Assembly: GCF_014287515.2 (NCBI RefSeq)
Contig: NZ_CP092473.1
Location: forward strand, 957,001-1,021,000
Direction: 5' to 3'
DNA from: Roseburia rectibacter
GTDB taxonomy: Bacteria; Bacillota; Clostridia; Lachnospirales; Lachnospiraceae
DNA length: 64,000 nucleotides
The notes beneath the pieces are model-generated. The model made no database searches, was not told where the DNA came from, and saw only the letters and a list, made by a program, of their open reading frames with translations. Positions within the stretch are counted from its first letter, which is position 1; every line of letters starts with the position of its first letter. The position numbers and the translations under genes were made by a program. Positions 1 through 64,000 of the stretch are shown here, piece after piece.

Positions 1-1062
1 GTGCTCATGTACAAAACATGTGGGATCAGCACTTATTTTCAGATGGTTGCAGACATGTTTCTCTATGCGGGAAACTCAAATGACGGACATACGATCGGCA
101 ACATGGTGGTGATCAATTTCAAGGGAACTGTGCGTGGAATGTTGTTACTTGCCGTGATCTATGTTATTTATCTGGCAGCAGCAAAAATAAAAAGGCTTGC
201 GCCGGTTATTGGATATGGTATGATCGCTGTGGCAGTGCTTTTGCTGGCAGGAGCAGTTTTAGGCGCAGATCAGATTGCAGGATTATCGATCCTGTACCGT
301 GTACTTGGAGATTATCTGAATGCAGTTGCAGTGATAAAAGCCATGATGTATGTATGTGCAGTTCTGATCTTAAGAGACAAAGAAACTTCGGAAGAATTTA
401 AAATACTTACACTAGCATCCTGTGCGCTTGCAGTCCTGATGCCGATCGGTTCAAATGTGGGAATCACACATCTGTGTAATGAAGCGTTTTATATTCTGCC
501 ATATATTTTGATCTGTGCTGGAGAGAAAATCAGAAAGTCAGAGAACAATAGAAAAATTGTTGTGATTATATTCACAATATGGTGCGTGATATTAACTGCG
601 TCACAGAGTCTATATATGACAAAGGCATACGTAAGAGATAAAGAACAAAAGCAGCAGTTTACACTTGATGAACTGCGTGGCATCAGGTATGATACAGCTA
701 TTGTCCTGCCAATGGAAGAAGTGGTGAACTTTATAAAATCATATGGCGGGGAAAGCGATAAAATGGTTGCCTGTGGTGCAATTCCGATATTACATTATCT
801 GACAGGAAGGGCACCATATATTACAGGCTGCGGCGGCTGGATCGAGACAGATTATGTCACGGCAGAAGAGATAAAACAGCAGCTTGATGCATCGGCAGAG
901 TCAGACAGCGGCGGAAAAACAATGCCGCTTGTGGTTTTTAATAAAACAGCGCTTGACAAACCGTCGGAAAAGACGGACGTGGTTTTGTCATTTGTAAAGA
1001 AATATTCTTACCAGCAGGTATTTGAAAATGAAGAATATAAAGTGTATGCAAAGAAAAATTGA
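1..1062 (+). CDS. Polytopic membrane protein, C-terminal part (5' end outside window)
   Basis: The reading frame is open from the first base, so the N-terminus lies upstream of the window. About six hydrophobic segments (roughly residues 42-60, 69-90, 105-122, 138-150, 155-172 and 183-203) are followed by a soluble tail of about 150 residues. I see no catalytic motif. The position just ahead of fucosyltransferase and exporter genes suggests a role in surface polysaccharide synthesis, for instance a polymerase or lipid-linked-sugar glycosyltransferase, but this is inference from context. The DUF6056-type protein at 27224 has a similar membrane-rich layout. Function unknown. Confidence 0.75.
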   Translation: MLMYKTCGISTYFQMVADMFLYAGNSNDGHTIGNMVVINFKGTVRGMLLLAVIYVIYLAAAKIKRLAPVIGYGMIAVAVLLLAGAVLGADQIAGLSILYRVLGDYLNAVAVIKAMMYVCAVLILRDKETSEEFKILTLASCALAVLMPIGSNVGITHLCNEAFYILPYILICAGEKIRKSENNRKIVVIIFTIWCVILTASQSLYMTKAYVRDKEQKQQFTLDELRGIRYDTAIVLPMEEVVNFIKSYGGESDKMVACGAIPILHYLTGRAPYITGCGGWIETDYVTAEEIKQQLDASAESDSGGKTMPLVVFNKTALDKPSEKTDVVLSFVKKYSYQQVFENEEYKVYAKKN

Positions 1063-1118
1063 AGTATATGGGCAGTTGAACCACCGGATATTACAGAAAA
1101 GTATGAGGTAACAGAGAA

Positions 1119-2021
1119 ATGATAGCAGTAAAAATTGGAGACGGCATGGGTAACCAGCTGTTTAATTATGCCTGCGGCTATGCCCAGGCAAGGCGGGAGA
1201 ACGATTCACTGCTTCTTGATATTTCGGAATGTGATAATTCCACTCTGCGGGATTTTGAGCTTGACAAGTTTCATCTGAAATATGATAAAAAGGAATCATT
1301 TCCAAATCATAATTTAGGTCAGAAGATTTACAAGCACATAAGACGTGCGTTAAAATATCATGTGATCAAAGAACGCGAGGTGTATCATAACCGTGGCCAC
1401 CGTTATGATGTGAATGATATTGATCCGGGAGTATATAAGAAAAAATTTATACGTGATAAATATCTGTATGGTTATTGGCAGCATCTTGCTTATTTTGAAG
1501 AATATTTAGACGAGATCACTGCGATGATGACGCCGGCTTATGAGCAGAGTGAGACAGTGAAAAAGTTACAGGAAGAGTTCAAAAAGACGCCAACCTGCGC
1601 CGTGCACGTCAGAGGCGGGGATATCATGGGACCTGCCGGTATTTATTTTAAACATGCCATAGAGCGGATGGAACAGGAAAAACCGGGTGTGCGGTATATC
1701 GTGTTTACCAATGATATGGAGCGTGCAAGGGAAGCACTTGCCTCCATATTAGAAAGTCAGAAACAGGAAGCAGGCGGGGATCAGCTGAAAAATGAAGTGT
1801 GTCAGATGGAAAACAGGCTGGAGTTTGTCACGCAGCTTGGAAAATTTTCTGACGTGGACGAATTTTTCCTGATGGCAGCATGCCAGAACCAGATATTGTC
1901 AAACAGTACATTTTCGACATGGGCAGCTTATCTGAATCAGAATCCGGATAAGACGGTCATTATGCCGGATGATCTTTTAAGTGAGCGGATGTGTCAGAAA
2001 AACTGGATAATTTTAAAATAA
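1119..2021 (+). CDS. Alpha-1,2-fucosyltransferase-type glycosyltransferase (GT11)
   Basis: 300 residues, the usual size of bacterial GT11 enzymes, which move L-fucose from GDP-fucose onto the 2-OH of an acceptor sugar. The N-terminal GMGNQLFNY block (about residues 9-17) and the HVRGGD motif at residues 163-168 are GT11 hallmarks; the latter belongs to the GDP-fucose site. A conserved SNSTFSTWAA block lies near the C-terminus. GDP-fucose would come from gmd, fcl and manC further downstream. The enzyme is cytoplasmic. The gene sits 13 bp ahead of the ABC exporter, so the two are probably cotranscribed. The acceptor cannot be read from sequence. Confidence 0.9.
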   Translation: MIAVKIGDGMGNQLFNYACGYAQARRENDSLLLDISECDNSTLRDFELDKFHLKYDKKESFPNHNLGQKIYKHIRRALKYHVIKEREVYHNRGHRYDVNDIDPGVYKKKFIRDKYLYGYWQHLAYFEEYLDEITAMMTPAYEQSETVKKLQEEFKKTPTCAVHVRGGDIMGPAGIYFKHAIERMEQEKPGVRYIVFTNDMERAREALASILESQKQEAGGDQLKNEVCQMENRLEFVTQLGKFSDVDEFFLMAACQNQILSNSTFSTWAAYLNQNPDKTVIMPDDLLSERMCQKNWIILK

Positions 2022-2034
2022 GAAAGGCAAAAGA

Positions 2035-3780
2035 ATGAAAGATTTGGTAAAAAGTGTATTAAAAGTTTTTGACGGAAAACAGAAGCGGAAACTTGTCGGA
2101 ATGATGTTTCTGATACTGATCAATTCCGGCGTCAGCCTGCTTGGTGTTTCTGTGTTATCCCCGTTTATCACAGCGGTAATGAATCCGGAACAGTTATTAA
2201 AAAATGATATCATACGTTCTGTTTATGATGGATTTCATATGCAGAATACAAATCAGCTGATCACATTTTTATGTGTGCTGATCATTATTGTGTATATTGC
2301 CAAAAATGCATTTATTATTTTCATCAATAATATGCTGTATTGTTTTTCCTATTATGGAAAGCGCGAGATGCAGGATCGTATGATGAAATATTATATCAGC
2401 AGGGATTATACATTTTTTCTGAATCATAACAGTGCAGAGCTGATGCGTGATATCAATACAGATCCGGAAATGTTTTATGCGGCGGTATTAAATATGCTTC
2501 AGCTTATGTCAGAGCTCTGTGTCAGCCTGATCTTAGTCGGATATCTACTGGTAAAAGATGCCCTGCTTACTTTAGGTGTTGCATTTGCAATGGTTATTAT
2601 GGTGTTTATCTTTATGAAAAAACTGCGCCGTACCTTAGCGCGTTTCGGTGATGACAGAAGAAAATACAATGCCAATATCTTACAGTGCATGCAGCAGGCG
2701 TTTGGTGGCATCAAAGAGATCAAGATTGCAAACCGTGAGGCATATTTTGAAGGGGAATTTGTAAAGCAGAACGGTCTTTATACGTATGTGATCAAACAGA
2801 ACTCTTTCTTAAGTTCCATTCCAAAGCCGATCATGGAAGCACTCTGCATCACAGGAATGATGGCAGCGATCGTTGTCCGTATCAATGCAACTTCCACAAG
2901 CCCGGAGCAGTTTGTCGGAACACTTGCGGTGTTTGCAGCGGCAGCATTTGCCCTGCTTCCTTCGGCAAATAAAATGTCAGAATATTTAGGATCGATCATC
3001 CATAACGGTGTCGTGATCCACAAGATCGGCGAAGAGTACGCTGCGATCCGCGATATGGAGATCCAGACAGAAAAAGAAGAAAACTACAAAAAAGTAACCT
3101 TGGACAAAGAAATCAAAGTCGAAGACATGACCTTCCATTACCCGGACACAGAGGATGCTGTATTATCCCATGTAAATGTGACAATCCCAAAGAACAAGTC
3201 CGTTGCATTTATTGGACCATCCGGTGCAGGAAAGACCACGATGGTCGATCTGATCCTTGGAGTTTTAAAACCACAGGCAGGAAAGATCACGGTAGATGGC
3301 ATGGATATCAAAGAATCTTATCGTGGATGGCATGACAAGATCGGTTATATTCCGCAGACAATCTATATGTTAGACGATACGATCCGCAACAATATTGCAT
3401 TTGGAAGGACAGAAGGCATTGATGATGCAGATATCTGGGAAGCCTTAAAACAGGCGCAGCTGGATGAATTTGTGAAGTCACTGGATGAAGGGCTTGATAC
3501 AATGATCGGAGAAGCAGGTGTCCGCTTATCCGGTGGACAGCGTCAGCGTATCGGTATTGCGCGGGCACTTTACCGCAGACCGGAAGTGCTTGTTCTTGAC
3601 GAGGCAACTTCCGCACTGGATACGGAAACAGAGGCTGCTGTCATGGAAGCAATCGACAGCCTGCAGGGAAAAATGACAATGCTTATCATAGCACACCGTC
3701 TGTCTACCATTAAAAACTGTGATATGGTATATCAGGTAGAGGGCGGAAGTGTGACAAGGAAAGAAAAGGAAAGCGTATGA
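2035..3780 (+). CDS. One-chain ABC exporter (membrane domain fused to ATPase), possible lipid-linked oligosaccharide flippase
   Basis: 581 residues. The N-terminal half holds about six membrane segments (residues about 20-320). The C-terminal half is an ABC ATPase with Walker A GPSGAGKTT near residue 394, signature LSGGQRQR near 498, Walker B VLVLDEAT and the H-loop histidine in IIAHRLST. Exporters of this architecture (MsbA, PglK) act as dimers and move lipids or lipid-linked sugars across the membrane. The position between two fucosyltransferase-like genes suggests it flips the polysaccharide repeat unit, replacing a Wzx protein; that substrate is inference. The next gene overlaps it by 4 bp, indicating translational coupling. 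Confidence 0.85.
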   Translation: MKDLVKSVLKVFDGKQKRKLVGMMFLILINSGVSLLGVSVLSPFITAVMNPEQLLKNDIIRSVYDGFHMQNTNQLITFLCVLIIIVYIAKNAFIIFINNMLYCFSYYGKREMQDRMMKYYISRDYTFFLNHNSAELMRDINTDPEMFYAAVLNMLQLMSELCVSLILVGYLLVKDALLTLGVAFAMVIMVFIFMKKLRRTLARFGDDRRKYNANILQCMQQAFGGIKEIKIANREAYFEGEFVKQNGLYTYVIKQNSFLSSIPKPIMEALCITGMMAAIVVRINATSTSPEQFVGTLAVFAAAAFALLPSANKMSEYLGSIIHNGVVIHKIGEEYAAIRDMEIQTEKEENYKKVTLDKEIKVEDMTFHYPDTEDAVLSHVNVTIPKNKSVAFIGPSGAGKTTMVDLILGVLKPQAGKITVDGMDIKESYRGWHDKIGYIPQTIYMLDDTIRNNIAFGRTEGIDDADIWEALKQAQLDEFVKSLDEGLDTMIGEAGVRLSGGQRQRIGIARALYRRPEVLVLDEATSALDTETEAAVMEAIDSLQGKMTMLIIAHRLSTIKNCDMVYQVEGGSVTRKEKESV

Positions 3781-4610
3781 GTAGTGAACCGATGATAATT
3801 ATAGAACCGTGTGCAGGGCTTGGAAACAGGCTGCTTGGTTTAGGATCTGCCTATGCAGTGGCAAAGAAATTAGACCGTAAACTGGTCGTGATGTGGAAAC
3901 GTGAAGTCGGATGCAATATCCGTTTTCAGGAATTATTTGATCTGCCGTTTGAAGTCGTTGAGATCAGTGAGAATGGTCTCAAAAAAGAGCCGGTAGCACA
4001 GATACTTGGAGACCGTGCCAAAAAGAAATGGAGAAATTCGGCAGACCGTTTTCTGGAGTGTGATGAGGTGGAAAAAATCAAAGAGCGGGAAGGATATGAG
4101 GGATTATTCCGCCTGATCGAACAGACTCCGGTTATTTATTTAAAGGCATTTGGACCGATCTGCGAAGTTACAGCAGAGAGTTATTCCTTTGTAAAACCAA
4201 GTAAAAATATTGAAGAAAAGGGTGCATATCTGTTCCGGGAACTGACCGGGCAATGTGTGGGGGTACATGTCAGAAGAACCGATCATACGGAGGCGATCGC
4301 AAACAGTCCGCTGGCACTCTTTGCCGAACGAATGAAAAAAGAACTGGAAACAGCAGCAGACACCAGCTTTTTTGTAGCAACCGATGATAAAGAAGTGCGC
4401 AGGGAGTTAAAAGAATTACTGCCGGACGCAAAACTGATTTTCCCACAGTCGGATGTGATCGACCGTGATTCGAAAGAGGGAATTGAGGAGGCATTTATTG
4501 AAATGCTTGCGTTGTCAAAGTGCAGAAAGATTTTAGGAAGTTATAATAGTACATTCAGTTTACTGCCATCGTATATTGGTAATATACCGCTTGAGACGGT
4601 GCACAAGTAA
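3777..4610 (+). CDS. Fucosyltransferase-like protein with HVRRTD motif
   Basis: 277 residues. It begins with an EPCAGLGNRLLGLGSAYAVAK block and carries HVRRTD at about residue 164. This layout is shared by GDP-fucose-dependent enzymes of the NodZ/GT23 and O-fucosyltransferase type, where the arginine of HxRR contacts GDP-fucose. A SYNSTFSLLPSY block near the end parallels the SNSTFSTW block of the GT11 neighbour. The ATG overlaps the stop of the ABC exporter (ATGA), so translation is coupled. The family call is moderately sure; linkage and acceptor are unknown. Confidence 0.7.
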   Translation: MSSEPMIIIEPCAGLGNRLLGLGSAYAVAKKLDRKLVVMWKREVGCNIRFQELFDLPFEVVEISENGLKKEPVAQILGDRAKKKWRNSADRFLECDEVEKIKEREGYEGLFRLIEQTPVIYLKAFGPICEVTAESYSFVKPSKNIEEKGAYLFRELTGQCVGVHVRRTDHTEAIANSPLALFAERMKKELETAADTSFFVATDDKEVRRELKELLPDAKLIFPQSDVIDRDSKEGIEEAFIEMLALSKCRKILGSYNSTFSLLPSYIGNIPLETVHK

Positions 4611-4674
4611 ATGCGGGAATGTTTTTGACAAAGATGCTGTCATTTAGAAAAGACAGTGCAGGGACGGAGAAAAT

Positions 4675-5403
4675 ATGGAACTTACGACATGCAATATTTT
4701 AGGTCTTGATATCCTTGTGACGGATATGAAAAAGACCATAAATCTGATCGAGCAGAATATAGAGCAGTTGAGAGGGCAGTATATCTGTGTGGGAAACGTG
4801 CATACGACAGTGATGGCGCACGATGATCCGCAGTATCATACTGTACAGGCAGGTGCGGCATTTGTCCTGCCGGATGGCGGACCACTTTCCGGTTACAGCA
4901 GGAAACACGGATTCCCGGATGCAGAGCGTGTGACAGGACCGGATCTGATGCTTGCATTATTTGCACGCGATAACGGACTGAAACATTATTTTTACGGAAG
5001 CAGTGAAGAGACGCTTTCACTGTTAAAAGAAAAACTGACGGAAAAATATCCGCATCTGCAGATTGCGGGAATGGTATCGCCGCCATTTCGTGAGTTATCC
5101 GAAGAGGAGGATAAAGAAATGGTGGATAAGATCAATGCGTCCGGAGCAGATATTATCTGGGTGGGATTAGGTGCTCCGAAACAGGAAAAGTGGATGTATG
5201 CACACAAAGACCGTGTCAATGGCGTGATGATCGGTGTTGGAGCCGGATTTGATTACCATGCAGGAAATATTAAGCGTGCACCGGGCTGGATGCAGAAATT
5301 AAGTTTAGAATGGCTGTATCGTCTCATGCAGGATCCGAAGAGACTGTTTAAACGCTATCTGGTAACCAATACACGTTATCTGTGGCTGATTCACCGGAAA
5401 TAA
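4675..5403 (+). CDS. WecG/TagA/CpsF-family glycosyltransferase (GT26)
   Basis: 242 residues, normal for GT26. Characteristic blocks are DGGPLSGYSRKHG, ERVTGPDLM, YGSSEETLSLLKEKL, the WVGLGAPKQEKWM signature and GVGAGFDYHAGNIKRAPGWMQKLSLEWLYRL. Members move ManNAc or ManNAcA onto undecaprenyl-linked GlcNAc (TagA, WecG) or build capsules (CpsF); they are cytoplasmic and membrane-associated. It likely adds the second sugar of the lipid-linked repeat unit, after the initiating transferase encoded at 23715. The donor sugar cannot be read from sequence. Confidence 0.9.
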   Translation: MELTTCNILGLDILVTDMKKTINLIEQNIEQLRGQYICVGNVHTTVMAHDDPQYHTVQAGAAFVLPDGGPLSGYSRKHGFPDAERVTGPDLMLALFARDNGLKHYFYGSSEETLSLLKEKLTEKYPHLQIAGMVSPPFRELSEEEDKEMVDKINASGADIIWVGLGAPKQEKWMYAHKDRVNGVMIGVGAGFDYHAGNIKRAPGWMQKLSLEWLYRLMQDPKRLFKRYLVTNTRYLWLIHRK

Positions 5404-5441
5404 TTGTGAAATATAAATTTGAGATATAAAAGTATGGAATT

Positions 5442-5458
5442 GTTACAATTTTTGTAAC
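5442..5458 (+). promoter_or_regulatory. Short perfect hairpin upstream of asnB
   Basis: GTTACAA and TTGTAAC form a perfect 7-bp inverted repeat around TTT, 63 bp before the asnB start. There is no T-run after it, so a terminator is unlikely. It could be an operator or part of the leader. Confidence 0.35.
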
Positions 5459-5477
5459 TATACAAGAATGGAGATCA

Positions 5478-5504
5478 GTGTGAAAAATGGAATTTTTCGC
5501 ACAC
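5478..5504 (+). promoter_or_regulatory. Leader hairpin, copy 1 (upstream of asnB)
   Basis: GTGTGAAAAAT and ATTTTTcgCACAC form an inverted repeat with a two-base bulge, 16 bp ahead of the asnB ATG. The same sequence recurs ahead of fcl and manC in this locus, each time followed by an AATGGAGA ribosome site. It may be an RNA processing, stability or attenuation element. Confidence 0.6.
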
Positions 5505-5520
5505 GGGAATGGAGAGTAGT

Positions 5521-7395
5521 ATGTGTGGAATTTACGGTGTAGTCAATAAAAAGATAGACCGGGAACTGGCAATGAAATGTTTAAATACGATGATCCATCG
5601 TGGACCAGATGGCTATGGATTGTGGCAGGAGGACGGTGTGACATTAGGACACCGCAGACTGTCGATCCTAGATCTTTCAAATGCCGGGAGTCAGCCGATG
5701 TCCTATGCCAATGAACGTTACTGGATGACATTTAACGGTGAGATCTATAACTTTATCGAGATCAGGGACGAATTACAGAAAAAAGGATATACATTCCGCA
5801 GTGCCAGTGATTCCGAGGTGATCATGGCTTCATTCTGCGAGTGGGGTGAAGCATGCGTGGACCGTTTCAATGGCATGTGGACATTTGCTATCTGGGATAA
5901 ACAGACAAAACAGCTTTTCATTTCCAGAGACCGTTTCGGGGTAAAACCGTTATTTTATGCTGAACTGCCGGATGGCGGTTTTGCATTTGCATCGGAGATG
6001 AAAGTTATTCTGCCGTTACTTCCGAAAGTGGAGGCAAATAAGCCGATGTTTGACCGTTATTTTGCGGACAACCATTATGAATCACAGCCGGAGTGTCTGA
6101 TCCGTGGAATCAAACGTTTCCCGGCGGGGCACAATGCATGGGTAAAAGATGGGAAAATCATCCTGAAGCGTTACTGGAATACCTTAGACCATCTGATCTG
6201 TGTACCGGATTCCTATGAGGAGCAGGTAGAGCAGTTTCGTGAGCTGTTTTTAGATGCCTGCAAGATCCGTATGAGAAGTGACGTGACACTTGGTACCGGA
6301 CTTTCCGGTGGTCTTGACTCCTCTGCTGTCATCTGTGCGATGTCTTATATTTCAAAGAATATGACAGATGAGCGCACCAACAATGACTGGCAGCACGCCT
6401 ACGTGGCATGTTTTCCGGGAACAGCACAGGATGAGACAAAATATGCAAAACAGGTTACGGATTTTCTTGGAATCAGCCACACCTTTATGAATATCGATTC
6501 CGCAGTGTCTGAGCGTGAGTTTTTGCGACAGCTATACTGTTTCGAGGAACTCTGGGGCAATCCGCAGGTGCCGATGATGGAACTTTACAAGAAAGAGAGA
6601 GAACTTGGAACCACAGTTTCCCTTGATGGGCATGCAGCGGACGAACTGTTTGCGGGATATGGGTTTGACGTATTAAAAGCGTACCCGGATGCAAAGACAA
6701 AAGAAGAGATCGACATGATCACGACTGCATATCTAAATCAGGATGCGGAAGATGGAGTGAGTCAGCAGTCTGCTGCATTTAAAAAGCAGAGAAATAAACT
6801 CTATCGCGAGTATATGCTGAAATATCATGCCAAAAAACTGCTCGGCAGGGAGACTGTAAAGAGTGCATATTCGGATCATCCCAACTGGAACCAACTGGAT
6901 AATCTCAATAAAACATTATTTGTTTCCACACATGAGACGATCCTGCCGACACTTTTACGTAACTATGACAGGGACAGTATGGCAGCCGGAGTTGAGATCC
7001 GTATGCCGTTTCTGGATTACCGGATCGTGGAATTTGCATTTTCCATTGGCTGGCGTTCAAAACTTCATGGCGGTTTTTCAAAATCGATCGTCCGTGATGC
7101 AGGTGCGTCTTTTATGCCAAAAGAGATTGCTTACCGCCGTACCAAGCTGGGATTTAATGCGCCGATCCTTGACTGGATGCGTGGACCATACCGGGAGTTT
7201 TTTGAAGATACTGTGGCATCGGCAGATTTTGCAAACTGCAGCCTGATCGATGATCCCGCAAAAGTGCGCAGTGACCTTTCCGATTTTCTTGCAGGTAAAA
7301 ATGCCACGTTTCATCAGGCGGCAGATATCTGGAACAGGATTCAGCCGTATCTGTGGGAGCGTGCACTGATCAAACAGGATTGGATACAGGAGTAA
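5521..7395 (+). CDS. asnB: Asparagine synthase-type glutamine-hydrolysing amidotransferase
   Basis: 624 residues from ATG 5521. This start puts the catalytic Cys at position 2 (MCGIYG), as required after Met removal, and has GGAGAG 4-9 bases upstream. The N-terminal class II glutaminase domain (about 1-200) is followed by an ATP-pyrophosphatase domain with SGGLDSSAV near residue 262. AsnB makes asparagine from aspartate, ATP and glutamine. Homologues in O-antigen and capsule loci amidate sugar acids instead. Its place between a glycosyltransferase and an acyltransferase favours the second role here, but asparagine synthesis is not excluded. A repeated leader hairpin precedes it. Confidence 0.9.
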   Translation: MCGIYGVVNKKIDRELAMKCLNTMIHRGPDGYGLWQEDGVTLGHRRLSILDLSNAGSQPMSYANERYWMTFNGEIYNFIEIRDELQKKGYTFRSASDSEVIMASFCEWGEACVDRFNGMWTFAIWDKQTKQLFISRDRFGVKPLFYAELPDGGFAFASEMKVILPLLPKVEANKPMFDRYFADNHYESQPECLIRGIKRFPAGHNAWVKDGKIILKRYWNTLDHLICVPDSYEEQVEQFRELFLDACKIRMRSDVTLGTGLSGGLDSSAVICAMSYISKNMTDERTNNDWQHAYVACFPGTAQDETKYAKQVTDFLGISHTFMNIDSAVSEREFLRQLYCFEELWGNPQVPMMELYKKERELGTTVSLDGHAADELFAGYGFDVLKAYPDAKTKEEIDMITTAYLNQDAEDGVSQQSAAFKKQRNKLYREYMLKYHAKKLLGRETVKSAYSDHPNWNQLDNLNKTLFVSTHETILPTLLRNYDRDSMAAGVEIRMPFLDYRIVEFAFSIGWRSKLHGGFSKSIVRDAGASFMPKEIAYRRTKLGFNAPILDWMRGPYREFFEDTVASADFANCSLIDDPAKVRSDLSDFLAGKNATFHQAADIWNRIQPYLWERALIKQDWIQE

Positions 7396-7398
7396 ACA

Positions 7399-8427
7399 AT
7401 GAAACGATATCAATATCTGGATGTGGCAAGGGGATTTGGACTTTTACTTGTCATCATTTCACATAGCTGCGGACTGAGCCGCTTTCTGATCAATTATTAT
7501 ATTCCGCTGTTTTTTGTGGTGTCGGGATATATTTATAAAGAAGGCAGAAGTTATAAAGAAAATATTTCTCACAAGGCAAAGCGCCTTTTGATACCATATT
7601 TTGGTTACAGTGCAGTACTTTTAGCAATCTATGCGTTAATGGGAAGGACATTTGCAGAGACAAAAGAGTCTGTATTTGGGATACTTTATTCCAGATACTG
7701 CCTATATGATACAACCGTTGTAACAGATAACGTTTACCTGTTTACGGTGGCAAATGGTGCGATGTGGTATCTGACAGCATTTTTTGCAGCAAGTCTTGTG
7801 TATCATCTGGTGATCGACCGCTGCCTTGCGGATAAGAAGTTCCTGATCGGTACGCTGATCGTTTTAACTGCGATCACCATGGCACTTGCTGACATTCCGG
7901 TACTCCTTCCGTGGAGCATTGATCTTGCCTGTGTTGGAACCATCTTCATGATCGCAGGAACTCTGCTTGGCAGAACGCAGTTTTTCGAAAAGAAATGGAA
8001 CATTCCACTGATCGTGGCAGTGCTTGCTATCTACATCCTGACAAGCTACCTTGATCCTGGTATTAACATGTCCATCCGCGAATACGGCATCTACGGAGCG
8101 CTCAGTGTACCATTCTTTATCATTGTAGGACTTACGGGCTCACTGCTCTGCATCTGGTTTGGAAAACTGATCGAAAATACTGCCCCAGGCAGATTCATCG
8201 CCTATGTCGGAAAAAATACGATCTTCCTGCTCGCCTTCCACATATTTGCCTTAGAAGTTGTCGAGCGTATCGCATCAAAATTCATCACAATCCCTGCACC
8301 GGGCGGCGCAGCAGTACCATTCGTACTGTATCACGCACTGCGCATCACAGTTGCAGTCTTAGGATGTCTTGCAGCTTCGGAATTATTGAACCGCATAAAA
8401 AAAAGCCTGCAGCAGAAGAATGTATAG
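7399..8427 (+). CDS. Acyltransferase family 3 membrane protein
   Basis: 342 residues with about ten membrane segments. The start, KRYQYLDVARGFGLLLVIISHSCG, is typical of acyltransferase 3 proteins; the conserved arginine in DVARG and the histidine of ISHS lie where the family has active-site residues. Members transfer acetyl or succinyl groups onto sugars of surface polymers at the membrane. The gene begins 3 bp after asnB and is clearly cotranscribed. Its last codons and stop form the first unit of a 42-bp tandem repeat running into the intergenic region, so the 3' end seems to have been duplicated by slippage. Confidence 0.88.
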   Translation: MKRYQYLDVARGFGLLLVIISHSCGLSRFLINYYIPLFFVVSGYIYKEGRSYKENISHKAKRLLIPYFGYSAVLLAIYALMGRTFAETKESVFGILYSRYCLYDTTVVTDNVYLFTVANGAMWYLTAFFAASLVYHLVIDRCLADKKFLIGTLIVLTAITMALADIPVLLPWSIDLACVGTIFMIAGTLLGRTQFFEKKWNIPLIVAVLAIYILTSYLDPGINMSIREYGIYGALSVPFFIIVGLTGSLLCIWFGKLIENTAPGRFIAYVGKNTIFLLAFHIFALEVVERIASKFITIPAPGGAAVPFVLYHALRITVAVLGCLAASELLNRIKKSLQQKNV

Positions 8428-8616
8428 AGTTTGTTCGCATTAAACCGTCTGCAGCAGAAGAATGTATAGAGCCAGTTCGCATTAAACCGCCTGCGGCGGA
8501 AGAATGTATAGAGCCAGTTTGTATTAAACTGTCTGCAGCAGAAGAATGTATAGAGTCCGTTCACATTAAACAGCCTGCGCCGAAAGACCAGGTAGAGATA
8601 GGTTGCGTTGAAACGC
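8407..8616. repeat. Five tandem 42-bp units (last one degenerate)
   Basis: Units start at 8407, 8449, 8491, 8533 and 8575. Each begins CTGC(A/G)GC(A/G)G(A/C)AGAATGTATAGAG or a decayed form and ends near ATTAAACNG. The unit length is divisible by three, so one frame stays open and encodes a 14-residue repeat containing AAEECIE. The first unit includes the stop codon of the acyltransferase gene; the TATAG recurs in units 1-4. There is no ribosome site for the repeat frame, so I do not call it a gene. Confidence 0.9.
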
Positions 8617-8637
8617 CTGTTGAAATATGATAATATA

Positions 8638-8777
8638 GCCAGGTGGGTGGGAGAGTTTTAAAAGAAGGTGCTGGGGAGCCGCCGGTCCTTAGCGACCGTA
8701 TTCTGGTCGCTTAGTACCGCTGCGAGCGACACGCAGCGCAAGCGTGCCTTCTTATAAAACCCTCCCACCCATCTGGC
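8638..8777. repeat. Palindromic element A: 34-bp inverted arms enclosing two hairpins
   Basis: Arms 8638-8671 and 8744-8777 are near-perfect reverse complements (core GGTGGGTGGGAG against CTCCCACCCA). Between them lie two hairpins: 8684-8718, containing AGCGACC and GGTCGCT around a 7-base loop, and 8718-8738, CGCTGCG/CGCAGCG. The whole folds as a three-way junction. It sits between the convergent acyltransferase and araC genes. It has no terminal T-run, so it is not a plain terminator, and no open frame. Confidence 0.85.
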
Positions 8778-8817
8778 TTTTGAAAACCTGCCCAGGCGTT
8801 ACAACGCGACCGAGCCA

Positions 8818-9696
8818 TCACCACCTCTTCCGGTACTCTGATGCCGTACACCCCTCCATCTTCCGGAACACCTTATTAAAATAACTCGCATCATCAATGC
8901 CGCAAAGGTGCGCAATCTCTTCAATGGAAGAATTGCTGTACCGGAGCAGTTCCTTGGCATTATTGATCTTTTTTGCCAGGACATACTGGATGATCGTCGT
9001 TCCAAATTCTTTTTTAAATTCCCGTGAAAGATAATATTTGCTGATAAAAAACTGTTCTGCGAGCTGGTCTAAGGAGATATTTTCCGTATAATGATCGTCC
9101 AGATAGTGCAGAATTGTTTTGAGTTTATCTGAGAGCAGCTCATTTTTTTCATTGGACTCGGTACAGATGAGCGTTAAAATATTAATGATCTGCTGGGCAG
9201 TCAAAAGATCGGTGTCATCGGTTGGTTCTTCGTTGTAACGGATGATATTCTCTATCGAGGTAATCAGTTCTGTGAAATGAGCAGAGCGGAAATGCCAGTT
9301 ATGGTGCTCCCTGAAATAGGTATAATATGCTTTGACCTGAGGACCGTTGAAATGAATCCAGAGCAGTTCCCAGGGGTCTTCATCCGTACTTATGTGGGTG
9401 TATTCTCCAGAACAGTCGAGAAAAAAACAGTCCCCTGTGTGGGCAGTCCTAGAGATCATACCACCCTCGGATAATGGTTCCCGATAGGTGACTTCGCCAC
9501 TGCCGGAGAGCACGACAAAAAACAGGTAGGAATTAAGCTCACTGCGTCGGCTTAAGTGTGATTTCAGACTTTTTAAATAGCCGGCTTCCTGTATATAAAA
9601 GAAGTTCTGGCGGGTAAATGCAGAGGGAGTATTGATGACGCTTCGCGTATTTGTAACTTCGGAGGTTTTGTATTTTTCAAAAAATAATTTTTTCAT
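8818..9696 (-). CDS. AraC-family transcription regulator
   Basis: 292 residues. The N-terminal half is a cupin-like sensing domain (SYLFFVVLSGSGEVTY, DCFFLDCSGEYTH, WELLWIHFNG). The C-terminal 100 residues form the AraC double helix-turn-helix: SLDQLAEQFFISKYYLSREFKKEFGTT, then SSIEEIAHLCGIDDASYFNKVFRKMEG. Sugar-responsive regulators have this build. It is divergent from gmd, with a 128-bp shared intergenic region, so gmd and the GDP-fucose genes are possible targets. The ATG at 9696 lacks a clear ribosome site, so a slightly later start is possible. Confidence 0.88.
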   Translation of the reverse strand: MKKLFFEKYKTSEVTNTRSVINTPSAFTRQNFFYIQEAGYLKSLKSHLSRRSELNSYLFFVVLSGSGEVTYREPLSEGGMISRTAHTGDCFFLDCSGEYTHISTDEDPWELLWIHFNGPQVKAYYTYFREHHNWHFRSAHFTELITSIENIIRYNEEPTDDTDLLTAQQIINILTLICTESNEKNELLSDKLKTILHYLDDHYTENISLDQLAEQFFISKYYLSREFKKEFGTTIIQYVLAKKINNAKELLRYSNSSIEEIAHLCGIDDASYFNKVFRKMEGCTASEYRKRW

Positions 9697-9824
9697 AGCA
9701 ATATAATACTATTTTAGACCAATATATTCAATTGTAAAATGCAAAAAATTAGATTAATCTATACAACGGCTTAAAAATTTGATATTAGCAAAATAATTAT
9801 AGAATTCATAAAAGGAGAGATGAA

Positions 9825-10859
9825 ATGAGTAAAAAAGCATTGATCACAGGTGTAACAGGACAGGATGGAAGCTACCTTGCAGAGCTTCTTTTGGAAAAAG
9901 GATATGAAGTACATGGTATGGTACGCCGTTCTTCCGTAGAAAAGAGAGAGCGTATTGACCATTTAGAGGGCAATCCGAACTTTACCGTTCATTATGGAGA
10001 TCTTTCCGATTCTTTAAGTCTGGTACGTCTGATCGGAAGCATTAAACCGGATGAGATCTACAACCTTGCTGCACAGAGCCATGTTGGTGTCAGCTTTGAT
10101 GTGCCGGAATATACAGCAGATGTTGTCGCAACCGGAGTACTCCGCGTACTTGAGGCAGTACGAATCTGTGGATTAGAGAAGACCTGCCGTATCTATCAGG
10201 CTTCCACATCTGAGTTATACGGGAAAGTAGAAGAGGTTCCACAGCGCGAGACAACACCATTCCACCCATACAGCCCATATGCAGTTGCAAAACAGTATGG
10301 TTTCTGGATCGTAAAAGAGTACCGTGAGGCATACAATATGTTCTGCTGCAACGGTATCTTATTTAACCATGAGTCAGAGCGCCGCGGTGAGACTTTCGTA
10401 ACAAGAAAGATTTCCCTTGCAGCAGCAAGAATCGCTCAGGGCAAACAGGATGTTCTTTACCTTGGAAACTTATCATCCCTGCGTGACTGGGGTTATGCAA
10501 AAGATTATGTTGAGTGTATGTGGCTGATCTTACAGAATGAGAAACCGGAAGATTTTGTTATTGCAACCGGCGAGCAGCACTCTGTACGTGAATTCTGTGA
10601 GCATGCATTCCGTGAAGCAGGTATTGAATTAGAGTTTAAGGGTGAAGGAATGGATGAAGTCGGAATCGACAAAGCAACCGGAAAAACAGTTATCAAAGTA
10701 TCACCGGAGTTCTATCGTCCGACCGATGTTGTAAATCTCTGGGGAGATCCGACAAAAGCAAAAACAGAGCTTGGCTGGAATCCGACAAAGACTACTTTTG
10801 AGGAACTTGTAAAGATCATGGTAGCTCATGACATGGAGCTTGTAAAAAACGAGAAATAA
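9825..10859 (+). CDS. gmd: GDP-mannose 4,6-dehydratase
   Basis: 344 residues, the usual length. It is an extended short-chain dehydrogenase: NADP-binding [14 protein letters not shown] at the N-terminus, [14 protein letters not shown] with the catalytic Thr/Ser, and YSPYAVAK holding the Tyr-x3-Lys pair. It converts GDP-D-mannose to GDP-4-keto-6-deoxymannose, the first committed step to GDP-L-fucose. An AAAGGAG ribosome site precedes the ATG. fcl follows after 105 bp and manC after that, so three successive genes supply GDP-fucose to the two fucosyltransferase-like enzymes upstream. Confidence 0.96.
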
Positions 10860-10874
10860 TATATTTGGAGAAAA

Positions 10875-10926
10875 GTGTGAAAAATAAAATTTTTCACACA
10901 CAAGTTTGTGCTTGCGCTCAAACTTG
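10875..10926 (+). promoter_or_regulatory. Leader double hairpin, copy 2 (between gmd and fcl)
   Basis: GTGTGAAAAAT/ATTTTTCACAC is a perfect 11-bp stem with loop AAA (10875-10899). It is followed by CAAGTTTG/CAAACTTG, a perfect 8-bp stem around a 10-base loop (10901-10926). Then comes the AATGGAGA ribosome site of fcl. The same module, slightly diverged, lies between fcl and manC. Confidence 0.75.
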
Positions 10927-10964
10927 TTATGCCTTGAGAAACAGGCAGGAATGGAGAAAAGATC

Positions 10965-11906
10965 ATGGAAAAAGATGCAAAAATATATGTTGCCGGACAC
11001 AGAGGAATGGTAGGTTCCGCAATTGTCCGTCAGCTTGAAAAAGAAGGATATACAAATATTATCACAAGAACACATAAAGAGTTAGACCTCTGCCGTCAGG
11101 ATGCTGTTGAGACATTCTTTGCAGAGGAAAAACCGGATTATGTATTCCTTGCAGCCGCAAAAGTAGGCGGTATTATGGCAAACAGCGAAGCACTTGCTGA
11201 TTTTATGTATGACAATATGGTTCTTGAGATGAATGTGATCCATGAGGCATGGAAAAATGGATGCAAAAAACTGATGTTTTTAGGTTCTTCCTGCATTTAT
11301 CCGCGTATGGCACCACAGCCGATGAAAGAGAGCTGCCTTCTGACAAGTGAACTGGAGAAAACAAATGAGGCATATGCACTTGCTAAGATCAGTGGTCTGA
11401 AATACTGCGAATTTTTAAACCGTCAGTACGGAACCGATTATATTTCCGTAATGCCGACAAACCTTTACGGACCAAACGATAACTATCATCCACAGCACAG
11501 CCATGTGCTGCCGGCATTGATCCGCCGTTTCCATGAGGCAAAAGAGGCAGGATTAAAAGAAGTAACCTGCTGGGGAACCGGTACACCGCTTCGTGAGTTC
11601 CTTTATGTAGATGATCTTGCAGATGCCTGTGTATATCTGATGAACCATTACAGTGGAAATGAGACTGTAAACCTTGGTACCGGCAAAGAGCTGACCATCA
11701 AAGAACTGACAGAACTGGTAGCGAAAGTAGTCGGATTTGAGGGTGAGATCAAATGGGATACTACAAAACCGGACGGAACACCGAGAAAACTTCTTGATGT
11801 AAGCAAATTAGAAGGACTCGGATGGAAGTATAAAACAGAGTTAGAGGAAGGAATCCGTCTGACTTATGACGATTTCCTGCACAATCCAATGCGTGCAGAA
11901 CGCTAA
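10965..11906 (+). CDS. fcl: GDP-L-fucose synthase
   Basis: 313 residues. It is a bifunctional epimerase/reductase of the SDR superfamily turning GDP-4-keto-6-deoxymannose into GDP-L-fucose. Visible marks are [11 protein letters not shown] (NADP loop), [19 protein letters not shown], and [10 protein letters not shown] with the Tyr-x3-Lys pair. The C-terminal [17 protein letters not shown] block is also typical. The ATG follows GGAATGGAGAAAAGATC. The gene lies between gmd and manC, completing the GDP-fucose pathway. Confidence 0.96.
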
Positions 11907-11913
11907 GAGAGCA

Positions 11914-11966
11914 ATGTGAAAAATAAGATTTTTCACATGCAAGATTTGCGCTTACGCACAAACTTG
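11914..11966 (+). promoter_or_regulatory. Leader double hairpin, copy 3 (between fcl and manC)
   Basis: ATGTGAAAAAT/ATTTTTCACAT is a perfect 11-bp stem with loop AAG (11914-11938), followed by a CAAG(A)TTTG / CAAACTTG partial second stem ending at 11966. The outer G-C pair of copy 2 has become A-T in both arms, so pairing is kept. An AATGGAGA ribosome site follows before manC. Confidence 0.75.
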
Positions 11967-12022
11967 AGATGCAAATAAAAACGTTGTTTTTATTGAAAGA
12001 CAGCGCAAGAATGGAGAATAAC

Positions 12023-13360
12023 ATGTATATTGTTTTATTATCAGGCGGTTCCGGAAAACGTCTCTGGCCGTTATCAAACGATCTGTGTTCCAAGCAGTAT
12101 ATTAAGTTAATGAATCCGGATGAAGCAGAACATTCGGCTAGTACGGAAAAATGTTCCATGTTACAGCGGGTGTTCGGGCAGCTTAAGGCGGCATCACTTT
12201 CTGAGAATACGATCGTGTGTGCCAGTGATTCCCAGGTGGAACTCATTGAAAGCCAGTTAGACGGACAGGCAGAAGTTGCTGTTGAGCCGATGCGCCGGAA
12301 CACATTCCCGGCTGTCATGTTGTCCTGTGCATATCTGCTATCAAACAAGGGTGCAAAACCGGATGATGTGGTCGCATTTCTTCCGGTAGATCCGTACACC
12401 ACGGTAGAGTTTTTTTATAAGATCAAATCTTTAGGTGAGTATATCGAAAAACAGGATGGTGTGATCGGACTGCTTGGCGGAGTACCGACATATCCATCTA
12501 CCAAATATGGATATATCGTTCCTGAAAAAAATGAGTCTGAGCCGTTTGCGGTAAAAGGATTCCGCGAAAAACCGGATGAAGCAACTGCACAGGAACTTGT
12601 GGACATGGGTGCACTCTGGAATTGTGGTGTGTTCTGTTTCAAATTAAATATGGCTGCACAGTGGCTGGAAAAATACGGTGTTACGACAAACTATGATGAG
12701 ATGGTTACCAATTACGAAAAACTGCCGAAACAGAGTTTTGACTATGAAGTGTTAGAGCACTGGAAAAACATTGTTGCGGTTCAATACGATGGGATCTGGA
12801 AAGATCTTGGAACATGGAATACCCTGACTGAGGAGATGAACGAGCAGAGTATTGGAGATGTGACCTGGGACAAGACCTGTGAAAACAGCCATGCCATCAA
12901 TGTGCTCGGTGTTCCGATGGTAGTCATGGGTGCGAAAAATATGGTGATCGTTGCCTCACATGATGGTATTTTAGTGGCAGATAAACATCAGAGCTCCTAT
13001 ATCAAAGACTGCCTTGAAAATATCCCGGATGAATCCAGATTTGAGGAACGCCGCTGGGGTACGATCAAGACGATCGATAACAACGACGAGGATGGAATAC
13101 ACAGTGTAACAAAACGTATTAAGATCCTGGCAGGAAAGACGATGCCATATCATACACATGCGAGACATACAGAGACGATCACCGTTATTTCCGGTATGGG
13201 AAAACTTATTCTCGAGGGAACAGAGGTAGATCTGCTTGCAGGTTCTACGGTAAGCATTGCATCCGGAAAGAAACATTCCATCAAGGCTCTCGGTTCGGAT
13301 CTGCGTCTGATCGAAGTAAGTCTCGGTGTTACCTGTGATGATGAGCAGGTTCTAGGCTAA
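12023..13360 (+). CDS. manC: Mannose-1-phosphate guanylyltransferase (GDP-mannose supply)
   Basis: 445 residues from ATG 12023, preceded by AATGGAGA as in asnB and fcl; an ATG at 12011 and another at 11969 are in frame but the ribosome site favours 12023. The N-terminal nucleotidyltransferase domain has LLSGGSGKRLWPLS and a FREKPD block. The last 110 residues look like a cupin (MPYHTHARHTETITVISG), as in bifunctional isomerase/guanylyltransferases, though the second activity is uncertain. It makes GDP-mannose, the substrate of gmd. manC ends the GDP-fucose gene set. Confidence 0.9.
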   Translation: MYIVLLSGGSGKRLWPLSNDLCSKQYIKLMNPDEAEHSASTEKCSMLQRVFGQLKAASLSENTIVCASDSQVELIESQLDGQAEVAVEPMRRNTFPAVMLSCAYLLSNKGAKPDDVVAFLPVDPYTTVEFFYKIKSLGEYIEKQDGVIGLLGGVPTYPSTKYGYIVPEKNESEPFAVKGFREKPDEATAQELVDMGALWNCGVFCFKLNMAAQWLEKYGVTTNYDEMVTNYEKLPKQSFDYEVLEHWKNIVAVQYDGIWKDLGTWNTLTEEMNEQSIGDVTWDKTCENSHAINVLGVPMVVMGAKNMVIVASHDGILVADKHQSSYIKDCLENIPDESRFEERRWGTIKTIDNNDEDGIHSVTKRIKILAGKTMPYHTHARHTETITVISGMGKLILEGTEVDLLAGSTVSIASGKKHSIKALGSDLRLIEVSLGVTCDDEQVLG

Positions 13361-13363
13361 AAG

Positions 13364-13501
13364 TAGTTACTGTTCACAGGCAGGCATTTTCTGAACTGAA
13401 AATGCCGTATGATACAGTGGGGGCAGCAGATTTTGCCGATTTGGAATGCGAAGCATCGGCAAAATCCGTTACTGGAACGAGGTACGAGTGAACAGTAACT
13501 A
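13364..13501. repeat. Palindromic element B: inverted arms enclosing two hairpins
   Basis: TAGTTACTGTTCAC (13364-13377) and GTGAACAGTAACTA (13488-13501) are perfect inverted repeats. Between them are two perfect hairpins: GGCATTTTC/GAAAATGCC (13383-13406) and GATTTTGCCGAT/ATCGGCAAAATC (13429-13466). Size and three-way-junction plan match element A (140 bp) but the sequence differs. It starts right after the manC stop, has no T-run, and the rest of the gap to 13732 is AT-rich with only a possible TATAAT at about 13560. Confidence 0.85.
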
Positions 13502-13732
13502 AAAGTATGAAGATTATCTGAATAAAAAAGATAAATGTAGCATTTTGGCTAAAAATGTTTTATAATTAAAAATGTATATACGTCTTTCTTTGAAAAACAG
13601 GGGATTTATAAACAGAATCTCTGGTATCAGGAAAAACATAAAAAAATAAAAAAATATTGAAAACGGCATAAAAAGATGATATGTTGTTTACGGACGTAGT
13701 AATCACTGCGCGAGAAGAAAGGAGATTGGTTC

Positions 13733-14107
13733 ATGGATACGAACGATATTTCAGCATGCGAAAGACTTGTCATGAAAGTTATCTGGGATTCCACTGAGGA
13801 TCTGGCATTACAGGATATCATGAACAGAGTAAATCAGGAGAACGGAAAAAGCTGGAAACCACAGACAGTTTCTACTTTTCTGGCAAGACTGGTCAGAAAA
13901 TCATTTTTAACAGTTTACCGCAAGGGAAGATATTCATTCTATCAGCCTGCAGTAAGCAAAGAAGATTTCTGGAAAGCAACCGTACAGGAGAACGCAAGAT
14001 ACTTTGATAAGGGAGATATGGCTGCATTTGCATGCCACCTTTGCGAAGATGCACTTACTAAGGAAGAGATTCAGGTACTCAAGAAAAAATTAGATGAACT
14101 TAATTAG
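13733..14107 (+). CDS. BlaI/MecI-type transcription repressor
   Basis: 124 residues, normal for the family. The winged-helix domain (ISACERLVMKVIWDSTEDLALQDI, then PQTVSTFLARLVRKSFLTVYRKGRYSFYQPAV) is followed by a helical dimerisation tail. BlaI repressors bind dyads and are destroyed by proteolysis when their BlaR1 partner senses a signal. The BlaR1-type peptidase gene overlaps its end by 14 bp, the classic operon arrangement. AGAAAGGAGA is the ribosome site. No beta-lactamase gene is present in this window, so the target genes are unknown. Confidence 0.92.
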   Translation: MDTNDISACERLVMKVIWDSTEDLALQDIMNRVNQENGKSWKPQTVSTFLARLVRKSFLTVYRKGRYSFYQPAVSKEDFWKATVQENARYFDKGDMAAFACHLCEDALTKEEIQVLKKKLDELN

Positions 14108-15506
14108 TCAGATATTTTTGATTATCCTGATCGCCTGTTTTACAGGTACGGTCAGTCTGGGGTTCTGGAAGTTATTTCAGCCATTATTACTGAAGCTGGA
14201 CCCCAGATTGATATATGTGACATTACGGTTTGTATGCATGATGTATATAGTTCCGGTTGGATATCTGATCGTCAGACTGACATGGCGGGGATATCTGCGG
14301 GCAGATAGCATATGGAAACCTAATTTTGAGATGGCAGGAGACATGGATCTCGTGTTTGGAATAGCCGGGATCATCTGGCTGATATTCCTGATCAAAAATG
14401 TCGCAGATGGCGTGATTGAATTTATCCGCTGGAAAAGACTCTGCAGATATAGGATACCTGTGGCAAATGAGCAGGTTTTAGCAGAGTTTTCGAAAGTAAA
14501 AAATATGCTCCATATCCATCGGAAGATAGGACTTTACTATAGTAATTCCATTCAGAGTCCAATGGTGACAGGAGTATTCCAATACAATATCTTATTACCG
14601 AAGGATCACTACAGTAAAGAAGAACTGACGGTGATCTTTTGTCATGAATTGGTACATTGTAAGCATAATGACCCTTTCTTTAAAATTTGCAGCATTTATA
14701 TCGGTGCGATGCAGCATATGACCTCCGGAGCAAAACATATTCTGTCATGGATCAATGAGTGGAGTGAGTGTGCCTGTGATGCATCGGCAGTCTGTGCATT
14801 GCGTGATGTGACAACGCCCAAACGTTATTTTGAAGTGATCGTAGATCTGATGGAACGTATGCCGGAGGATTCAAAGCCGGATTATATTTTTTCTACCCTA
14901 TATGAGAGCCAACAGAGTTTGGAAAGGAGAATAGAGTATATGAAAAAATATGTGAAAGCCAGAAGAGGGGCAAAAATATCAGCATTTGCATTATCATTTT
15001 TGTTTGTGGTAACATCAATAACTACGACTTATGCAGCAAGTTACGGAGCAGCGGGTGTGCATGACGAATTGTATCAGGAGGCAGAAGGAACACAGGGTGA
15101 GTTATCTGAGACACCGGAATTAAAAGAGGTATTTGTTCCGGCATCTGAGAATAACGACTATTCCCGTATCAAATATGCAAAACCGGATCTCAGTCCGGTA
15201 GCACCTATACTCAGTTCCGGTGAAATGGCGTCTTTTAACTGGACGGTAGAGCCTGGAACACGTTACTGTTCCGGTAAATTTAAAGTGTCAAGCGGGCAGA
15301 AGATAGCACTTTCCGCTTCAATAGCACCGGGTACACAGACCTGCTGGATCGGTATCATGGATCCCCACAATAATGTGCGTTATGTAGAGGGAAAAGGGGT
15401 ATTGGCACATACATTTTCTGTTTCAGAGACAGGAAAATATCGTGTGTTTGTGCAGAACCGTGGAACAAAAAATGTATCAGCAGGTGGAAGCTATTACTTT
15501 GAATAG
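14094..15506 (+). CDS. BlaR1/M56-family membrane metallopeptidase with non-PBP C-terminal domain
   Basis: 470 residues. Membrane segments lie near 5-25, 40-60 and 85-102, then the zinc-peptidase motif HELVH at residues 184-188 (in FCHELVHCKHND), and a further segment near 300-320 (FALSFLFVVTSITTTYAA). In beta-lactam sensors the outer part is a penicillin-binding domain with SxxK. Here the extracellular tail is only about 150 residues and looks like a beta-sandwich, with ILSSGEMASFNWTVEPGTRYCSGKFKVSSG and no SxxK serine. It presumably cleaves the cotranscribed BlaI-type repressor on sensing something other than a beta-lactam; that is inference. Confidence 0.85.
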   Translation: MNLISQIFLIILIACFTGTVSLGFWKLFQPLLLKLDPRLIYVTLRFVCMMYIVPVGYLIVRLTWRGYLRADSIWKPNFEMAGDMDLVFGIAGIIWLIFLIKNVADGVIEFIRWKRLCRYRIPVANEQVLAEFSKVKNMLHIHRKIGLYYSNSIQSPMVTGVFQYNILLPKDHYSKEELTVIFCHELVHCKHNDPFFKICSIYIGAMQHMTSGAKHILSWINEWSECACDASAVCALRDVTTPKRYFEVIVDLMERMPEDSKPDYIFSTLYESQQSLERRIEYMKKYVKARRGAKISAFALSFLFVVTSITTTYAASYGAAGVHDELYQEAEGTQGELSETPELKEVFVPASENNDYSRIKYAKPDLSPVAPILSSGEMASFNWTVEPGTRYCSGKFKVSSGQKIALSASIAPGTQTCWIGIMDPHNNVRYVEGKGVLAHTFSVSETGKYRVFVQNRGTKNVSAGGSYYFE

Positions 15507-15527
15507 GTAATTCATTTAGCCAATAAA

Positions 15528-15553
15528 AGAAAGAGGTAAAACACCTCTTATCT
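15528..15553 (+). terminator. Terminator after the BlaR1-type gene
   Basis: An AGAGGT/ACCTCT stem around AAAAC is flanked by A and T tracts, located between the convergent blaR1-type and MBL-fold genes. It may work in both directions. Confidence 0.6.
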
Positions 15554-15646
15554 TTTACAACAATATCACTACAACTGAAATCGACGTTTGATAACAATTT
15601 ACATCGAAAAAATATGATCGGACGAAATCCGGGAGATCTTATCAGG

Positions 15647-16570
15647 CTATCTCAAAGTAACAGAATTAGGAGCGGTAGAAAAATCAAATACCGTTCCTTT
15701 TTTCTGCAGAAAAGCCTTTAGGGAACTGGCAGGAAAATCAGGATTTTCCGTGATGGAGGACGGTGCATCGATAAAAGCGCAGGCTGCACCTGCTGCCTCA
15801 TAAAATTCATCCGAGAATGACCAGTTTCCATGATGACCGGTCTGGATATAATCACAGGAAATGTCATCCCGGTAAGTACTTAGAAGATAGTCATTCATAT
15901 CGTATTTGATATCAGAACAGAATAACATGCTGTTTGTCGTACCGCTGATCTTAAAAAGCAAAGAAGCATTGTTCTGGTAGTCTTTTTCATCTCCTATATT
16001 GGAAATTACGGAGTCATCCCATGCATTAAAAACAGAGAGAGTCAGATCACCGGCAAGTGCGATATTATCGCCGCGTTTTAAATGAGTGACATTGCCGGCA
16101 TCTTTTGTCAGGGCATGGAACGTCTCCATGACTGTGATATCATCATAGGGTTCACCGGCAGCTTCGATAAAATCATAATCAAAACCATTGTCGTAAATAG
16201 CTTTTATGGTAATATCCCCCGGATTGGAATAAATGACATTAAATGCACCGGCATGATCCTGGTGTGGATGGGAAATGATCCATGCATCCACTGTGTTGTT
16301 ATGTTCTGCGATCACTTTCCGGACAGCGTCGGCATTGCCTGCCCAGCCTCCATCGATGATGATTAAGGTGTTATCATTTGTGATCGTATAAAAGGTACCC
16401 TGAACGCCGGTTGCATCTGCATATTGTGTGATAAGATATTCGGTATCGGGATCAGGTATGTGTCCGGTGGAGTCCATACGGCCTTTCTGGTAGGAAAACC
16501 ATGCAGCAAGACCGATCAGCAGGGTAAATAAGATTAAAAGCAGTGTACTTAAGTATATTCTTTTTTTCAT
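15647..16570 (-). CDS. Exported MBL-fold metallohydrolase (ComEC C-terminal-like)
   Basis: 307 residues. An N-terminal signal anchor (RIYLSTLLLILFTLLIGLAAWF) is followed by a metallo-beta-lactamase fold with the zinc motif HPHQDHAG near residue 100 and later metal-site candidates in SDIKYD and TGHHGNWSFSDEF. Such proteins resemble the hydrolase domain of the DNA-uptake protein ComEC but stand alone on the cell surface. The substrate is unknown. It is convergent to the BlaR1-type gene and divergent from ugd. It is not itself a recognisable beta-lactamase. Confidence 0.82.
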   Translation of the reverse strand: MKKRIYLSTLLLILFTLLIGLAAWFSYQKGRMDSTGHIPDPDTEYLITQYADATGVQGTFYTITNDNTLIIIDGGWAGNADAVRKVIAEHNNTVDAWIISHPHQDHAGAFNVIYSNPGDITIKAIYDNGFDYDFIEAAGEPYDDITVMETFHALTKDAGNVTHLKRGDNIALAGDLTLSVFNAWDDSVISNIGDEKDYQNNASLLFKISGTTNSMLFCSDIKYDMNDYLLSTYRDDISCDYIQTGHHGNWSFSDEFYEAAGAACAFIDAPSSITENPDFPASSLKAFLQKKGTVFDFSTAPNSVTLR

Positions 16571-16740
16571 AAATGCTCCATTCCAAGATTGTTTTTTCTT
16601 TCTACATTAGCAAAAAAATGTGCTGTTGTAAATTGTACAGATTGGTTAAAATCTCAAACTTGCATGATATTACAGAAAATGGTACTATAAAACAATATGG
16701 AGTATTTTTGACTTTTAAATGGAAAGGCAGGAGAAATACG

Positions 16741-17925
16741 ATGAAAATTGCAATCGCGGGAACAGGATATGTTGGTTTATCAAATGCGATTTTATTGGCG
16801 CAGCATCATGAGGTGACTGCAGTAGATATTATAAAAGAAAAGGTGGAGATGATCAATCAGCGCAGATCACCGCTTGTGGATCGTGAGATTGAGGATTATC
16901 TTGCAAATGCAAAACTTGATCTGACTGCGACGTGCGATGGTGTGCATGCATATGAAAATGCAGATTATGTTATTATCTCAACACCGACGAATTATGATGA
17001 AAAGAAAAATTATTTTGATACATCATCCGTAGAAGAAGTATTAGAGCTGGTTTTAAAGGTGAATCCGCATGCTGTGATCGTTATCAAATCCACGATCCCG
17101 GTCGGCTATACACAGTCTGTATGTGAGAAATACCACACAGACCGTATCCTTTTTTCACCGGAGTTTCTGCGGGAAGGACAGGCATTAAAAGATAATCTGT
17201 ATCCGTCAAGGATTATCGTCGGTTCAAAAGAAGGAAGCAGCGAGATGAAAAAGGCAGCGGATACGTTTGCACATCTGCTGCAGGAAGGGGCGATCAAAGA
17301 GGATATCCCGACACTTATGACAAATCTCACAGAAGCAGAGGCAGTAAAACTTTTTGCAAACACATATCTTGCGCTCCGCGTTTCTTTTTTCAATGAACTT
17401 GATACGTTTGCGGCAATGAAAGGACTTGATGCGAAACAGATCATTGAGGGAATCGGACTCGATCCGAGAATCGGAATGCAGTATAACAATCCTTCTTTTG
17501 GATATGGTGGTTATTGTCTGCCGAAAGATACCAAGCAGCTGTTAGCAAACTATGACAATGTACCGAATAACATCGTCGGTGCGATCGTAGATGCCAATCG
17601 TACGAGAAAAGATTTTATCGCAGAGCAGATCCTTGAGAAAAATCCGGATACAGTTGGTATTTACCGCCTTGCAATGAAAGCAAATTCGGATAATTACAGA
17701 CAGAGCTCTATTTTAGGTGTAATGGAGCGTATTCGTGCAAAGGGTGTAAATATTGTCATTTTTGATCCGTCATTAAAAACAGATACGTTTGAAAATTCCA
17801 AAGTGATCCGTGATTTTAATGAATTTTGCAGCATGAGTGATGTGATCGTGGCAAACCGTATGGATGCAATGTTATCAGATGTAAAAGAAAAAGTGTATAC
17901 GAGAGACATTTATTTCAGAGACTGA
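16741..17925 (+). CDS. ugd: UDP-glucose 6-dehydrogenase (nucleotide-sugar dehydrogenase)
   Basis: 394 residues from ATG 16741, with AGGCAGGAG upstream; the frame is open further upstream but the GxGYVG start ([15 protein letters not shown]) fixes this ATG. Three-domain build: NAD-binding domain, helical centre, C-terminal UDP-binding domain. The active-site cysteine is in [16 protein letters not shown]. Length matches the short Ugd form. It oxidises UDP-glucose to UDP-glucuronate with two NAD, giving a uronic acid donor for the polymer. A related UDP-sugar substrate is possible. It begins a run of glycosyltransferase genes. Confidence 0.9.
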
Positions 17926-17940
17926 TTGGAAGGACTGCAT

Positions 17941-20424
17941 ATGGATACACATAAATTTTTTGTGGAGAAACTCAGATTTCATCTGAATGAGCCGGATATG
18001 CTTGTGTTAGTCGGCTGGTTTTATGACGGAAAAGCCGCCGGCAGAGAGGTTATGGCTTATCTGGATGGTGAAAAACTGCCGGTTACCCTTACAGTAAACA
18101 AAGGTGCTGAGGTTCGCCAGAAATACCTTGGAACGATCAATGAGATCAATGAGGAAGTCGTAGGAATCGTGACACTGCCAAAAGACTGGCGTGAAAGAAA
18201 GAAATTTGAGATTTTTACGGATGATGGGGAAAAGAAAAAAAGAGCGTATGCCGTTTCAACAAAAAAACTGCGCGTGCGGGAGAGCAGACTGGAATATTAT
18301 ATTGAAAACTGTCACCGTGATGAGGATACTGTAACTGTGACCGGCTGGTGTATGGGAGCAGGGGAAGTGAATCTTTATCTGCTGGATCAGCGCAGACAGA
18401 AACTTCAGGTAAAAACGGATCATTATTTCAGAAAAGATCTTCTTTCGGTATTCCCGGAATGTGACACGCAGGCAAAACCAGGGTTTATGATCCAGGCGTC
18501 GGTGAAAAGACAGGTGGATGATAAAAAGTTTTTCCTTGAAATGCGAAATGCAGAACATTATTCCCGCACCCGGTTAAGAAAGTGGGATGATGGCGGCAGA
18601 TGGCAGTATGTTCTGGAAAAATCACAGGATGCATTCCGCTATTTAGAACGTAACGGACTGGCTGCAACGATTCATAAGATCGAGACGAAATTAGCGGGCA
18701 GATCGGAGACATCCTATGATGCGTGGTGCAAAAAATACGATGCAGGTAAAGAAGAACTTGACGAACAGAGAAAACATGTATTTTCTTATCAGCCGCTATT
18801 TTCCATCGTTGTACCGTTATACCGGACAAAACCGGAATATTTACAGGAAATGATCGAATCGGTGCAGGCACAGACTTATGGCAACTGGCAGTTATGCTTA
18901 GCAGACGGCAGTCTCTCCGGGGATGATGAGGACAGACAGAAGGATTCCTTTGTGACGGAGCTGACACCGGTTTTAGAGAAATATGCAAAGGCGGATGCAA
19001 GGATCACTTTTACGACGCTTCAAAAGAACCTCGGTATTTCCGGCAATACGAACGCAGCACTTGCAATGGCAGCAGGTGATTATATTGTTCTGGCAGATCA
19101 TGATGATATTGTTCCTGCAAATGCACTTTATGAGCTGGCAGATGCCCTGAATCAGGATCAGAGTATTGATGTTTTATATTCGGATGAAGATAAGATCAGC
19201 ATGGATGGAAAAAAGCGGTTTGAACCTCATTTTAAACCGGATTTTGATCTGGATCTTCTGTGCAGTGTCAATTATATCTGCCATCTGTTTGCAGCAAAGA
19301 AGGAACTTGTGGATATGACAGGTGGATTTTGCAGTGAATATGACGGGGCGCAGGATCTTGACTTTATATTAAAATGTTGTGAGAATGCGAAAAATATCAG
19401 ACATATTCCAAAGATTTTGTATCACTGGAGATGTCATATGCAGTCTACGGCTGCAAATCCGGAGAGCAAGCTGTACGCTTTTGAGGCAGGAAGACGCGCG
19501 ATAGAGGCATATTATGACAGGATGGAAATTCCTGCAACTGTGGAGAATGCAGCATTTTACGGGATGTACCGGACAAAATATGACTGGAAGGAAAAACCTC
19601 TGGTATCGGTCATTATTCCGAATAAAGATCATAAGAAAGACCTTGAAAAATGTATGAATTCTATCCTCGGAAAAAACACTTATCCGAACATTGAGTTTAT
19701 CATTGTGGAAAATAACAGTACGGAACAGGAAACTTTTGATTATTACAAAGACCTTGAAGTGATGCATGAAAATGTGCATGTCGTTTTCTATGAGGGAGAT
19801 TTTAATTATTCAAAGATCAATAATTTCGGCGCAGATGCTGCAAAGGGATCGTATCTGTTGCTCCTCAATAATGATACGGAGATGATCGATGGTGGCGCGG
19901 TCAATGAAATGTTAGGCTATTGCATGCGAGAGGATGTCGGGATTGTCGGCGCAAAGTTGTTATATGAGGATGAGACCATACAGCATGCCGGAGTCGTTTT
20001 GGGATTTGGAGGAACAGCCGGACACGCATTTATCGGCAAACCGCGGTATGATACCGGTTATTTTGGCAGAATTTTATGTGCACAGGATTATTCGGCTGTA
20101 ACGGCTGCCTGTATGATGATAAAACGCAGCGTGTTTGATGAAGTCGGCGGACTGACAGAAGAACTTGCAGTTGCATTTAATGATGTGGATTTTTGTCTGA
20201 AAGTCAGGAAAGCAGGAAAACTTGTGGTCTACGATCCGTATGCAGAGTGGTTCCATTATGAATCGAAATCCAGAGGATATGAGGATTCACCAGAGAAAGT
20301 GGAACGGTTTAATGACGAGGTGGATATACTGCTTCGTTCATGGAGAGAGATCATTGAGCAGGGGGATCCGTATTATAATCCGAATCTGACACTGGATAAT
20401 TCAGATTTTTCCCTGCGCAGATAG
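17941..20424 (+). CDS. Large GT2 glycosyltransferase with two GT2 domains
   Basis: 827 residues from ATG 17941, after GGAAGGA. Residues 1-about 215 are a non-catalytic beta-rich region. A first GT-A domain begins FSIVVPLYRTKPEYLQ near residue 285 (DHDD motif in VLADHDDIVP). A second begins VSVIIPNKDH near residue 555 and has LLLNNDTEM. Rhamnosyl- and galactofuranosyl-type enzymes of gut clostridia share this plan and extend surface polysaccharides from nucleotide sugars. The donor is unknown. The gene at 20659 is a clear paralogue, sharing near-identical blocks such as MIESVQAQTYGNWQLCLADG. Confidence 0.9.
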   Translation: MDTHKFFVEKLRFHLNEPDMLVLVGWFYDGKAAGREVMAYLDGEKLPVTLTVNKGAEVRQKYLGTINEINEEVVGIVTLPKDWRERKKFEIFTDDGEKKKRAYAVSTKKLRVRESRLEYYIENCHRDEDTVTVTGWCMGAGEVNLYLLDQRRQKLQVKTDHYFRKDLLSVFPECDTQAKPGFMIQASVKRQVDDKKFFLEMRNAEHYSRTRLRKWDDGGRWQYVLEKSQDAFRYLERNGLAATIHKIETKLAGRSETSYDAWCKKYDAGKEELDEQRKHVFSYQPLFSIVVPLYRTKPEYLQEMIESVQAQTYGNWQLCLADGSLSGDDEDRQKDSFVTELTPVLEKYAKADARITFTTLQKNLGISGNTNAALAMAAGDYIVLADHDDIVPANALYELADALNQDQSIDVLYSDEDKISMDGKKRFEPHFKPDFDLDLLCSVNYICHLFAAKKELVDMTGGFCSEYDGAQDLDFILKCCENAKNIRHIPKILYHWRCHMQSTAANPESKLYAFEAGRRAIEAYYDRMEIPATVENAAFYGMYRTKYDWKEKPLVSVIIPNKDHKKDLEKCMNSILGKNTYPNIEFIIVENNSTEQETFDYYKDLEVMHENVHVVFYEGDFNYSKINNFGADAAKGSYLLLLNNDTEMIDGGAVNEMLGYCMREDVGIVGAKLLYEDETIQHAGVVLGFGGTAGHAFIGKPRYDTGYFGRILCAQDYSAVTAACMMIKRSVFDEVGGLTEELAVAFNDVDFCLKVRKAGKLVVYDPYAEWFHYESKSRGYEDSPEKVERFNDEVDILLRSWREIIEQGDPYYNPNLTLDNSDFSLRR

Positions 20425-20455
20425 GAAGTAAAAAAGGAGAGAGGCAGAAGTTCCT

Positions 20456-20656
20456 ATGATGAAAGTATTTATTTGCCCGGAATGCGGATGGATGCGTGTT
20501 GTATCAAGACGCAAAGACGTGGAGTGCTTTAAATGTGGAAACGAGCAGATGACGCTGGCAAAGGTGGATTTTGATGCATTTACCTCAATGTCGGAGGAGG
20601 AACGAAAGGATTACGCAAACGGATGGCTTTATATCCATCAGAAAGCGAAAAAATAA
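20456..20656 (+). CDS. Small zinc-ribbon protein
   Basis: 66 residues. Two CxxC knuckles (CPECG and CFKCG, 13 residues between pairs) make a zinc ribbon, followed by an acidic-aromatic tail (SEEERKDYANGWLYIHQK). No known function; related small proteins may chaperone or regulate a partner. It lies between two paralogous giant GT2 genes, and the next ATG is only 2 bases after its stop, so all three are one transcript. A second ATG one codon in could be the start. Too short for a confident family name. Confidence 0.7.
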   Translation: MMKVFICPECGWMRVVSRRKDVECFKCGNEQMTLAKVDFDAFTSMSEEERKDYANGWLYIHQKAKK

Positions 20657-20658
20657 AC

Positions 20659-22599
20659 ATGAAATCAATTTTTCAGAAAATAACCATTCAGAAAGTTGTG
20701 AAAGGATTACGCTATCTGAAGCATTATGGATGGAAAGAATTTGTGATACGTCTTCAGGAAAAAATGGAGGCGGAAAATGTTCCGTATGAGCCATGGTATG
20801 AAAAACATAAGGCAGCAGCGGATCAGCTTGAAAAACAAAAAAAGCAGGCAGAAAAATGGAAAGATGCGCCAAAGATCAGTATTGTGGTGCCGCTTTACCG
20901 GACACCGGAAACTTTTCTTCGAGGGATGATCGAGTCGGTGCAGGCGCAGACTTATGGAAACTGGCAGTTGTGTCTTGCGGATGGCAGTGGATCTGCGGAG
21001 GAAGAAACAGATCTTAGATCATCAGTTGTACAGCGTGTTGCAGCCGAATATGCATCGGCAGATGTACGGATCAGGTATCAGTGTCTTAACAAAAATCTGG
21101 GGATCGCAGGAAATACAAATGCAGCGATCGCATTAGCAGATGGAGACTGGATCGCATTTATGGATCATGATGACCTGCTTGCACCGGATGCTCTGTTTGA
21201 GCTGGTAAAGATGATAAGACAGGGATTTCATAATGAAGACGGACTGGCAGCAACAATCTATCAGGAAGCCGGCAGTGACTATGAAATGATCTACACGGAT
21301 GAAGATAAGGTTGATATGGATGGTAAAACACATTTTCAGCCGCATTTAAAGCCGGATTTTAATATTGATCTGCTCCGGTCAAATAACTACATTACGCATT
21401 TCCTTGCGGTAAAACGATCCCTTCTTGAAAGAGTGGGTGGCATCCGCCCTGATTTTGACGGGGCGCAGGATTATGATTTTATTCTCCGCTGTGCAGAACA
21501 GGCGAGAGCAATTGGTCATATCCCAAGGATACTGTATCACTGGAGATGTCATAAAGAGTCGACTGCTGAGAATCCTTTCTCAAAACAATATGCGGTTGAT
21601 GCGGGAAAGCGTGCGATCGGGGAGCATTTAAAGCGGCTTGGTGTGGATGCGGTTGTGACACCGACGAAGGATATGGGATTTTATGAGGTAGAATATGCTC
21701 TGACAGAGAAACCACTTGTGTCGGTCATCATACCAAGTAAGGATGAGGTGGAAACCTTACAGAAATGTATTGCTGCGATTGAAAAGTCTTCTTATGGTAA
21801 TTATGAAGTTATCGTGGTGGAGAATAACAGTTGTGAGGAGACATTCGATTACTATAAAAATATTGCACCGGAAGAAAATATGGTTGATGGAATACGCTGC
21901 ATGGAAGGAAAACTTGCCGGTGGACAGCGCATCTGTGTTGCGGTTTACACGGAAGGCTTTAATTATTCCAGATTAAATAACTTTGGCGTAAAATTTGCAG
22001 AGGGCAGTTATTATCTCCTGATGAACAATGATATTGAAATGATCGGAAATGACTGGATGAAGCGGATGTTAGAAAACTGCCTGCGAAAAGAAACAGGAGT
22101 TGTCGGTGCAAAACTGTTTTACCCGGATCATACGATCCAGCATGCCGGAATCGTGGTCGGGATCGGAGGAAATGCACGTGGAATCGGAGACAATATGTTT
22201 GTCGGACTCGCCGGAGAGCGCAGCGGTTATATGCATAAGGCATCGATCCAGCTGGATTACAGTGCAGTTACGGCAGCATGTCTGATGGTGAAGAGAGAGA
22301 TTTACGAGCAGGCAGGCGGCTTTGAGGAGCAGCTTGCGGTTGCGTTTAATGATGTGGATTTCTGCTTAAAAGTGCGCAGACTTGGAAAATTAGTTGTCTA
22401 TGATCCGCATGTCCAGGCATATCATTACGAGTCGAAATCCCGTGGTGCGGAGGATTCGGCAGAAAAAACAGCGCGTTTCCAGCGCGAGATCGAATATATG
22501 AGAAATCACTGGATCGGTATCTTAAAAAATGGAGATCCGTATTATAATCCAAACTTTTCTTCGGTTTATAATAATTATTCACTGAAGGATAACAGTTGA
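20659..22599 (+). CDS. GT2 glycosyltransferase with two GT2 domains
   Basis: 646 residues from ATG 20659, chosen because it follows the zinc-ribbon stop by 2 bases; an in-frame ATG at 20623 would overlap that gene. First GT-A domain from ISIVVPLYRTPETFLRGM (about residue 74) with FMDHDDLLAPD; second from VSVIIPSKDEVETLQK with LLMNNDIEM. It is a shorter paralogue of the 17941 product without the N-terminal 200-residue region. It probably adds a sugar to the same polymer. Donor and acceptor cannot be read from sequence. Confidence 0.9.
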   Translation: MKSIFQKITIQKVVKGLRYLKHYGWKEFVIRLQEKMEAENVPYEPWYEKHKAAADQLEKQKKQAEKWKDAPKISIVVPLYRTPETFLRGMIESVQAQTYGNWQLCLADGSGSAEEETDLRSSVVQRVAAEYASADVRIRYQCLNKNLGIAGNTNAAIALADGDWIAFMDHDDLLAPDALFELVKMIRQGFHNEDGLAATIYQEAGSDYEMIYTDEDKVDMDGKTHFQPHLKPDFNIDLLRSNNYITHFLAVKRSLLERVGGIRPDFDGAQDYDFILRCAEQARAIGHIPRILYHWRCHKESTAENPFSKQYAVDAGKRAIGEHLKRLGVDAVVTPTKDMGFYEVEYALTEKPLVSVIIPSKDEVETLQKCIAAIEKSSYGNYEVIVVENNSCEETFDYYKNIAPEENMVDGIRCMEGKLAGGQRICVAVYTEGFNYSRLNNFGVKFAEGSYYLLMNNDIEMIGNDWMKRMLENCLRKETGVVGAKLFYPDHTIQHAGIVVGIGGNARGIGDNMFVGLAGERSGYMHKASIQLDYSAVTAACLMVKREIYEQAGGFEEQLAVAFNDVDFCLKVRRLGKLVVYDPHVQAYHYESKSRGAEDSAEKTARFQREIEYMRNHWIGILKNGDPYYNPNFSSVYNNYSLKDNS

Positions 22600-22610
22600 A
22601 GGGAGGATGG

Positions 22611-23567
22611 ATGACGGAAGTTACGATTATCATTCCGAATTATAACGGAAAAAAACTTTTGGAAAACTGCATAAAAACACTGGAACGGCAGACTTGTCAG
22701 GAATTTAAACTGCTTGTGATCGATAATGGCTCTACAGATGGAAGCACTTTAGTTACATCGGAAAGCCTGGATATGGAAATGGTCGCACTGCCGGAAAATA
22801 CCGGGTTCTGTGGAGCGGTAAACCTTGGTTTTAAAATGACAGAAACACCCTATGCAATCCTTTTGAATAACGATACAGAGGTAGAACCACATTTTGTGGA
22901 GGAACTGCTAAAAGGAATCAGGCAGTCGGAACATATTTTTTCCTGTGGAGCGCAGATGCTTGATTTCAGACAGCGGGATCTGATTGATAATGCAGGAGAC
23001 CTTTATACGCTGCCAGGCTGGGCAGTGGCACGGGGGAAAGGCAGACCGGCTGCAGATTATGGAAAACCAGAGGAAGTATTTTCCTGCTGTGGCGGTGCAG
23101 CCATTTACCGGATGTCTGTGTTAAAGAAGATCGGTGTGCTGGATGAAAATCATTTTGCCTATCTGGAGGATCTTGATCTTGGATACCGTGCAAAAATCGC
23201 AGGATATCGCAATTGTTATATTCCGGGGGCGAAGGTGTATCATGTCGGAAGTGCTACGACAGGCTCACGCTATAATGAAAAAAAAGTATTTCTTGCTGCA
23301 CGCAACTCCATGTATGTGATCTATAAAAATATGCCGGTGTTGCAGCTTTTGATCAATCTGCCGTTTTTACTTGCAGGTGTTCTGATCAAGTGGCTGTTTT
23401 TTTGCAGAAAAGGATTTGGTCATTGTTATCTGAAAGGGATCACAGAAGGAATTACGCAGTGTAAAAAATGCAGAAAAGTTCATTTTAAGGCGGGGAATCT
23501 TCGCAATTATGTAAAAATTGAGTGGGAACTCATTACAAATATATTTCGTGTGTTATCGCACAGATAA
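22611..23567 (+). CDS. GT2 family glycosyltransferase (rhamnosyltransferase-like)
   Basis: 318 residues from ATG 22611 with GGGAGG 4 bases upstream; the frame also opens at a TTG overlapping the previous stop. GT-A fold: VTIIIPNYNGKKLLENC, DNGSTDGS, LLNNDTEVEP (metal site), CCGGAAIYRMSVLKKIG and FAYLEDLDLGYRAKIAG. A C-terminal hydrophobic segment (LLINLPFLLAGVLIKWLFF) ties it to the membrane. WbbL-type rhamnosyltransferases look like this. Last gene before the promoter at 23646. Confidence 0.88.
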   Translation: MTEVTIIIPNYNGKKLLENCIKTLERQTCQEFKLLVIDNGSTDGSTLVTSESLDMEMVALPENTGFCGAVNLGFKMTETPYAILLNNDTEVEPHFVEELLKGIRQSEHIFSCGAQMLDFRQRDLIDNAGDLYTLPGWAVARGKGRPAADYGKPEEVFSCCGGAAIYRMSVLKKIGVLDENHFAYLEDLDLGYRAKIAGYRNCYIPGAKVYHVGSATTGSRYNEKKVFLAARNSMYVIYKNMPVLQLLINLPFLLAGVLIKWLFFCRKGFGHCYLKGITEGITQCKKCRKVHFKAGNLRNYVKIEWELITNIFRVLSHR

Positions 23568-23645
23568 CAGGAAAAATCGTTTGAGCGTCAAAGAATAATA
23601 AAGAAATAATTAAGAAATTGTGACAAGAGTTTTAAGAAAAAGAAG

Positions 23646-23674
23646 TTGTGCTTTATGGAAAATTATTGTATTAT
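23646..23674 (+). promoter_or_regulatory. Sigma-A-type promoter for the wbaP-like operon
   Basis: TTGTGC (23646-23651), a 17-bp spacer and TATTAT (23669-23674) lie about 40 bp ahead of the ATG at 23715 in an AT-rich gap. Confidence 0.55.
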
Positions 23675-23714
23675 TATTTTTATGGTAGCTTGAAAATGAA
23701 AAAAGGATGACATT

Positions 23715-25133
23715 ATGATAAAAGATAATCAACAGCATTTTAACAGACTGCATGTGATCATAGATGCGTTTGTCATTGCGGTATCATATATCATAGCATG
23801 GTGGCTGAAGTTTTCGAGCGGTATTTTGGACTCACCGGGCGGTGCATTGTCTTTGGGATTTTACATGAGGGCACTGGTCGTAATCATTCCATTGTATCTG
23901 ATCTTATATTATGCGTTTAATCTTTATGCGCCAAAGAGGGTACAGGGACGGCGGTTGGAGTTTTCCAATATCGTGATGGCGAATATTGTAGGTTTTTTGT
24001 TGATTTTTACAGTATTGTACAACCTGCAGTCTTATGTGGAGCAGTTTCGAAATTTCTCACGTGAGATGTTCTTTTATTTCTTTGCGATCAACACGGTATT
24101 AGAAGAGGTATTACGTCTGCTGATACGTCAGTTTCTGCGCACGATACGCAAAAACGGCTATAACCTTAAGCATGTTCTACTTGTGGGATATTCGCGTGCC
24201 GCTGAGCAGTATATAGACCGGATACAGCAGAATCCGCAGTGGGGGTACAATGTCAGGGGGATTTTAGACGACAATATAGCGAGAGGGACAACTTATAAGG
24301 GGATAAAGGTTATTGGAAGTATTGGCAATCTGCTTTATATTCTGCCGGAGAATAAATTAGATGAGATTGCGATCACACTTGGACTTGAAGAATATTATAA
24401 GTTGGAGAAGATCGTTGCGGAATGTGAAAAATCCGGAGTTCATACCAAATTTATTCCGGATTATGGAAATATCATTCCGACAAAGCCGTATACGGAGGAT
24501 CTTTTAGGACTTCCTGTTATCAATATCCGTTATGTGCCGTTGTCAAATACGTTTAATGCACTTGTAAAACGGTGTATGGACATTATTGGCTCACTGCTCT
24601 GTATCGTGTTTTTTTCGCCAATTATGCTGCTTACCGCAATAGCAGTCAAGGTGACTTCAAAAGGACCGCTGATCTTTAAACAGGAGCGTGTCGGACTGCA
24701 CAATGAGCCATTCCGCATGTATAAGTTCCGCACCATGTATGTGCAGACAGAGGAAGAAGAACGCAAGGGCTGGACACATAAAGATGATCCGCGGATCACA
24801 AAGATCGGCAGATTCCTGCGCAAGACAAGCCTGGATGAATTTCCACAGTTATTTAATGTGTTAAAAGGCGATATGAGTCTTGTGGGACCAAGACCGGAAC
24901 GGCCACAGTATGTGGAAAAATTCCGGGAAGAGATACCGCGTTATATGATCAAACATCAGGTGCGTCCCGGTATGACCGGATGGGCACAGGTCAATGGATA
25001 TCGGGGAGATACATCCATCCGCAAGCGGATCGAACATGATCTTTACTATATTGAAAACTGGACGATAGGGCTGGATATTAAAATCCTGTTTCTTACCGTC
25101 TTCAAGGGTTTTATAAATAAAAATGCATATTAG
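23715..25133 (+). CDS. Undecaprenyl-phosphate sugar phosphotransferase (polyisoprenyl-phosphate hexose-1-P transferase)
   Basis: 472 residues. Four N-terminal membrane segments, a middle CoA-binding-like domain (HVLLVGYSRAAEQYIDRI) and a C-terminal bacterial sugar transferase domain: KRCMDIIGSLLCIVFF, GPLIFKQERVG, YKFRTM, SLDEFPQLFNVLKGDMSLVGPRPERP. This is the full-length WbaP/CpsE plan. It puts the first sugar phosphate (often Glc, Gal or an amino sugar) on undecaprenyl phosphate at the inner membrane face, starting the repeat unit completed by the glycosyltransferases in this locus. The sugar cannot be told from sequence. Confidence 0.93.
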   Translation: MIKDNQQHFNRLHVIIDAFVIAVSYIIAWWLKFSSGILDSPGGALSLGFYMRALVVIIPLYLILYYAFNLYAPKRVQGRRLEFSNIVMANIVGFLLIFTVLYNLQSYVEQFRNFSREMFFYFFAINTVLEEVLRLLIRQFLRTIRKNGYNLKHVLLVGYSRAAEQYIDRIQQNPQWGYNVRGILDDNIARGTTYKGIKVIGSIGNLLYILPENKLDEIAITLGLEEYYKLEKIVAECEKSGVHTKFIPDYGNIIPTKPYTEDLLGLPVINIRYVPLSNTFNALVKRCMDIIGSLLCIVFFSPIMLLTAIAVKVTSKGPLIFKQERVGLHNEPFRMYKFRTMYVQTEEEERKGWTHKDDPRITKIGRFLRKTSLDEFPQLFNVLKGDMSLVGPRPERPQYVEKFREEIPRYMIKHQVRPGMTGWAQVNGYRGDTSIRKRIEHDLYYIENWTIGLDIKILFLTVFKGFINKNAY

Positions 25134-25145
25134 GAGAAAACATTT

Positions 25146-26249
25146 ATGAGTAAAACAGTACAGGGAAGAAACGGGGCACACAGCAAAGCGTCAAAAAGAA
25201 GAAAGAAGCAGAAAAACAGACTTATTATCGTTGTAATTGAGATTCTTGTATTGCTGATTTTAGCAGCAGTGTTGTTTGTTACGGTAAAACTTTCAAAGAT
25301 CCAGAAAGACACAAGCTTCAATAAAGAAGATATCGAGGTAAATGAGGGATTATCTTCGGAGTCACAGGAAATCATGGCAGGTTATACAACAATCGCACTG
25401 TTTGGTCTTGATAACCGTTCAAACGGTAATCTCTCCAAAGGTAACAGTGATGTTATCATGATCGCAAGTATCAATAATGATACACATGCGGTAAAGCTGG
25501 TATCTGTATATCGAGACAGTTATCTGGATATCGGAGGCGGTACTTTTAAGAAATGTAATTCCGCATATGCAAAAGGTGGTCCGGAGCAGGCAATTACCAT
25601 GTTAAATAAAAACCTGGATATGGACATTACCGATTATGTAACAGTGGACTTTAATGCAGTTGTTGAATGTGTAGATCTTCTGGGCGGAGTTACGATCCCG
25701 GAGGTGTCTGATGAAGAGGCTGTGCTGATGCATGGTTATATGGATGAGATCAATAAACTGACCAAAAATAATTCCAAGTACTTATCCGGTGGCGGAACAA
25801 ATGTAGAGATGGATGGTGTTCAGGCATGTGCGTATGCGCGTATCCGTTATACTGCAGGAGATGATTATAAGCGTACAGAACGTCAGCGTACCGTTCTTAC
25901 TGCAATGGTACAGAAAGCGCAGAAGGCAAATCTTACTACGATCAACAGCCTGATCGACGAATTATTTGGTGATATCAAGACAAGTTTTTCAAATACAGAA
26001 CTGATTTCTCTTGCCGCAAAAGTATTCAATTACAGCCTTGGCGAGACAATAGGTTTCCCGTTTGAGAAGAATACGACAACACTTGGAAATAAGGGAAGCG
26101 TTGTTGTACCATGTGATCTTGAATCCAATGTAAAACAGCTTCATGTATTTTTATACGATGATAATGAATATGCACCGACCGATACAGTCAAGAATAACAG
26201 TGCTCAGATTGTCAATGATACCGGATTCCATCAGGGAGAAGGATATTAA
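25146..26249 (+). CDS. LytR-CpsA-Psr (LCP) family polymer-wall ligase
   Basis: 367 residues. A basic N-terminus and one membrane anchor (LIIVVIEILVLLILAAVLFV) precede the LCP domain: GLDNRSNGNLSKGNSDVIM, SVYRDSYLDI with the conserved Arg/Asp, and YARIRYTAGDDYKRTERQR. LCP enzymes move lipid-linked polymers onto peptidoglycan outside the membrane. It lies 12 bp after the initiating transferase, which supports a wall-anchored capsule or teichoic-acid-like polymer. Its stop overlaps the next ATG (TAATG). Confidence 0.93.
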   Translation: MSKTVQGRNGAHSKASKRRKKQKNRLIIVVIEILVLLILAAVLFVTVKLSKIQKDTSFNKEDIEVNEGLSSESQEIMAGYTTIALFGLDNRSNGNLSKGNSDVIMIASINNDTHAVKLVSVYRDSYLDIGGGTFKKCNSAYAKGGPEQAITMLNKNLDMDITDYVTVDFNAVVECVDLLGGVTIPEVSDEEAVLMHGYMDEINKLTKNNSKYLSGGGTNVEMDGVQACAYARIRYTAGDDYKRTERQRTVLTAMVQKAQKANLTTINSLIDELFGDIKTSFSNTELISLAAKVFNYSLGETIGFPFEKNTTTLGNKGSVVVPCDLESNVKQLHVFLYDDNEYAPTDTVKNNSAQIVNDTGFHQGEGY

Positions 26250-27220
26250 TGAAAGCAGATCTGATCATACCGACTTACAGACCGGATGACACATTTTGTC
26301 TGCTCCTGCAAAAACTGCAGGAGCAGACCTTTGTCGTTCATAGGGTTCTTATTTTAAATACAGAAGAAGCATTATGGAGAGAGGCTGTAGCAAAGTATCC
26401 AATTGAACAGTGCCTGCAGGCACTTCCATGTGAATATACACTGTATCATGTCAGCAAAGAAACATTTGACCATGGTGGAACGAGAATGTATGGCGCAGAT
26501 CATTCTGATGCAGATGTTGTTATTTTTATGACACAGGATGCAGTCCCTGCAGATGCAGATCTGATTGAACGGCTGGCAGCAGGCTTAGAGGAACCGGATA
26601 CAGCAGTCTGTTATGCAAGACAGCTTCCAAATGAGAACTGCCGCATTGTAGAGCGCTATACAAGATCTTTTAATTATCCGGATAAAAGCAGAAAAAAAGG
26701 AAAAGATGATATAAAAGAACTTGGCATTAAAACATTTTTCTGCTCTGATGTATGTGCAGCTTACAGGGTGGATCTATTTCGTGAGCTTGGAGGATTCGAG
26801 TCACCGGTTATTTTTAATGAAGATATGTTTTTTGCGGCAAAAGCAGTTTTTGCAGGATATTATGTAAAATATGAAGCGGACGCGAAAGTGATTCATTCCC
26901 ACAATTATACAGTAAAACAGCAGTTCCACCGGAATTTTGATCTGGCTGTCTCACAGACCATGCATCCTGAGATATTTGAACAGATCAGTTCGGAAGCGGA
27001 GGGAATGAAGCTGGTAAAGAGTACCATGAAGTATTTGTGCTCGATTGGAAAGCCACATCTTATTTTTGAACTTGGAATCATGTGTGTTGGAAAATATGCG
27101 GGGTACTGGCTCGGAAAAAGATATAAAAAGCTGAGCAGAAAACAGATTTTAAAGTGCACGATGAGTCCGGATTACTGGAGACGTATGTGGAAACAGGAAG
27201 TATCAGACGGGAATAGGTAA
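26249..27220 (+). CDS. GT2 glycosyltransferase, rhamnosyltransferase-like
   Basis: 323 residues. KADLIIPTYRPDDTFCLLLQKL opens a GT-A fold; FDHGGTRMYGA and FMTQDAVPADADLIERL match bacterial rhamnosyltransferases of the RfbF/WbbL kind, and FFCSDVCAAYRVDLFRELGGF with NEDMFFAAKAV completes the site. Start and stop overlap neighbours (TAATG with the LCP gene; 3 bases before the DUF6056 gene), so it is in the same operon. dTDP-rhamnose genes are not in this window, so the donor is only a guess. Confidence 0.87.
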   Translation: MKADLIIPTYRPDDTFCLLLQKLQEQTFVVHRVLILNTEEALWREAVAKYPIEQCLQALPCEYTLYHVSKETFDHGGTRMYGADHSDADVVIFMTQDAVPADADLIERLAAGLEEPDTAVCYARQLPNENCRIVERYTRSFNYPDKSRKKGKDDIKELGIKTFFCSDVCAAYRVDLFRELGGFESPVIFNEDMFFAAKAVFAGYYVKYEADAKVIHSHNYTVKQQFHRNFDLAVSQTMHPEIFEQISSEAEGMKLVKSTMKYLCSIGKPHLIFELGIMCVGKYAGYWLGKRYKKLSRKQILKCTMSPDYWRRMWKQEVSDGNR

Positions 27221-27223
27221 ATT

Positions 27224-28606
27224 ATGAAAGAGACTTCTAAAAAAGTTTTATTTTGGGCATTGATGTTTATGGGAGTATTCCTCCTGCTGACGCAGGTGGG
27301 GTATTCCGATGGCGACGATGCCTTTTTTTATCAGTATACACATGAAATGGGATTTTTGGAATATCTGAGCTGGCGTTATACGACATGGGTGGGAAGAATG
27401 TCTGGAGAAGCGATGGTATATGCTGCGTTTACACTGGGAATCTGGTTCTGGCGTGTTGTAAATGCCATGATGATCGTACTTCTTCCATGCGGTGTTCTGA
27501 AACTGGCAGAAAAAGCAGCGGGGATTCGTACAGAAAGATTTCTGGCGGGACCGACACTTACAGTGGTGTGCGGTTATCTTCTGATGGCGATTATGACCGT
27601 TGGATATGCGGCAATATGGATCAACGGATCTATTTTTTACACCTGGTCATTTACCTGTGGGATCTGGGCTCTGATCCCGGTTGCAGATATTGTGTTTGAT
27701 ACGGGAGTGGGAAACACAAAACATTTTTTCTATTCCATCCCCTGTGCGATTCTTGCAAGCATGTCAATCGAACAGATGGCAGCGGTACTGCTGACGTTTG
27801 AGGTGCTGGCAGTACTGGTGGCTGCAGTCAGGCAATATGGATGTAAAAAACATCCGGGGAAAAATGAACGGATCAGAAATATCCTTCTTATTGCACAGAC
27901 TGCGGTGACTGTCGTGGCATTTATCATTCTGTTTCTGGCACCGGGAAATGATATCCGGGTTGTATCGGAAGTGCAGAACTGGATGCCGCAGTATAATGAA
28001 CTCTCATTTGGGCAGCATTTTTTTATTACTGTGCAATGGCTGGTGTCTTCTTTTGCAAATGAGAACCGCCTGTTGCTGGCAGGAATCTGGTTGACGGGAA
28101 TCCTGCATATTTTATGTAAAAATGAAAGAAAAACATCAGATCTGGTATGTGTGACTGGGGCAGGTCTGTTTTTACTCACTGCAATACTTCCATTTTTTGG
28201 TATCGAAATATTTTCAGACTGTGGGCTTCATATTAAGGATATTACAGTGCGGCTTGATCAGGTACCGCGGATCGAAGATATGCAGGCGGCAAACTGGTTT
28301 GCAATGTGCTGGTGGATTGTGGCACTTTTATTTACCTGCATATTGATATGGAAAGTTTCAAAACACAGTGTAGTACTTGTGCTGGCATGGCTTGGTGGAA
28401 TTGCAAGTGAAGCAATCATGCATTTTTCGCCGACGATCTATGCGTCCGGTGCAAGGGTTTATTATCTGACAGACTGGATGTGTATGTTTATCATGCTGGC
28501 TCTGGCATTTAAAATCCCTGAAAAAAAATGGCGGGATCTGTTTTATTCCATTATGGCAGGTCTTGGTGTCTGGAATGTTTTGCATCAGATCATAAATTAC
28601 ATTTGA
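27224..28606 (+). CDS. DUF6056-like polytopic membrane protein
   Basis: 460 residues with about ten membrane segments and a large outer loop early on (SDGDDAFFYQYTHEMGFLEYLSWRYTTWVGRMSGEA), a layout seen in the uncharacterised DUF6056 family and in lipid-linked-sugar glycosyltransferases. The DDAFF acidic pair after the first membrane segment could be catalytic, as in GT-C enzymes; this is inference. It ends the surface-polysaccharide locus and is cotranscribed with a GT2 gene. Confidence 0.75.
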   Translation: MKETSKKVLFWALMFMGVFLLLTQVGYSDGDDAFFYQYTHEMGFLEYLSWRYTTWVGRMSGEAMVYAAFTLGIWFWRVVNAMMIVLLPCGVLKLAEKAAGIRTERFLAGPTLTVVCGYLLMAIMTVGYAAIWINGSIFYTWSFTCGIWALIPVADIVFDTGVGNTKHFFYSIPCAILASMSIEQMAAVLLTFEVLAVLVAAVRQYGCKKHPGKNERIRNILLIAQTAVTVVAFIILFLAPGNDIRVVSEVQNWMPQYNELSFGQHFFITVQWLVSSFANENRLLLAGIWLTGILHILCKNERKTSDLVCVTGAGLFLLTAILPFFGIEIFSDCGLHIKDITVRLDQVPRIEDMQAANWFAMCWWIVALLFTCILIWKVSKHSVVLVLAWLGGIASEAIMHFSPTIYASGARVYYLTDWMCMFIMLALAFKIPEKKWRDLFYSIMAGLGVWNVLHQIINYI

Positions 28607-28716
28607 AAATAAAAACATATTTTTTTGATTGTTTTGTCACAAATAGAACACAATTTCTCTGTACACTCATAATCAGAAAAGGAAAAGAAATTCCGAATAC
28701 GAAAGGAGAAATCGTT

Positions 28717-30273
28717 ATGGATGGTAACAATTATAACAATAACAACAATCAGAATGGGTCTTCGGATTCCTTCTATTCATACAATAACGGAAGCCAGAGC
28801 AGCCAGCAGACAGAACACACGAATGAAGGAAACGTAAACCATTACCAGAATTCCTATCAGAACAGCAGTTCATATTCACAGAACACAGGATATCAGCAGG
28901 GTGGTGCATATCAGAATAGCACATATCAGAATACCGGCTATCAGCAGAATGGTACTTACCAGAATACCGGATATCAAAATGGAGGATATCAGAATACTGG
29001 CAATGCATTTTATCAGAATGCACAGCCGACCGGCAAAAAGCAGAAAAAGAAGAGAGAAAAAAAACCGGGTGGATTTGGAACAAAACTTGCAAAATGCGCA
29101 GCTATTGCTTTAGTATTTGGATTGGTATCCGGTACTGCATTTGAGGGCGTACATCTTGTATCTTCCAAGGCATTTGGAAATGATGAGAGCGTGGCAGAGA
29201 GCAGTGGCAGTCAGAATTCACTGACAAAGGCAGACAGCAAGGTGGAGGCAACTTCCACATCATCGAATTACGTTGCAACGGATGTATCTGATATTGTATC
29301 ATCCGTAATGCCGTCCATCGTGGCAATCACAAATGTGAGCGAGACCGAATACCAGAGTTTCTGGGGCGGTATGCCACAGACGTATGAGAGCACAAGCTGT
29401 GGATCCGGTATCATCGTAAGCCAGGATGATGAGTACCTTTACATTGCAACCAATAACCATGTGGTAAACGGTGCAAACAGCCTGACAGTTACCTTTAACG
29501 ATGAGTCAACCGTCAGCGCAGAGGTAAAGGGTACAGATCCATCCACTGACCTTGCAGTCATCCGTGTCGCTTTAAGCAGCATTGAGAGTGACACCATGAA
29601 TAACATCAAAGTAGCTACACTTGGTGATTCCGACAGCTTAAAAGTTGGTAATTCCTGTATCGCGATCGGTAATGCACTTGGTTATGGACAGTCTGTAACT
29701 GTTGGTTATATCAGTGCATTGAACCGTCAGGTATCCGTCGGTGATTCAGAGAGTGATACGAGTTATACCGCAGAACTGATCCAGACAGATGCAGCTATCA
29801 ACCCTGGTAACAGTGGTGGTGCATTACTCAGTGCAAACGGTGAGGTCATCGGTATCAACTCTGTAAAATATTCTGATACTTCGGTAGAGGGTATCGGATA
29901 TGCGATCCCGATCAATACGGCAGCACCTATTATCAATGATCTGATCACGAAAGAAAAAGTAGATGAATCTGACAGTGCATACCTTGGTATTGCAGGCGTC
30001 GATGTGACAGATGATGTTGCAAAGACATATAATATGCCATCCGGTGTTTATGTTGCACAGGTAACAAGTGGTTCCGCAGCAGAGCAGGCGGGCATCCAGA
30101 AAGGCGATATCATCACAGAATTCGATGGAAAACAGATCGGTTCCATGGAAGAACTGTCATCTACAATGGAGTATTATAAAGCAGGTACAACCGTTGATGT
30201 GAAGATTCAGCGTTCTACGAATGGTGAATATCAGGAGCAGACGATTTCTGTTACACTTGGCAAGAAAAATTAA
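28717..30273 (+). CDS. HtrA/DegP-type membrane-anchored serine protease with PDZ domain
   Basis: 518 residues from ATG 28717 (GAAAGGAG upstream); the frame is open upstream but that stretch overlaps the DUF6056 gene. Residues 1-about 105 are rich in Asn, Gln, Tyr and Gly with repeats such as YQNTGYQ. A basic stretch and one membrane segment (about 124-147) follow. The trypsin-like domain has His248 (NNHVVNG), Asp278 (STDLAV) and Ser366 (GNSGGA); a PDZ domain ends the protein. HtrA enzymes degrade misfolded surface proteins. A terminator follows immediately. Confidence 0.94.
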   Translation: MDGNNYNNNNNQNGSSDSFYSYNNGSQSSQQTEHTNEGNVNHYQNSYQNSSSYSQNTGYQQGGAYQNSTYQNTGYQQNGTYQNTGYQNGGYQNTGNAFYQNAQPTGKKQKKKREKKPGGFGTKLAKCAAIALVFGLVSGTAFEGVHLVSSKAFGNDESVAESSGSQNSLTKADSKVEATSTSSNYVATDVSDIVSSVMPSIVAITNVSETEYQSFWGGMPQTYESTSCGSGIIVSQDDEYLYIATNNHVVNGANSLTVTFNDESTVSAEVKGTDPSTDLAVIRVALSSIESDTMNNIKVATLGDSDSLKVGNSCIAIGNALGYGQSVTVGYISALNRQVSVGDSESDTSYTAELIQTDAAINPGNSGGALLSANGEVIGINSVKYSDTSVEGIGYAIPINTAAPIINDLITKEKVDESDSAYLGIAGVDVTDDVAKTYNMPSGVYVAQVTSGSAAEQAGIQKGDIITEFDGKQIGSMEELSSTMEYYKAGTTVDVKIQRSTNGEYQEQTISVTLGKKN

Positions 30274-30289
30274 TGGCATGACCGTATAG

Positions 30290-30318
30290 GGAGTGGGCGA
30301 AAAGCCCACTCCTTTTTT
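30290..30318 (+). terminator. Rho-independent terminator after htrA-type gene
   Basis: GGAGTGGGC/GCCCACTCC is a perfect 9-bp stem with loop GAAAA, followed by TTTTTT. Confidence 0.95.
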
Positions 30319-30479
30319 GGTGGACGCTGTTTGTGCGTCCCTCTGCTATCGACTTTTGCAAGGATGTGTGCTATGATATTTTAGAGTCTGCTTTGCAGTG
30401 TGGATGTTTATAGCGGACGGTTATTTCATATAATAAAAATAGGTCTGGGACGTATCGCGTCTGGAATGGAGGATTTACG

Positions 30480-31805
30480 TTGTCAAAGTTTGAGGATTTC
30501 AGAAATCAGTACAATTCTTTTTTATATAAAGATTATTCGGTGGAGTATATCGAAAATGCATATCGTATCGTGTATCACTTTGAGATACCGGGACTGTGTG
30601 AATTTCAGTCAAAATGGGAGTTTCCGGCTGTGGAGCGCGTGGATGAGACAATCTTAAATGCACTTGCGTTTCACCTTGGAATGGCAGAGACGATCAGTTA
30701 CTGGAAATGTGCCTGTCCGAAACAGTTAAAGATACTTTGTGGAACACTTTCCGCTGAACAGAAAAAATGGTGGAAAAAATTATACTATAACGGACTTGGT
30801 GAGTTTATGTACCGTAATGGGATAGTGGTTTCAGAGGAAGATCTTGTAACGATCGAGTGTGAAGAGAAAAAAGATGCACCGATCCATGATACACATTCCT
30901 ATGACGGATGTCTGGTATCAGTCGGAGGTGGAAAGGATTCCGTTGTTTCGCTGGAAGTATTAAAGGGAGAGAAGATCACCACATACAGTATCAACGGTAA
31001 TGCGACTACGAAAAACGTCATTGCAGTCTGTGATCATAAACAGGGAGATTATGCCGCAAAGCGTATCCTTGATAAAAAAATATTAGAGCTCAATGCAGAA
31101 GGGTATTTAAACGGACATATCCCGTTTTCTGCGGTTGTGGCATTTTCATCCTTTATTTCAGCATTTTTGAGTGGCAACCGCTATATCGTGCTTTCGAATG
31201 AGACGAGTGCAAATGAGACAACGGTAAAGGATTCTTTTGTCAACCATCAGTATTCAAAGAGTTTTGAATTTGAGCAGGATTTTGTATCATATATCAAAGA
31301 AGTGACGGATTCAGATATCCACTATTTCAGTCTTCTTCGTCCGCTCACCGAGATGCAGATCGCATGGCTGTTTTCAAAGTGTAAGAATTATCATGAGGTA
31401 TTTCGGAGCTGTAATGCGGGAAGTAGGCAGGGAATCTGGTGCTGCAACTGCCCGAAATGTTTATTTGTCTATATTATTTTAACGCCGTTTTTATCACAGG
31501 AAGAACTGGTACACATTTTTGGAGAGAATCTGTTAGAAAAAGACTCACTGGATCTTGATTTCAGGGAGCTGACAGGAATTGAGGAGAATAAACCATTTGA
31601 ATGTGTGGGAACAAGACGTGAAGTCCTGGTTGCATTAAAAACATTTGTAAACCGCGGTGAAAAAAGTCTTTTAACAGAGCGTTATAAAGAGACGATCGAG
31701 GCTGCACCGGGAGAGTTAGACGGGATGCTTTCTGAATGGGTATCTGAAAATCAGGTGCCGGAGCATTTTTTAGAAGTCTTAAAAGAATTTATGAGCCGGG
31801 CATAG
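30480..31805 (+). CDS. murL: MurL-like UDP-MurNAc-L-Ala-L-Glu epimerase
   Basis: 441 residues from TTG 30480, with GGAGGA six bases upstream. The central SVGGGKDSVVSLE block (about residue 147) is a PP-loop-like ATP site, fitting the MurL reaction, which uses ATP (to AMP and PPi) to turn UDP-MurNAc-L-Ala-L-Glu into the D-Glu form. Other blocks are SNETSANE, NHQYSKSFEFE and a cysteine cluster CNAGSRQGIWCCNCPKC. The next gene, 92 bp on, is a MurD homologue, as in known MurL-MurD2 pairs. The family call rests on remembered motifs and this pairing; I could not run a search. Confidence 0.75.
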   Translation: MSKFEDFRNQYNSFLYKDYSVEYIENAYRIVYHFEIPGLCEFQSKWEFPAVERVDETILNALAFHLGMAETISYWKCACPKQLKILCGTLSAEQKKWWKKLYYNGLGEFMYRNGIVVSEEDLVTIECEEKKDAPIHDTHSYDGCLVSVGGGKDSVVSLEVLKGEKITTYSINGNATTKNVIAVCDHKQGDYAAKRILDKKILELNAEGYLNGHIPFSAVVAFSSFISAFLSGNRYIVLSNETSANETTVKDSFVNHQYSKSFEFEQDFVSYIKEVTDSDIHYFSLLRPLTEMQIAWLFSKCKNYHEVFRSCNAGSRQGIWCCNCPKCLFVYIILTPFLSQEELVHIFGENLLEKDSLDLDFRELTGIEENKPFECVGTRREVLVALKTFVNRGEKSLLTERYKETIEAAPGELDGMLSEWVSENQVPEHFLEVLKEFMSRA

Positions 31806-31897
31806 GGCATAAAAGCCGGAAATGAATTTTAAAGTAAAAAAGAAATTGCAGGATGCACCCAAATAGAATATGCGTGCATGGAGAAATGGAGATAAAA

Positions 31898-33091
31898 ATG
31901 GACATCATCAGCGAGTTGGATGGAAAACGGATTTTGATCTGGGGATACGGCAGAGAAGGAAAAGCGACAGAGCACTTCCTGGAAAGATGTGCAAAACCGG
32001 CATCTGTGGATATATTTGAAGGAAAAAGAGAAGAGATCAATGAGGATGCGTATGATTTTATCATAAAGAGTCCTGGCATTGTGATGAAGGAAGAAAATCC
32101 GAAATATACTTCAGAAACAGAATTGTTTTTGCAGCAGTTTCGTGACCAGGTGATCGGAATCACAGGCACAAAAGGAAAAAGCACGACATCTGCCATGCTT
32201 TATACCGTTTTAAAAGCATGCAGCGGCAGACCGGTGCTGCTTCTCGGGAATATCGGACAGCCTTGTCTTGATTATTTCGAGGAAGTGACAGAAGATACGA
32301 TCATTGTCTATGAGATGTCCTGCCACCAGCTTGCGCATACGAATGTGTCACCGCACATTGCAATTTTTTTAAATCTCTATGAGGAACACCTTGACTATTA
32401 TGGGACGGTAGAAAAATATTTTGAGGCAAAAAGCCATATTGCAGCGTATCAGAAAAGTGGAGACTTTTTCTTTGTCGGGGAAAATGTACCGAAGATTGAG
32501 ACAAAAGCGGAAAAGACAGTGCTTCATCAGCCGAAAGATGTGCATTATAAACTGAGACTTGCCGGGGAGCATAACCAGTATGATGCGCAGTTTGTAGAAC
32601 ATGTGGCGGAATTGCTTGGATGTGAAAAAGAGGCGGTGTTAAAGAGCATGGCAGAGTTTGAGGGATTGCCGCACCGGCTGCAGTATATTGGCACCTACAG
32701 AGGAGTCAGATACTTTGACGATTCCATCTCAACAATTCCGGAGGCTGCCATAAATGCAGCAATGAGTATTCCAGATGCAAAGACTATTTTGATCGGAGGC
32801 ATGGACCGTGGGATCAATTATGATCTTCTGATCACATTTATCAGGGAACACAGGGAATTTCAGTTTATCTGTGCATATGCATCCGGTAAACGTATTTTCG
32901 GGGAAGTTGGTGACTGTGAGAACTGTGTTTATGTGGAAGATTTAGAGCAGGCAGTTGAGGCAGCAGTGCAGATGACAGAGCCGGGAGGTGCCTGTATTCT
33001 CTCACCGGCAGCAGCATCTTATGGTTATTTTAAAAACTTTGAGGAACGTGGAGAGGCATTTCAGAAGTACGTATATGCTTTTGCACAGTAA
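31898..33091 (+). CDS. MurD-family UDP-MurNAc-L-Ala:glutamate ligase (likely L-Glu-specific MurD2)
   Basis: 397 residues from ATG 31898 (GGAG six bases upstream). Mur ligase plan: N-terminal domain with ILIWGYGREGKATEHFLE, ATP site GITGTKGKSTTSAML near residue 90, YEMSCHQL, NLYEEHLDYYG, and the C-terminal domain with LPHRLQYIGTYRGVRYFDDSISTIPEA. It is shorter than normal MurD (about 450). It adds glutamate to UDP-MurNAc-L-Ala in the cytoplasm. Pairing with the murL-like gene suggests it uses L-Glu, but classic MurD activity with D-Glu cannot be excluded. Confidence 0.85.
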   Translation: MDIISELDGKRILIWGYGREGKATEHFLERCAKPASVDIFEGKREEINEDAYDFIIKSPGIVMKEENPKYTSETELFLQQFRDQVIGITGTKGKSTTSAMLYTVLKACSGRPVLLLGNIGQPCLDYFEEVTEDTIIVYEMSCHQLAHTNVSPHIAIFLNLYEEHLDYYGTVEKYFEAKSHIAAYQKSGDFFFVGENVPKIETKAEKTVLHQPKDVHYKLRLAGEHNQYDAQFVEHVAELLGCEKEAVLKSMAEFEGLPHRLQYIGTYRGVRYFDDSISTIPEAAINAAMSIPDAKTILIGGMDRGINYDLLITFIREHREFQFICAYASGKRIFGEVGDCENCVYVEDLEQAVEAAVQMTEPGGACILSPAAASYGYFKNFEERGEAFQKYVYAFAQ

Positions 33092-33320
33092 AGTGACAGA
33101 TTTTCAGAGAAAATCATACAGAACGGAGAAAATAATTTTACGTCTTGCAAAAGCGTATATTTTCCTGTATGGTAATAGATGAATGAATTTTTGAAAAATT
33201 GATCTGTCATATTTGCAGGAAGTAATGCAAAAAAATAAATATTTAGACGTAAAAATGCAGGATTGCAGAAAGAAAAATGCAAAAAGAGCAAATGTATGTG
33301 TCAGAAAGACAGGTTGAAAC

Positions 33321-34658
33321 ATGGATTTATTCGAATATATGAGAGAACAGAAAAAAGAAACGGAATCGCCGCTTGCATCGCGTCTGCGTCCGGCAACTTT
33401 AGATGAGATGGTAGGACAGCAGCATATTATCGGGAAGGACAAGTTACTGTACCGCGCGATCAAGGCGGATAAGCTAAGTTCCATTATCCTCTACGGACCT
33501 CCGGGAACGGGCAAGACAACACTTGCAAAGGTCATTGCGAACTCTACAAGTGCTGAATTTCTGCAGATGAATGCAACTTCCGCAGGCAAAAAAGACATGG
33601 AAGATGTTATTTCCAAGGCGAAGAATAACATGGGGATGTTTGGAAAAAAGACGATCCTGTTTATTGATGAGATCCACCGTTTTAATAAGGGACAGCAGGA
33701 TTATCTTCTGCCGTTTGTGGAGGACGGAACCATCATTCTGATCGGTGCAACGACCGAGAATCCTTATTTTGAAGTAAACGGTGCTCTTCTTTCACGTTCG
33801 ATCATTTTTGAACTGAAAAGTCTGGAAAAAGAGGATATTAAAACTCTTATTTTACGGGCAGTAAACGATGAGAAAAAGGGTATGGGAGCATACCATGCCG
33901 TCATTGATGAGGACGCATTGGATTTTCTTGCAGATATTTCAAATGGTGATGCACGTGCAGCATTGACTGCGGTGGAACTTGGAATACTGACAACGGAACG
34001 CAGTGAGGACGGGTTCATACATATCACGCTTTCCGTTGCTTCCGAATGTATACAGAAGCGTGTGGTCAAGTACGATAAGTCCGGTGATAACCATTATGAT
34101 ACGGTATCCGCGTTTATCAAAAGCATGCGCGGCTCTGATCCGGACGCGGCAGTTTATTATTTAGCAAGAATGCTGTATGCGGGGGAGGATATCAAATTTA
34201 TCGCAAGAAGGATCATGATCTGTGCATCGGAGGATGTGAGCAATGCAGATCCGATGGCACTTGTTGTTGCAACGTCGGCAGCACAGGCAGTAGAGCGTAT
34301 CGGGATGCCGGAAGCACAGATCATATTAGCCCAGGCAGTCACTTATGTGGCGAGCGCGCCAAAGAGCAATTCCGCAGTCAATGCGATCAGTGAGGCGATG
34401 GAAACAGTAAAAAATACTATGACAGCACCGGTTCCGTCCCACTTGCAGGATGCCCATTACAAATCATCATCCAAACTCGGTCACGGCATAGGATATAAAT
34501 ATGCGCATGATTATCCGAATCATTATGTAGAACAGCAGTATCTGCCGGACGGACTGACTGACCGGAAGTTCTACAGACCGTCAGAGAACGGTTATGAACA
34601 GCAGATCAGGGAATATTTCCATAAGATAAAAGGGGAATATTCCATGAATGATAAATAA
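33321..34658 (+). CDS. rarA: Replication-associated recombination protein A (RarA/MgsA) AAA+ ATPase
   Basis: 445 residues. Clamp-loader-like AAA+ ATPase: RLRPATLDEMVGQQH, Walker A GPPGTGKTT, Walker B ILFIDEIHRFNK, sensor 1 LIGATTENPYFEVN, and the C-terminal MgsA domain (KSMRGSDPDAAVYYLARM, DAHYKSSSKLGHGIGYKY). It acts at stalled replication forks with SSB. The ATG lies in a transcript of its own; the 229 bp before it contain no gene. Confidence 0.95.
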   Translation: MDLFEYMREQKKETESPLASRLRPATLDEMVGQQHIIGKDKLLYRAIKADKLSSIILYGPPGTGKTTLAKVIANSTSAEFLQMNATSAGKKDMEDVISKAKNNMGMFGKKTILFIDEIHRFNKGQQDYLLPFVEDGTIILIGATTENPYFEVNGALLSRSIIFELKSLEKEDIKTLILRAVNDEKKGMGAYHAVIDEDALDFLADISNGDARAALTAVELGILTTERSEDGFIHITLSVASECIQKRVVKYDKSGDNHYDTVSAFIKSMRGSDPDAAVYYLARMLYAGEDIKFIARRIMICASEDVSNADPMALVVATSAAQAVERIGMPEAQIILAQAVTYVASAPKSNSAVNAISEAMETVKNTMTAPVPSHLQDAHYKSSSKLGHGIGYKYAHDYPNHYVEQQYLPDGLTDRKFYRPSENGYEQQIREYFHKIKGEYSMNDK

Positions 34659-34689
34659 TGTATAGAAAACCAAGAGGAGGAAGCAAACA

Positions 34690-35976
34690 ATGCAAGCTTA
34701 CCAGGAAATGACAAAGGAAGAACTGTTAGCCGAAAAAAAATCACTCGAGGCAGAGTACAAGAAATTCCAGCAGCGCGGATTAAAACTTGATATGTCCAGA
34801 GGAAAGCCATCCCAGGAGCAGCTTGATCTGTCTATGGGAATGATGGATGTTTTAGCATCTTATGTGGACTTAACCTGCGAAGATGGAACAGACTGCCGTA
34901 ACTATGGTGTGCTTGACGGTATCCATGAGGCGAAAGTGCTCATCGGCGATATGATCGAGTGTAATCCGGACAATATCATTATCTATGGTAACTCCAGTTT
35001 AAATATCATGTATGATACGATTGCACGTTCCATGACACACGGTGTTATGGGAAATACTCCATGGTGCAAGTTAGATAAAGTAAAATTCTTATGTCCGGTT
35101 CCGGGATATGACAGACATTTTGCCATCACAGAATATTTCGGCATTGAGATGATCAATGTGCCGATGCTGCCAACAGGTCCGGATATGGATATGGTAGAGG
35201 ATTTAGTCAGCAAAGATGAGTCGATCAAAGGTATCTGGTGTGTTCCAAAATATTCTAATCCGCAGGGTATCACATATTCCGATGAGACAGTACGCCGTTT
35301 TGCAAGATTGAAACCGGCTGCAAAAGATTTCCGTATCTACTGGGACAATGCTTACTGCGTACATCATTTATATGATATCGACCAGGATCATCTGATCGAG
35401 ATCCTTGCAGAATGTAAGCGTGCAGGAAACCCGGATATGGTATACAAATTCTGTTCCACCAGCAAGATCACATTCCCTGGTTCCGGTGTTGCTGCGATCG
35501 CAACTTCCGCAAATAACTTAGAGGATATCAAGAAACAGTTGAAGGTTCAGACCATCGGTCATGACAAGGTAAACCAGCTCCGTCATGTACGTTTCTTTAA
35601 GAACATTCATGGTATCACAGAGCATATGCGTAAACACGCAGCATCCTTACGTCCGAAGTTTGAAATGATCACAGACATGTTTGATAAAGAACTTGGCGGT
35701 TTAGGCGTAGGTACCTGGTATAAACCAAAGGGAGGTTATTTCATCACATATGAGACTTTAGACGGCTGTGCAAAGAATGTTGTTGCAAAAGCGAAAAAAG
35801 CAGGTGTTGTAATGACTCCGGCAGGTGCGCCGTTCCCATATGGAAAAGATCCGAAAGATTCCGTGATCCGTATCGCACCGTCTTATCCAAGTTTAGAGGA
35901 TCTGACAACAGCAGCAGAGATCTTTGTTGTCTGCGTGAAATTAGCAAGCATTGAAAAAATCTTAGAAGAGAAATAA
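34690..35976 (+). CDS. Aspartate aminotransferase, class Ic (PLP enzyme)
   Basis: 428 residues. A start with MTKEELLAEKKSLEAEYKKF and DMSRGKPSQEQLDLS is typical of the subgroup Ic aspartate aminotransferases (Pfam PF12897), a branch of fold-type I PLP enzymes. YGNSSLN binds the PLP phosphate, YWDNAYCVHHL holds the Asp/Tyr pair, and the Schiff-base lysine is in FCSTSKITFPGSGVA. It interconverts aspartate and 2-oxoglutarate with oxaloacetate and glutamate. AGGAGGAAG ribosome site. A stem-loop follows. Confidence 0.9.
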   Translation: MQAYQEMTKEELLAEKKSLEAEYKKFQQRGLKLDMSRGKPSQEQLDLSMGMMDVLASYVDLTCEDGTDCRNYGVLDGIHEAKVLIGDMIECNPDNIIIYGNSSLNIMYDTIARSMTHGVMGNTPWCKLDKVKFLCPVPGYDRHFAITEYFGIEMINVPMLPTGPDMDMVEDLVSKDESIKGIWCVPKYSNPQGITYSDETVRRFARLKPAAKDFRIYWDNAYCVHHLYDIDQDHLIEILAECKRAGNPDMVYKFCSTSKITFPGSGVAAIATSANNLEDIKKQLKVQTIGHDKVNQLRHVRFFKNIHGITEHMRKHAASLRPKFEMITDMFDKELGGLGVGTWYKPKGGYFITYETLDGCAKNVVAKAKKAGVVMTPAGAPFPYGKDPKDSVIRIAPSYPSLEDLTTAAEIFVVCVKLASIEKILEEK

Positions 35977-36037
35977 AAAAGCAGAGAAATAGAAAACATA
36001 AAACATAAAAGCAGCAATATGCAGAATGTTATAATAA

Positions 36038-36077
36038 AAAACTGCAGGAATCATGAAAATATGATCCCTGCAGTTTT
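36038..36077. terminator. Bidirectional terminator
   Basis: AAAAACTGCAGG and CCTGCAGTTTTTT flank an AATCAT/ATGATC extension, giving a long stem with A and T tracts, between the convergent aminotransferase and the gene at 36117. Confidence 0.9.
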
Positions 36078-36116
36078 TTATGAGATACATCAGATGTGAT
36101 GTCTGTTTTGTAGAAA

Positions 36117-36740
36117 TTAGTTTTCTGTCTCAGTTCCGGCAGTTTCTGTGGTAGAACCATTTTTCCATTTGTCAAATTTCTCTAAAACTGCATCATAGGT
36201 GCGTTTAGAGATATCCGGGAGATCTTTTCCCCAGGATTTGGTTGCATCATCAAAGCCTTTTTTGAATGCGTCGATCAGAAGATCCGCTTTTTCAGGATCA
36301 TTGCCGGAAAGTGCTTTTGCAAAATCAAGGATACGGTCAGAAGTCTGTTCTACACCCCAGTATCCATCTTCTGCGATATCTGCCTGTGCCTGTTTCTGGG
36401 TCTCTTCGTCAACGGTAAAGTTGCCTTCTGCTAAGAAGCTCCACATGGAATCAGCATTTGCAATGGCTGTGCCCTGTTTGGTCATCATCTTTTCGACCAG
36501 GCTGCGTAACTGGGAAGTACGCTGTTTAGCATCTGCTTTTAATTTTTCTACCATTTTATAGTCTGTTTTCTTGGTAACGGTGTTTTTGTCAGTTTGAGAA
36601 GATTTCTCATATACAACACCGGTTTCCGTCTTATCCGTGGTAGTTGTTTTGTCTGCTGTCTCAGAAACTTTCTTGGAAGCCTGACTTGTCTGATAGCTGT
36701 TAAATGTTGAAGTTACGCTGTTAATTGCATTCATATCCAT
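36117..36740 (-). CDS. Uncharacterised Ser/Thr/Lys-rich protein
   Basis: 207 residues from the ATG at 36740, chosen because GGAGGAAT lies just upstream; an earlier ATG at 36788 lacks a site. No signal peptide or membrane segment. The first 70 residues are low-complexity (Thr, Lys, Ser); the rest is helical, with VEKMMTKQG, GYWGVEQTSDRILDFAKALSG, and DAFKKGFDDATKSWGKDLPDISKRTYDAVLEKFDKW. Similar proteins are common in motile Lachnospiraceae but I know no function. Monocistronic. Confidence 0.75.
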   Translation of the reverse strand: MDMNAINSVTSTFNSYQTSQASKKVSETADKTTTTDKTETGVVYEKSSQTDKNTVTKKTDYKMVEKLKADAKQRTSQLRSLVEKMMTKQGTAIANADSMWSFLAEGNFTVDEETQKQAQADIAEDGYWGVEQTSDRILDFAKALSGNDPEKADLLIDAFKKGFDDATKSWGKDLPDISKRTYDAVLEKFDKWKNGSTTETAGTETEN

Positions 36741-36918
36741 AAATAATTCCTCCATTCCAGTAAATGAATGACTGATTTGTTCATGCATTTTTTTCTGTAA
36801 GGTATATCGGCTTTTCGGGAAAAATAATTTAGATGGAATTGACCTTTTGGTCTTAAAATGTTAAGATTTATGTTGTATACAAAAAACAACGAAAATACAT
36901 AATGATGGTATGGGGATT

Positions 36919-37788
36919 ATGAAGGAAATATCAGTAAAAGCACTTGCAAAAATTAACCTTGGACTTGATGTTGTACGCAGACGTGAAGATGGATATCATG
37001 AAGTGAAAATGGTTATGCAGACGATACATCTGTTTGATCGTCTTGAAATGAAAAAGACCGCAGGCGGGATCACAATGACAACGAACCTGTCTTTTTTGCC
37101 GACCAATGAAAATAATCTGGTTTATACGGCAGCAAAACTTCTGATCGATGAATTTCAGATCAAGGACGGCATCGATGTAAAACTGCACAAGCATATTCCG
37201 GTTGCAGCCGGGATGGCAGGAGGAAGTACAGATGCAGCAGCAGTGCTTTATGGTATGAACCGGATGTTTGAACTTGGACTGTCTAAGGAGGAGCTGATGC
37301 AGCGCGGAGTTAAGATCGGAGCGGATGTTCCTTACTGTATTATGCGTGGAACCGCGCTTGCAGAGGGAATCGGTGAGAAACTTACAGCACTGCCTCCGAT
37401 GGTAAAATGTCCGGTGCTGATCGCAAAACCACAGATTTCTGTATCGACGAAGTTTGTATATGAGAATCTCAGACTGGATGAAAACACTGTTCATCCGGAT
37501 ATTGACCGGCTGGTTGAGGATATCAGACAGAAAAATCTTGCAGCTGTTACCGCAGATATGGGAAATGTTTTAGAAACAGTAACAATCCCGAATTATCCGG
37601 TAATTGCAGAAATCAAAGAACATATGATGGTGCATGGGGCTGCAGGGGCAATGATGAGCGGGAGCGGTCCGACCGTATTCGGATTGTTTGATGATAAAGA
37701 GAAAGCGGTTGCAGCATATGAGGCGATGCAGGCATCCGGACTGGCAAAACAGGTTTACCTGACCAGTATTTACAACAACATGAGATAA
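36919..37788 (+). CDS. ispE: 4-diphosphocytidyl-2-C-methyl-D-erythritol kinase
   Basis: 289 residues from ATG 36919 (an in-frame ATG at 36910 is possible; the upstream site is weak). GHMP kinase: KALAKINLGLDVVRRREDGYHEV, ATP loop PVAAGMAGGSTDAAAVL, DVPYCIMRGTALAEGIGE, and GAMMSGSGPTVFGLF. It phosphorylates CDP-methylerythritol in the non-mevalonate isoprenoid route, which feeds undecaprenol. It is 8-26 bp upstream of a FadR-type regulator and probably cotranscribed. Confidence 0.95.
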   Translation: MKEISVKALAKINLGLDVVRRREDGYHEVKMVMQTIHLFDRLEMKKTAGGITMTTNLSFLPTNENNLVYTAAKLLIDEFQIKDGIDVKLHKHIPVAAGMAGGSTDAAAVLYGMNRMFELGLSKEELMQRGVKIGADVPYCIMRGTALAEGIGEKLTALPPMVKCPVLIAKPQISVSTKFVYENLRLDENTVHPDIDRLVEDIRQKNLAAVTADMGNVLETVTIPNYPVIAEIKEHMMVHGAAGAMMSGSGPTVFGLFDDKEKAVAAYEAMQASGLAKQVYLTSIYNNMR

Positions 37789-37814
37789 GCGAAGAAATGG
37801 AGGAAGACAGGTTT

Positions 37815-38489
37815 ATGACAGACGATTTGACGCTGAATATGGATGCGTATCTGCCTCTTCGGGACGTGGTGTTTAATACACTGCGCGAGGCAATCTTAAA
37901 AGGAGAGTTAAAACCCGGAGAGCGTCTGATGGAATTGCAGCTTGCTGCAAAGTTAGGCGTCAGCCGTACACCAATCCGTGAGGCAATCCGTATGTTAGAG
38001 CAGGAAGGACTTGCGGTCACAATTCCGAGAAAAGGTGCGGAAGTAGCCAAAATGACGGAAAAGGATATGGAGGATGTGCTTCAGATCCGTGACGCCTTAG
38101 ATGAACTTGCTGCATCGATCGCATGTGAACAGATGACGAAAGAACAGTTAGATACCCTGACAGAAACAATGCATGAGTTTGAGGAATCTACCAAATCAAA
38201 AGATTTAAAAAAGATCGCGGCAGCAGATGTAAAGTTTCATGATATTATTTATCAGGCAACCGGCAATCCAAAACTTGTTAATATGCTCAATAATTTAAGA
38301 GAGCAGATGTACCGCTATCGCGTCGAGTATTTAAAGGATGAAAGAAATTATCCGACATTGATGCGGGAGCATAATGAGATCGTGGAAGGACTTATGACAA
38401 AGGATAAAGTGCGTGTGACAGAAGCGATGCACAAACATGTCAAAAATCAGGTCGTGGCAGTCAAGGAAATGATACGTGAGCAGGAGTAG
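37815..38489 (+). CDS. GntR-family (FadR subgroup) transcription regulator
   Basis: 224 residues from ATG 37815 (an ATG at 37797 is also in frame). Winged helix: LREAILKGELKPGERLMELQLAAKLGVSRTPIREAIRMLEQEGLA, then a helical FCD effector domain with metal-ligand-type residues (DVKFHDIIYQATGN, EHNEIVEGL, AMHKHVKN). FCD proteins sense small organic acids. It follows ispE directly, an arrangement common in clostridia without a proven link. A terminator follows. Confidence 0.9.
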   Translation: MTDDLTLNMDAYLPLRDVVFNTLREAILKGELKPGERLMELQLAAKLGVSRTPIREAIRMLEQEGLAVTIPRKGAEVAKMTEKDMEDVLQIRDALDELAASIACEQMTKEQLDTLTETMHEFEESTKSKDLKKIAAADVKFHDIIYQATGNPKLVNMLNNLREQMYRYRVEYLKDERNYPTLMREHNEIVEGLMTKDKVRVTEAMHKHVKNQVVAVKEMIREQE

Positions 38490-38551
38490 CTGCTGCTTCG
38501 CAAAAGTTGTATAATCCGTGGAAAATCGCATAGAATAAGAAACAGAAATGA

Positions 38552-38577
38552 GGATAAGCGTTTGCTTATCCTTTTTT
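38552..38577 (+). terminator. Terminator after the GntR gene
   Basis: GGATAAGC/GCTTATCC is a perfect 8-bp stem with loop GTTT, followed by TTTTTT. Confidence 0.93.
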
Positions 38578-38606
38578 GCTGCCACTAAATGATGGTTTGT
38601 TGGGCT

Positions 38607-38922
38607 ATGAGTTCCCCGGCGAAGGGGGGTGGAGTTTTGTGAGTGGCAAATTGCATCAAGCCGGGACTGTTTTGTTCCGTTGTACGAAAATAAGGCAAGT
38701 CTAAGTCAGCCTGATTTAATGTTTCTCGGAGTGACGTGTGCGTCTTAAACGCCCCGTCCGGGGGCATTAAGACTTGTGCTGCCGTCCATGGCAGCACAAC
38801 ACTGTGTTACGAACAGGCAGACTAAGATTGCCTAATTTTCTCCCAAAGTCACAAAACGAATCCCGGCTTGATGCGATTTGCCAGCCACTAAGTTGTGAAC
38901 CACCCTTAGCCGGGGAACTCAT
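38607..38922. repeat. Long palindromic element C (316 bp), structured, possible ncRNA
   Basis: The ends ATGAGTTCCCCGGC (38607) and GCCGGGGAACTCAT are inverted repeats, and pairing continues inward through GGCAAATTGCATCAAGCCGGGA. Two hairpins sit in the centre: GTCTTAA..GCCCC/GGGGC..TTAAGAC (38742-38773) and TTGTGCTGCC/GGCAGCACAA with loop GTCCAT (38774-38799). Unpaired blocks such as 38675-38694 (TTCCGTTGTACGAAAATAAG) and 38833-38852 (TAATTTTCTCCCAAAGTCAC) are shared with element D. No open frame. Confidence 0.88.
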
Positions 38923-39268
38923 TTTGCAACCTTGGAAGTGCGTAAATTTTTAATGTTTGTGTCTGAATCAGATTAAAAAATATTTCCAAATAACTATATT
39001 TAATAGATTATTATTGGTTTGATAATACTGGAAAACCTCAATATATCCCATTATGCCTATGTTTATTGCCATACACATTTGAAAAAATATTCTGTGTTAT
39101 TTGGTCTGACAATTTACGAAATAATTCATGTAATACAATGTAGTAGATGGAAATTCTGGGAAGTCATCAGGCTAAATATTAATGATACAGCACATTAGAA
39201 TTTTAAGCATATTTTTATTCGTGCGAATATCAAAAATCCACACCCGCGCCCCCAATTCTGAGATGAAC
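38923..39268. other. AT-rich gap between elements C and D
   Basis: No open frame with a ribosome site and no conserved motif. The only structure I see is a small ATTCG/CGAAT hairpin near 39217. Apparently spacer DNA. Confidence 0.6.
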
Positions 39269-39578
39269 CGCCCACCCAAATGGTGTTCACAACCTGAAGA
39301 CTGGCATCTTGCGCAAAGCCTGAGCTGATTTTGTGACTTTGGGAGAAAATTAGAAAATCTTAGTGTGTCTGTAGGTATACAGTGATGTTCTGCCACGGAT
39401 GGCAGAACAAGGCAGCATCGAGTCATGGATGACTCGTTGTTGCCGGTCACGTCACTCCGAGAAAATCTAACTCAGACACACTTAGACTTTTCTTATTTTC
39501 GTACAACGGAACCAAAATTAACTCCGGCTTTGCGCAAAATGCCATTCACAGACCTACGACACACCATTTGGACGGGCG
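39269..39578. repeat. Long palindromic element D (310 bp), homologue of C in opposite orientation
   Basis: Outer arms begin CGCCCACCCAAATGGTGT (39269) and end in the near reverse complement at 39578; pairing continues through GGCATYTTGCGCAAAGCC in both arms. Central hairpins are GTTCTGCC/GGCAGAAC with loop ACGGAT (39387-39408) and CGAGTCA/TGACTCG (39419-39436). Blocks 39492-39511, 39333-39352 and 39448-39464 are exact reverse complements of conserved blocks in element C. The stems differ from C but remain paired. Confidence 0.88.
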
Positions 39579-39645
39579 ACGCATGTCAACCACAAACCAG
39601 CATTTGTTGGATAGTTCATTAAACAGTGCAGAAATGGAGATTATT

Positions 39646-41124
39646 ATGACAGAGAAAATACCGGTTTCAAAGAGGCTGAGCGAGAATATCGCACAGATGG
39701 AGCAGTTTTTTCATGAGTGTGATGATATCAAGAAGAAGGAAATGATGCTTGGCAGGCAGATGGATGTGCCATGTTATCTGACGTTTATTGAGGTGTCGGT
39801 AGATATGGGAACATCGGCGCTTGGCGAGGTATTAAAGCATTTAAATGGGCTTGAAAAAGACGAAATCTATCAGGTGCTTGAGAAGAATGCGCTGGGAATT
39901 TCGGATGCAACGTATTTTGACACGATAGAAGATGCGGTGGACGGACTTCTGACCGGAGAAGTGATCCTGTTTGTGGAAGGATTTGACCAGGCAGTAAAGA
40001 TACCGGATGACGGTTATCCGAATATGGGAATCACAGAGGCAGATTCGGAGAAGGTGATAAGGGGTTCTAATGAAGGATTTTGTGATTCCGTCAAGCAGAA
40101 TGCAGCATTGATCCGGAAGCGTATCCGTTCGCCGAAAGTCAAGGTGAAGCAGAAGAAATGTGGTGTGCGTTCGAACACGAATGTCTATCTTGTTTTCATG
40201 GAGGATCTGGTGTATCCGGGACTGGTGAGGGAGATCGAGCACAGGCTGGAAGGATTTGAGATTGACGGAGTGCTGGACAGTGGTGTGATCGAACAGCTTA
40301 CCGAAGAAAAGTGGTATTCGCCGTTTCCGCAGTTTCAGACAACGGAGCGCCCGGACCGTGCAGCAATGGCTGTTTTAGAGGGACGGGTGGTCGTACTTTC
40401 GGACAATTCTCCGGTTGGGCTGATCCTGCCGACAGATTATAATTCGTTTATTAAGACGAGTGATGATTATTACAACCGGTGGGAAATTGCGAGTTTTGGA
40501 AGATTATTGCGTTATGTTGCATCCTTTTTTGCGATGACACTGCCGGGATTTTATCTTGCCGTGACAAATTTTCATACACAGATACTGCCAACTATGCTGC
40601 TTTTATCTTTTGCAGATGCAAGAAGCGGGGTGCCGTTTCCTGCAGTGGTCGAGGTGATCTTGATGGAACTTTCGTTTGAACTTTTGAGGGAGGCAGGTGT
40701 GCGGTTACCCGGTGCCATGGGAAATACGATCGGTATCGTCGGAGGACTGATCATTGGACAGGCGGCAGTCGAGGCGAATCTGGTCAGCCCGATCGTTGTG
40801 ATCGTGATCTCATTTACAGCGCTATGCTCATTTGCGATACCGAATGAGGAATTTGCAACAGCATTCCGTCTTTTGAAATTCTTTTTTATCGGAATGTGTG
40901 CATGGTTAGGCTACTTTGGTATGCTGCTTGGATTGCTATTTGTACTGATTCATCTGGCACATTTAAAAAGTTTTGGAATCCCGTACCTGATGCCATTTGT
41001 CGGGGCAGATCTGACCGACTATGAAGACGAGCGGGACTTTCTGTGGCGTCTGCCGATACGGAAACTGACCAAGCGCCCGATCTACGCAAAGCGGGATGAG
41101 CGGGTGAAACTGAAATTGAAATAA
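39646..41124 (+). CDS. GerA-type spore germination receptor subunit
   Basis: 492 residues from ATG 39646 (GGAG eight bases upstream); an in-frame ATG upstream lies in element D. The soluble N-terminal domain (PCYLTFIEVSVDMGTSALGEVL, EGFDQAVKIPDDGYPN, EADSEKVIRGSNEGFCDSV) is followed by about five membrane segments from GRLLRYVASFFAMTLPGFYLA. GerA-family proteins form nutrient-sensing channels in the inner spore membrane with GerB and GerC. The next gene encodes GerB and GerC as one chain, so this operon is a complete receptor. Confidence 0.93.
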   Translation: MTEKIPVSKRLSENIAQMEQFFHECDDIKKKEMMLGRQMDVPCYLTFIEVSVDMGTSALGEVLKHLNGLEKDEIYQVLEKNALGISDATYFDTIEDAVDGLLTGEVILFVEGFDQAVKIPDDGYPNMGITEADSEKVIRGSNEGFCDSVKQNAALIRKRIRSPKVKVKQKKCGVRSNTNVYLVFMEDLVYPGLVREIEHRLEGFEIDGVLDSGVIEQLTEEKWYSPFPQFQTTERPDRAAMAVLEGRVVVLSDNSPVGLILPTDYNSFIKTSDDYYNRWEIASFGRLLRYVASFFAMTLPGFYLAVTNFHTQILPTMLLLSFADARSGVPFPAVVEVILMELSFELLREAGVRLPGAMGNTIGIVGGLIIGQAAVEANLVSPIVVIVISFTALCSFAIPNEEFATAFRLLKFFFIGMCAWLGYFGMLLGLLFVLIHLAHLKSFGIPYLMPFVGADLTDYEDERDFLWRLPIRKLTKRPIYAKRDERVKLKLK

Positions 41125-41208
41125 GTATGAAAGATGTTTCGAATAAAATTTGAAATGAGTACGAAAGATGTTTGAAACAGTAAAACGAGCATGAAGGATG
41201 TTTGAAAC
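41124..41208 (+). repeat. Three 21-bp direct repeats between gerA- and gerB-type genes
   Basis: Copies at 41124-41144, 41158-41178 and 41188-41208 follow AG(T/C)A(T/C)GAA(A/G)GATGTTTGAAAC, the first diverging at its end. They fill most of the 101-bp gap up to the AAAGGAG ribosome site. Possibly slippage products; a regulatory role is unknown. Confidence 0.7.
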
Positions 41209-41225
41209 AAAAAGGAGAAAAAATT

Positions 41226-43331
41226 ATGTTTTCATCGAACGAAAAGATTTCAGGTCGTCAGGCTTTCCGGCTTCTGGTTTTTGATCTTCTGGGACTTGGA
41301 ACACTTTTGATCCCGACTGCGGTTGCAGGTTTTTGCGGAAGAGATGGAATATTTTGTATCATTGCGGGAACGGTTGCAGGAATTTTGTTTTTGAAGCTGA
41401 TGGTTTATGCGGTGGGGGATATGCAGGGCAGTTTTGCAGAATATACCGTAAACATGTGTGGTACATTTTTTGGAAAGATCATACAAGCGGGGTATTTTTT
41501 ATATCTGGTGCTGTTAGCGGGATATACGGCATATCTTTTTTCTGTGACGGTGTTAAACAACCTGCTGCGGGGAGAATCATTTTATCTGGTGCTTGTGCTG
41601 ATCTTAGGTTTAGTCTGGTATGGTCTGTTAAGCGGGATCGAGGGCAGGGCGCGTGTCTATGAACTGCTATTCTGGATCATCCTGATACCGCTTTTTATCA
41701 TGTTAGCGTCCGCACTTGATGAGGTGAAAACGGATTATTGGAATCCGGTGTTTTTTACGGAAAAAAGTGATTTTTTTGCCGGCAGTTATTATGTGTTTAT
41801 CTGTTCATCTCTTATTTTTCTTGTTTTGTTTCTGGGAGGGTATCTGCGAAAACGGGAAAGCCTGATGAAAGCAGGACGCCTCGCATTGATTTTCACCGGC
41901 TGCCTGGAGGCAGGACTTTATCTGATCCTGCTTGGAGTGTTTGGAGGTGCGGCACTCTCAGACATGCAGACTCCGGCGATCACACTGATGAGTACGATTA
42001 AAATTACCGGTGGATTTTTAAAAAGGGCAGATGCATTTATGTTTGGAATCTGGTTCTTTACATTGTATGCATTGTTAAATAGTGCAGTATTTTATGCAGA
42101 AATGTTATTAAATGGTTTATATCATGCAAAAAAAAGACAGACATTGTGGAAAAAGTGGGAACGTGCGGCAGTGTTTGCTGTTGTTTTTGGCATTGCAGTA
42201 TTCTTTTACAGTTCAAAAGAAAATACGGTACTGTATGAGAAATTTGTGTGGTATATCGGAACACCGTTTCTGGTGCTTATTCCTGTCGTGTTTGCAGTCA
42301 TCCGGTATAAGAAACAATGGAAACATAAAAATTATCCTATTCTGCGCGTTTATCTGATGATAGGTGTCCTGTTTGTACTGACTGGTCTTTCCGGCTGTGC
42401 CACGGCAGAACTTGAGGAGCGCAACTTCCCGATCGAAATGGCAGTATGTGATATGGAACAGTTTGACAGGGAATGGCTAAATGCCGATGAGTCCGGGAAC
42501 CGCGTGGTGGATTACAGCCATATGAAGGTTATTCTGCTGGATCAGACCTTTTTAGAGGATGCAGAAAATATGGATGCTTTTCTGGAGATTCTGGAAAAAA
42601 AGAGCGACGTGCCAAGAAATACTTATCTTGTGGTGGCAGAGGATGCACAGGCAATTTTAAATCTGCAGGAAAATATGGAAGAGTCCGTGGGAACTTATCT
42701 GGAAGATTATTTTGAAGATGTATCTGAAATCAAAAAGACTGCGTATCCGACGATTGGTATGCTTTATCAGGAGCAGGAAAATAAAATGGAAACACTGTTC
42801 ATCCCCTATGTTGGGGAAGCAGAAAAAAAACCTGCCGTGAGGGGGTATTATGTCTGGAAACGCGGTGAGGCAGCAGGACTTATTAACAATCAGACGGCGA
42901 TGCTTTCTTTTTTTATCCAGAATCAAATGAAAGAATATACGCTGACGCTTGCAGACGGAGTGGATGTACGCCTGTTTGATCCGCACAATCAGATTGTTTT
43001 TTCGCAGACAGAAGATAAAAGAGTCATCGCAGAAATTAATTGTAGTGGAGAGATTCTGTATGAAAAACCGGGATGGAGGAAGAAGATACAGGCAGAATAT
43101 GGTCAAGGCTTAAAATCCGGTGATATAAAGGAAGAACTGGAGAAACAGATTACAGAATATTTTCAGATAATCGCACAAAAAGCGGAGATCGACTGCATGA
43201 ACAGCTATAAAAAACTGGGCGGACAGCGCAGGGACTGGTATCTGTTTTATCAGAAGCAGCCTAAGCAGTATGAAAAAGATATGGAAATAATTTACAAGGT
43301 AAAGGTTGACTGGGTAAATCTGGGTGAGTGA
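41226..43331 (+). CDS. GerB-GerC fusion: germination receptor permease subunit joined to lipoprotein subunit
   Basis: 701 residues from ATG 41226 (AAAAAGGAG upstream). Residues 1-about 365 are a GerB-type amino-acid-permease-like domain with ten membrane segments, beginning ISGRQAFRLLVFDLLGLGTLLIPT. A hydrophobic stretch then runs into LTGLSGC (Cys391), which has the form of a lipoprotein signal and lipobox but is internal. Residues 392-701 match GerC (ERNFPIEMAVCDM early; the usual C-terminal VKVDWVNLGE). The two are normally separate proteins. Whether the chain is cut and lipidated at Cys391 is unknown. Confidence 0.87.
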   Translation: MFSSNEKISGRQAFRLLVFDLLGLGTLLIPTAVAGFCGRDGIFCIIAGTVAGILFLKLMVYAVGDMQGSFAEYTVNMCGTFFGKIIQAGYFLYLVLLAGYTAYLFSVTVLNNLLRGESFYLVLVLILGLVWYGLLSGIEGRARVYELLFWIILIPLFIMLASALDEVKTDYWNPVFFTEKSDFFAGSYYVFICSSLIFLVLFLGGYLRKRESLMKAGRLALIFTGCLEAGLYLILLGVFGGAALSDMQTPAITLMSTIKITGGFLKRADAFMFGIWFFTLYALLNSAVFYAEMLLNGLYHAKKRQTLWKKWERAAVFAVVFGIAVFFYSSKENTVLYEKFVWYIGTPFLVLIPVVFAVIRYKKQWKHKNYPILRVYLMIGVLFVLTGLSGCATAELEERNFPIEMAVCDMEQFDREWLNADESGNRVVDYSHMKVILLDQTFLEDAENMDAFLEILEKKSDVPRNTYLVVAEDAQAILNLQENMEESVGTYLEDYFEDVSEIKKTAYPTIGMLYQEQENKMETLFIPYVGEAEKKPAVRGYYVWKRGEAAGLINNQTAMLSFFIQNQMKEYTLTLADGVDVRLFDPHNQIVFSQTEDKRVIAEINCSGEILYEKPGWRKKIQAEYGQGLKSGDIKEELEKQITEYFQIIAQKAEIDCMNSYKKLGGQRRDWYLFYQKQPKQYEKDMEIIYKVKVDWVNLGE

Positions 43332-43347
43332 AAAGGTGGTGGTTAGA

Positions 43348-43499
43348 AAGATTCGGGTGGCAAAAGGTGTTTCATAACTTAGTGGCCGGTAAATTGCACG
43401 AAGCAGGGACTAATTTTCGGACATCGGAACAAAATAGGCACTGTTTTGTGCAATTTGCCAATCAAGAAATTAAAAGTCCCCTTTTGCCACCCGAATCTT
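43348..43499. repeat. Palindromic element E (152 bp), short relative of C and D
   Basis: AAGATTCGGGTGGCAAAAGG (43348) pairs with the reverse complement ending at 43499. On the minus strand it carries GGCAAATTGCAC, the block TTCCGATGTCCGAAAATTA (43411-43429, three changes in 19 from element C) and CCACTAAGTTATGAA, all in the same order as element C. The central hairpins of C and D are missing. No believable open frame. Confidence 0.82.
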
Positions 43500-43660
43500 A
43501 TAAAATAGCCCCGATCACCAGTCCAAAGAGAAAGATCCCTGCCAAAATCAGATCCTTTTTATAACTCCGATTCCTTTCTTTTAATGCGTACAAATTTGAT
43601 TATATGGAAAATAATATCATTGTTTTAAAATGATAACAATAGATTTTGTTAACAGGTTTT

Positions 43661-43690
43661 GTATAAAAACAAAAACAAGTGGAATACTCC
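43661..43690 (+). promoter_or_regulatory. Possible sigma-F-type promoter of spoIIR
   Basis: GTATA (43661-43665), 15 bp, then GGAATACTCC (43681) loosely fits the forespore sigma-F pattern (GYATA, then GGNNANANT). spoIIR is sigma-F-dependent in Bacillus. The -10 match is imperfect. Confidence 0.35.
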
Positions 43691-43717
43691 TGCTATCAAA
43701 CAGAAAAGGAGTATTCC
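43681..43717 (+). promoter_or_regulatory. Perfect inverted repeat holding the spoIIR ribosome site
   Basis: GGAATACTCC (43681-43690) and GGAGTATTCC (43708-43717) are perfect 10-bp complements around 17 bases; the right arm contains the GGAG ribosome site and ends one base before the ATG at 43719. In a transcript covering both arms the ribosome site would be hidden. Confidence 0.75.
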
Positions 43718-43718
43718 A

Positions 43719-44393
43719 ATGAAATTACCGATCATAAAATATAAAAAAGATTTCCTGTACATAACCCTGTTTTTCTTATTTTCTTTTGCCTGTATCATTG
43801 GATTGCGGTATGAACAGAGGCTTGAAATGCAAAAAGGTATCGCAGAAAAGATCATACGCTTTCATGTGATCGCAAACAGTGATGCCAAAGAGGATCAGGA
43901 CTTAAAACTTGCTGTGCGGGATGCCGTCGGTATCCATATGTCAGAACTGTTAAAGGATGTGTCTGACCGCAGCAGTTCAGAAATCGTGATCTGGAAGAAC
44001 ATGGAAAATATGAAGCAGACGGCGAAGAAAGTCATTGCAGACAAAGGATTTGATTATGATGTGGATATCTGCCTGAAAGAAACGGATTTCCCAGTAAAAA
44101 CATATGGTGCGTACACATTTCCGGCAGGAAATTATGAAGCATTGGAGATTATCATCGGAGCGGGGAAGGGACATAACTGGTGGTGTGTGATGTATCCGAA
44201 CATGTGCTTTTCGGATACGATGTACGAGGTGATCGATGAGGATGCGAAAAGTTCATTAAAAAAAGTACTTTCTGATGATGAATATCAGAAAGTACTTGAG
44301 AGTGGCGATTATAAAGTAAGATTTCGTTACCTCACATTTTTAAACCAGTTATGTGAGGATAATAAAAACGCTTACATTGAAAAGGGAAAATAA
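43719..44393 (+). CDS. spoIIR: Stage II sporulation protein R
   Basis: 224 residues from ATG 43719 (AAAAGGAG upstream). One N-terminal membrane segment (FLYITLFFLFSFACIIGL), then the SpoIIR domain: IIRFHVIANSDAKEDQDLKLAVRDAVG, TYGAYTFPAGNYEALEIIIGAGKGHNWWCVMYPNMCF. SpoIIR is made in the forespore under sigma-F, secreted, and triggers SpoIIGA to process pro-sigma-E in the mother cell. It indicates that this lineage kept the sporulation programme. It lies next to germination receptor genes. Confidence 0.95.
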   Translation: MKLPIIKYKKDFLYITLFFLFSFACIIGLRYEQRLEMQKGIAEKIIRFHVIANSDAKEDQDLKLAVRDAVGIHMSELLKDVSDRSSSEIVIWKNMENMKQTAKKVIADKGFDYDVDICLKETDFPVKTYGAYTFPAGNYEALEIIIGAGKGHNWWCVMYPNMCFSDTMYEVIDEDAKSSLKKVLSDDEYQKVLESGDYKVRFRYLTFLNQLCEDNKNAYIEKGK

Positions 44394-44520
44394 TCCCGGT
44401 ATCGGATATGTGTCATCAGATTTTTTGTCTAATGGGAAGTATGATGTACTTTATATCCGATGTTGTTATTGCCAAAGCAGTGCTCGTAAGGAACACCGGT
44501 GAGGGCGGCGATAAGCGGTT

Positions 44521-45086
44521 TTAGGTAAATGCTGCGGTAAAAAGCCATTCTGCGCCGAAAACGAACAGGTACATTCCAAGATGGCGGCGGAAAGTACGGA
44601 TCTTTAAAGTAGATAAGATATCCGTAAAGAGCTTTTTGAAGCCTTCAAAAGCGTTTGCCACGCACTCATCCTCAACCTCGTCACTCGGACGCTCCCAGGA
44701 GTTCGTGTAGAGCAGAATCATGGAAACGATAAGGGTTGCTCCGTATGCAACACCGGTACAGAAGAACGGAGTCGGAGAGTCCTGTCCATAAATGCTGATG
44801 AAAAATCCCGGAAGTGTGTTGTATGGGATCATGACGCTGGTATATACGATCTCAAACATGATATAGGTGGACAGATAATACCAGAAATTCATATTTCCAC
44901 CCATAACAGCGGGTACAGACACATAAGGGGGATTCCAATCAGGATAAAGAAACGTCTTCGTCCAAACCGTTGACCGGGCTTTGTTTTATAAAAGCTGTCG
45001 GAGATAAAACCCATCAGTGGATTCATGATAACATCCAGGGCACCACTGCCGAGTAGGTTGCCTGTTCCATAGGCAAAGCGTACAGT
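44521..45086 (-). pseudogene. Decayed GPH/MFS sugar-cation symporter
   Basis: On the minus strand, residues such as RFAYGTGNLLGSGALDVIMNP and RFGRRRFFILIGIP match the N-terminal part of glycoside-pentoside-hexuronide symporters. A frameshift near 44915-44930 separates this from a second frame with FWYYLSTYIMFEIVYTSVMIPYNTLPG, which then stops at 44521 after about 130 residues. A stop at 45087 cuts the 5' side. The gene would have had over 450 codons, so it is broken in at least three ways. Confidence 0.85.
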
Positions 45087-45209
45087 CTATTGTATAAATT
45101 TAGGCAGTAAAATACTCTCTGTAAATACCTTATCCCAAAAATGAAAGCACTTACATATTTTCTATATACCATTATAGAAAGAGATTTCAAAATATCAAGA
45201 AAAATAGTA

Positions 45210-45241
45210 TTGAATAATAAAAAAAAAACATATAATATAAT
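45210..45241 (+). promoter_or_regulatory. AT-rich promoter region ahead of the DUF1934 gene
   Basis: TTGAAT (45210-45215) precedes two overlapping TATAAT boxes at 45231 and 45236 (spacers 15 and 20). Spacing is not ideal, so the exact promoter is uncertain. Confidence 0.4.
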
Positions 45242-45306
45242 AAGGCAATTTAAGATAAATAATCCTGCAAAAATCAGGCAGGGTTAAATTAGAAATGAGG
45301 ATCAGG

Positions 45307-45762
45307 ATGACAAAAGAAGTACTGGTAACTATCAGCGGGCTTCAGTTTTCACCGGAAACTGATAATGAATCCGTGGAACTGATCACATCCGGCAGTTATT
45401 ATAAAAAAAATGGAAAACATTATATCATCTATGATGAAGTCAACGAGGGATTTTCCCAGACAACACGAAACATCATCAAACTGAATGATGATTTTATGGA
45501 TATCACCAAGAGAGGTGTTTCGAATGTACATATGATGTTCGAGAAGAACCGGAAGAATGTGACGTATTATTATACGCCATATGGAAGCCTTCTGATTGGG
45601 ATCGATGCAAAAAGTGTGGATGTGAGGGAGACGGAAAATGATATTGATGTCAAGGTCAATTATGAGCTGGAGGTCAATTATGAGCACATGGCAGACTGCT
45701 GTATCACGATGAATATCAAGTCAAAAGATGCTGGTGATTTCCGGATCACAGAGTCTGAATAA
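45307..45762 (+). CDS. DUF1934 (YwiB-like) protein
   Basis: 151 residues from ATG 45307 (GAGG six bases upstream). Lipocalin-like beta-barrel of the DUF1934 family: VLVTISGLQF, ELITSGSYYKKNGKHYIIYDE, MMFEKNRKNVTYYYTPYGSLLIGIDAKSV, YELEVNYEHMADCCITMNIK. Soluble, function unknown; homologues are widespread in Firmicutes. It stands alone after the decayed transporter. Confidence 0.88.
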   Translation: MTKEVLVTISGLQFSPETDNESVELITSGSYYKKNGKHYIIYDEVNEGFSQTTRNIIKLNDDFMDITKRGVSNVHMMFEKNRKNVTYYYTPYGSLLIGIDAKSVDVRETENDIDVKVNYELEVNYEHMADCCITMNIKSKDAGDFRITESE

Positions 45763-45824
45763 AATGAAAACATTATTGTGTTATAATCGTACCATTAAAA
45801 AAGAAAGGACATGAAGTCAAGAGT

Positions 45825-46544
45825 ATGAAGAAAAAATTGTTGACCTTTATTTTAGTGGGAACGATGCTGACTGCAGCCTCTGTAATCGGATGCGGAAAGT
45901 CTGCACAAGATGCACAGACAAGTGCAAATACAGAAACTAAGGCAGACACAGAAACTGTAGCAGAAGATAATGCAGATTCCGAAACAGGATCTGTCCAGAT
46001 CAATGGAGGCATTGAAAATGATGGAATTGATCTGATGGAAGATGACGGATTGTATCGTACGGTGACTTTGGATGATTATCCGGTTTATTATTCAGTAGGC
46101 AAAGTAACACTTCCTTTATCTGAGGATGTAACCTTTGAAGATCAGGCAGATCAGAATCAGGAGTCAGACCTGCCGGTCGTAGAGCTAAATGATCTGCCGG
46201 CAGCCATTGAAAATAGTGATATGGCATTTAATTGTAACAATACAGTGATCACAGTCAGACAGGGACAGATCGTACAGATCATCAGATATTGGGCAGAGCC
46301 GGATTACCGGTTTCTGCCCATTTCTGTATATGTATTTCTAATGTTCCATCTTCCATACAGCCACAGAGTAACCCGGAAGATCCGTTCCACCGCCAAAATC
46401 ATGCGGTGTATCGGTAATCAGTTCCTGTGCCGTGCCGCATCCGGCATCAAAATCTGCGTGGAAGCTGTTTTCATCCGCATTGATTGCTACATAAATGCGT
46501 TCATGTTCACTCTTACGCTCGAAAATGCACTGACGGTTTGTTAA
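45825..46544 (+). CDS. Putative lipoprotein with run-on 3' end
   Basis: 239 residues. A lipoprotein signal (KKKLLTFILVGTMLTAAS) ends in SVIGC with Cys23, then a Thr/Glu/Asp-rich linker and a small domain (LYRTVTLDDYPVYYSVGKVTLPL). No family recognised. The frame continues through a stem-loop terminator (46290-46325) and 207 bp into the antisense of the amylase gene, ending in Cys/Arg/His-rich residues unlike real protein. The natural stop was probably near 46290 and lost by mutation, or a frameshift lies there. Confidence 0.65.
   Translation: MKKKLLTFILVGTMLTAASVIGCGKSAQDAQTSANTETKADTETVAEDNADSETGSVQINGGIENDGIDLMEDDGLYRTVTLDDYPVYYSVGKVTLPLSEDVTFEDQADQNQESDLPVVELNDLPAAIENSDMAFNCNNTVITVRQGQIVQIIRYWAEPDYRFLPISVYVFLMFHLPYSHRVTRKIRSTAKIMRCIGNQFLCRAASGIKICVEAVFIRIDCYINAFMFTLTLENALTVC
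46290..46325. terminator. Bidirectional stem-loop between lipoprotein and amylase genes
   Basis: TGGGCAGA/TCTGCCCA with an inner CCGG/CCGG pairing, followed by TTTCT. It lies where the convergent genes should end, 13 bp beyond the amylase stop. Confidence 0.7.
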
Positions 46545-47648
46545 GAGTACAGAGCGGAAAGAGCCGTAATTTAATGCCTCAGAGTTCTTTTTGATCTCGG
46601 CGAGACGGCTGATTATATCAGAAAGATCATTCCATTCCGGTTCCAAGAAGCAGGCGCGTAAAGCCGGATCGCCTTCTTCTTTTCTCGCCTTTGCGCCCCA
46701 TTCACTGCCATAGTAGACACATGGGATACCAGGCATACCGAAGAGCAGGCCGTAGATCAGCGGCAGATGTTTTTCGTTGGTCAGGATACTTGCAATTCTT
46801 GTGACATCATGATTGTCCACGAAGCAGAGCAGATGTCTGCCTTTGTAGAGTGTCCAGTTGTCAGGACCGAACTGGCGAAGCAGGGAATGGTTGATCTCAA
46901 ACATATTCATGCTGTTAAAACTGGAATAAAGTCCTTTGTAACACTCATAGTTGGTCACAGAGTGAAGCATGGAGTCATTCATCCACTGGTTGTAATCGCC
47001 GTGTAATGTTTCACCGACTAAGAAGAAGTCCGGTTTTAAACTGTCACAGAAACTGCGCAGACGGCGCAGAAAATCATGGTCGAGACAGTAAGCGACATCA
47101 AGTCGCAGACCGTCAATATCAAATTCTTCTACCCAGCCTTTGATCGCAGCAAAAATATGCTGGATGACATCTTCATTTCTCAGATTTAATTTAACCAGGT
47201 CATAATTGCCTTCCCAGCCTTCATACCACAGACCGTCGTTATAGTTGGAATTACCGTCAAAACTGATATGGAACCAGTCTTTGTACGGGGAATCCCACTT
47301 TTTCTCCAAAACATCCCGAAAAGCCCAGAAACCACGACCGACATGGTTGAATACACCATCTAATACGACTTTGATCCCTTCTTTGTGAAGATTGTCACAG
47401 ACTGTGGCAAAGTCCTCATTTGTGCCAAGTCTGGTATCGATCTTTGTATAATCCCTGGTATTATATCCGTGTGTGTCAGACTCAAAGACCGGAGAAAAAT
47501 AAATCGCATTGGCACCAAGTTTTTTGATGTGAGGAATCCAGTCATTGACCTTTAAAATACGATGCTCTAAAACACCATCATTCTCGAACGGAGCACCGCA
47601 GAATCCAAGCGGATATATCTGATAAAAAACACTTTCGTAAGCCCACAT
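46338..47648 (-). CDS. GH13 alpha-amylase-family hydrolase (cytoplasmic, neopullulanase/maltodextrinase-like)
   Basis: 436 residues without a signal peptide. TIM-barrel GH13 motifs: DGVFNHVG (region I), GLRLDVAY with nucleophile Asp184, FLVGE with acid/base Glu213, and FVDNHD with Asp281. The N-terminal carbohydrate-binding domain of classical neopullulanases is missing, so it is a short form. It likely cuts imported maltodextrins or related alpha-glucans. Start is set by an AGGTTTTC upstream stretch, a modest ribosome site. The neighbouring transporter is decayed. Confidence 0.9.
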   Translation of the reverse strand: MWAYESVFYQIYPLGFCGAPFENDGVLEHRILKVNDWIPHIKKLGANAIYFSPVFESDTHGYNTRDYTKIDTRLGTNEDFATVCDNLHKEGIKVVLDGVFNHVGRGFWAFRDVLEKKWDSPYKDWFHISFDGNSNYNDGLWYEGWEGNYDLVKLNLRNEDVIQHIFAAIKGWVEEFDIDGLRLDVAYCLDHDFLRRLRSFCDSLKPDFFLVGETLHGDYNQWMNDSMLHSVTNYECYKGLYSSFNSMNMFEINHSLLRQFGPDNWTLYKGRHLLCFVDNHDVTRIASILTNEKHLPLIYGLLFGMPGIPCVYYGSEWGAKARKEEGDPALRACFLEPEWNDLSDIISRLAEIKKNSEALNYGSFRSVLLTNRQCIFERKSEHERIYVAINADENSFHADFDAGCGTAQELITDTPHDFGGGTDLPGYSVAVWKMEH

Positions 47649-47724
47649 AAGAAAACCTCCAAATTATATTATTGAAATCAGAACTGATCATATATCCTAT
47701 GATACAGAAGAATGTATATCCTTA

Positions 47725-48537
47725 TCAGGAGTTATGACTCATATCGTATGATTTTTTGGAACATGCGCGTTGTGCAGAGATCACGGTATCACGGAAACCG
47801 CCATGTTCTAAAGCTGCAACCGCTTCAATGGTCGTACCGCCAGGAGAGCAGACTGCATCTTTTAATTCTCCCGGATGTTTTCCGGTCTCTAAAACCATTT
47901 TTGCAGCACCAAAAACGCTCTGTGCGGCAAACTTATATGCCTGGGTGCGCGGCATTCCATCTGCGACAGCGGCATCTGCCATTGCTTCAATAAACATATA
48001 GACGTAGGCAGGAGAAGAACCGGAAACACCGACAACGGCATCCATCATGCTCTCCGGTACGACTTCCGCACGACCAAAGCTGTTGAATAATGATTCGATA
48101 AGTTTTACTTCCTCAGCTGTTACCTTGTCGTTTGGACAGAGTGCACTCATTGCGGCTCCGACAAGCGCCGGGGTATTTGGCATGGCGCGTATCAGTTTGA
48201 TTTTGCCAAGTATTGCTTCAATATTTGAGATCGGCTGTCCGGCTGCGATGGAAACTAAGATACAGTCCGGTTTTAAATGATCTTTGATCTGTGGAAGCAC
48301 TTCCGCAAATTTATTTGGTTTTACAGCGAGAAATAAAATATCGCTTCGTTCTGCAACAACTTCATTCGATTGTGTTGTCTCTATCGAAAATTTTGTACGG
48401 ATTTTATCAAGTGTCTCAGGAGAATGCGCACTTGCGATGATCTGGCTGGTCGTCACCAAAGACGCATCTAAAATACCGCCGATCATGGCGCTTCCCATAT
48501 TGCCGGCACCGATAAAACCAATCATTTTATCTAACAT
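47725..48537 (-). CDS. proC: Pyrroline-5-carboxylate reductase
   Basis: 270 residues from the ATG at 48537, which has AAGGAGG upstream; a more distant ATG at 48570 is less likely. Rossmann start MIGFIGAGNMGSAMIGGI, VKPNKFAEVLPQI, RAMPNTPALVGAAMSALCPN, and the C-terminal SGSSPAYVYMFIEAMADAAV with SPGGTTIEAVAALE. It reduces pyrroline-5-carboxylate to proline with NAD(P)H. The IS element begins 78 bp upstream of this start but does not touch the gene. Confidence 0.95.
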   Translation of the reverse strand: MLDKMIGFIGAGNMGSAMIGGILDASLVTTSQIIASAHSPETLDKIRTKFSIETTQSNEVVAERSDILFLAVKPNKFAEVLPQIKDHLKPDCILVSIAAGQPISNIEAILGKIKLIRAMPNTPALVGAAMSALCPNDKVTAEEVKLIESLFNSFGRAEVVPESMMDAVVGVSGSSPAYVYMFIEAMADAAVADGMPRTQAYKFAAQSVFGAAKMVLETGKHPGELKDAVCSPGGTTIEAVAALEHGGFRDTVISAQRACSKKSYDMSHNS

Positions 48538-48615
48538 AAAATCCTCCTTGTTTTGTTTTTTATCATTCAAATTCTATCCTAGTCTATTTGGGTGGAAACG
48601 TCAATATTTTATACG

Positions 48616-49591
48616 CTTCTTGAGTTTCCGTACTTTTATCCACAAAGCCCCGTTTTTATAGGCATTGCTATAAACAACTTTCAAAAATGTCCAAAATATA
48701 AGGAATCCTATTCCTTTTTGATGTAAAATTTAATCACTACAAAAAAATCATACTAAACAAAAAAAAAGGAGGATTCCCTGTGGTTAATTTTACATCAAAT
48801 GAAACGGGAAATTTTAACTTTTACAAATAAGATTTCTGAACATCTTTCTAAGCCAGAAAAGAAGTTTACTGCTGATATCACTTATGGCATGCTGGCTTCT
48901 GGCAGTTGTCTGTTAACAGAGGTTGCAGATCAGCTCCATGAACCTTCCCAAAAGATCAACATTGTTGACCGTTTATCCAGACACCTTGAAAAAGGTACTC
49001 CTACCGTTGCAGCTGCTTCTTATCTTCAGTTAATAAAAAAGTGGATTCCATCAGATCCGGTCATCCATATCGATGATAGTGATGTTGTAAAACCTGATGG
49101 ATATCAGTTTGAGTCGCTTGGCATAGTCCGGGATGGTTCAGAAAGTACATCTACAAAAAATGTTTACAAAAAGGGCTATCATGTTACAGAGGCTTGTGTA
49201 CTTACAAGCAGTAATCAAAGTGTCAAGAACCTATTTCTCACGCTGGAAAATAGAGGAATATTTTTGCTGTAAGAAGCAAATGTTCCAGTTTGAAAACTTT
49301 CGTGTTCGCAAACTGAAAGCTATCAATGCACTTAATTTTTACATTACCTTATGCATGGCATTTCTGGCTCACATTTCCATGAAATCAGAAATCCATGCGC
49401 TAAAAGTTGCAATTATACAAACAGCGGATACTATAAAAGAAAAAGAATATTTCTCCCAAAGCCCAGCTCCGGTTGGGGTTATTAAAGTATCTCTAATCAG
49501 AACACTGCTATTCAAAATCATTCAAAAATTTAGCAGATTGGTACTTTAGGAAGATATACTCACTTTTTATTACAGTTTGTGGAAACTCAAG
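48616..49591 (+). mobile_element. Deleted IS element (DDE, IS4-like) with 8-bp target duplication
   Basis: Terminal repeats CTTGAGTTTCC (48619-48629) and GGAAACTCAAG (49581-49591) are perfect reverse complements. TTTATACG occurs at 48608-48615 and again at 49592-49599, giving an 8-bp target duplication; three extra bases (CTT) lie before the left repeat. Inside is a broken transposase gene. A further inverted pair, TTTGATGTAAAATT..AA (from 48717) and TTAATTTTACATCAAA (48784-48799), flanks the transposase ribosome site. Confidence 0.85.
48799..49549 (+). pseudogene. Broken IS4-like transposase
   Basis: The N-terminal frame (48799-49272) has the first catalytic Asp region (IHIDDSDVVKP). The C-terminal frame (to 49549) has the Y-x2-R-x3-E signature in YFSRWKIEEYF and RVRKLKAINALNFY. 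The frames are offset near 49200-49270 and the section with the second Asp is missing, so an internal deletion of several hundred bases has removed activity. It cannot move without help. Confidence 0.85.
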
Positions 49592-49647
49592 TTTATACGG
49601 AGATAGGAAGTGACACCAGTTGCGGACACATAAGAATATTATTTTCG

Positions 49648-49676
49648 TTGACACGGGAGTTAGAAAAGACTAACAT
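49648..49676 (+). promoter_or_regulatory. Promoter with internal palindrome ahead of the membrane protein gene
   Basis: TTGACA (49648-49653), a 17-bp spacer and TAACAT (49671-49676). GTTAG/CTAAC (49659-49663, 49670-49674) straddles the spacer and -10, as an operator would. Confidence 0.6.
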
Positions 49677-49721
49677 ATAAACGTCAACAGAAAAATAAAG
49701 ACGTACAGAAAGGAAACCAAA

Positions 49722-50477
49722 ATGGAAAAAGAGAAGCAAAAAAGAGCAATGCTTGCAGGAATTGCGGCAATGGCGCTTTTTATGATCGGTGACTGGCTTT
49801 TGGATGTCAAAGGAAGCGGCAATAAAGAGGTTGGGTTATTTGTCAATTCCAACTGGCCAGCAATGTCTATGTGGCGTTTTGAGGTATCTATTCTTTTAGC
49901 AGCAGCGGCAATGCCGTTATACTGGATTGCGCTTAAGGAACTTAGGCATATAGTGACAGATGCCTGCAGCAGGAATCCAAAGGGGCATGCCCTGGCAATG
50001 AAGCGTTTGTTTGATTTCAGTTCTGCAGCAGGATTAATATCTGTGTTGTTTATCCATATTATGTGCTGCCTGTTGCCGATTATCTTTAAAACATCTTATG
50101 GAATGGGAAGTACATTTGAACAGGCAGCAGATGTGACAAATCAGGTCGGCATGTACATATTGCTTCCATTTATGATTTATTATCTGGTTATGGATATCGG
50201 AATGTCTGTGGTGATGGTCTATCTGATCCTGACCAGACGGTTTGCACTGCCAAAATGGATGGCATGTTTTCATCCGGTGGGCGGTCTTGTGTTATGTGAA
50301 ATTTTCGCGGCAATACCGGTTGTCTGGTGCAATGATGTGTCCGTTGCATTCGAGAGCATGGGACATTTGCTGATGTTTGTGGCAGGATATGTACTGCTAC
50401 AGCAGTTTGACAAAATCAAAACAATCATAGCAAAGAAGGGCAAAAAGAAAACAGGATTAACCAGTAACTGTAACTGA
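49722..50477 (+). CDS. Uncharacterised seven-span membrane protein
   Basis: 251 residues, mostly hydrophobic, with about seven membrane segments and few charged loops. No catalytic motif. WPAMSMWRFEVSILL and GMSVVMVYLILTRRFALPKWMACFHPVGGLVL are its most distinctive stretches; I think it belongs to an uncharacterised family (DUF6796-like), with low certainty. GAAAGGAAAC precedes the ATG, as does a strong TTGACA promoter with an operator-like palindrome. Its stop lies inside a terminator stem. Confidence 0.75.
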   Translation: MEKEKQKRAMLAGIAAMALFMIGDWLLDVKGSGNKEVGLFVNSNWPAMSMWRFEVSILLAAAAMPLYWIALKELRHIVTDACSRNPKGHALAMKRLFDFSSAAGLISVLFIHIMCCLLPIIFKTSYGMGSTFEQAADVTNQVGMYILLPFMIYYLVMDIGMSVVMVYLILTRRFALPKWMACFHPVGGLVLCEIFAAIPVVWCNDVSVAFESMGHLLMFVAGYVLLQQFDKIKTIIAKKGKKKTGLTSNCN

Positions 50478-50491
50478 TTAGTCCTGTTTTT
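50451..50491 (+). terminator. Terminator overlapping the membrane-protein stop
   Basis: ACAGGATTA and TAGTCCTGT pair (one G-T) around an internal CAGT/ACTG helix, followed by TTTTTT. The CDS stop at 50475 is within the loop. Confidence 0.8.
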
Positions 50492-50561
50492 TAGTAGATC
50501 GTAGCCCCTCAAAAACTTTGATTACCCATATCAGGGGAATACGGGATAAAAAATAAATTTG

Positions 50562-50633
50562 ATGTAACTATTTACATTACATCAAAGACATGATATAGTA
50601 CAACCATTAGATGTAACAAATAACATTACATCA
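50562..50633 (+). promoter_or_regulatory. Promoter with twin 23-bp operators
   Basis: GATGTAA-N9-TTACATC occurs at 50562-50584 and 50611-50633. TTTACA (50572-50577), 17 bp and TATAGT (50595-50600) form the promoter, so operator 1 covers the -35 and operator 2 the start of the transcript. This fits repression by a dimeric regulator of MarR, TetR or similar type not encoded nearby. Confidence 0.8.
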
Positions 50634-50674
50634 AAAAACAAAACAACAATAAAAAACTTAGGAGGTACTATTTT

Positions 50675-51070
50675 ATGCAGAAAGTAGTAGAATTTTTACA
50701 GGCAAACCCAGTTCAGTATTTAGCAACAGTAGGACGTGACGGAAAGGCAAAATGCCGTCCATTTATGTTCTGTTTTGAGCAGGATGGAAAACTCTGGTTC
50801 TGCACAAACAACACAAAGGATGTTTACAAGGATATGTTAGAGAATCCGGAAATCGAGGTATCCGTTTCTTCACCGGAGTATGCATGGATCCGTCTCCATG
50901 GCAAGGCAGTATTTGAAAACAACATGAGTGTTAAGGAAGGATGTATGAACAATCCGATCGTGAAAGGACAGTATCAGACAGCAGATAACCCAATCTTTGA
51001 GGTATTTTATCTTGAAAATCCACATGGTGTTATCGCAGATTTTTCCGGTAACCCGCCATACGAATTTTAA
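50675..51070 (+). CDS. Pyridoxamine 5'-phosphate oxidase-family (FMN split-barrel) protein
   Basis: 131 residues. FMN-binding split barrel: VEFLQANPVQYLATVGRDGKAKCRPFMF, KLWFCTNNTKDVYKDMLENPEIEVSVSSPEYAWIRLHGKAVFE, NPIFEVFYLENPHGVIADFSG. Members bind FMN or heme and reduce or sequester small molecules; they are not true pyridoxine oxidases. CTTAGGAGGT is a strong ribosome site. The twin operators upstream suggest induction by a specific signal. A broken relative follows downstream. Confidence 0.9.
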   Translation: MQKVVEFLQANPVQYLATVGRDGKAKCRPFMFCFEQDGKLWFCTNNTKDVYKDMLENPEIEVSVSSPEYAWIRLHGKAVFENNMSVKEGCMNNPIVKGQYQTADNPIFEVFYLENPHGVIADFSGNPPYEF

Positions 51071-51125
51071 TTACCGTAATATATAAGAGACTCACACCTG
51101 TTCTAAAAGGAGGGACACTGAGGTG

Positions 51126-51286
51126 TTTATTTTCTCACAGCAAAAGGCAAAGAATTTTATGCGCAGCTAATGCAGCAGCAATATGTGGCGATATCAGCAA
51201 CAAAGGCAAAAATAGCAGTGTCACTCCGTGGAACGGTGAAAAATATCGGTAAGAAGCATCTTGATATCATGTTTGAGAAAAATCCT
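51126..51286 (+). pseudogene. Remnant of a second PPOX-family gene
   Basis: A short open stretch after a TGA encodes YFLTAKGKEFYAQLM, AISATKAKIAVSLRGTVKNIG and HLDIMFEKNP, matching the middle and end of PPOX-family proteins. The N-terminal FMN-binding part and last residues are gone. It lies directly after the intact PPOX gene, so it may be a decayed neighbour. The stop at 51284 falls inside the first codons of the macro-domain gene. Confidence 0.75.
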
Positions 51287-52064
51287 TAATCTTTTAAAAG
51301 AAGATAAAAAAATCTTCAGACAGAGAATACCGGATCAAAGGGAAGAACAGGAGAAACTGCTTCGTTCCCTAATGAATGTCAGATTGCCGAAACCGGTCAG
51401 TGAAGAATTTTTAAAAATTCAGGATGACTATCTGAAAGAAAGAAATCTGGAACGCGGAATCACAGATATCGAAGATTTAAAGCCGGTTTCATCGGATAAA
51501 AGACTTTATATCTGGCAGGGTGATATCACAACGTTAAAATGTGATGCTATTGTAAATGCTTGCAATTCGCAGATGCTAGGCTGTTTTTCACCAATGCATG
51601 CCTGTATTGATAATTTTATCCACACTTATGCCGGAGTTGAACTTCGTCTTAAAATGTATGAGATCATGACAGCGCAGGGGCATGAGGAGGAGACCGGAAA
51701 GGCAAAGATTACTGCCGGCTATAATCTTCCTGCAAAATATATCCTTCACACAGTAGGTCCGATCGTTCAGTGGGCAGTTACCAAAAAGGACGAGGAGCTT
51801 TTGGCTTCATGTTATCGTTCCTGTCTGGAACTTGCAGAAAAATACGAAGTGAAAAGCATTGCTTTCTGTTGTATATCTACGGGAGTATTTATGTTTCCAA
51901 ATGAACGCGCTGCCCAAATAGCAGTGGAAACAGTGCGTAAATACTATGCGGAAACAGGAAGTCAGATGAAAGTTATTTTCAATGTGTTCAAGGATGAAGA
52001 TCTTGATATATATAGTAATATATTAGGTAAAAGTATGCTGTGCAATACAAAAGATGAAAAATAA
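51261..52064 (+). CDS. Macro-domain protein (protein-ADP-ribose hydrolase type)
   Basis: 267 residues from TTG 51261. Helical N-terminus (EEQEKLLRSLMNVRLPKPVSEEFLKIQDDYL), then a macro domain: WQGDITTLKCDAIVNACNSQMLGCFSPMHACIDNFIHTYAG, AGYNLPAKYILHTVGPI, IAFCCISTGVFMFPN. The C/H residues in GCFSPMHAC match the zinc-containing class usually linked to SirTM sirtuins. Such enzymes remove ADP-ribose from proteins. The start has no good ribosome site, overlaps the PPOX remnant, and a stop at 51237 blocks further extension, so the native 5' end seems lost. No sirtuin or lipoyl partner is nearby. Confidence 0.82.
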   Translation: MISCLRKILNLLKEDKKIFRQRIPDQREEQEKLLRSLMNVRLPKPVSEEFLKIQDDYLKERNLERGITDIEDLKPVSSDKRLYIWQGDITTLKCDAIVNACNSQMLGCFSPMHACIDNFIHTYAGVELRLKMYEIMTAQGHEEETGKAKITAGYNLPAKYILHTVGPIVQWAVTKKDEELLASCYRSCLELAEKYEVKSIAFCCISTGVFMFPNERAAQIAVETVRKYYAETGSQMKVIFNVFKDEDLDIYSNILGKSMLCNTKDEK

Positions 52065-52076
52065 TTTTTAGACAGT

Positions 52077-52104
52077 AAAGGGAATCGGAAAACCGGTTCC
52101 TTTT
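52077..52104 (+). terminator. Terminator after the macro-domain gene
   Basis: AGGGAATCGG/CCGGTTCCTT around AAAA (one G-T pair) followed by TTTT. Confidence 0.75.
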
Positions 52105-52139
52105 ACCTACGCAGACAATCAGTAAAACAATTACAGTAC

Positions 52140-52382
52140 ATGCAAACGGAAGAATTTTCTGAATATGCAAAATTTAGAAATGGAGTAGAAGCAATTTCCT
52201 CTCTTCTTCGTCGAAGATATCATGTGGACAAGCAATATATTAAGGATACCTTTAAATGTATCGCAGATTGTGATATGTGTGGACTGTGTACTGTATTCAA
52301 GGGGAAAGATCCGGAACTTGCCCATGAAGATTATATATCCGGAAAACGGGAGTATATGGATGTATCAGGGGATTATAAGTAA
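52140..52382 (+). pseudogene. Chimeric remnant: IS1182-like transposase tail joined to a Cys-rich fragment
   Basis: An 80-codon open frame. The first 30 residues (EFSEYAKFRNGVEAISSLLRRRYHVD) look like the C-terminal region of IS1182-family transposases. The rest (CIADCDMCGLCTVFKGKDPELAHEDYISGKREYMDV) is an unrelated Cys-rich tail I cannot name. No ribosome site precedes it. I take it as two fused fragments rather than a functional gene, but the second half could be the end of a lost protein. Confidence 0.5.
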
Positions 52383-52383
52383 C

Positions 52384-52490
52384 AGAATAAGAGCGCGAGA
52401 CGGCGCAGGACATCCGGTGGATGTCCGCTATGCGCGGACCGGAGCGGAAGCGAAGAAACTCGAAAGTTCGAGTCCGGCAGGACTCGATTT
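52384..52490. other. GC-rich hairpin block with copy of the tRNA-Gly 3' end
   Basis: AAGAGCGCGAGACGG (52389-52403) is identical to the complement of the tRNA-Gly 3' end. It is followed by hairpins GGACATCC/GGATGTCC and GAGTCC/GGACTC and a CTCGAA/TTCGAG pair. The block does not fold as a tRNA. It could be a relic of a third tRNA copy or an old integration site. Confidence 0.5.
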
Positions 52491-52493
52491 ATC

Positions 52494-52527
52494 AAAAAAA
52501 AGACATCTGAATGATGTCCTTTTTTTG
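52494..52527 (-). terminator. Terminator of the tRNA-Gly operon
   Basis: On the minus strand A7, GGACATCATTCAGATGTCT and T8: a 6-7 bp stem with A and T tracts, about 10 bp after the last tRNA. Confidence 0.85.
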
Positions 52528-52536
52528 ATGAAAGAG

Positions 52537-52609
52537 AGCGCGAGACGGGACTCGAACCCGCGGCCCCGACCTTGGCAAGGTCGTGCTCCACCAACTGAGC
52601 CACTCGCGC
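52537..52609 (-). tRNA. tRNA-Gly (GCC), copy 1
   Basis: 73 bases. The minus strand begins GCGCGAGTGGCTCAGTTGG; acceptor GCGCGAG/CTCGCGC, anticodon arm CGACC-TTGCCAA-GGTCG with GCC, T arm GCGGG-TTCGAGT-CCCGT. CCA is not encoded. Identical to copy 2, 38 bp away. Confidence 0.96.
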
Positions 52610-52647
52610 ACATATGAAAATTTATATATCTGTATATCAGATACAAG

Positions 52648-52720
52648 AGCGCGAGACGGGACTCGAACCCGCGGCCCCGACCTTGGCAAGGTCGTGCTCC
52701 ACCAACTGAGCCACTCGCGC
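52648..52720 (-). tRNA. tRNA-Gly (GCC), copy 2
   Basis: 73 bases, identical to copy 1 in acceptor, anticodon (GCC) and T arms. The spacer of each unit is also similar (ATATGAAA..TATATCTG), showing a 111-bp tandem duplication. This copy is promoter-proximal. Confidence 0.96.
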
Positions 52721-52763
52721 ATATATGAAATGTTTATGTATCTGTTTGCCAGACACATTTGGT

Positions 52764-52792
52764 ATCTTACCATGGAAAAGGATAATTGTCAA
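52764..52792 (-). promoter_or_regulatory. Promoter of the tRNA-Gly operon
   Basis: On the minus strand TTGACA (52792-52787), 17 bp, TAAGAT (52769-52764), about 43 bp before the first tRNA. A consensus -35, as expected for stable RNA. Confidence 0.8.
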
Positions 52793-52979
52793 TTATTTTT
52801 TGCAAATTTTTTCCTTTGAAAGGAAAGCACTGTTTTTTGGCGAAAAAAACGAAAAACAGAATGAAAACGTCATTTTTTAGGCTGGAACTCATAAATGAAG
52901 AATGTTATAATAGAAAGTATAGGAAAATGGTCATAGGAAGATTTTAAATCAGACATGGGAAAGCCAAAGGGGTGGCATA

Positions 52980-55205
52980 ATGTATAAAAAAAATGCGGGA
53001 ATTCGTAATGTGGCGGTTTTATGTGCGATATTACTGATTTTTGGAATAGCACTATTTGGATGTTTTGGGCAGATCAGAAATAGTTTACAGCAACAGTTGA
53101 TGAGCAGCATAGAGGGGATGGCTGAGCAGAATGAGATACTGATTGAGAAAGAAGTAAGTACACGTTTTCGTCTGCTTTCAAGTCTTGCCAGAGAGTTTTC
53201 AGATGGGGACGAGAGCATTTTTGTTGATAGATTACAGGGATTTGTGGAGACATACCAGTTCAAACGTATGGGATATATCGCGTCAGATGGGATAGCACAG
53301 ACGACAGACGGGTATCATCTGGATATGTCCGACAGAGAGACATTCAGACAGTCGATGCAGGGAAAACAACGTCTGACGGATACATTTGAAGACCAGATTG
53401 ATGGTTCAGATGAAATTGTAAATGCATTCAGTGTACCGGTATATGAAAAAGATCAAAAAACGGTAAAAGGCGTTTTATTTGCAACTGGCAGATATGAAAT
53501 GTTTGAGGGATGCCTGCAAAATGAGATATTTGAAGGTCAGGCTTTTAATTATATTGTAAAAATGGATGGTATGATCATTGCTGCTTCCGGAAACAGTAAG
53601 GAATGGGGAATTGGTAAAAATATTTTTACTGCCGATATTTCAGCAGATGAAAATGATGATGCTGCAAAGAGCCGTATGATCAGTGATATGAAGTCAGGAA
53701 AAAGCGGTTATGGAATGGATCCAAAACGTAAGGAAGTTTCTCTTTATTATTATATGCCGCTTAAGATAGAGGAAACCGGTGATGAATGGTATGTTGTCAC
53801 AGCGGCATCGGAAAGTGTTCTGACAAACCGTATGCAGGTGGTTATGGATGCAATCAACAGCCTGATCATTATCATTCTGGTTATAATATCAGTCAGTGTC
53901 GGAGTATATATTTATTCATGGCGTAAGAGTAAAAAAGAACTTATTTCGCTTGCATATCAGGATCCTGTCACATTAGGAGATAATTTTGCAGCATTTAAGG
54001 AAAAGGCAAAGAGCAAAAAAGATGGTGCTGGATGGCTGGCAGCCATGGATCTTGCGGATTTTAAACTGATCAACAGTACCTGTGGCGTGAAAAAAGGTGA
54101 CGAGGTGCTGCGGGCTGTAAGTGAGATATTTGAAAATGAGAAGGGGGATAATGAACTGGTGGCACATGTGAATGCTGACCGGTTTGTATTGTTCTGGATG
54201 GAAGAAAATCAGGACGCAATCAAAGAGAGACTGGAACGTGTAATCAAAAAGATAGAAGAGATACCGGAGCGTTTAGAGATACCAAATCTTTTTCCGGTGT
54301 TTGGAATTTATCATACAATGGTTTTGGATGAGATCGATCCTTTATATGGAAATGCTGTTCTGGCAAAGCACCAGATCAAAGGAAGACGTGACAGACACTA
54401 CATGTTTTATGATGAACTGAATCATGAGAGTATCCAGGAAAATCGTGAACTGGAAGATCATTTTGAGATGGCACTTGAAAAAGAAGAGTTTGCGATCTGG
54501 TATCAGCCCAAATACAGCGCACATACCAGAAAACTTGTAGGTGCAGAGGCACTGGTACGCTGGAGGAGACAGGATGGAAGCCTTATTCCTCTGCTTAAAT
54601 TTATTCCTCTGTTTGAGCGAAATGGCAACATCATAAGACTTGATGAGTATGTGTTCCGGGCTGTGTGCAGGCAGCAGAAAGCCTGGCAGGAACAGGGACA
54701 GAAGATGTTTCCTGTTTCAGTAAATATTTCGCGTGTCAGTCTCTATTATTCGAATGTTGTTGAAAAATATGAAAGCATTATCCGTTCGTATGATCTTGAT
54801 TCAAAATATATCCAACTGGAGATCACAGAGAGTGCAACAATCGATAATAACGAAATATTTAATCTGTTAGAACAGTTTCACACGGCAGGATTTAAGATAC
54901 TTCTGGATGATTTCGGAAGTGGTTATTCGTCTCTTTCCACATTAAACCGGATGCATTTTGATACGATCAAGCTGGATAAGAGTCTGGTTGATTATATCGG
55001 AGATGACAATGGGGAGAAATTGTTGAATTCTATCACAAAACTGGCGCAGAGTTTTGGAATGGAGATCACGGCTGAGGGTGTAGAGACTGCGGAACAGCTG
55101 ATGTTTTTGTGCAATCTGGACTGTGATGATATACAGGGATATTATTTTTCACGGCCATTGCCGGTAAGAGAATATGAAGAATGTTTAAAAGAAGCATGCA
55201 TGTAA
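52980..55205 (+). CDS. Membrane sensor with degenerate GGDEF and intact EAL domain (c-di-GMP phosphodiesterase)
   Basis: 741 residues. One membrane segment (about 10-32), an extracellular Cache-like domain (33-290), a second segment (about 292-312), a GGDEF domain (335-470) and an EAL domain (490-741). The cyclase signature reads KKGDEV instead of GGDEF, so synthesis is unlikely. The EAL domain keeps EALVRW, VNISRVSL, LEITESAT, DDFGSGYSSL and AEGVETAEQL, so c-di-GMP hydrolysis is expected. It presumably links an outside signal to motility or adhesion. Start is ATG 52980 after AAAGGGGTGG. Confidence 0.9.
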   Translation: MYKKNAGIRNVAVLCAILLIFGIALFGCFGQIRNSLQQQLMSSIEGMAEQNEILIEKEVSTRFRLLSSLAREFSDGDESIFVDRLQGFVETYQFKRMGYIASDGIAQTTDGYHLDMSDRETFRQSMQGKQRLTDTFEDQIDGSDEIVNAFSVPVYEKDQKTVKGVLFATGRYEMFEGCLQNEIFEGQAFNYIVKMDGMIIAASGNSKEWGIGKNIFTADISADENDDAAKSRMISDMKSGKSGYGMDPKRKEVSLYYYMPLKIEETGDEWYVVTAASESVLTNRMQVVMDAINSLIIIILVIISVSVGVYIYSWRKSKKELISLAYQDPVTLGDNFAAFKEKAKSKKDGAGWLAAMDLADFKLINSTCGVKKGDEVLRAVSEIFENEKGDNELVAHVNADRFVLFWMEENQDAIKERLERVIKKIEEIPERLEIPNLFPVFGIYHTMVLDEIDPLYGNAVLAKHQIKGRRDRHYMFYDELNHESIQENRELEDHFEMALEKEEFAIWYQPKYSAHTRKLVGAEALVRWRRQDGSLIPLLKFIPLFERNGNIIRLDEYVFRAVCRQQKAWQEQGQKMFPVSVNISRVSLYYSNVVEKYESIIRSYDLDSKYIQLEITESATIDNNEIFNLLEQFHTAGFKILLDDFGSGYSSLSTLNRMHFDTIKLDKSLVDYIGDDNGEKLLNSITKLAQSFGMEITAEGVETAEQLMFLCNLDCDDIQGYYFSRPLPVREYEECLKEACM

Positions 55206-55254
55206 TATGCTTTGGATTCATACAATATAACAATCGATACCATGGAGGTACAGG

Positions 55255-55704
55255 GTGAGCGCAAAGACGAGGATCGTAGTCCTTCATATGAAGGAGGTTA
55301 TCTATACAGCGATATTTGTCGGACTTGGGATCGTATTGATTATATTGCTGCTTTTCATGTTTTTGCCGAAAAAACAGAAGAATGGGGCAGAGCCAACGAT
55401 GCAGTATACAGCAGGTGTATATACATCGTCGGTAATGATGGGCAGTCAGTCAGCTGATATACAGGTCATTGTAGATGAAAATCGTATACAATCTATTTCC
55501 CTGCTCAGTCTGGATGAAACAGTAGCGACAATGTATCCGCTTATGGAACCGGCATTGGAAAATGTCAGCGAACAGGTGATAAAACAGCAGTCAACGGAAG
55601 GAATTACATATAATAAGGATAATCAGTATACATCGATCGTACTGTTAAATGCGATCGAGAATGCACTTGCAAAAGCAGAGATCGCAGAGGGGGAAGCAGA
55701 TTGA
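55255..55704 (+). CDS. Single-span membrane protein with FMN_bind-like outer domain
   Basis: 149 residues from GTG 55255, with GGAGG seven bases upstream. One membrane segment (VIYTAIFVGLGIVLIILLLFMFL), then an outer domain: YTSSVMMGSQSADIQVIVDENRIQSISLLSLDET and later VIKQQSTEGITYNKDNQYTSIVLLNAIENAL. This resembles the FMN-binding repeat fold but lacks a clear flavin-linking threonine motif. Function unknown. It is 49 bp after the EAL gene and may be in its operon. Confidence 0.7.
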   Translation: MSAKTRIVVLHMKEVIYTAIFVGLGIVLIILLLFMFLPKKQKNGAEPTMQYTAGVYTSSVMMGSQSADIQVIVDENRIQSISLLSLDETVATMYPLMEPALENVSEQVIKQQSTEGITYNKDNQYTSIVLLNAIENALAKAEIAEGEAD

Positions 55705-55752
55705 CAGAGCATGGAAAAAGAATGGCTGGTCTGCAGATGATATGTTATGTAA

Positions 55753-55784
55753 AAAAGGTTCCGGATGTTCCGGAACCTTTTTGT
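55753..55784. terminator. Bidirectional terminator
   Basis: AAAAAAGGTTCCGGA/TCCGGAACCTTTTTT with a 3-base loop, between convergent genes. Confidence 0.95.
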
Positions 55785-55791
55785 TGAAATG

Positions 55792-56034
55792 TTATTCTTC
55801 TGTATCGAGTGTATTCATATAATCATTTACTGCGTCAAGATTGGCATAGATCGTTTTGATCGGTCTGCTCTTTTCATATGCATGATAACCGGAATATCCT
55901 GCCCAGCCAACGATAAGGACTGCGATTACCCATCCACAGATAATACCTGCGATGCGTTTTCTTTTTTCCTTTGCGAGAATCTTTTTGCGGTTTGCTTTCT
56001 CTTCTTTATAGCGGTCAACTTTTGCCTGACTCAT
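55792..56034 (-). CDS. Small single-span membrane protein
   Basis: 80 residues. A highly basic, lysine-rich N-terminus (KEEKANRKKILAKEKRKR) is followed by one membrane segment (IAGIICGWVIAVLIVGWAGYSGY) and a short acidic tail (NDYMNTLDTEE). A ribosome site GGAGGATAAT precedes the ATG. Small proteins of this shape are common in Lachnospiraceae; I know no function. Monocistronic, with a terminator at its end. Confidence 0.8.
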   Translation of the reverse strand: MSQAKVDRYKEEKANRKKILAKEKRKRIAGIICGWVIAVLIVGWAGYSGYHAYEKSRPIKTIYANLDAVNDYMNTLDTEE

Positions 56035-56251
56035 AATTATCCTCCGTATTATTATTTACATGCTGATGCATGGGTAAAAATCATATAAACATATTGATAA
56101 TATACCCCATTCTGCCCGAAAAAGCAATAGAAATACACCTTGTCATTTTTGGGGAAATTGGTTAAAATGAGAGTTTGAAAGAGTATGGACAGACAGAAAA
56201 CAACAATGCACAGGAAACGAAGTGCATTGTGGATGGAGGATAGAAATTTTT

Positions 56252-56746
56252 ATGAATATAATTGTTGCAGCAGATGAAAACTGGGCGATCGGTAATAAAA
56301 ATGAATTGTTAGTCCGGATTCCGGCAGATCAAAAGTTTTTCCGTGAAACAACGATGGGAAAAGTAGTTGTGATGGGGCGGAAAACGTTAGAAACATTTCC
56401 GAATGGACTTCCACTGATGGGGCGGACGAATATTGTGCTGACACATGATAAAAAGTTCCGGGTTCCGGGAGCTTTGATCGTACATGATATGGAAGAACTT
56501 CATGAAGAACTGAAAAAGTACGATAGTGAAGATATTTATGTGATCGGCGGCGAATCCGTATATAGGCAGCTCATTGATGAGTGTGATGTGGCACATGTCA
56601 CAAAGATTGATTTTGCATATGATGCAGATGCACATTTTCCGGATCTGGATGCAGATCCGGCATGGCAGGTAACAGCGGACAGTGAAGAACAGACATATTT
56701 TGATCTGGAGTATTATTTTTACCGGTATGAGAGAGTCAGAAAATAA
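56252..56746 (+). CDS. folA: Dihydrofolate reductase
   Basis: 164 residues from ATG 56252 (GGAGGAT upstream). MNIIVAADENWAIGNKNELLVRIPADQKFFRETTMGKVVVMGRKTLETFP is classic DHFR, with the substrate-binding acidic residue position and GRKT cofactor site; IYVIGGESVYRQLIDECDVAHVTKI follows. It reduces dihydrofolate to tetrahydrofolate with NADPH. thyA is not adjacent. The AEC transporter gene follows after 31 bp. Confidence 0.95.
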   Translation: MNIIVAADENWAIGNKNELLVRIPADQKFFRETTMGKVVVMGRKTLETFPNGLPLMGRTNIVLTHDKKFRVPGALIVHDMEELHEELKKYDSEDIYVIGGESVYRQLIDECDVAHVTKIDFAYDADAHFPDLDADPAWQVTADSEEQTYFDLEYYFYRYERVRK

Positions 56747-56777
56747 ATAAACCAAAACGGAAAGCAGTGCAGCGAAG

Positions 56778-57731
56778 ATGGAAAATTTTATTTACAGTAT
56801 CAATGTGACGTTCCCGATTTTTTTAGTTATGGTCATTGGTTATTTTTTAAAACAGATCGGAATGTTAAATGACAATTTTGTTACGGTGGCAAATCGTTTT
56901 AATTTTAAGGTGACGCTGCCGTTTATGCTGTTTCGCGATATCGCAGGTGTGGATATCAGAGAAGTATTTGATTTAAAATATGTGTTATTCTGTGCACTGG
57001 TAAGTACAGCATGTTTCTGGCTGATCTGGGGCGGTGTGAAACTTTTTCTGAAAGATAAGTCCATGCGGGGCGCATTTGTGCAGGCATCGTTCCGTAGCAG
57101 TGCAGCGGTCATGGGGCTTGCTTTTATCCAGAATATTTACGGAACTTCGGCGATGGGACCGCTGATGATCGTCAGTGCGGTACCACTTTACAACATTTTT
57201 TCTGTGATCGTGCTGACTTTCGAGGGCGAAAATGCGAGCGGAGTAAATGGAAAAGAAAAGATCAAAGAGGCATGTGTCGGAATTGCTAAAAATCCGATCA
57301 TTCTTGGTATTTTAGCGGGACTGGTCGTGGGACTTTCCGGAATCGAATTTCCAACGATTATAAATAAGACGGTAAACAGTGTGGCGCAGATGGCAACACC
57401 GCTTGCACTGATCACGATCGGAGCCGGATTTGAGGGGAGAAAAGCACTCGCAAAAATAAAACCGACGATCGCGGCATCTATGATCAAACTGGTGATCCAG
57501 CCGCTTATTTTTCTTCCGGTTGCAGCCTGGATGGGATTTAGCGGGGAAAAAATGATCGCGATACTGATCATGCTTGCATCCCCGACAACACCGAGCTGTT
57601 ATATCATGGCGAAAAGCATGAATAATGATGGTGTACTGACGGCGAGTGTGATCGTGACGACAACGCTGCTTGCAGCATTTACGCTGACCGGATGGATTTT
57701 TATATTAAAATCAGTCGGTCTGATTGGATAA
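56778..57731 (+). CDS. AEC-family (auxin efflux carrier-type) transporter
   Basis: 317 residues with about ten membrane segments in two five-segment repeats: FPIFLVMVIGYFLKQIGMLNDNFVTVANRFNFKVTLPFMLFRDIAG and MATPLALITIGAGFEGRKAL, MLASPTTPSCYIMAKSMNNDG. AEC proteins move organic acids or amino acids. It lies 78 bp before ilvB; a link with pyruvate or branched-chain acid movement is possible but not shown. Confidence 0.9.
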   Translation: MENFIYSINVTFPIFLVMVIGYFLKQIGMLNDNFVTVANRFNFKVTLPFMLFRDIAGVDIREVFDLKYVLFCALVSTACFWLIWGGVKLFLKDKSMRGAFVQASFRSSAAVMGLAFIQNIYGTSAMGPLMIVSAVPLYNIFSVIVLTFEGENASGVNGKEKIKEACVGIAKNPIILGILAGLVVGLSGIEFPTIINKTVNSVAQMATPLALITIGAGFEGRKALAKIKPTIAASMIKLVIQPLIFLPVAAWMGFSGEKMIAILIMLASPTTPSCYIMAKSMNNDGVLTASVIVTTTLLAAFTLTGWIFILKSVGLIG

Positions 57732-57809
57732 ATAAAATCATTGCATTTCCCGGTAAGATGGGATATAGTTTTTTGAAAGAAAAATACCTTGGTTTTTTGG
57801 GAGGACGAT

Positions 57810-59531
57810 ATGGATATAACAGGCAGAAAATTATTTGTAAAAGCGCTGCAGGAAGAGGGCGTGGATACCATTTTCGGTTATCCGGGCGGTACTGTAACAG
57901 ATCTTTTCGATGAATTATATAAACAGGATAGTATTGACGTCGTCCTGCCGAGACATGAACAGGGACTGATACATGCAGCAGAAGGGTATGCGAAATCTAC
58001 CGGAAAAGTCGGTGTATGTCTGGTAACAAGCGGACCTGGGGCAACGAATATCATCACAGGACTTGCAGATGCACATTATGACAGTATTCCGTTAGTTTGT
58101 TTTACGGGGCAGGTTCCACTTTCTTTAATAGGAAATGATGCGTTTCAGGAAGTAGATATTGTCGGAATGACAAGAAGTGTCACAAAATATGGCGTAACAG
58201 TGCGCAGACGGGAAGATTTAGGACGGATCATCAAGATGGCATTTTATATCGCATCCACCGGCAAGCCTGGGCCGGTACTGATTGATATTCCAAAGGATAT
58301 CCAGACGGCAGCAGGACCGGCAGAATATCCGTCAAATATCCAGATCCGTGGTTATAAGCCGAATGATTCGGTACATATCGGACAGTTGAAAAAAGCATAC
58401 AAACTGCTCCGTACTGCAAAGAAACCGCTGATCCTTGCCGGAGGTGGTATCAATATTGCGCATGCAAATGATAAGCTGCTTGCGTTAGCAGAGAAGATGC
58501 AGATTCCGGTTGTTACGACGATCATGGGAAAAGGTTCGATCCCGACGAGCCATCCACTTTATGTTGGTAACAGTGGCATGCATGGAAAATATGCGGCAAA
58601 TATGGCAGTCAGCAAATGTGATGTGCTCTTTTCCATCGGAACCAGATTTAATGACCGTATAACCGGAGATTTAAATGAATTTGCACCGAAAGCTAAGATC
58701 GTGCATATCGATGTGGATACGGCATCTATTTCCAGAAATGTCGTTGTGGATGTTCCGGTCGTATCGGATGCTAATTTAGCGTTGGAAAAGCTGCTTGAAT
58801 GGGCAGAATCAAAGGATACAGAACAGTGGCAGAAAGAAATCGCAGAGTGGGATAAGAAAAATCCGCTTGAGATGCGCAGAGACTGTGGCATGACACCGCA
58901 GATGGTATTTGAGCATGTAAACCGTACTTTTGGGGAGGCTGTTTATGTAACAGATGTCGGACAGCATCAGATGTGGGCAACACAGTACTTAGAGTTAGAT
59001 TCCTGGCATCAGCTGATCACATCCGGTGGACTTGGCACAATGGGATTTGGATTCCCGGCAGCAATCGGGGCAAAGATCGGTAATCGTGATAAGGAAGTCG
59101 TCTGCTTTACCGGTGACGGCGGTTTTCAGATGAATATTCAGGAGATGGCAACGGCGGTGGTACAGGAAGCACCGGTGATCATCTGTCTGTTCAATAACTA
59201 TTATCTTGGCATGGTACGTCAGATGCAGCAGTTGTTTTATGGAAAACGTTACGAGGCAACCTGTCTGCGGAGAAGAAGAACCTGTCCGGCAAACTGTAAG
59301 GGACCGAATGCATCCTGCCCTCCATATACACCGGATTTTATTGCATTAGCGAAGAGTTATGGTGCACATGGTATCCGGGTGGAAAAAGAGGAGGATATCC
59401 AGGCAGCACTTGATGAGGCACGTACTTATACAGATGCCCCGACGATCATTGAATTTATGATTTCCACAGATGAGATCGTACTTCCTATGGTAAAGAGCGG
59501 AAATCCAATGAGCGAGATGATTTTGAAATAG
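57810..59531 (+). CDS. ilvB: Acetolactate synthase, large catalytic subunit
   Basis: 573 residues from ATG 57810 (TTGGGAGGA upstream). TPP enzyme: GVDTIFGYPGGTVTDLFDEL, RHEQGLIHAAEGYAKSTGKVGVC with the catalytic Glu, FAD domain, and the TPP motif GDGGFQMNIQEMATAV plus FNNYYLG. It joins two pyruvates, or pyruvate and 2-oxobutyrate, for valine, leucine and isoleucine. The regulatory subunit follows at 59546. Odd: a 4-Cys stretch (Cys485, 492, 496, 503) sits just before TPDFIALAKSYG, where other enzymes have a short loop. Confidence 0.95.
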   Translation: MDITGRKLFVKALQEEGVDTIFGYPGGTVTDLFDELYKQDSIDVVLPRHEQGLIHAAEGYAKSTGKVGVCLVTSGPGATNIITGLADAHYDSIPLVCFTGQVPLSLIGNDAFQEVDIVGMTRSVTKYGVTVRRREDLGRIIKMAFYIASTGKPGPVLIDIPKDIQTAAGPAEYPSNIQIRGYKPNDSVHIGQLKKAYKLLRTAKKPLILAGGGINIAHANDKLLALAEKMQIPVVTTIMGKGSIPTSHPLYVGNSGMHGKYAANMAVSKCDVLFSIGTRFNDRITGDLNEFAPKAKIVHIDVDTASISRNVVVDVPVVSDANLALEKLLEWAESKDTEQWQKEIAEWDKKNPLEMRRDCGMTPQMVFEHVNRTFGEAVYVTDVGQHQMWATQYLELDSWHQLITSGGLGTMGFGFPAAIGAKIGNRDKEVVCFTGDGGFQMNIQEMATAVVQEAPVIICLFNNYYLGMVRQMQQLFYGKRYEATCLRRRRTCPANCKGPNASCPPYTPDFIALAKSYGAHGIRVEKEEDIQAALDEARTYTDAPTIIEFMISTDEIVLPMVKSGNPMSEMILK

Positions 59532-59545
59532 GAGAGGATACGGAT

Positions 59546-60043
59546 ATGAAAAATAGATGGATTGCATTATATGTGGAAAACCAGGTAGGTGTTTTAGCAA
59601 AAGTATCCGGTCTTTTTTCCGGAAAATCTTACAATCTCCAGAGTCTTACGGTTGGTACAACAGAGGATGAGACAGTTTCAAGAATGACGATCTGTGTGAC
59701 CAGTGATGATATCACATTTGAGCAGATCAAAAAGCAGTTGAACCGTATGGTCGAGGTCATTAAAGTCATCGATCTTACAGATGTGCCGATTCACATGAAG
59801 GAGATTTTATTTGCAAAAGTGTTAGATGTCGATGAGGCTGGAAAACTTGAAGTATTCCAGATCGCACAGGTATTTAATGTGCAGGTGGCAGATATCGGAA
59901 ACGACAGTGTACTCTTAGAGTGCAAACTGACAGAACGACGCAACAATGAACTGATCGATCTGTTAAAATCCAAATTCCACCGGATCGAGGTTGTGCGCGG
60001 CGGTGCAGTGGCGATCGAGTCGATCAGCACATCGTGCAGGTGA
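59546..60043 (+). CDS. ilvN: Acetolactate synthase, regulatory small subunit
   Basis: 165 residues. ACT domain at the N-terminus (RWIALYVENQVGVLAKVSGLFSGKSYNLQSLTVGTTED) that binds valine, then the C-terminal domain (EILFAKVLDVDEAGKLEVFQIAQVFNVQVADIG, LLKSKFHRIEVVRGGAVAIE). It activates the large subunit and gives feedback control. 14 bp after ilvB, with AGGAGAGG as ribosome site. No T-box leader was found ahead of ilvB. Confidence 0.94.
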   Translation: MKNRWIALYVENQVGVLAKVSGLFSGKSYNLQSLTVGTTEDETVSRMTICVTSDDITFEQIKKQLNRMVEVIKVIDLTDVPIHMKEILFAKVLDVDEAGKLEVFQIAQVFNVQVADIGNDSVLLECKLTERRNNELIDLLKSKFHRIEVVRGGAVAIESISTSCR

Positions 60044-60151
60044 AATTTTCCGGGATCATTGGGTTTATATAGGCAGAAAAAACGGAATCAGCAAAGATTA
60101 GTAAATTTTACAGGGATCAATAGGGTTATATAGTTAAAACAGAACGCAAAA

Positions 60152-60183
60152 AAAGAGGCGGGTGATGATTTCACCTGCCTCCT
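60152..60183 (+). terminator. Terminator after ilvN
   Basis: GAGGCGGGTGA/TTCACCTGCCTC (one G-T pair) around TGAT, then CTTTC; preceded by A7, so it may serve both convergent genes. Confidence 0.8.
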
Positions 60184-60214
60184 TTCATTTGGAAAGAAAA
60201 ATATATGGGATTGT

Positions 60215-61258
60215 CTATACACGCTTATTTAAGAAAGCGATAAATTTTTCGAAATGCATCGGTGTTCCCTGTATTTCCTGTACTTTCAGGCGGTTTTTCT
60301 CATTAAATCCCACAAGAATATTATGGTTTGCCTCCGAAAGATAATCAATGATACCGTCGATGTCGGATTTGATATTTTTCGGGCACTGGATATACAGATG
60401 CTTATTTGCACTGATATGCAGTGTATATGAGATACTGAAATGATACCAGAAGAACTTGTGCAGCGTGGAATATTTGTAGATCCATATGATCTGATCGATC
60501 GGTACGATCGCATTGCCATAAACGGAAGTTTCGATGAAAAAATGTTCCGTGATAAACATATCTTCTGTTGCAAGCTGCGGCAATGTGGCAAGTTCTTCTT
60601 CTGCCTGTTCTAACATTTTTTTCGGATTGCCAAAAAGCGCAAGATCCTGGCAGGCAGGAGAGAGTACCGGGAAAAACATATACACAATAGACAGTACGAC
60701 ACAGAGCAGTGCATAAATCCCGGTAATAAAAATAGCTGCAAACAAGATCCGGTTCCCAACATGATTAAATCCGGGTTCACTGATATAATAGGAAGATACC
60801 TTGTTGCGGATACCATTTTCTGTCCAGTTTAAATCGGTTGAAAGGTTTGAAAGCAGGGTGTCAAAGTTTTCATTTCCCTTTGAAATCTTTCCCTGAATGG
60901 TAACATCTTCGATCGAAGGCAGACCTTCCTCACTTGTATCTGGGGCTAACAATACGATGACACATTCTCCGGCACGCATCGTGTAATAATAATAACCGTT
61001 GGTGTGCCCAAAAAGGGACTGTGTATATCCGGTAAATTTTAAATCAGAAAGCGTGGTGCTCACATACTGTTCGCCATTCCGGAAAGCTGTCTCTAAAGAA
61101 GTATCTGCAGGCAGAATATCCGGAGAAAATACGGAGGACAGTGAAAAAAAGTGCCATGCAAGAATGAGCACGATCAGGTAAATAATCGGAGCTGCAAGTC
61201 TTCGTTTATAAAACGCCTTTATATTTTTGCTGATATAATGATCGTAATTTTCAGGCAT
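60215..61258 (-). CDS. Uncharacterised membrane protein with two distant membrane segments
   Basis: 347 residues. Membrane segments at about 23-42 (LAAPIIYLIVLILAWHFFSL) and 173-198 (ILFAAIFITGIYALLCVVLSIVYMFF). A loop of about 130 residues between them probably faces outside; the C-terminal 150 residues (FFIETSVYGNAIVPIDQIIWIYKY, HLYIQCPKNIKSDIDGIIDYL) look like a PH-like cytoplasmic domain. No enzyme motif. It may be one of the uncharacterised clostridial DUF families; unsure which. Confidence 0.75.
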   Translation of the reverse strand: MPENYDHYISKNIKAFYKRRLAAPIIYLIVLILAWHFFSLSSVFSPDILPADTSLETAFRNGEQYVSTTLSDLKFTGYTQSLFGHTNGYYYYTMRAGECVIVLLAPDTSEEGLPSIEDVTIQGKISKGNENFDTLLSNLSTDLNWTENGIRNKVSSYYISEPGFNHVGNRILFAAIFITGIYALLCVVLSIVYMFFPVLSPACQDLALFGNPKKMLEQAEEELATLPQLATEDMFITEHFFIETSVYGNAIVPIDQIIWIYKYSTLHKFFWYHFSISYTLHISANKHLYIQCPKNIKSDIDGIIDYLSEANHNILVGFNEKNRLKVQEIQGTPMHFEKFIAFLNKRV

Positions 61259-61418
61259 ATCAAAATCCTTTTCTCAAATAAAAAATGACATACTGTTAAT
61301 AGTATAGATTCTTTTTTGCTTTATTTCAACTAAAACCTGTGATAAGATGGTACTTGCTTGGAAAGGTACTGCAGAAATGACTGAAAAGCAGTAACCAACA
61401 CTAAAAGGAGATTATAAT

Positions 61419-62195
61419 TTGGAAGCATATACGAGTTTTGCACAGGTGTATGATCTGTTCATGGATAATGTTCCATACGAAGAGTGGAGCCAGTACATTA
61501 TAGGACTTCTGAAAGAATATGGGATCTGTGAAGGAACAGTGCTTGATTTAGGATGTGGTACAGGAAAGATCACAAGATTGTTGAAAAAAGCGGGCTACGA
61601 TATGATCGGTGTGGATAATTCACCGGAAATGTTAGAGATCGCAGCGGAAACCGGATATCAGGAGATGCCGGAGGATGAGATTTTATATCTGCTGCAGGAT
61701 ATGAGAGAACTTGAACTGTATGGAAGTGTGCGTGCAGTCGTAAGTATCTGTGATTCCATGAATTATCTGCTGGAAGAGACGGATCTGCTTTCATTGTTTT
61801 ATCGTGTAAATGAATATTTAGACCCGGATGGTATTTTTATCTTCGATCTGAACACAGTATATAAATATAAAGAGCTTTTAGGTGAGACGACGATTGCAGA
61901 GAACCGTGAGGAAGGCAGTTTTATCTGGGACAATTACTTTGATGAAGAAGAACAGATCAACGAATACGATCTGACACTTTTTATCCGCGAAGAAGAGGGG
62001 CTTTATCGTAAGTTTGAAGAGACGCATTATCAGCGTGCATATGCGTTAGAAAACGTAAAACATCTCTTGGAACAGGCGGGACTTGAACTCGTCGCAGCAT
62101 ATGACGCATTTACGAGAGAACCGGTAAAAGAGGAAAGTGAGCGCATCTATGTGATTGCGAGGAGTAATGCCGGAAAGACAGAAATAACTGAATAA
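61419..62195 (+). CDS. Class I SAM-dependent methyltransferase
   Basis: 258 residues from TTG 61419, eight bases after AAAGGAG. SAM-binding motif I VLDLGCGTGKITRLLKKAGYDMIGVDNSPEML, then VSICDSMNYLLEETD and FDLNTVYKYKELLGE. The C-terminal half carries a GxW-like beta region typical of small-molecule methyltransferases. Substrate unknown. It is 35 bp ahead of hslO in a likely operon; this pair is common in Lachnospiraceae. Confidence 0.9.
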   Translation: MEAYTSFAQVYDLFMDNVPYEEWSQYIIGLLKEYGICEGTVLDLGCGTGKITRLLKKAGYDMIGVDNSPEMLEIAAETGYQEMPEDEILYLLQDMRELELYGSVRAVVSICDSMNYLLEETDLLSLFYRVNEYLDPDGIFIFDLNTVYKYKELLGETTIAENREEGSFIWDNYFDEEEQINEYDLTLFIREEEGLYRKFEETHYQRAYALENVKHLLEQAGLELVAAYDAFTREPVKEESERIYVIARSNAGKTEITE

Positions 62196-62230
62196 AATTA
62201 TAAATATAGTACGAAAATGGAGGATAAAAT

Positions 62231-63106
62231 ATGAGTGATTATATTGTAAGAGCAACAGCGGCAGACAGCCAGATCCGTGCATTTGCCATTAATTCAAAAG
62301 AGCTGGTGGAAGAGGCAAGACGTGACCATGAAACAAGACCGGTCATTACAGCAGCGTTAGGACGTCTTTTGAGTGGTGCAGCAATGATGGGAACAATGAT
62401 GAAGGGGGAGAAGGATCTTTTAACGATCCAGATCCAGTGCGGCGGTCCTGCAAAAGGACTTACCGTGACTGCTGACTCCCATGGTCATGTCAAGGGATTT
62501 CCGATGGAGTCCCAGGTAGAACTGCCGTTAAATGCACAGGGCAAATTAGACGTGGGCGGTGCACTCGGACTTGGTGTGATGAGTGTAATTAAGGATATGG
62601 GTTTAAAAGAACCGTATGTGGGACAGATCGCGCTGCAGACGGGAGAGATCGCAGAGGATCTGACTTATTATTTTGCGACATCCGAGCAGATTCCGTCCGC
62701 AGTAGGACTTGGAGTTTTAGTAGATACAGATCTGTCAGTGCGTCAGGCAGGCGGTTTTATTATCCAGCTTATGCCATTTACCAGTGATGAGATCATCGAG
62801 AAACTGGAAAATAAGATCAAAGAGATCGCATCCGTGACGGAAATGTTAGAACAGGGCATGACACCGGAGCAGATCTTAGAGGAGATCTTAGGAGATTTTG
62901 GTCTTGAAATCACGGATAAAATTCCGGCGGCATTTGAGTGTGACTGTTCTAAAGAGCGTGTTTCACGCGCAATCTCCACGTTGAGCAAAAAAGATTTAGA
63001 TTCGATCATCAATGACGGAGAGGCAATCGAAGTAAAATGCCAGTTCTGTAATAAGGCATATCATTTTGATGTGGACGAGTTAAAAGAAATGCGTTCCGCA
63101 AAATAG
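62231..63106 (+). CDS. hslO: Hsp33 redox-regulated chaperone
   Basis: 291 residues. The N-terminal Hsp33 fold (SDYIVRATAADSQIRAFAINSKELVEEAR, GAAMMGTMMKGEKDLLTIQIQCGGPAKGL, EIAEDLTYYFATSEQIPSAVGLGVLV) is followed by the zinc redox switch FECDCSKER and CQFCNKAYHF, which hold the CxC and CxxC pairs. Under oxidation the cysteines form disulfides and the dimer binds unfolding proteins. GGAGGAT ribosome site. nadE follows 36 bp later. Confidence 0.96.
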   Translation: MSDYIVRATAADSQIRAFAINSKELVEEARRDHETRPVITAALGRLLSGAAMMGTMMKGEKDLLTIQIQCGGPAKGLTVTADSHGHVKGFPMESQVELPLNAQGKLDVGGALGLGVMSVIKDMGLKEPYVGQIALQTGEIAEDLTYYFATSEQIPSAVGLGVLVDTDLSVRQAGGFIIQLMPFTSDEIIEKLENKIKEIASVTEMLEQGMTPEQILEEILGDFGLEITDKIPAAFECDCSKERVSRAISTLSKKDLDSIINDGEAIEVKCQFCNKAYHFDVDELKEMRSAK

Positions 63107-63142
63107 AAAGTAAGGTAAAACGTAACCGGAAAAGAGGAAAGA

Positions 63143-64000
63143 ATGAGACAGGGATTTGTAAAAGTTGCAGCAGTAACGCCAAAGATCAGGGTTGCCGACA
63201 CCGGATATAATGCAAAAGTAATCTGCCAGGCAATCAAAGAGGCAGCAGATGAGGGAGCAAAAGTGATCGTTCTGCCGGAGTTATGTATCACCGGATATAC
63301 CTGTGGAGATCTGTTTTTGCAGGAAAAGCTGCTTCGGGAGGCAAAAAATGAATTAATAAATATTGCAAAATTTACAGCAGATATAGATGCGATCGTATTT
63401 GTTGGTCTTCCACTTGCATATAAAGGTAAATTATATAATGCGGCAGCGGCACTAAACCGTGGAAAAATTCTTGGCATTGTGCCGAAAACCTATCTTCCGA
63501 ATTACAATGAGTTTTATGAGACACGTCATTTTACAAGAGGCATGGAAGAAGTGGTTGATGTGAGACTGACCGAAGAAATGATCGTGCCAATGGGAACAAG
63601 GCAGCTTTTTACCTGCCTCGAAATGCCGGAACTTGTGATCGCGGCAGAGCTCTGCGAGGATCTCTGGACGATGAATCCGCCAAGCATTTCACATGCTATG
63701 CATGGGGCAACTCTTATCGTGAATCTCTCTGCATCGGATGAGACAACCGGAAAACCGGCTTACCGCAGGGAGCTTGTGAGCGGACAGTCGGCGAGACTGC
63801 TCTGTGGTTATATCTATGCGAGTGCAGGAGATGGAGAATCCACACAGGATGTTGTCTATTCCGGGCATAACCTGATCGCAGAAAACGGCCGCCTGCTGGC
63901 AGAGTCGGAGCTTTTTTCTACACAGACAGTATCCACAGAGATCGATGTGATGCGTCTTGCGTCCGAGCGCCGCAGAATGACGACATTTGAGACAGCTACA
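63143..64000 (+). CDS. nadE: Glutamine-dependent NAD+ synthetase, N-terminal part (cut by window end)
   Basis: 286 codons visible, open at the window end. The nitrilase-type glutaminase domain shows VIVLPELCITGYTCGD with the catalytic Glu, KTYLPNYNEFYETRHF with the Lys, and AAELCEDLWTMNPP with the nucleophile Cys. SGQSARLLCGYIYASAGDGESTQDVVYSGHNLIAENG is the typical C-terminal section of this domain. The synthetase half (ATP site, SGGxDS) must lie beyond position 64000. It makes NAD+ from nicotinate adenine dinucleotide with glutamine as ammonia source. AGAGGAAAG ribosome site. Confidence 0.93.
   Translation, partial: MRQGFVKVAAVTPKIRVADTGYNAKVICQAIKEAADEGAKVIVLPELCITGYTCGDLFLQEKLLREAKNELINIAKFTADIDAIVFVGLPLAYKGKLYNAAAALNRGKILGIVPKTYLPNYNEFYETRHFTRGMEEVVDVRLTEEMIVPMGTRQLFTCLEMPELVIAAELCEDLWTMNPPSISHAMHGATLIVNLSASDETTGKPAYRRELVSGQSARLLCGYIYASAGDGESTQDVVYSGHNLIAENGRLLAESELFSTQTVSTEIDVMRLASERRRMTTFETAT

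Follow-up and report, generated by a model that had tools for sequence, protein, structure and literature searches.

The window, a stretch of 64,000 nucleotides from Roseburia rectibacter, carries two homologous, largely palindromic elements of about 310 bp, designated C and D, which occupy the interval between a GntR-type gene and a gerA-type spore-germination gene and lie as inverted copies on either side of an A+T-rich spacer (Table 1). That C and D are homologous inverted palindromes had been proposed in a first-pass annotation of the sequence; an independent repeat search agrees, returning inverted C-D matches (93 nt at 75%, 82 nt at 80%) together with each element's own arms, and the block TTCCGTTGTACGAAAATAAG, named there as identical in both elements, is indeed found at 38675. 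The same annotation saw no open reading frame in either element, and a protein-coding reading was rejected since the frames in C and D are all short. The pair belongs to a larger unit that begins 12 bp beyond the terminator stem of the GntR-type gene, and D lies directly upstream of the spore-germination gene, whose gerA type was read from the sequence. Promoter-like matches within the spacer are few and weak, on both strands. A related single element, probably the 'E' to which the annotation referred, is MITE-like and abuts a gene end, and near-identical ends recur in copies from four other genomes (G002, G013, G029 and G043). Two consecutive tRNA genes lie further along the window, on the minus strand at 52537-52720.

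Table 1. Features of the C-D locus and the related element E (positions in the window)
Feature	Position	Strand	Remarks
Intrinsic terminator 3' of GntR-type gene	38550..38573	+	Similar terminator in the relatives' loci shown
Compound mobile unit, ~1021 bp	38586..39606	.	Ends (T/C)AAATGMTGGTTTGTKG ... CMACAAACCAKCATTTG; contains no recognised protein gene
Element C, whole palindrome including outer arms	38607..38922	-	Strand given is the RNA strand
TwoAYGGAY core of C	38679..38847	-	RF01731, 118.8 bits
C, first GGA hairpin loop CATGGACG	38783..38790	-	From alignment to RF01731
C, second hairpin GGA	38757..38759	-	Loop is CGGA, 1 base fewer than consensus
A+T-rich spacer, bordered by the 5' ends of both predicted, divergent RNAs	38923..39268	.	
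Element D, whole palindrome including outer arms	39269..39578	+	Strand given is the RNA strand
TwoAYGGAY core of D	39338..39507	+	RF01731, 142.5 bits
D, first GGA hairpin loop CACGGATG	39394..39401	+	
D, second GGA hairpin loop CATGGATG	39424..39431	+	30 nt past first loop
Element E, related single element	43350..43497	+	Ends GATTCGGGTGGCAAAAGG / CCTTTTGCCACCCGAATC; TwoAYGGAY core deleted

An Rfam scan places both elements in the family RF01731, TwoAYGGAY, with scores far above the gathering score of 43 and with matches that span the full model (1-168), and the first-pass statement that no known RNA family could be recognised is therefore wrong. The match removes any claim to a novel family, but it leaves the biology of the elements unexplained because TwoAYGGAY has no shown function. 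Both AYGGAY hexaloops are present in D; C has only the first, its second loop being short yet retaining the GGA. The outer stems to which the annotation drew attention lie outside the segments covered by the Rfam model. Two further hits, to MIR5998 (31.9 and 25.4 bits vs a threshold of 180), were attributed to chance resemblance between long hairpins. Rfam assigns TwoAYGGAY to the same clan, CL00106, as E. coli CsrB, which was also scanned. The 2010 description of the family gave it no function and rates it as a probable RNA that is probably not cis-regulatory, with a range comprising the human gut, gamma-Proteobacteria and Clostridiales (Weinberg et al. 2010, PMC2864571). Gardner and Eldai later proposed from motif matches, that is, from a resemblance of the loops, that TwoAYGGAY binds CsrA (PMC4333381), Rfam 15 added two further covarying pairs (PMC11701678), and the family has served as an example in two papers on structure methods (PMC12199142, PMC7657543). 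Those parts of the published accounts of the family that the open-licence literature offers contain no mention of mobility, and in the same literature we found no paper that connects MITEs of these bacteria with either TwoAYGGAY or CsrA.

The two window elements fold far better than expected from their composition, with z-scores of -14.7 for C (plus strand folded) and -12.0 for D (minus strand folded) and with none of 100 shuffled sequences folding as well. The compensating stem changes on which the first-pass annotation had built its case prove to be real and general: in an alignment of 42 cores from the window and nine other genomes, hand-picked out of 138 copies, 39 of the 43 consensus pairs survive changes on both sides. 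The cells in these 43 pairs are paired in 94.3% of instances, vs 66.4% with shuffled partners and 33-43% with slid partners, figures to be read in light of the fact that the structure was derived from the same 42-core alignment, which favours true over slid pairings. The outer arms follow the same pattern: in the single-contig genome G032, where left arms average 37% identity among 24 copies, the right arm of the same copy pairs best in 24 of 24 (elsewhere 9 of 11 in G006, 6 of 11 in G011, 14 of 38 in G002, 3 of 17 in G029 and 2 of 12 in G013, the test being weak in these sets because it separates only where arms are diverse). The annotation had suggested either a non-coding RNA family or a cruciform mobile element, and both halves of this suggestion find support, the first in the fixed loops with covarying stems and the second in the mobile units described below.

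Alignment with a relative (G029, a single contig of 4,493,348 bp) establishes, as a new finding, that C and D together form one recurring unit of ~1.02 kb, in which a C-type half on the left and a D-type half on the right diverge, and of which four further loci exist in that genome (L237-L240). At the window locus and the four G029 loci, the unit is bounded by inverted ends around AAATGMTGGTTTGT, beyond which no similarity persists and each locus has flanking DNA unrelated to that of the others. The unit is absent from 13 of 15 relatives' loci (hand-picked from 80 ispE loci), where the GntR-type and GerA-type genes are separated by 88-198 bp, whereas the window has ~1.16 kb there; at the remaining two loci (L002 and L012) this gap contains different single elements. 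Beyond these 15, the gap measures 1,062 bp at L017 and 624 bp at L021, with other DNA inside both, by eye another palindrome in the case of L021. The gap thus holds different palindromic elements in four genomes (window, L002, L012, L021), and this suggests, because the same gap is occupied by different elements, that it is a preferred or safe insertion site. No direct repeat was seen to flank the compound unit at the window locus or at the four G029 loci, and its ends differ from those of the single elements considered next. A search of G029 for the compound-unit ends (≤2 mismatches) gave nine places, with no pair spaced as in a full insertion sequence and no transposase carrying such ends. 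One of the G029 copies (L239, G029:C1:2350393-2354023) has a perfect 9-bp inverted repeat, GTTGCCCGA / TCGGGCAAC, on its flanks and looks as if it had landed at the midpoint of a palindrome.

Single TwoAYGGAY elements resemble MITEs, a likeness that is new for this family. They are short, lack a protein gene and possess terminal inverted repeats; in many copies the termini are ATTCGGGTGTCAAAAGG-type inverted repeats with 9-bp direct repeats outside, and single-element copies are mostly intergenic. Among the 37 of 138 copies with a recognisable (ATTCGGGTGTCAAAAG-type) end on both sides, a copy's own 9-bp flanks agree at 6.43 of 9 positions vs 4.02 for the flanks of other copies (0 of 20,000 permutations), and the direct-repeat signal peaks at length 9 only (0.71 vs 0.27-0.32). 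Shortened derivatives extend down to ~40 bp and include internal-deletion forms, element E among them. RF01731 copies number 0-39 per genome across 25 genomes. A genus set of 62 genomes contains 25 positive ones; in this and the larger family and class sets, copy numbers are lower bounds because only 7-37 candidates per genome were scored. The T-run of an apparent intrinsic terminator adjoins several single elements (L106, L146, L094, L144 (G013) and others), with a CCTATAAGG-like target (uncounted).

Two genomes that carry CsrA but have no RF01731 match bear on how such elements spread. The first, G012, has a palindromic element of ~230 bp with the same ends in five places (loci L012, L296, L300, L303, L309 and L318/L321); in four of the five distinct copies neither strand forms a GGA loop when folded (the other copy contains N bases), and at L296 and L300 the 9-bp flanks agree by eye at 8 of 9 positions. 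The core does not seem to be needed for spread, because this same-ended element has multiplied without the two-GGA core. In the second, G028, the single-element end stands (L293/L366) before an open frame of 129 residues that matches the NCBIfam model NF049925, IS4 family transposase, at E 3.6e-34 and 118.2 bits (the whole-protein cut-off being 250) and has no Pfam match; the 44 bases inside this end are 68% identical, ungapped, to the best MITE end, a value to which 2,000 shuffles came no closer than 57%. Since this remnant shares the single-element end, an IS4-family transposase probably moves the single elements. Target duplications of the IS4 family are ~9 bp in size. Among the terminal-repeat sites examined (20 stretches from 67 places, and 30 loci of 44 places), we found one remnant only and no intact transposase with single-element ends, and full-length relatives of the remnant in two viral contigs have ends that differ from those of the single elements. 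Searches of viral contigs with two patterns gave no matches; a third pattern gave six loci, with a 2-mismatch end only and with neither an IS4 nor an Rfam match, which were taken as chance.

Among the 133 of 138 copies that were folded, 109, both window copies included, have exactly two GGA hairpin loops, and the spacing between the loops in all 109 is 28-30 nt; two predicted GGA loops at a constant spacing is thus a property of the family that is newly described here. Over six copy sets, GGA columns are conserved at 0.93-1.00, other unpaired columns at 0.80-0.95 and paired columns at 0.87-0.96, such that the GGA columns exceed the other unpaired columns in all six (in G013, one of the two GGA loops was recognised). 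Two GGA loops also occur in 16 of 20 copies hand-picked from distant, CsrA-bearing members of the class. According to a review, the SELEX consensus for CsrA is RUACARGGAUGU, presented mostly in loops of six bases, and one CsrA dimer can bridge sites 10-63 nt apart (PMC7652899); the CAYGGAYG loop of TwoAYGGAY fits this consensus, and the 28-30 nt spacing falls within the bridging range.

In a family set of 299 genomes, of which 45 have RF01731 and 154 have CsrA, the protein is found in 44 of 45 positives vs 110 of 254 negatives (Fisher p 1.7e-13, genomes being counted without correction for phylogeny), and in a class set of 391 genomes the corresponding counts are 31 of 36 and 94 of 355 (p 2.2e-12, kinship again ignored). 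Nine of these 36 class-set positives score below the gathering score; above it, 23 of 27 have CsrA. Group II introns, which served as a control in the same 299 genomes, have no such link (CsrA in 55 of 115 genomes with introns vs 99 of 184 without, p 0.34). The genus set, where 24 of 25 positives carry CsrA, says little about the link because 58 of all 62 genomes carry it. Many genus-set genomes have, beside a canonical csrA, extra CsrA-like frames of ~30-65 bits, and G002 has five CsrA matches. In the sampled genomes, then, and with kinship ignored, TwoAYGGAY tracks CsrA and resides mostly in CsrA-bearing bacteria, an association that is likewise new. Seven RF01731-positive genomes lack CsrA (G236 in the family set; G539, G580, G619, G637 and G679 in the class set; G004 in the genus set), and FliW was found in none of the seven. 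Incomplete assembly may lie behind these exceptions. By eye, the elements of G539 are like those of the CsrA-bearing G385, and those of G580 and G637 are like those of G702. In the five class-set exceptions, two GGA loops are present in 18 of 20 copies, the 20 being all of their matches; the loops are therefore kept equally well without CsrA, an observation that does not favour a CsrA-based reading.

This last observation accords with the view that the elements are purely selfish palindromic MITEs, whose hairpins or cruciforms act at the DNA level in transposition and whose link to CsrA merely reflects the lineages they inhabit. The inverted ends, the 9-bp duplications and the IS4-family remnant with the same end are all as expected for such elements, as are a nearly random orientation and a promoter signal short of significance, and the co-occurrence statistics take no account of phylogeny. 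Nevertheless, a purely selfish element would not be expected to keep its GGA bases better than its other unpaired bases in every copy set, nor to follow CsrA across the class despite strongly differing element sequences when a control mobile RNA does not, and the multiplication of the related, core-less element in G012 also speaks against it. On balance, we regard this explanation as unlikely.

An alternative that draws on the arrangement of the copies is that they are dedicated small-RNA genes of the CsrB type with promoters of their own, dispersed through incidental duplication. The clan held in common with CsrB is compatible with this, as are the weak promoter-like matches in the window spacer and the orientation of close pairs: among the places listed on contigs with at least two, and excluding the window pair, pairs within 1 kb comprise 18 divergent, 0 convergent and 2 tandem, all opposed pairs thus being divergent, as would follow from a bidirectional promoter region shared by both members. 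These 18 are not independent cases: all four from G029 represent a single repeated unit, and one pair in G032 and one in G053 look like the same locus. Promoter matches upstream of the copies show no significant excess over the opposite end in any of six copy sets (all p > 0.05), the strongest being G002, with good matches in 16 vs 8 of 38 copies, and the 9-bp target duplications and core-deleted derivatives are marks of mobile elements rather than of dispersed genes. We consider dedicated genes of this kind quite improbable.

Two further explanations fare less well. Regulation in cis of a neighbouring gene, which would agree with the Rfam type label 'Cis-reg' and with the position of D before the gerA-type gene, is very improbable: the four orientations relative to neighbouring genes are represented by 22, 19, 13 and 11 of 65 copies, which is near random and implies no target gene, 33 of the 65 share the strand of the gene downstream and 35 that of the gene upstream, insertion sites vary between genomes, and the rating in Weinberg et al. 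cited above runs against it as well. Finally, the compensating stem changes could reflect quasi-palindrome correction, in which one arm is copied onto the other during replication, in place of selection on an RNA; this would account for the pairing of diverse arms within single copies of G032 described above, but correction would tend to erase the conserved unpaired stretches and two GGA loops that persist, and we give it hardly any credence.

The explanation that we favour, and hold to be somewhat probable, is that TwoAYGGAY is a MITE-like, non-autonomous element, present in the window in compound form, that carries an RNA predicted to dock a CsrA dimer. It builds on the observed family membership, traits of mobility, conserved GGA loops with their spacing, and co-distribution with CsrA, from which we infer transcription, CsrA binding and a net effect on host or element. 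In this Roseburia-type bacterium, C and D would represent two TwoAYGGAY palindrome halves pointing outward from a shared spacer. Each half, if transcribed, would yield two GGA-loop hairpins 28-30 nt apart that could be bridged by a single CsrA dimer. The element would spread in the manner of MITEs, with an IS4-family transposase as the probable agent for the single elements. Its RNA would capture CsrA, so that a genome with many copies would amount to a dispersed CsrA sink.

So construed, the elements share features with several known systems while departing from each. As in the described members of RF01731, the cores of C and D have two GGA hairpins on a multi-helix stem, although the unit here is longer (~310 bp, with palindromic arms) and occurs as a divergent pair in a mobile unit of ~1.02 kb. 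CsrB/RsmB and related CsrA-sequestering RNAs (RF00018) also display GGA hairpin loops, belong to the same clan and are matched by the CsrA binding expected here, but CsrB presents many CsrA sites per RNA from one gene, whereas TwoAYGGAY would have two sites per RNA and many dispersed mobile copies. With IS4-family MITEs the single elements have in common their short, non-coding nature, inverted ends, 9-bp repeats, mostly intergenic location, internal deletions and the end of an IS4-family remnant, and they differ in carrying a conserved two-hairpin RNA and in being palindromic over nearly their whole length. BIMEs are inverted pairs of palindromic repeats, and the occurrence of palindromic units as inverted pairs is thus a likeness to REP/BIME sequences. 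Unlike these, TwoAYGGAY occurs as single elements with target duplications, its opposed pairs are exclusively divergent, and its units measure ~300 bp as compared with 20-40 bp for REP units (PMC3733652).

A broader proposal, which we advance only tentatively as one possibility, is that TwoAYGGAY comprises a lineage-spanning class of transposable elements, selfish or domesticated, that exploit CsrA or rely on it, each intact copy docking one dimer, and that copy number sets the strength of what would be a mobile counterpart of CsrB in Clostridia. The idea of CsrA binding becomes directly testable in light of the link to CsrA in the sampled genomes, the control with group II introns, the fixed distance between loops and the mobile, core-less relative. 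If the proposal is true, transposition itself would rewire the availability of CsrA, and transposable elements bearing sites for a global regulator could alter regulation through their copy number, gut bacteria included.
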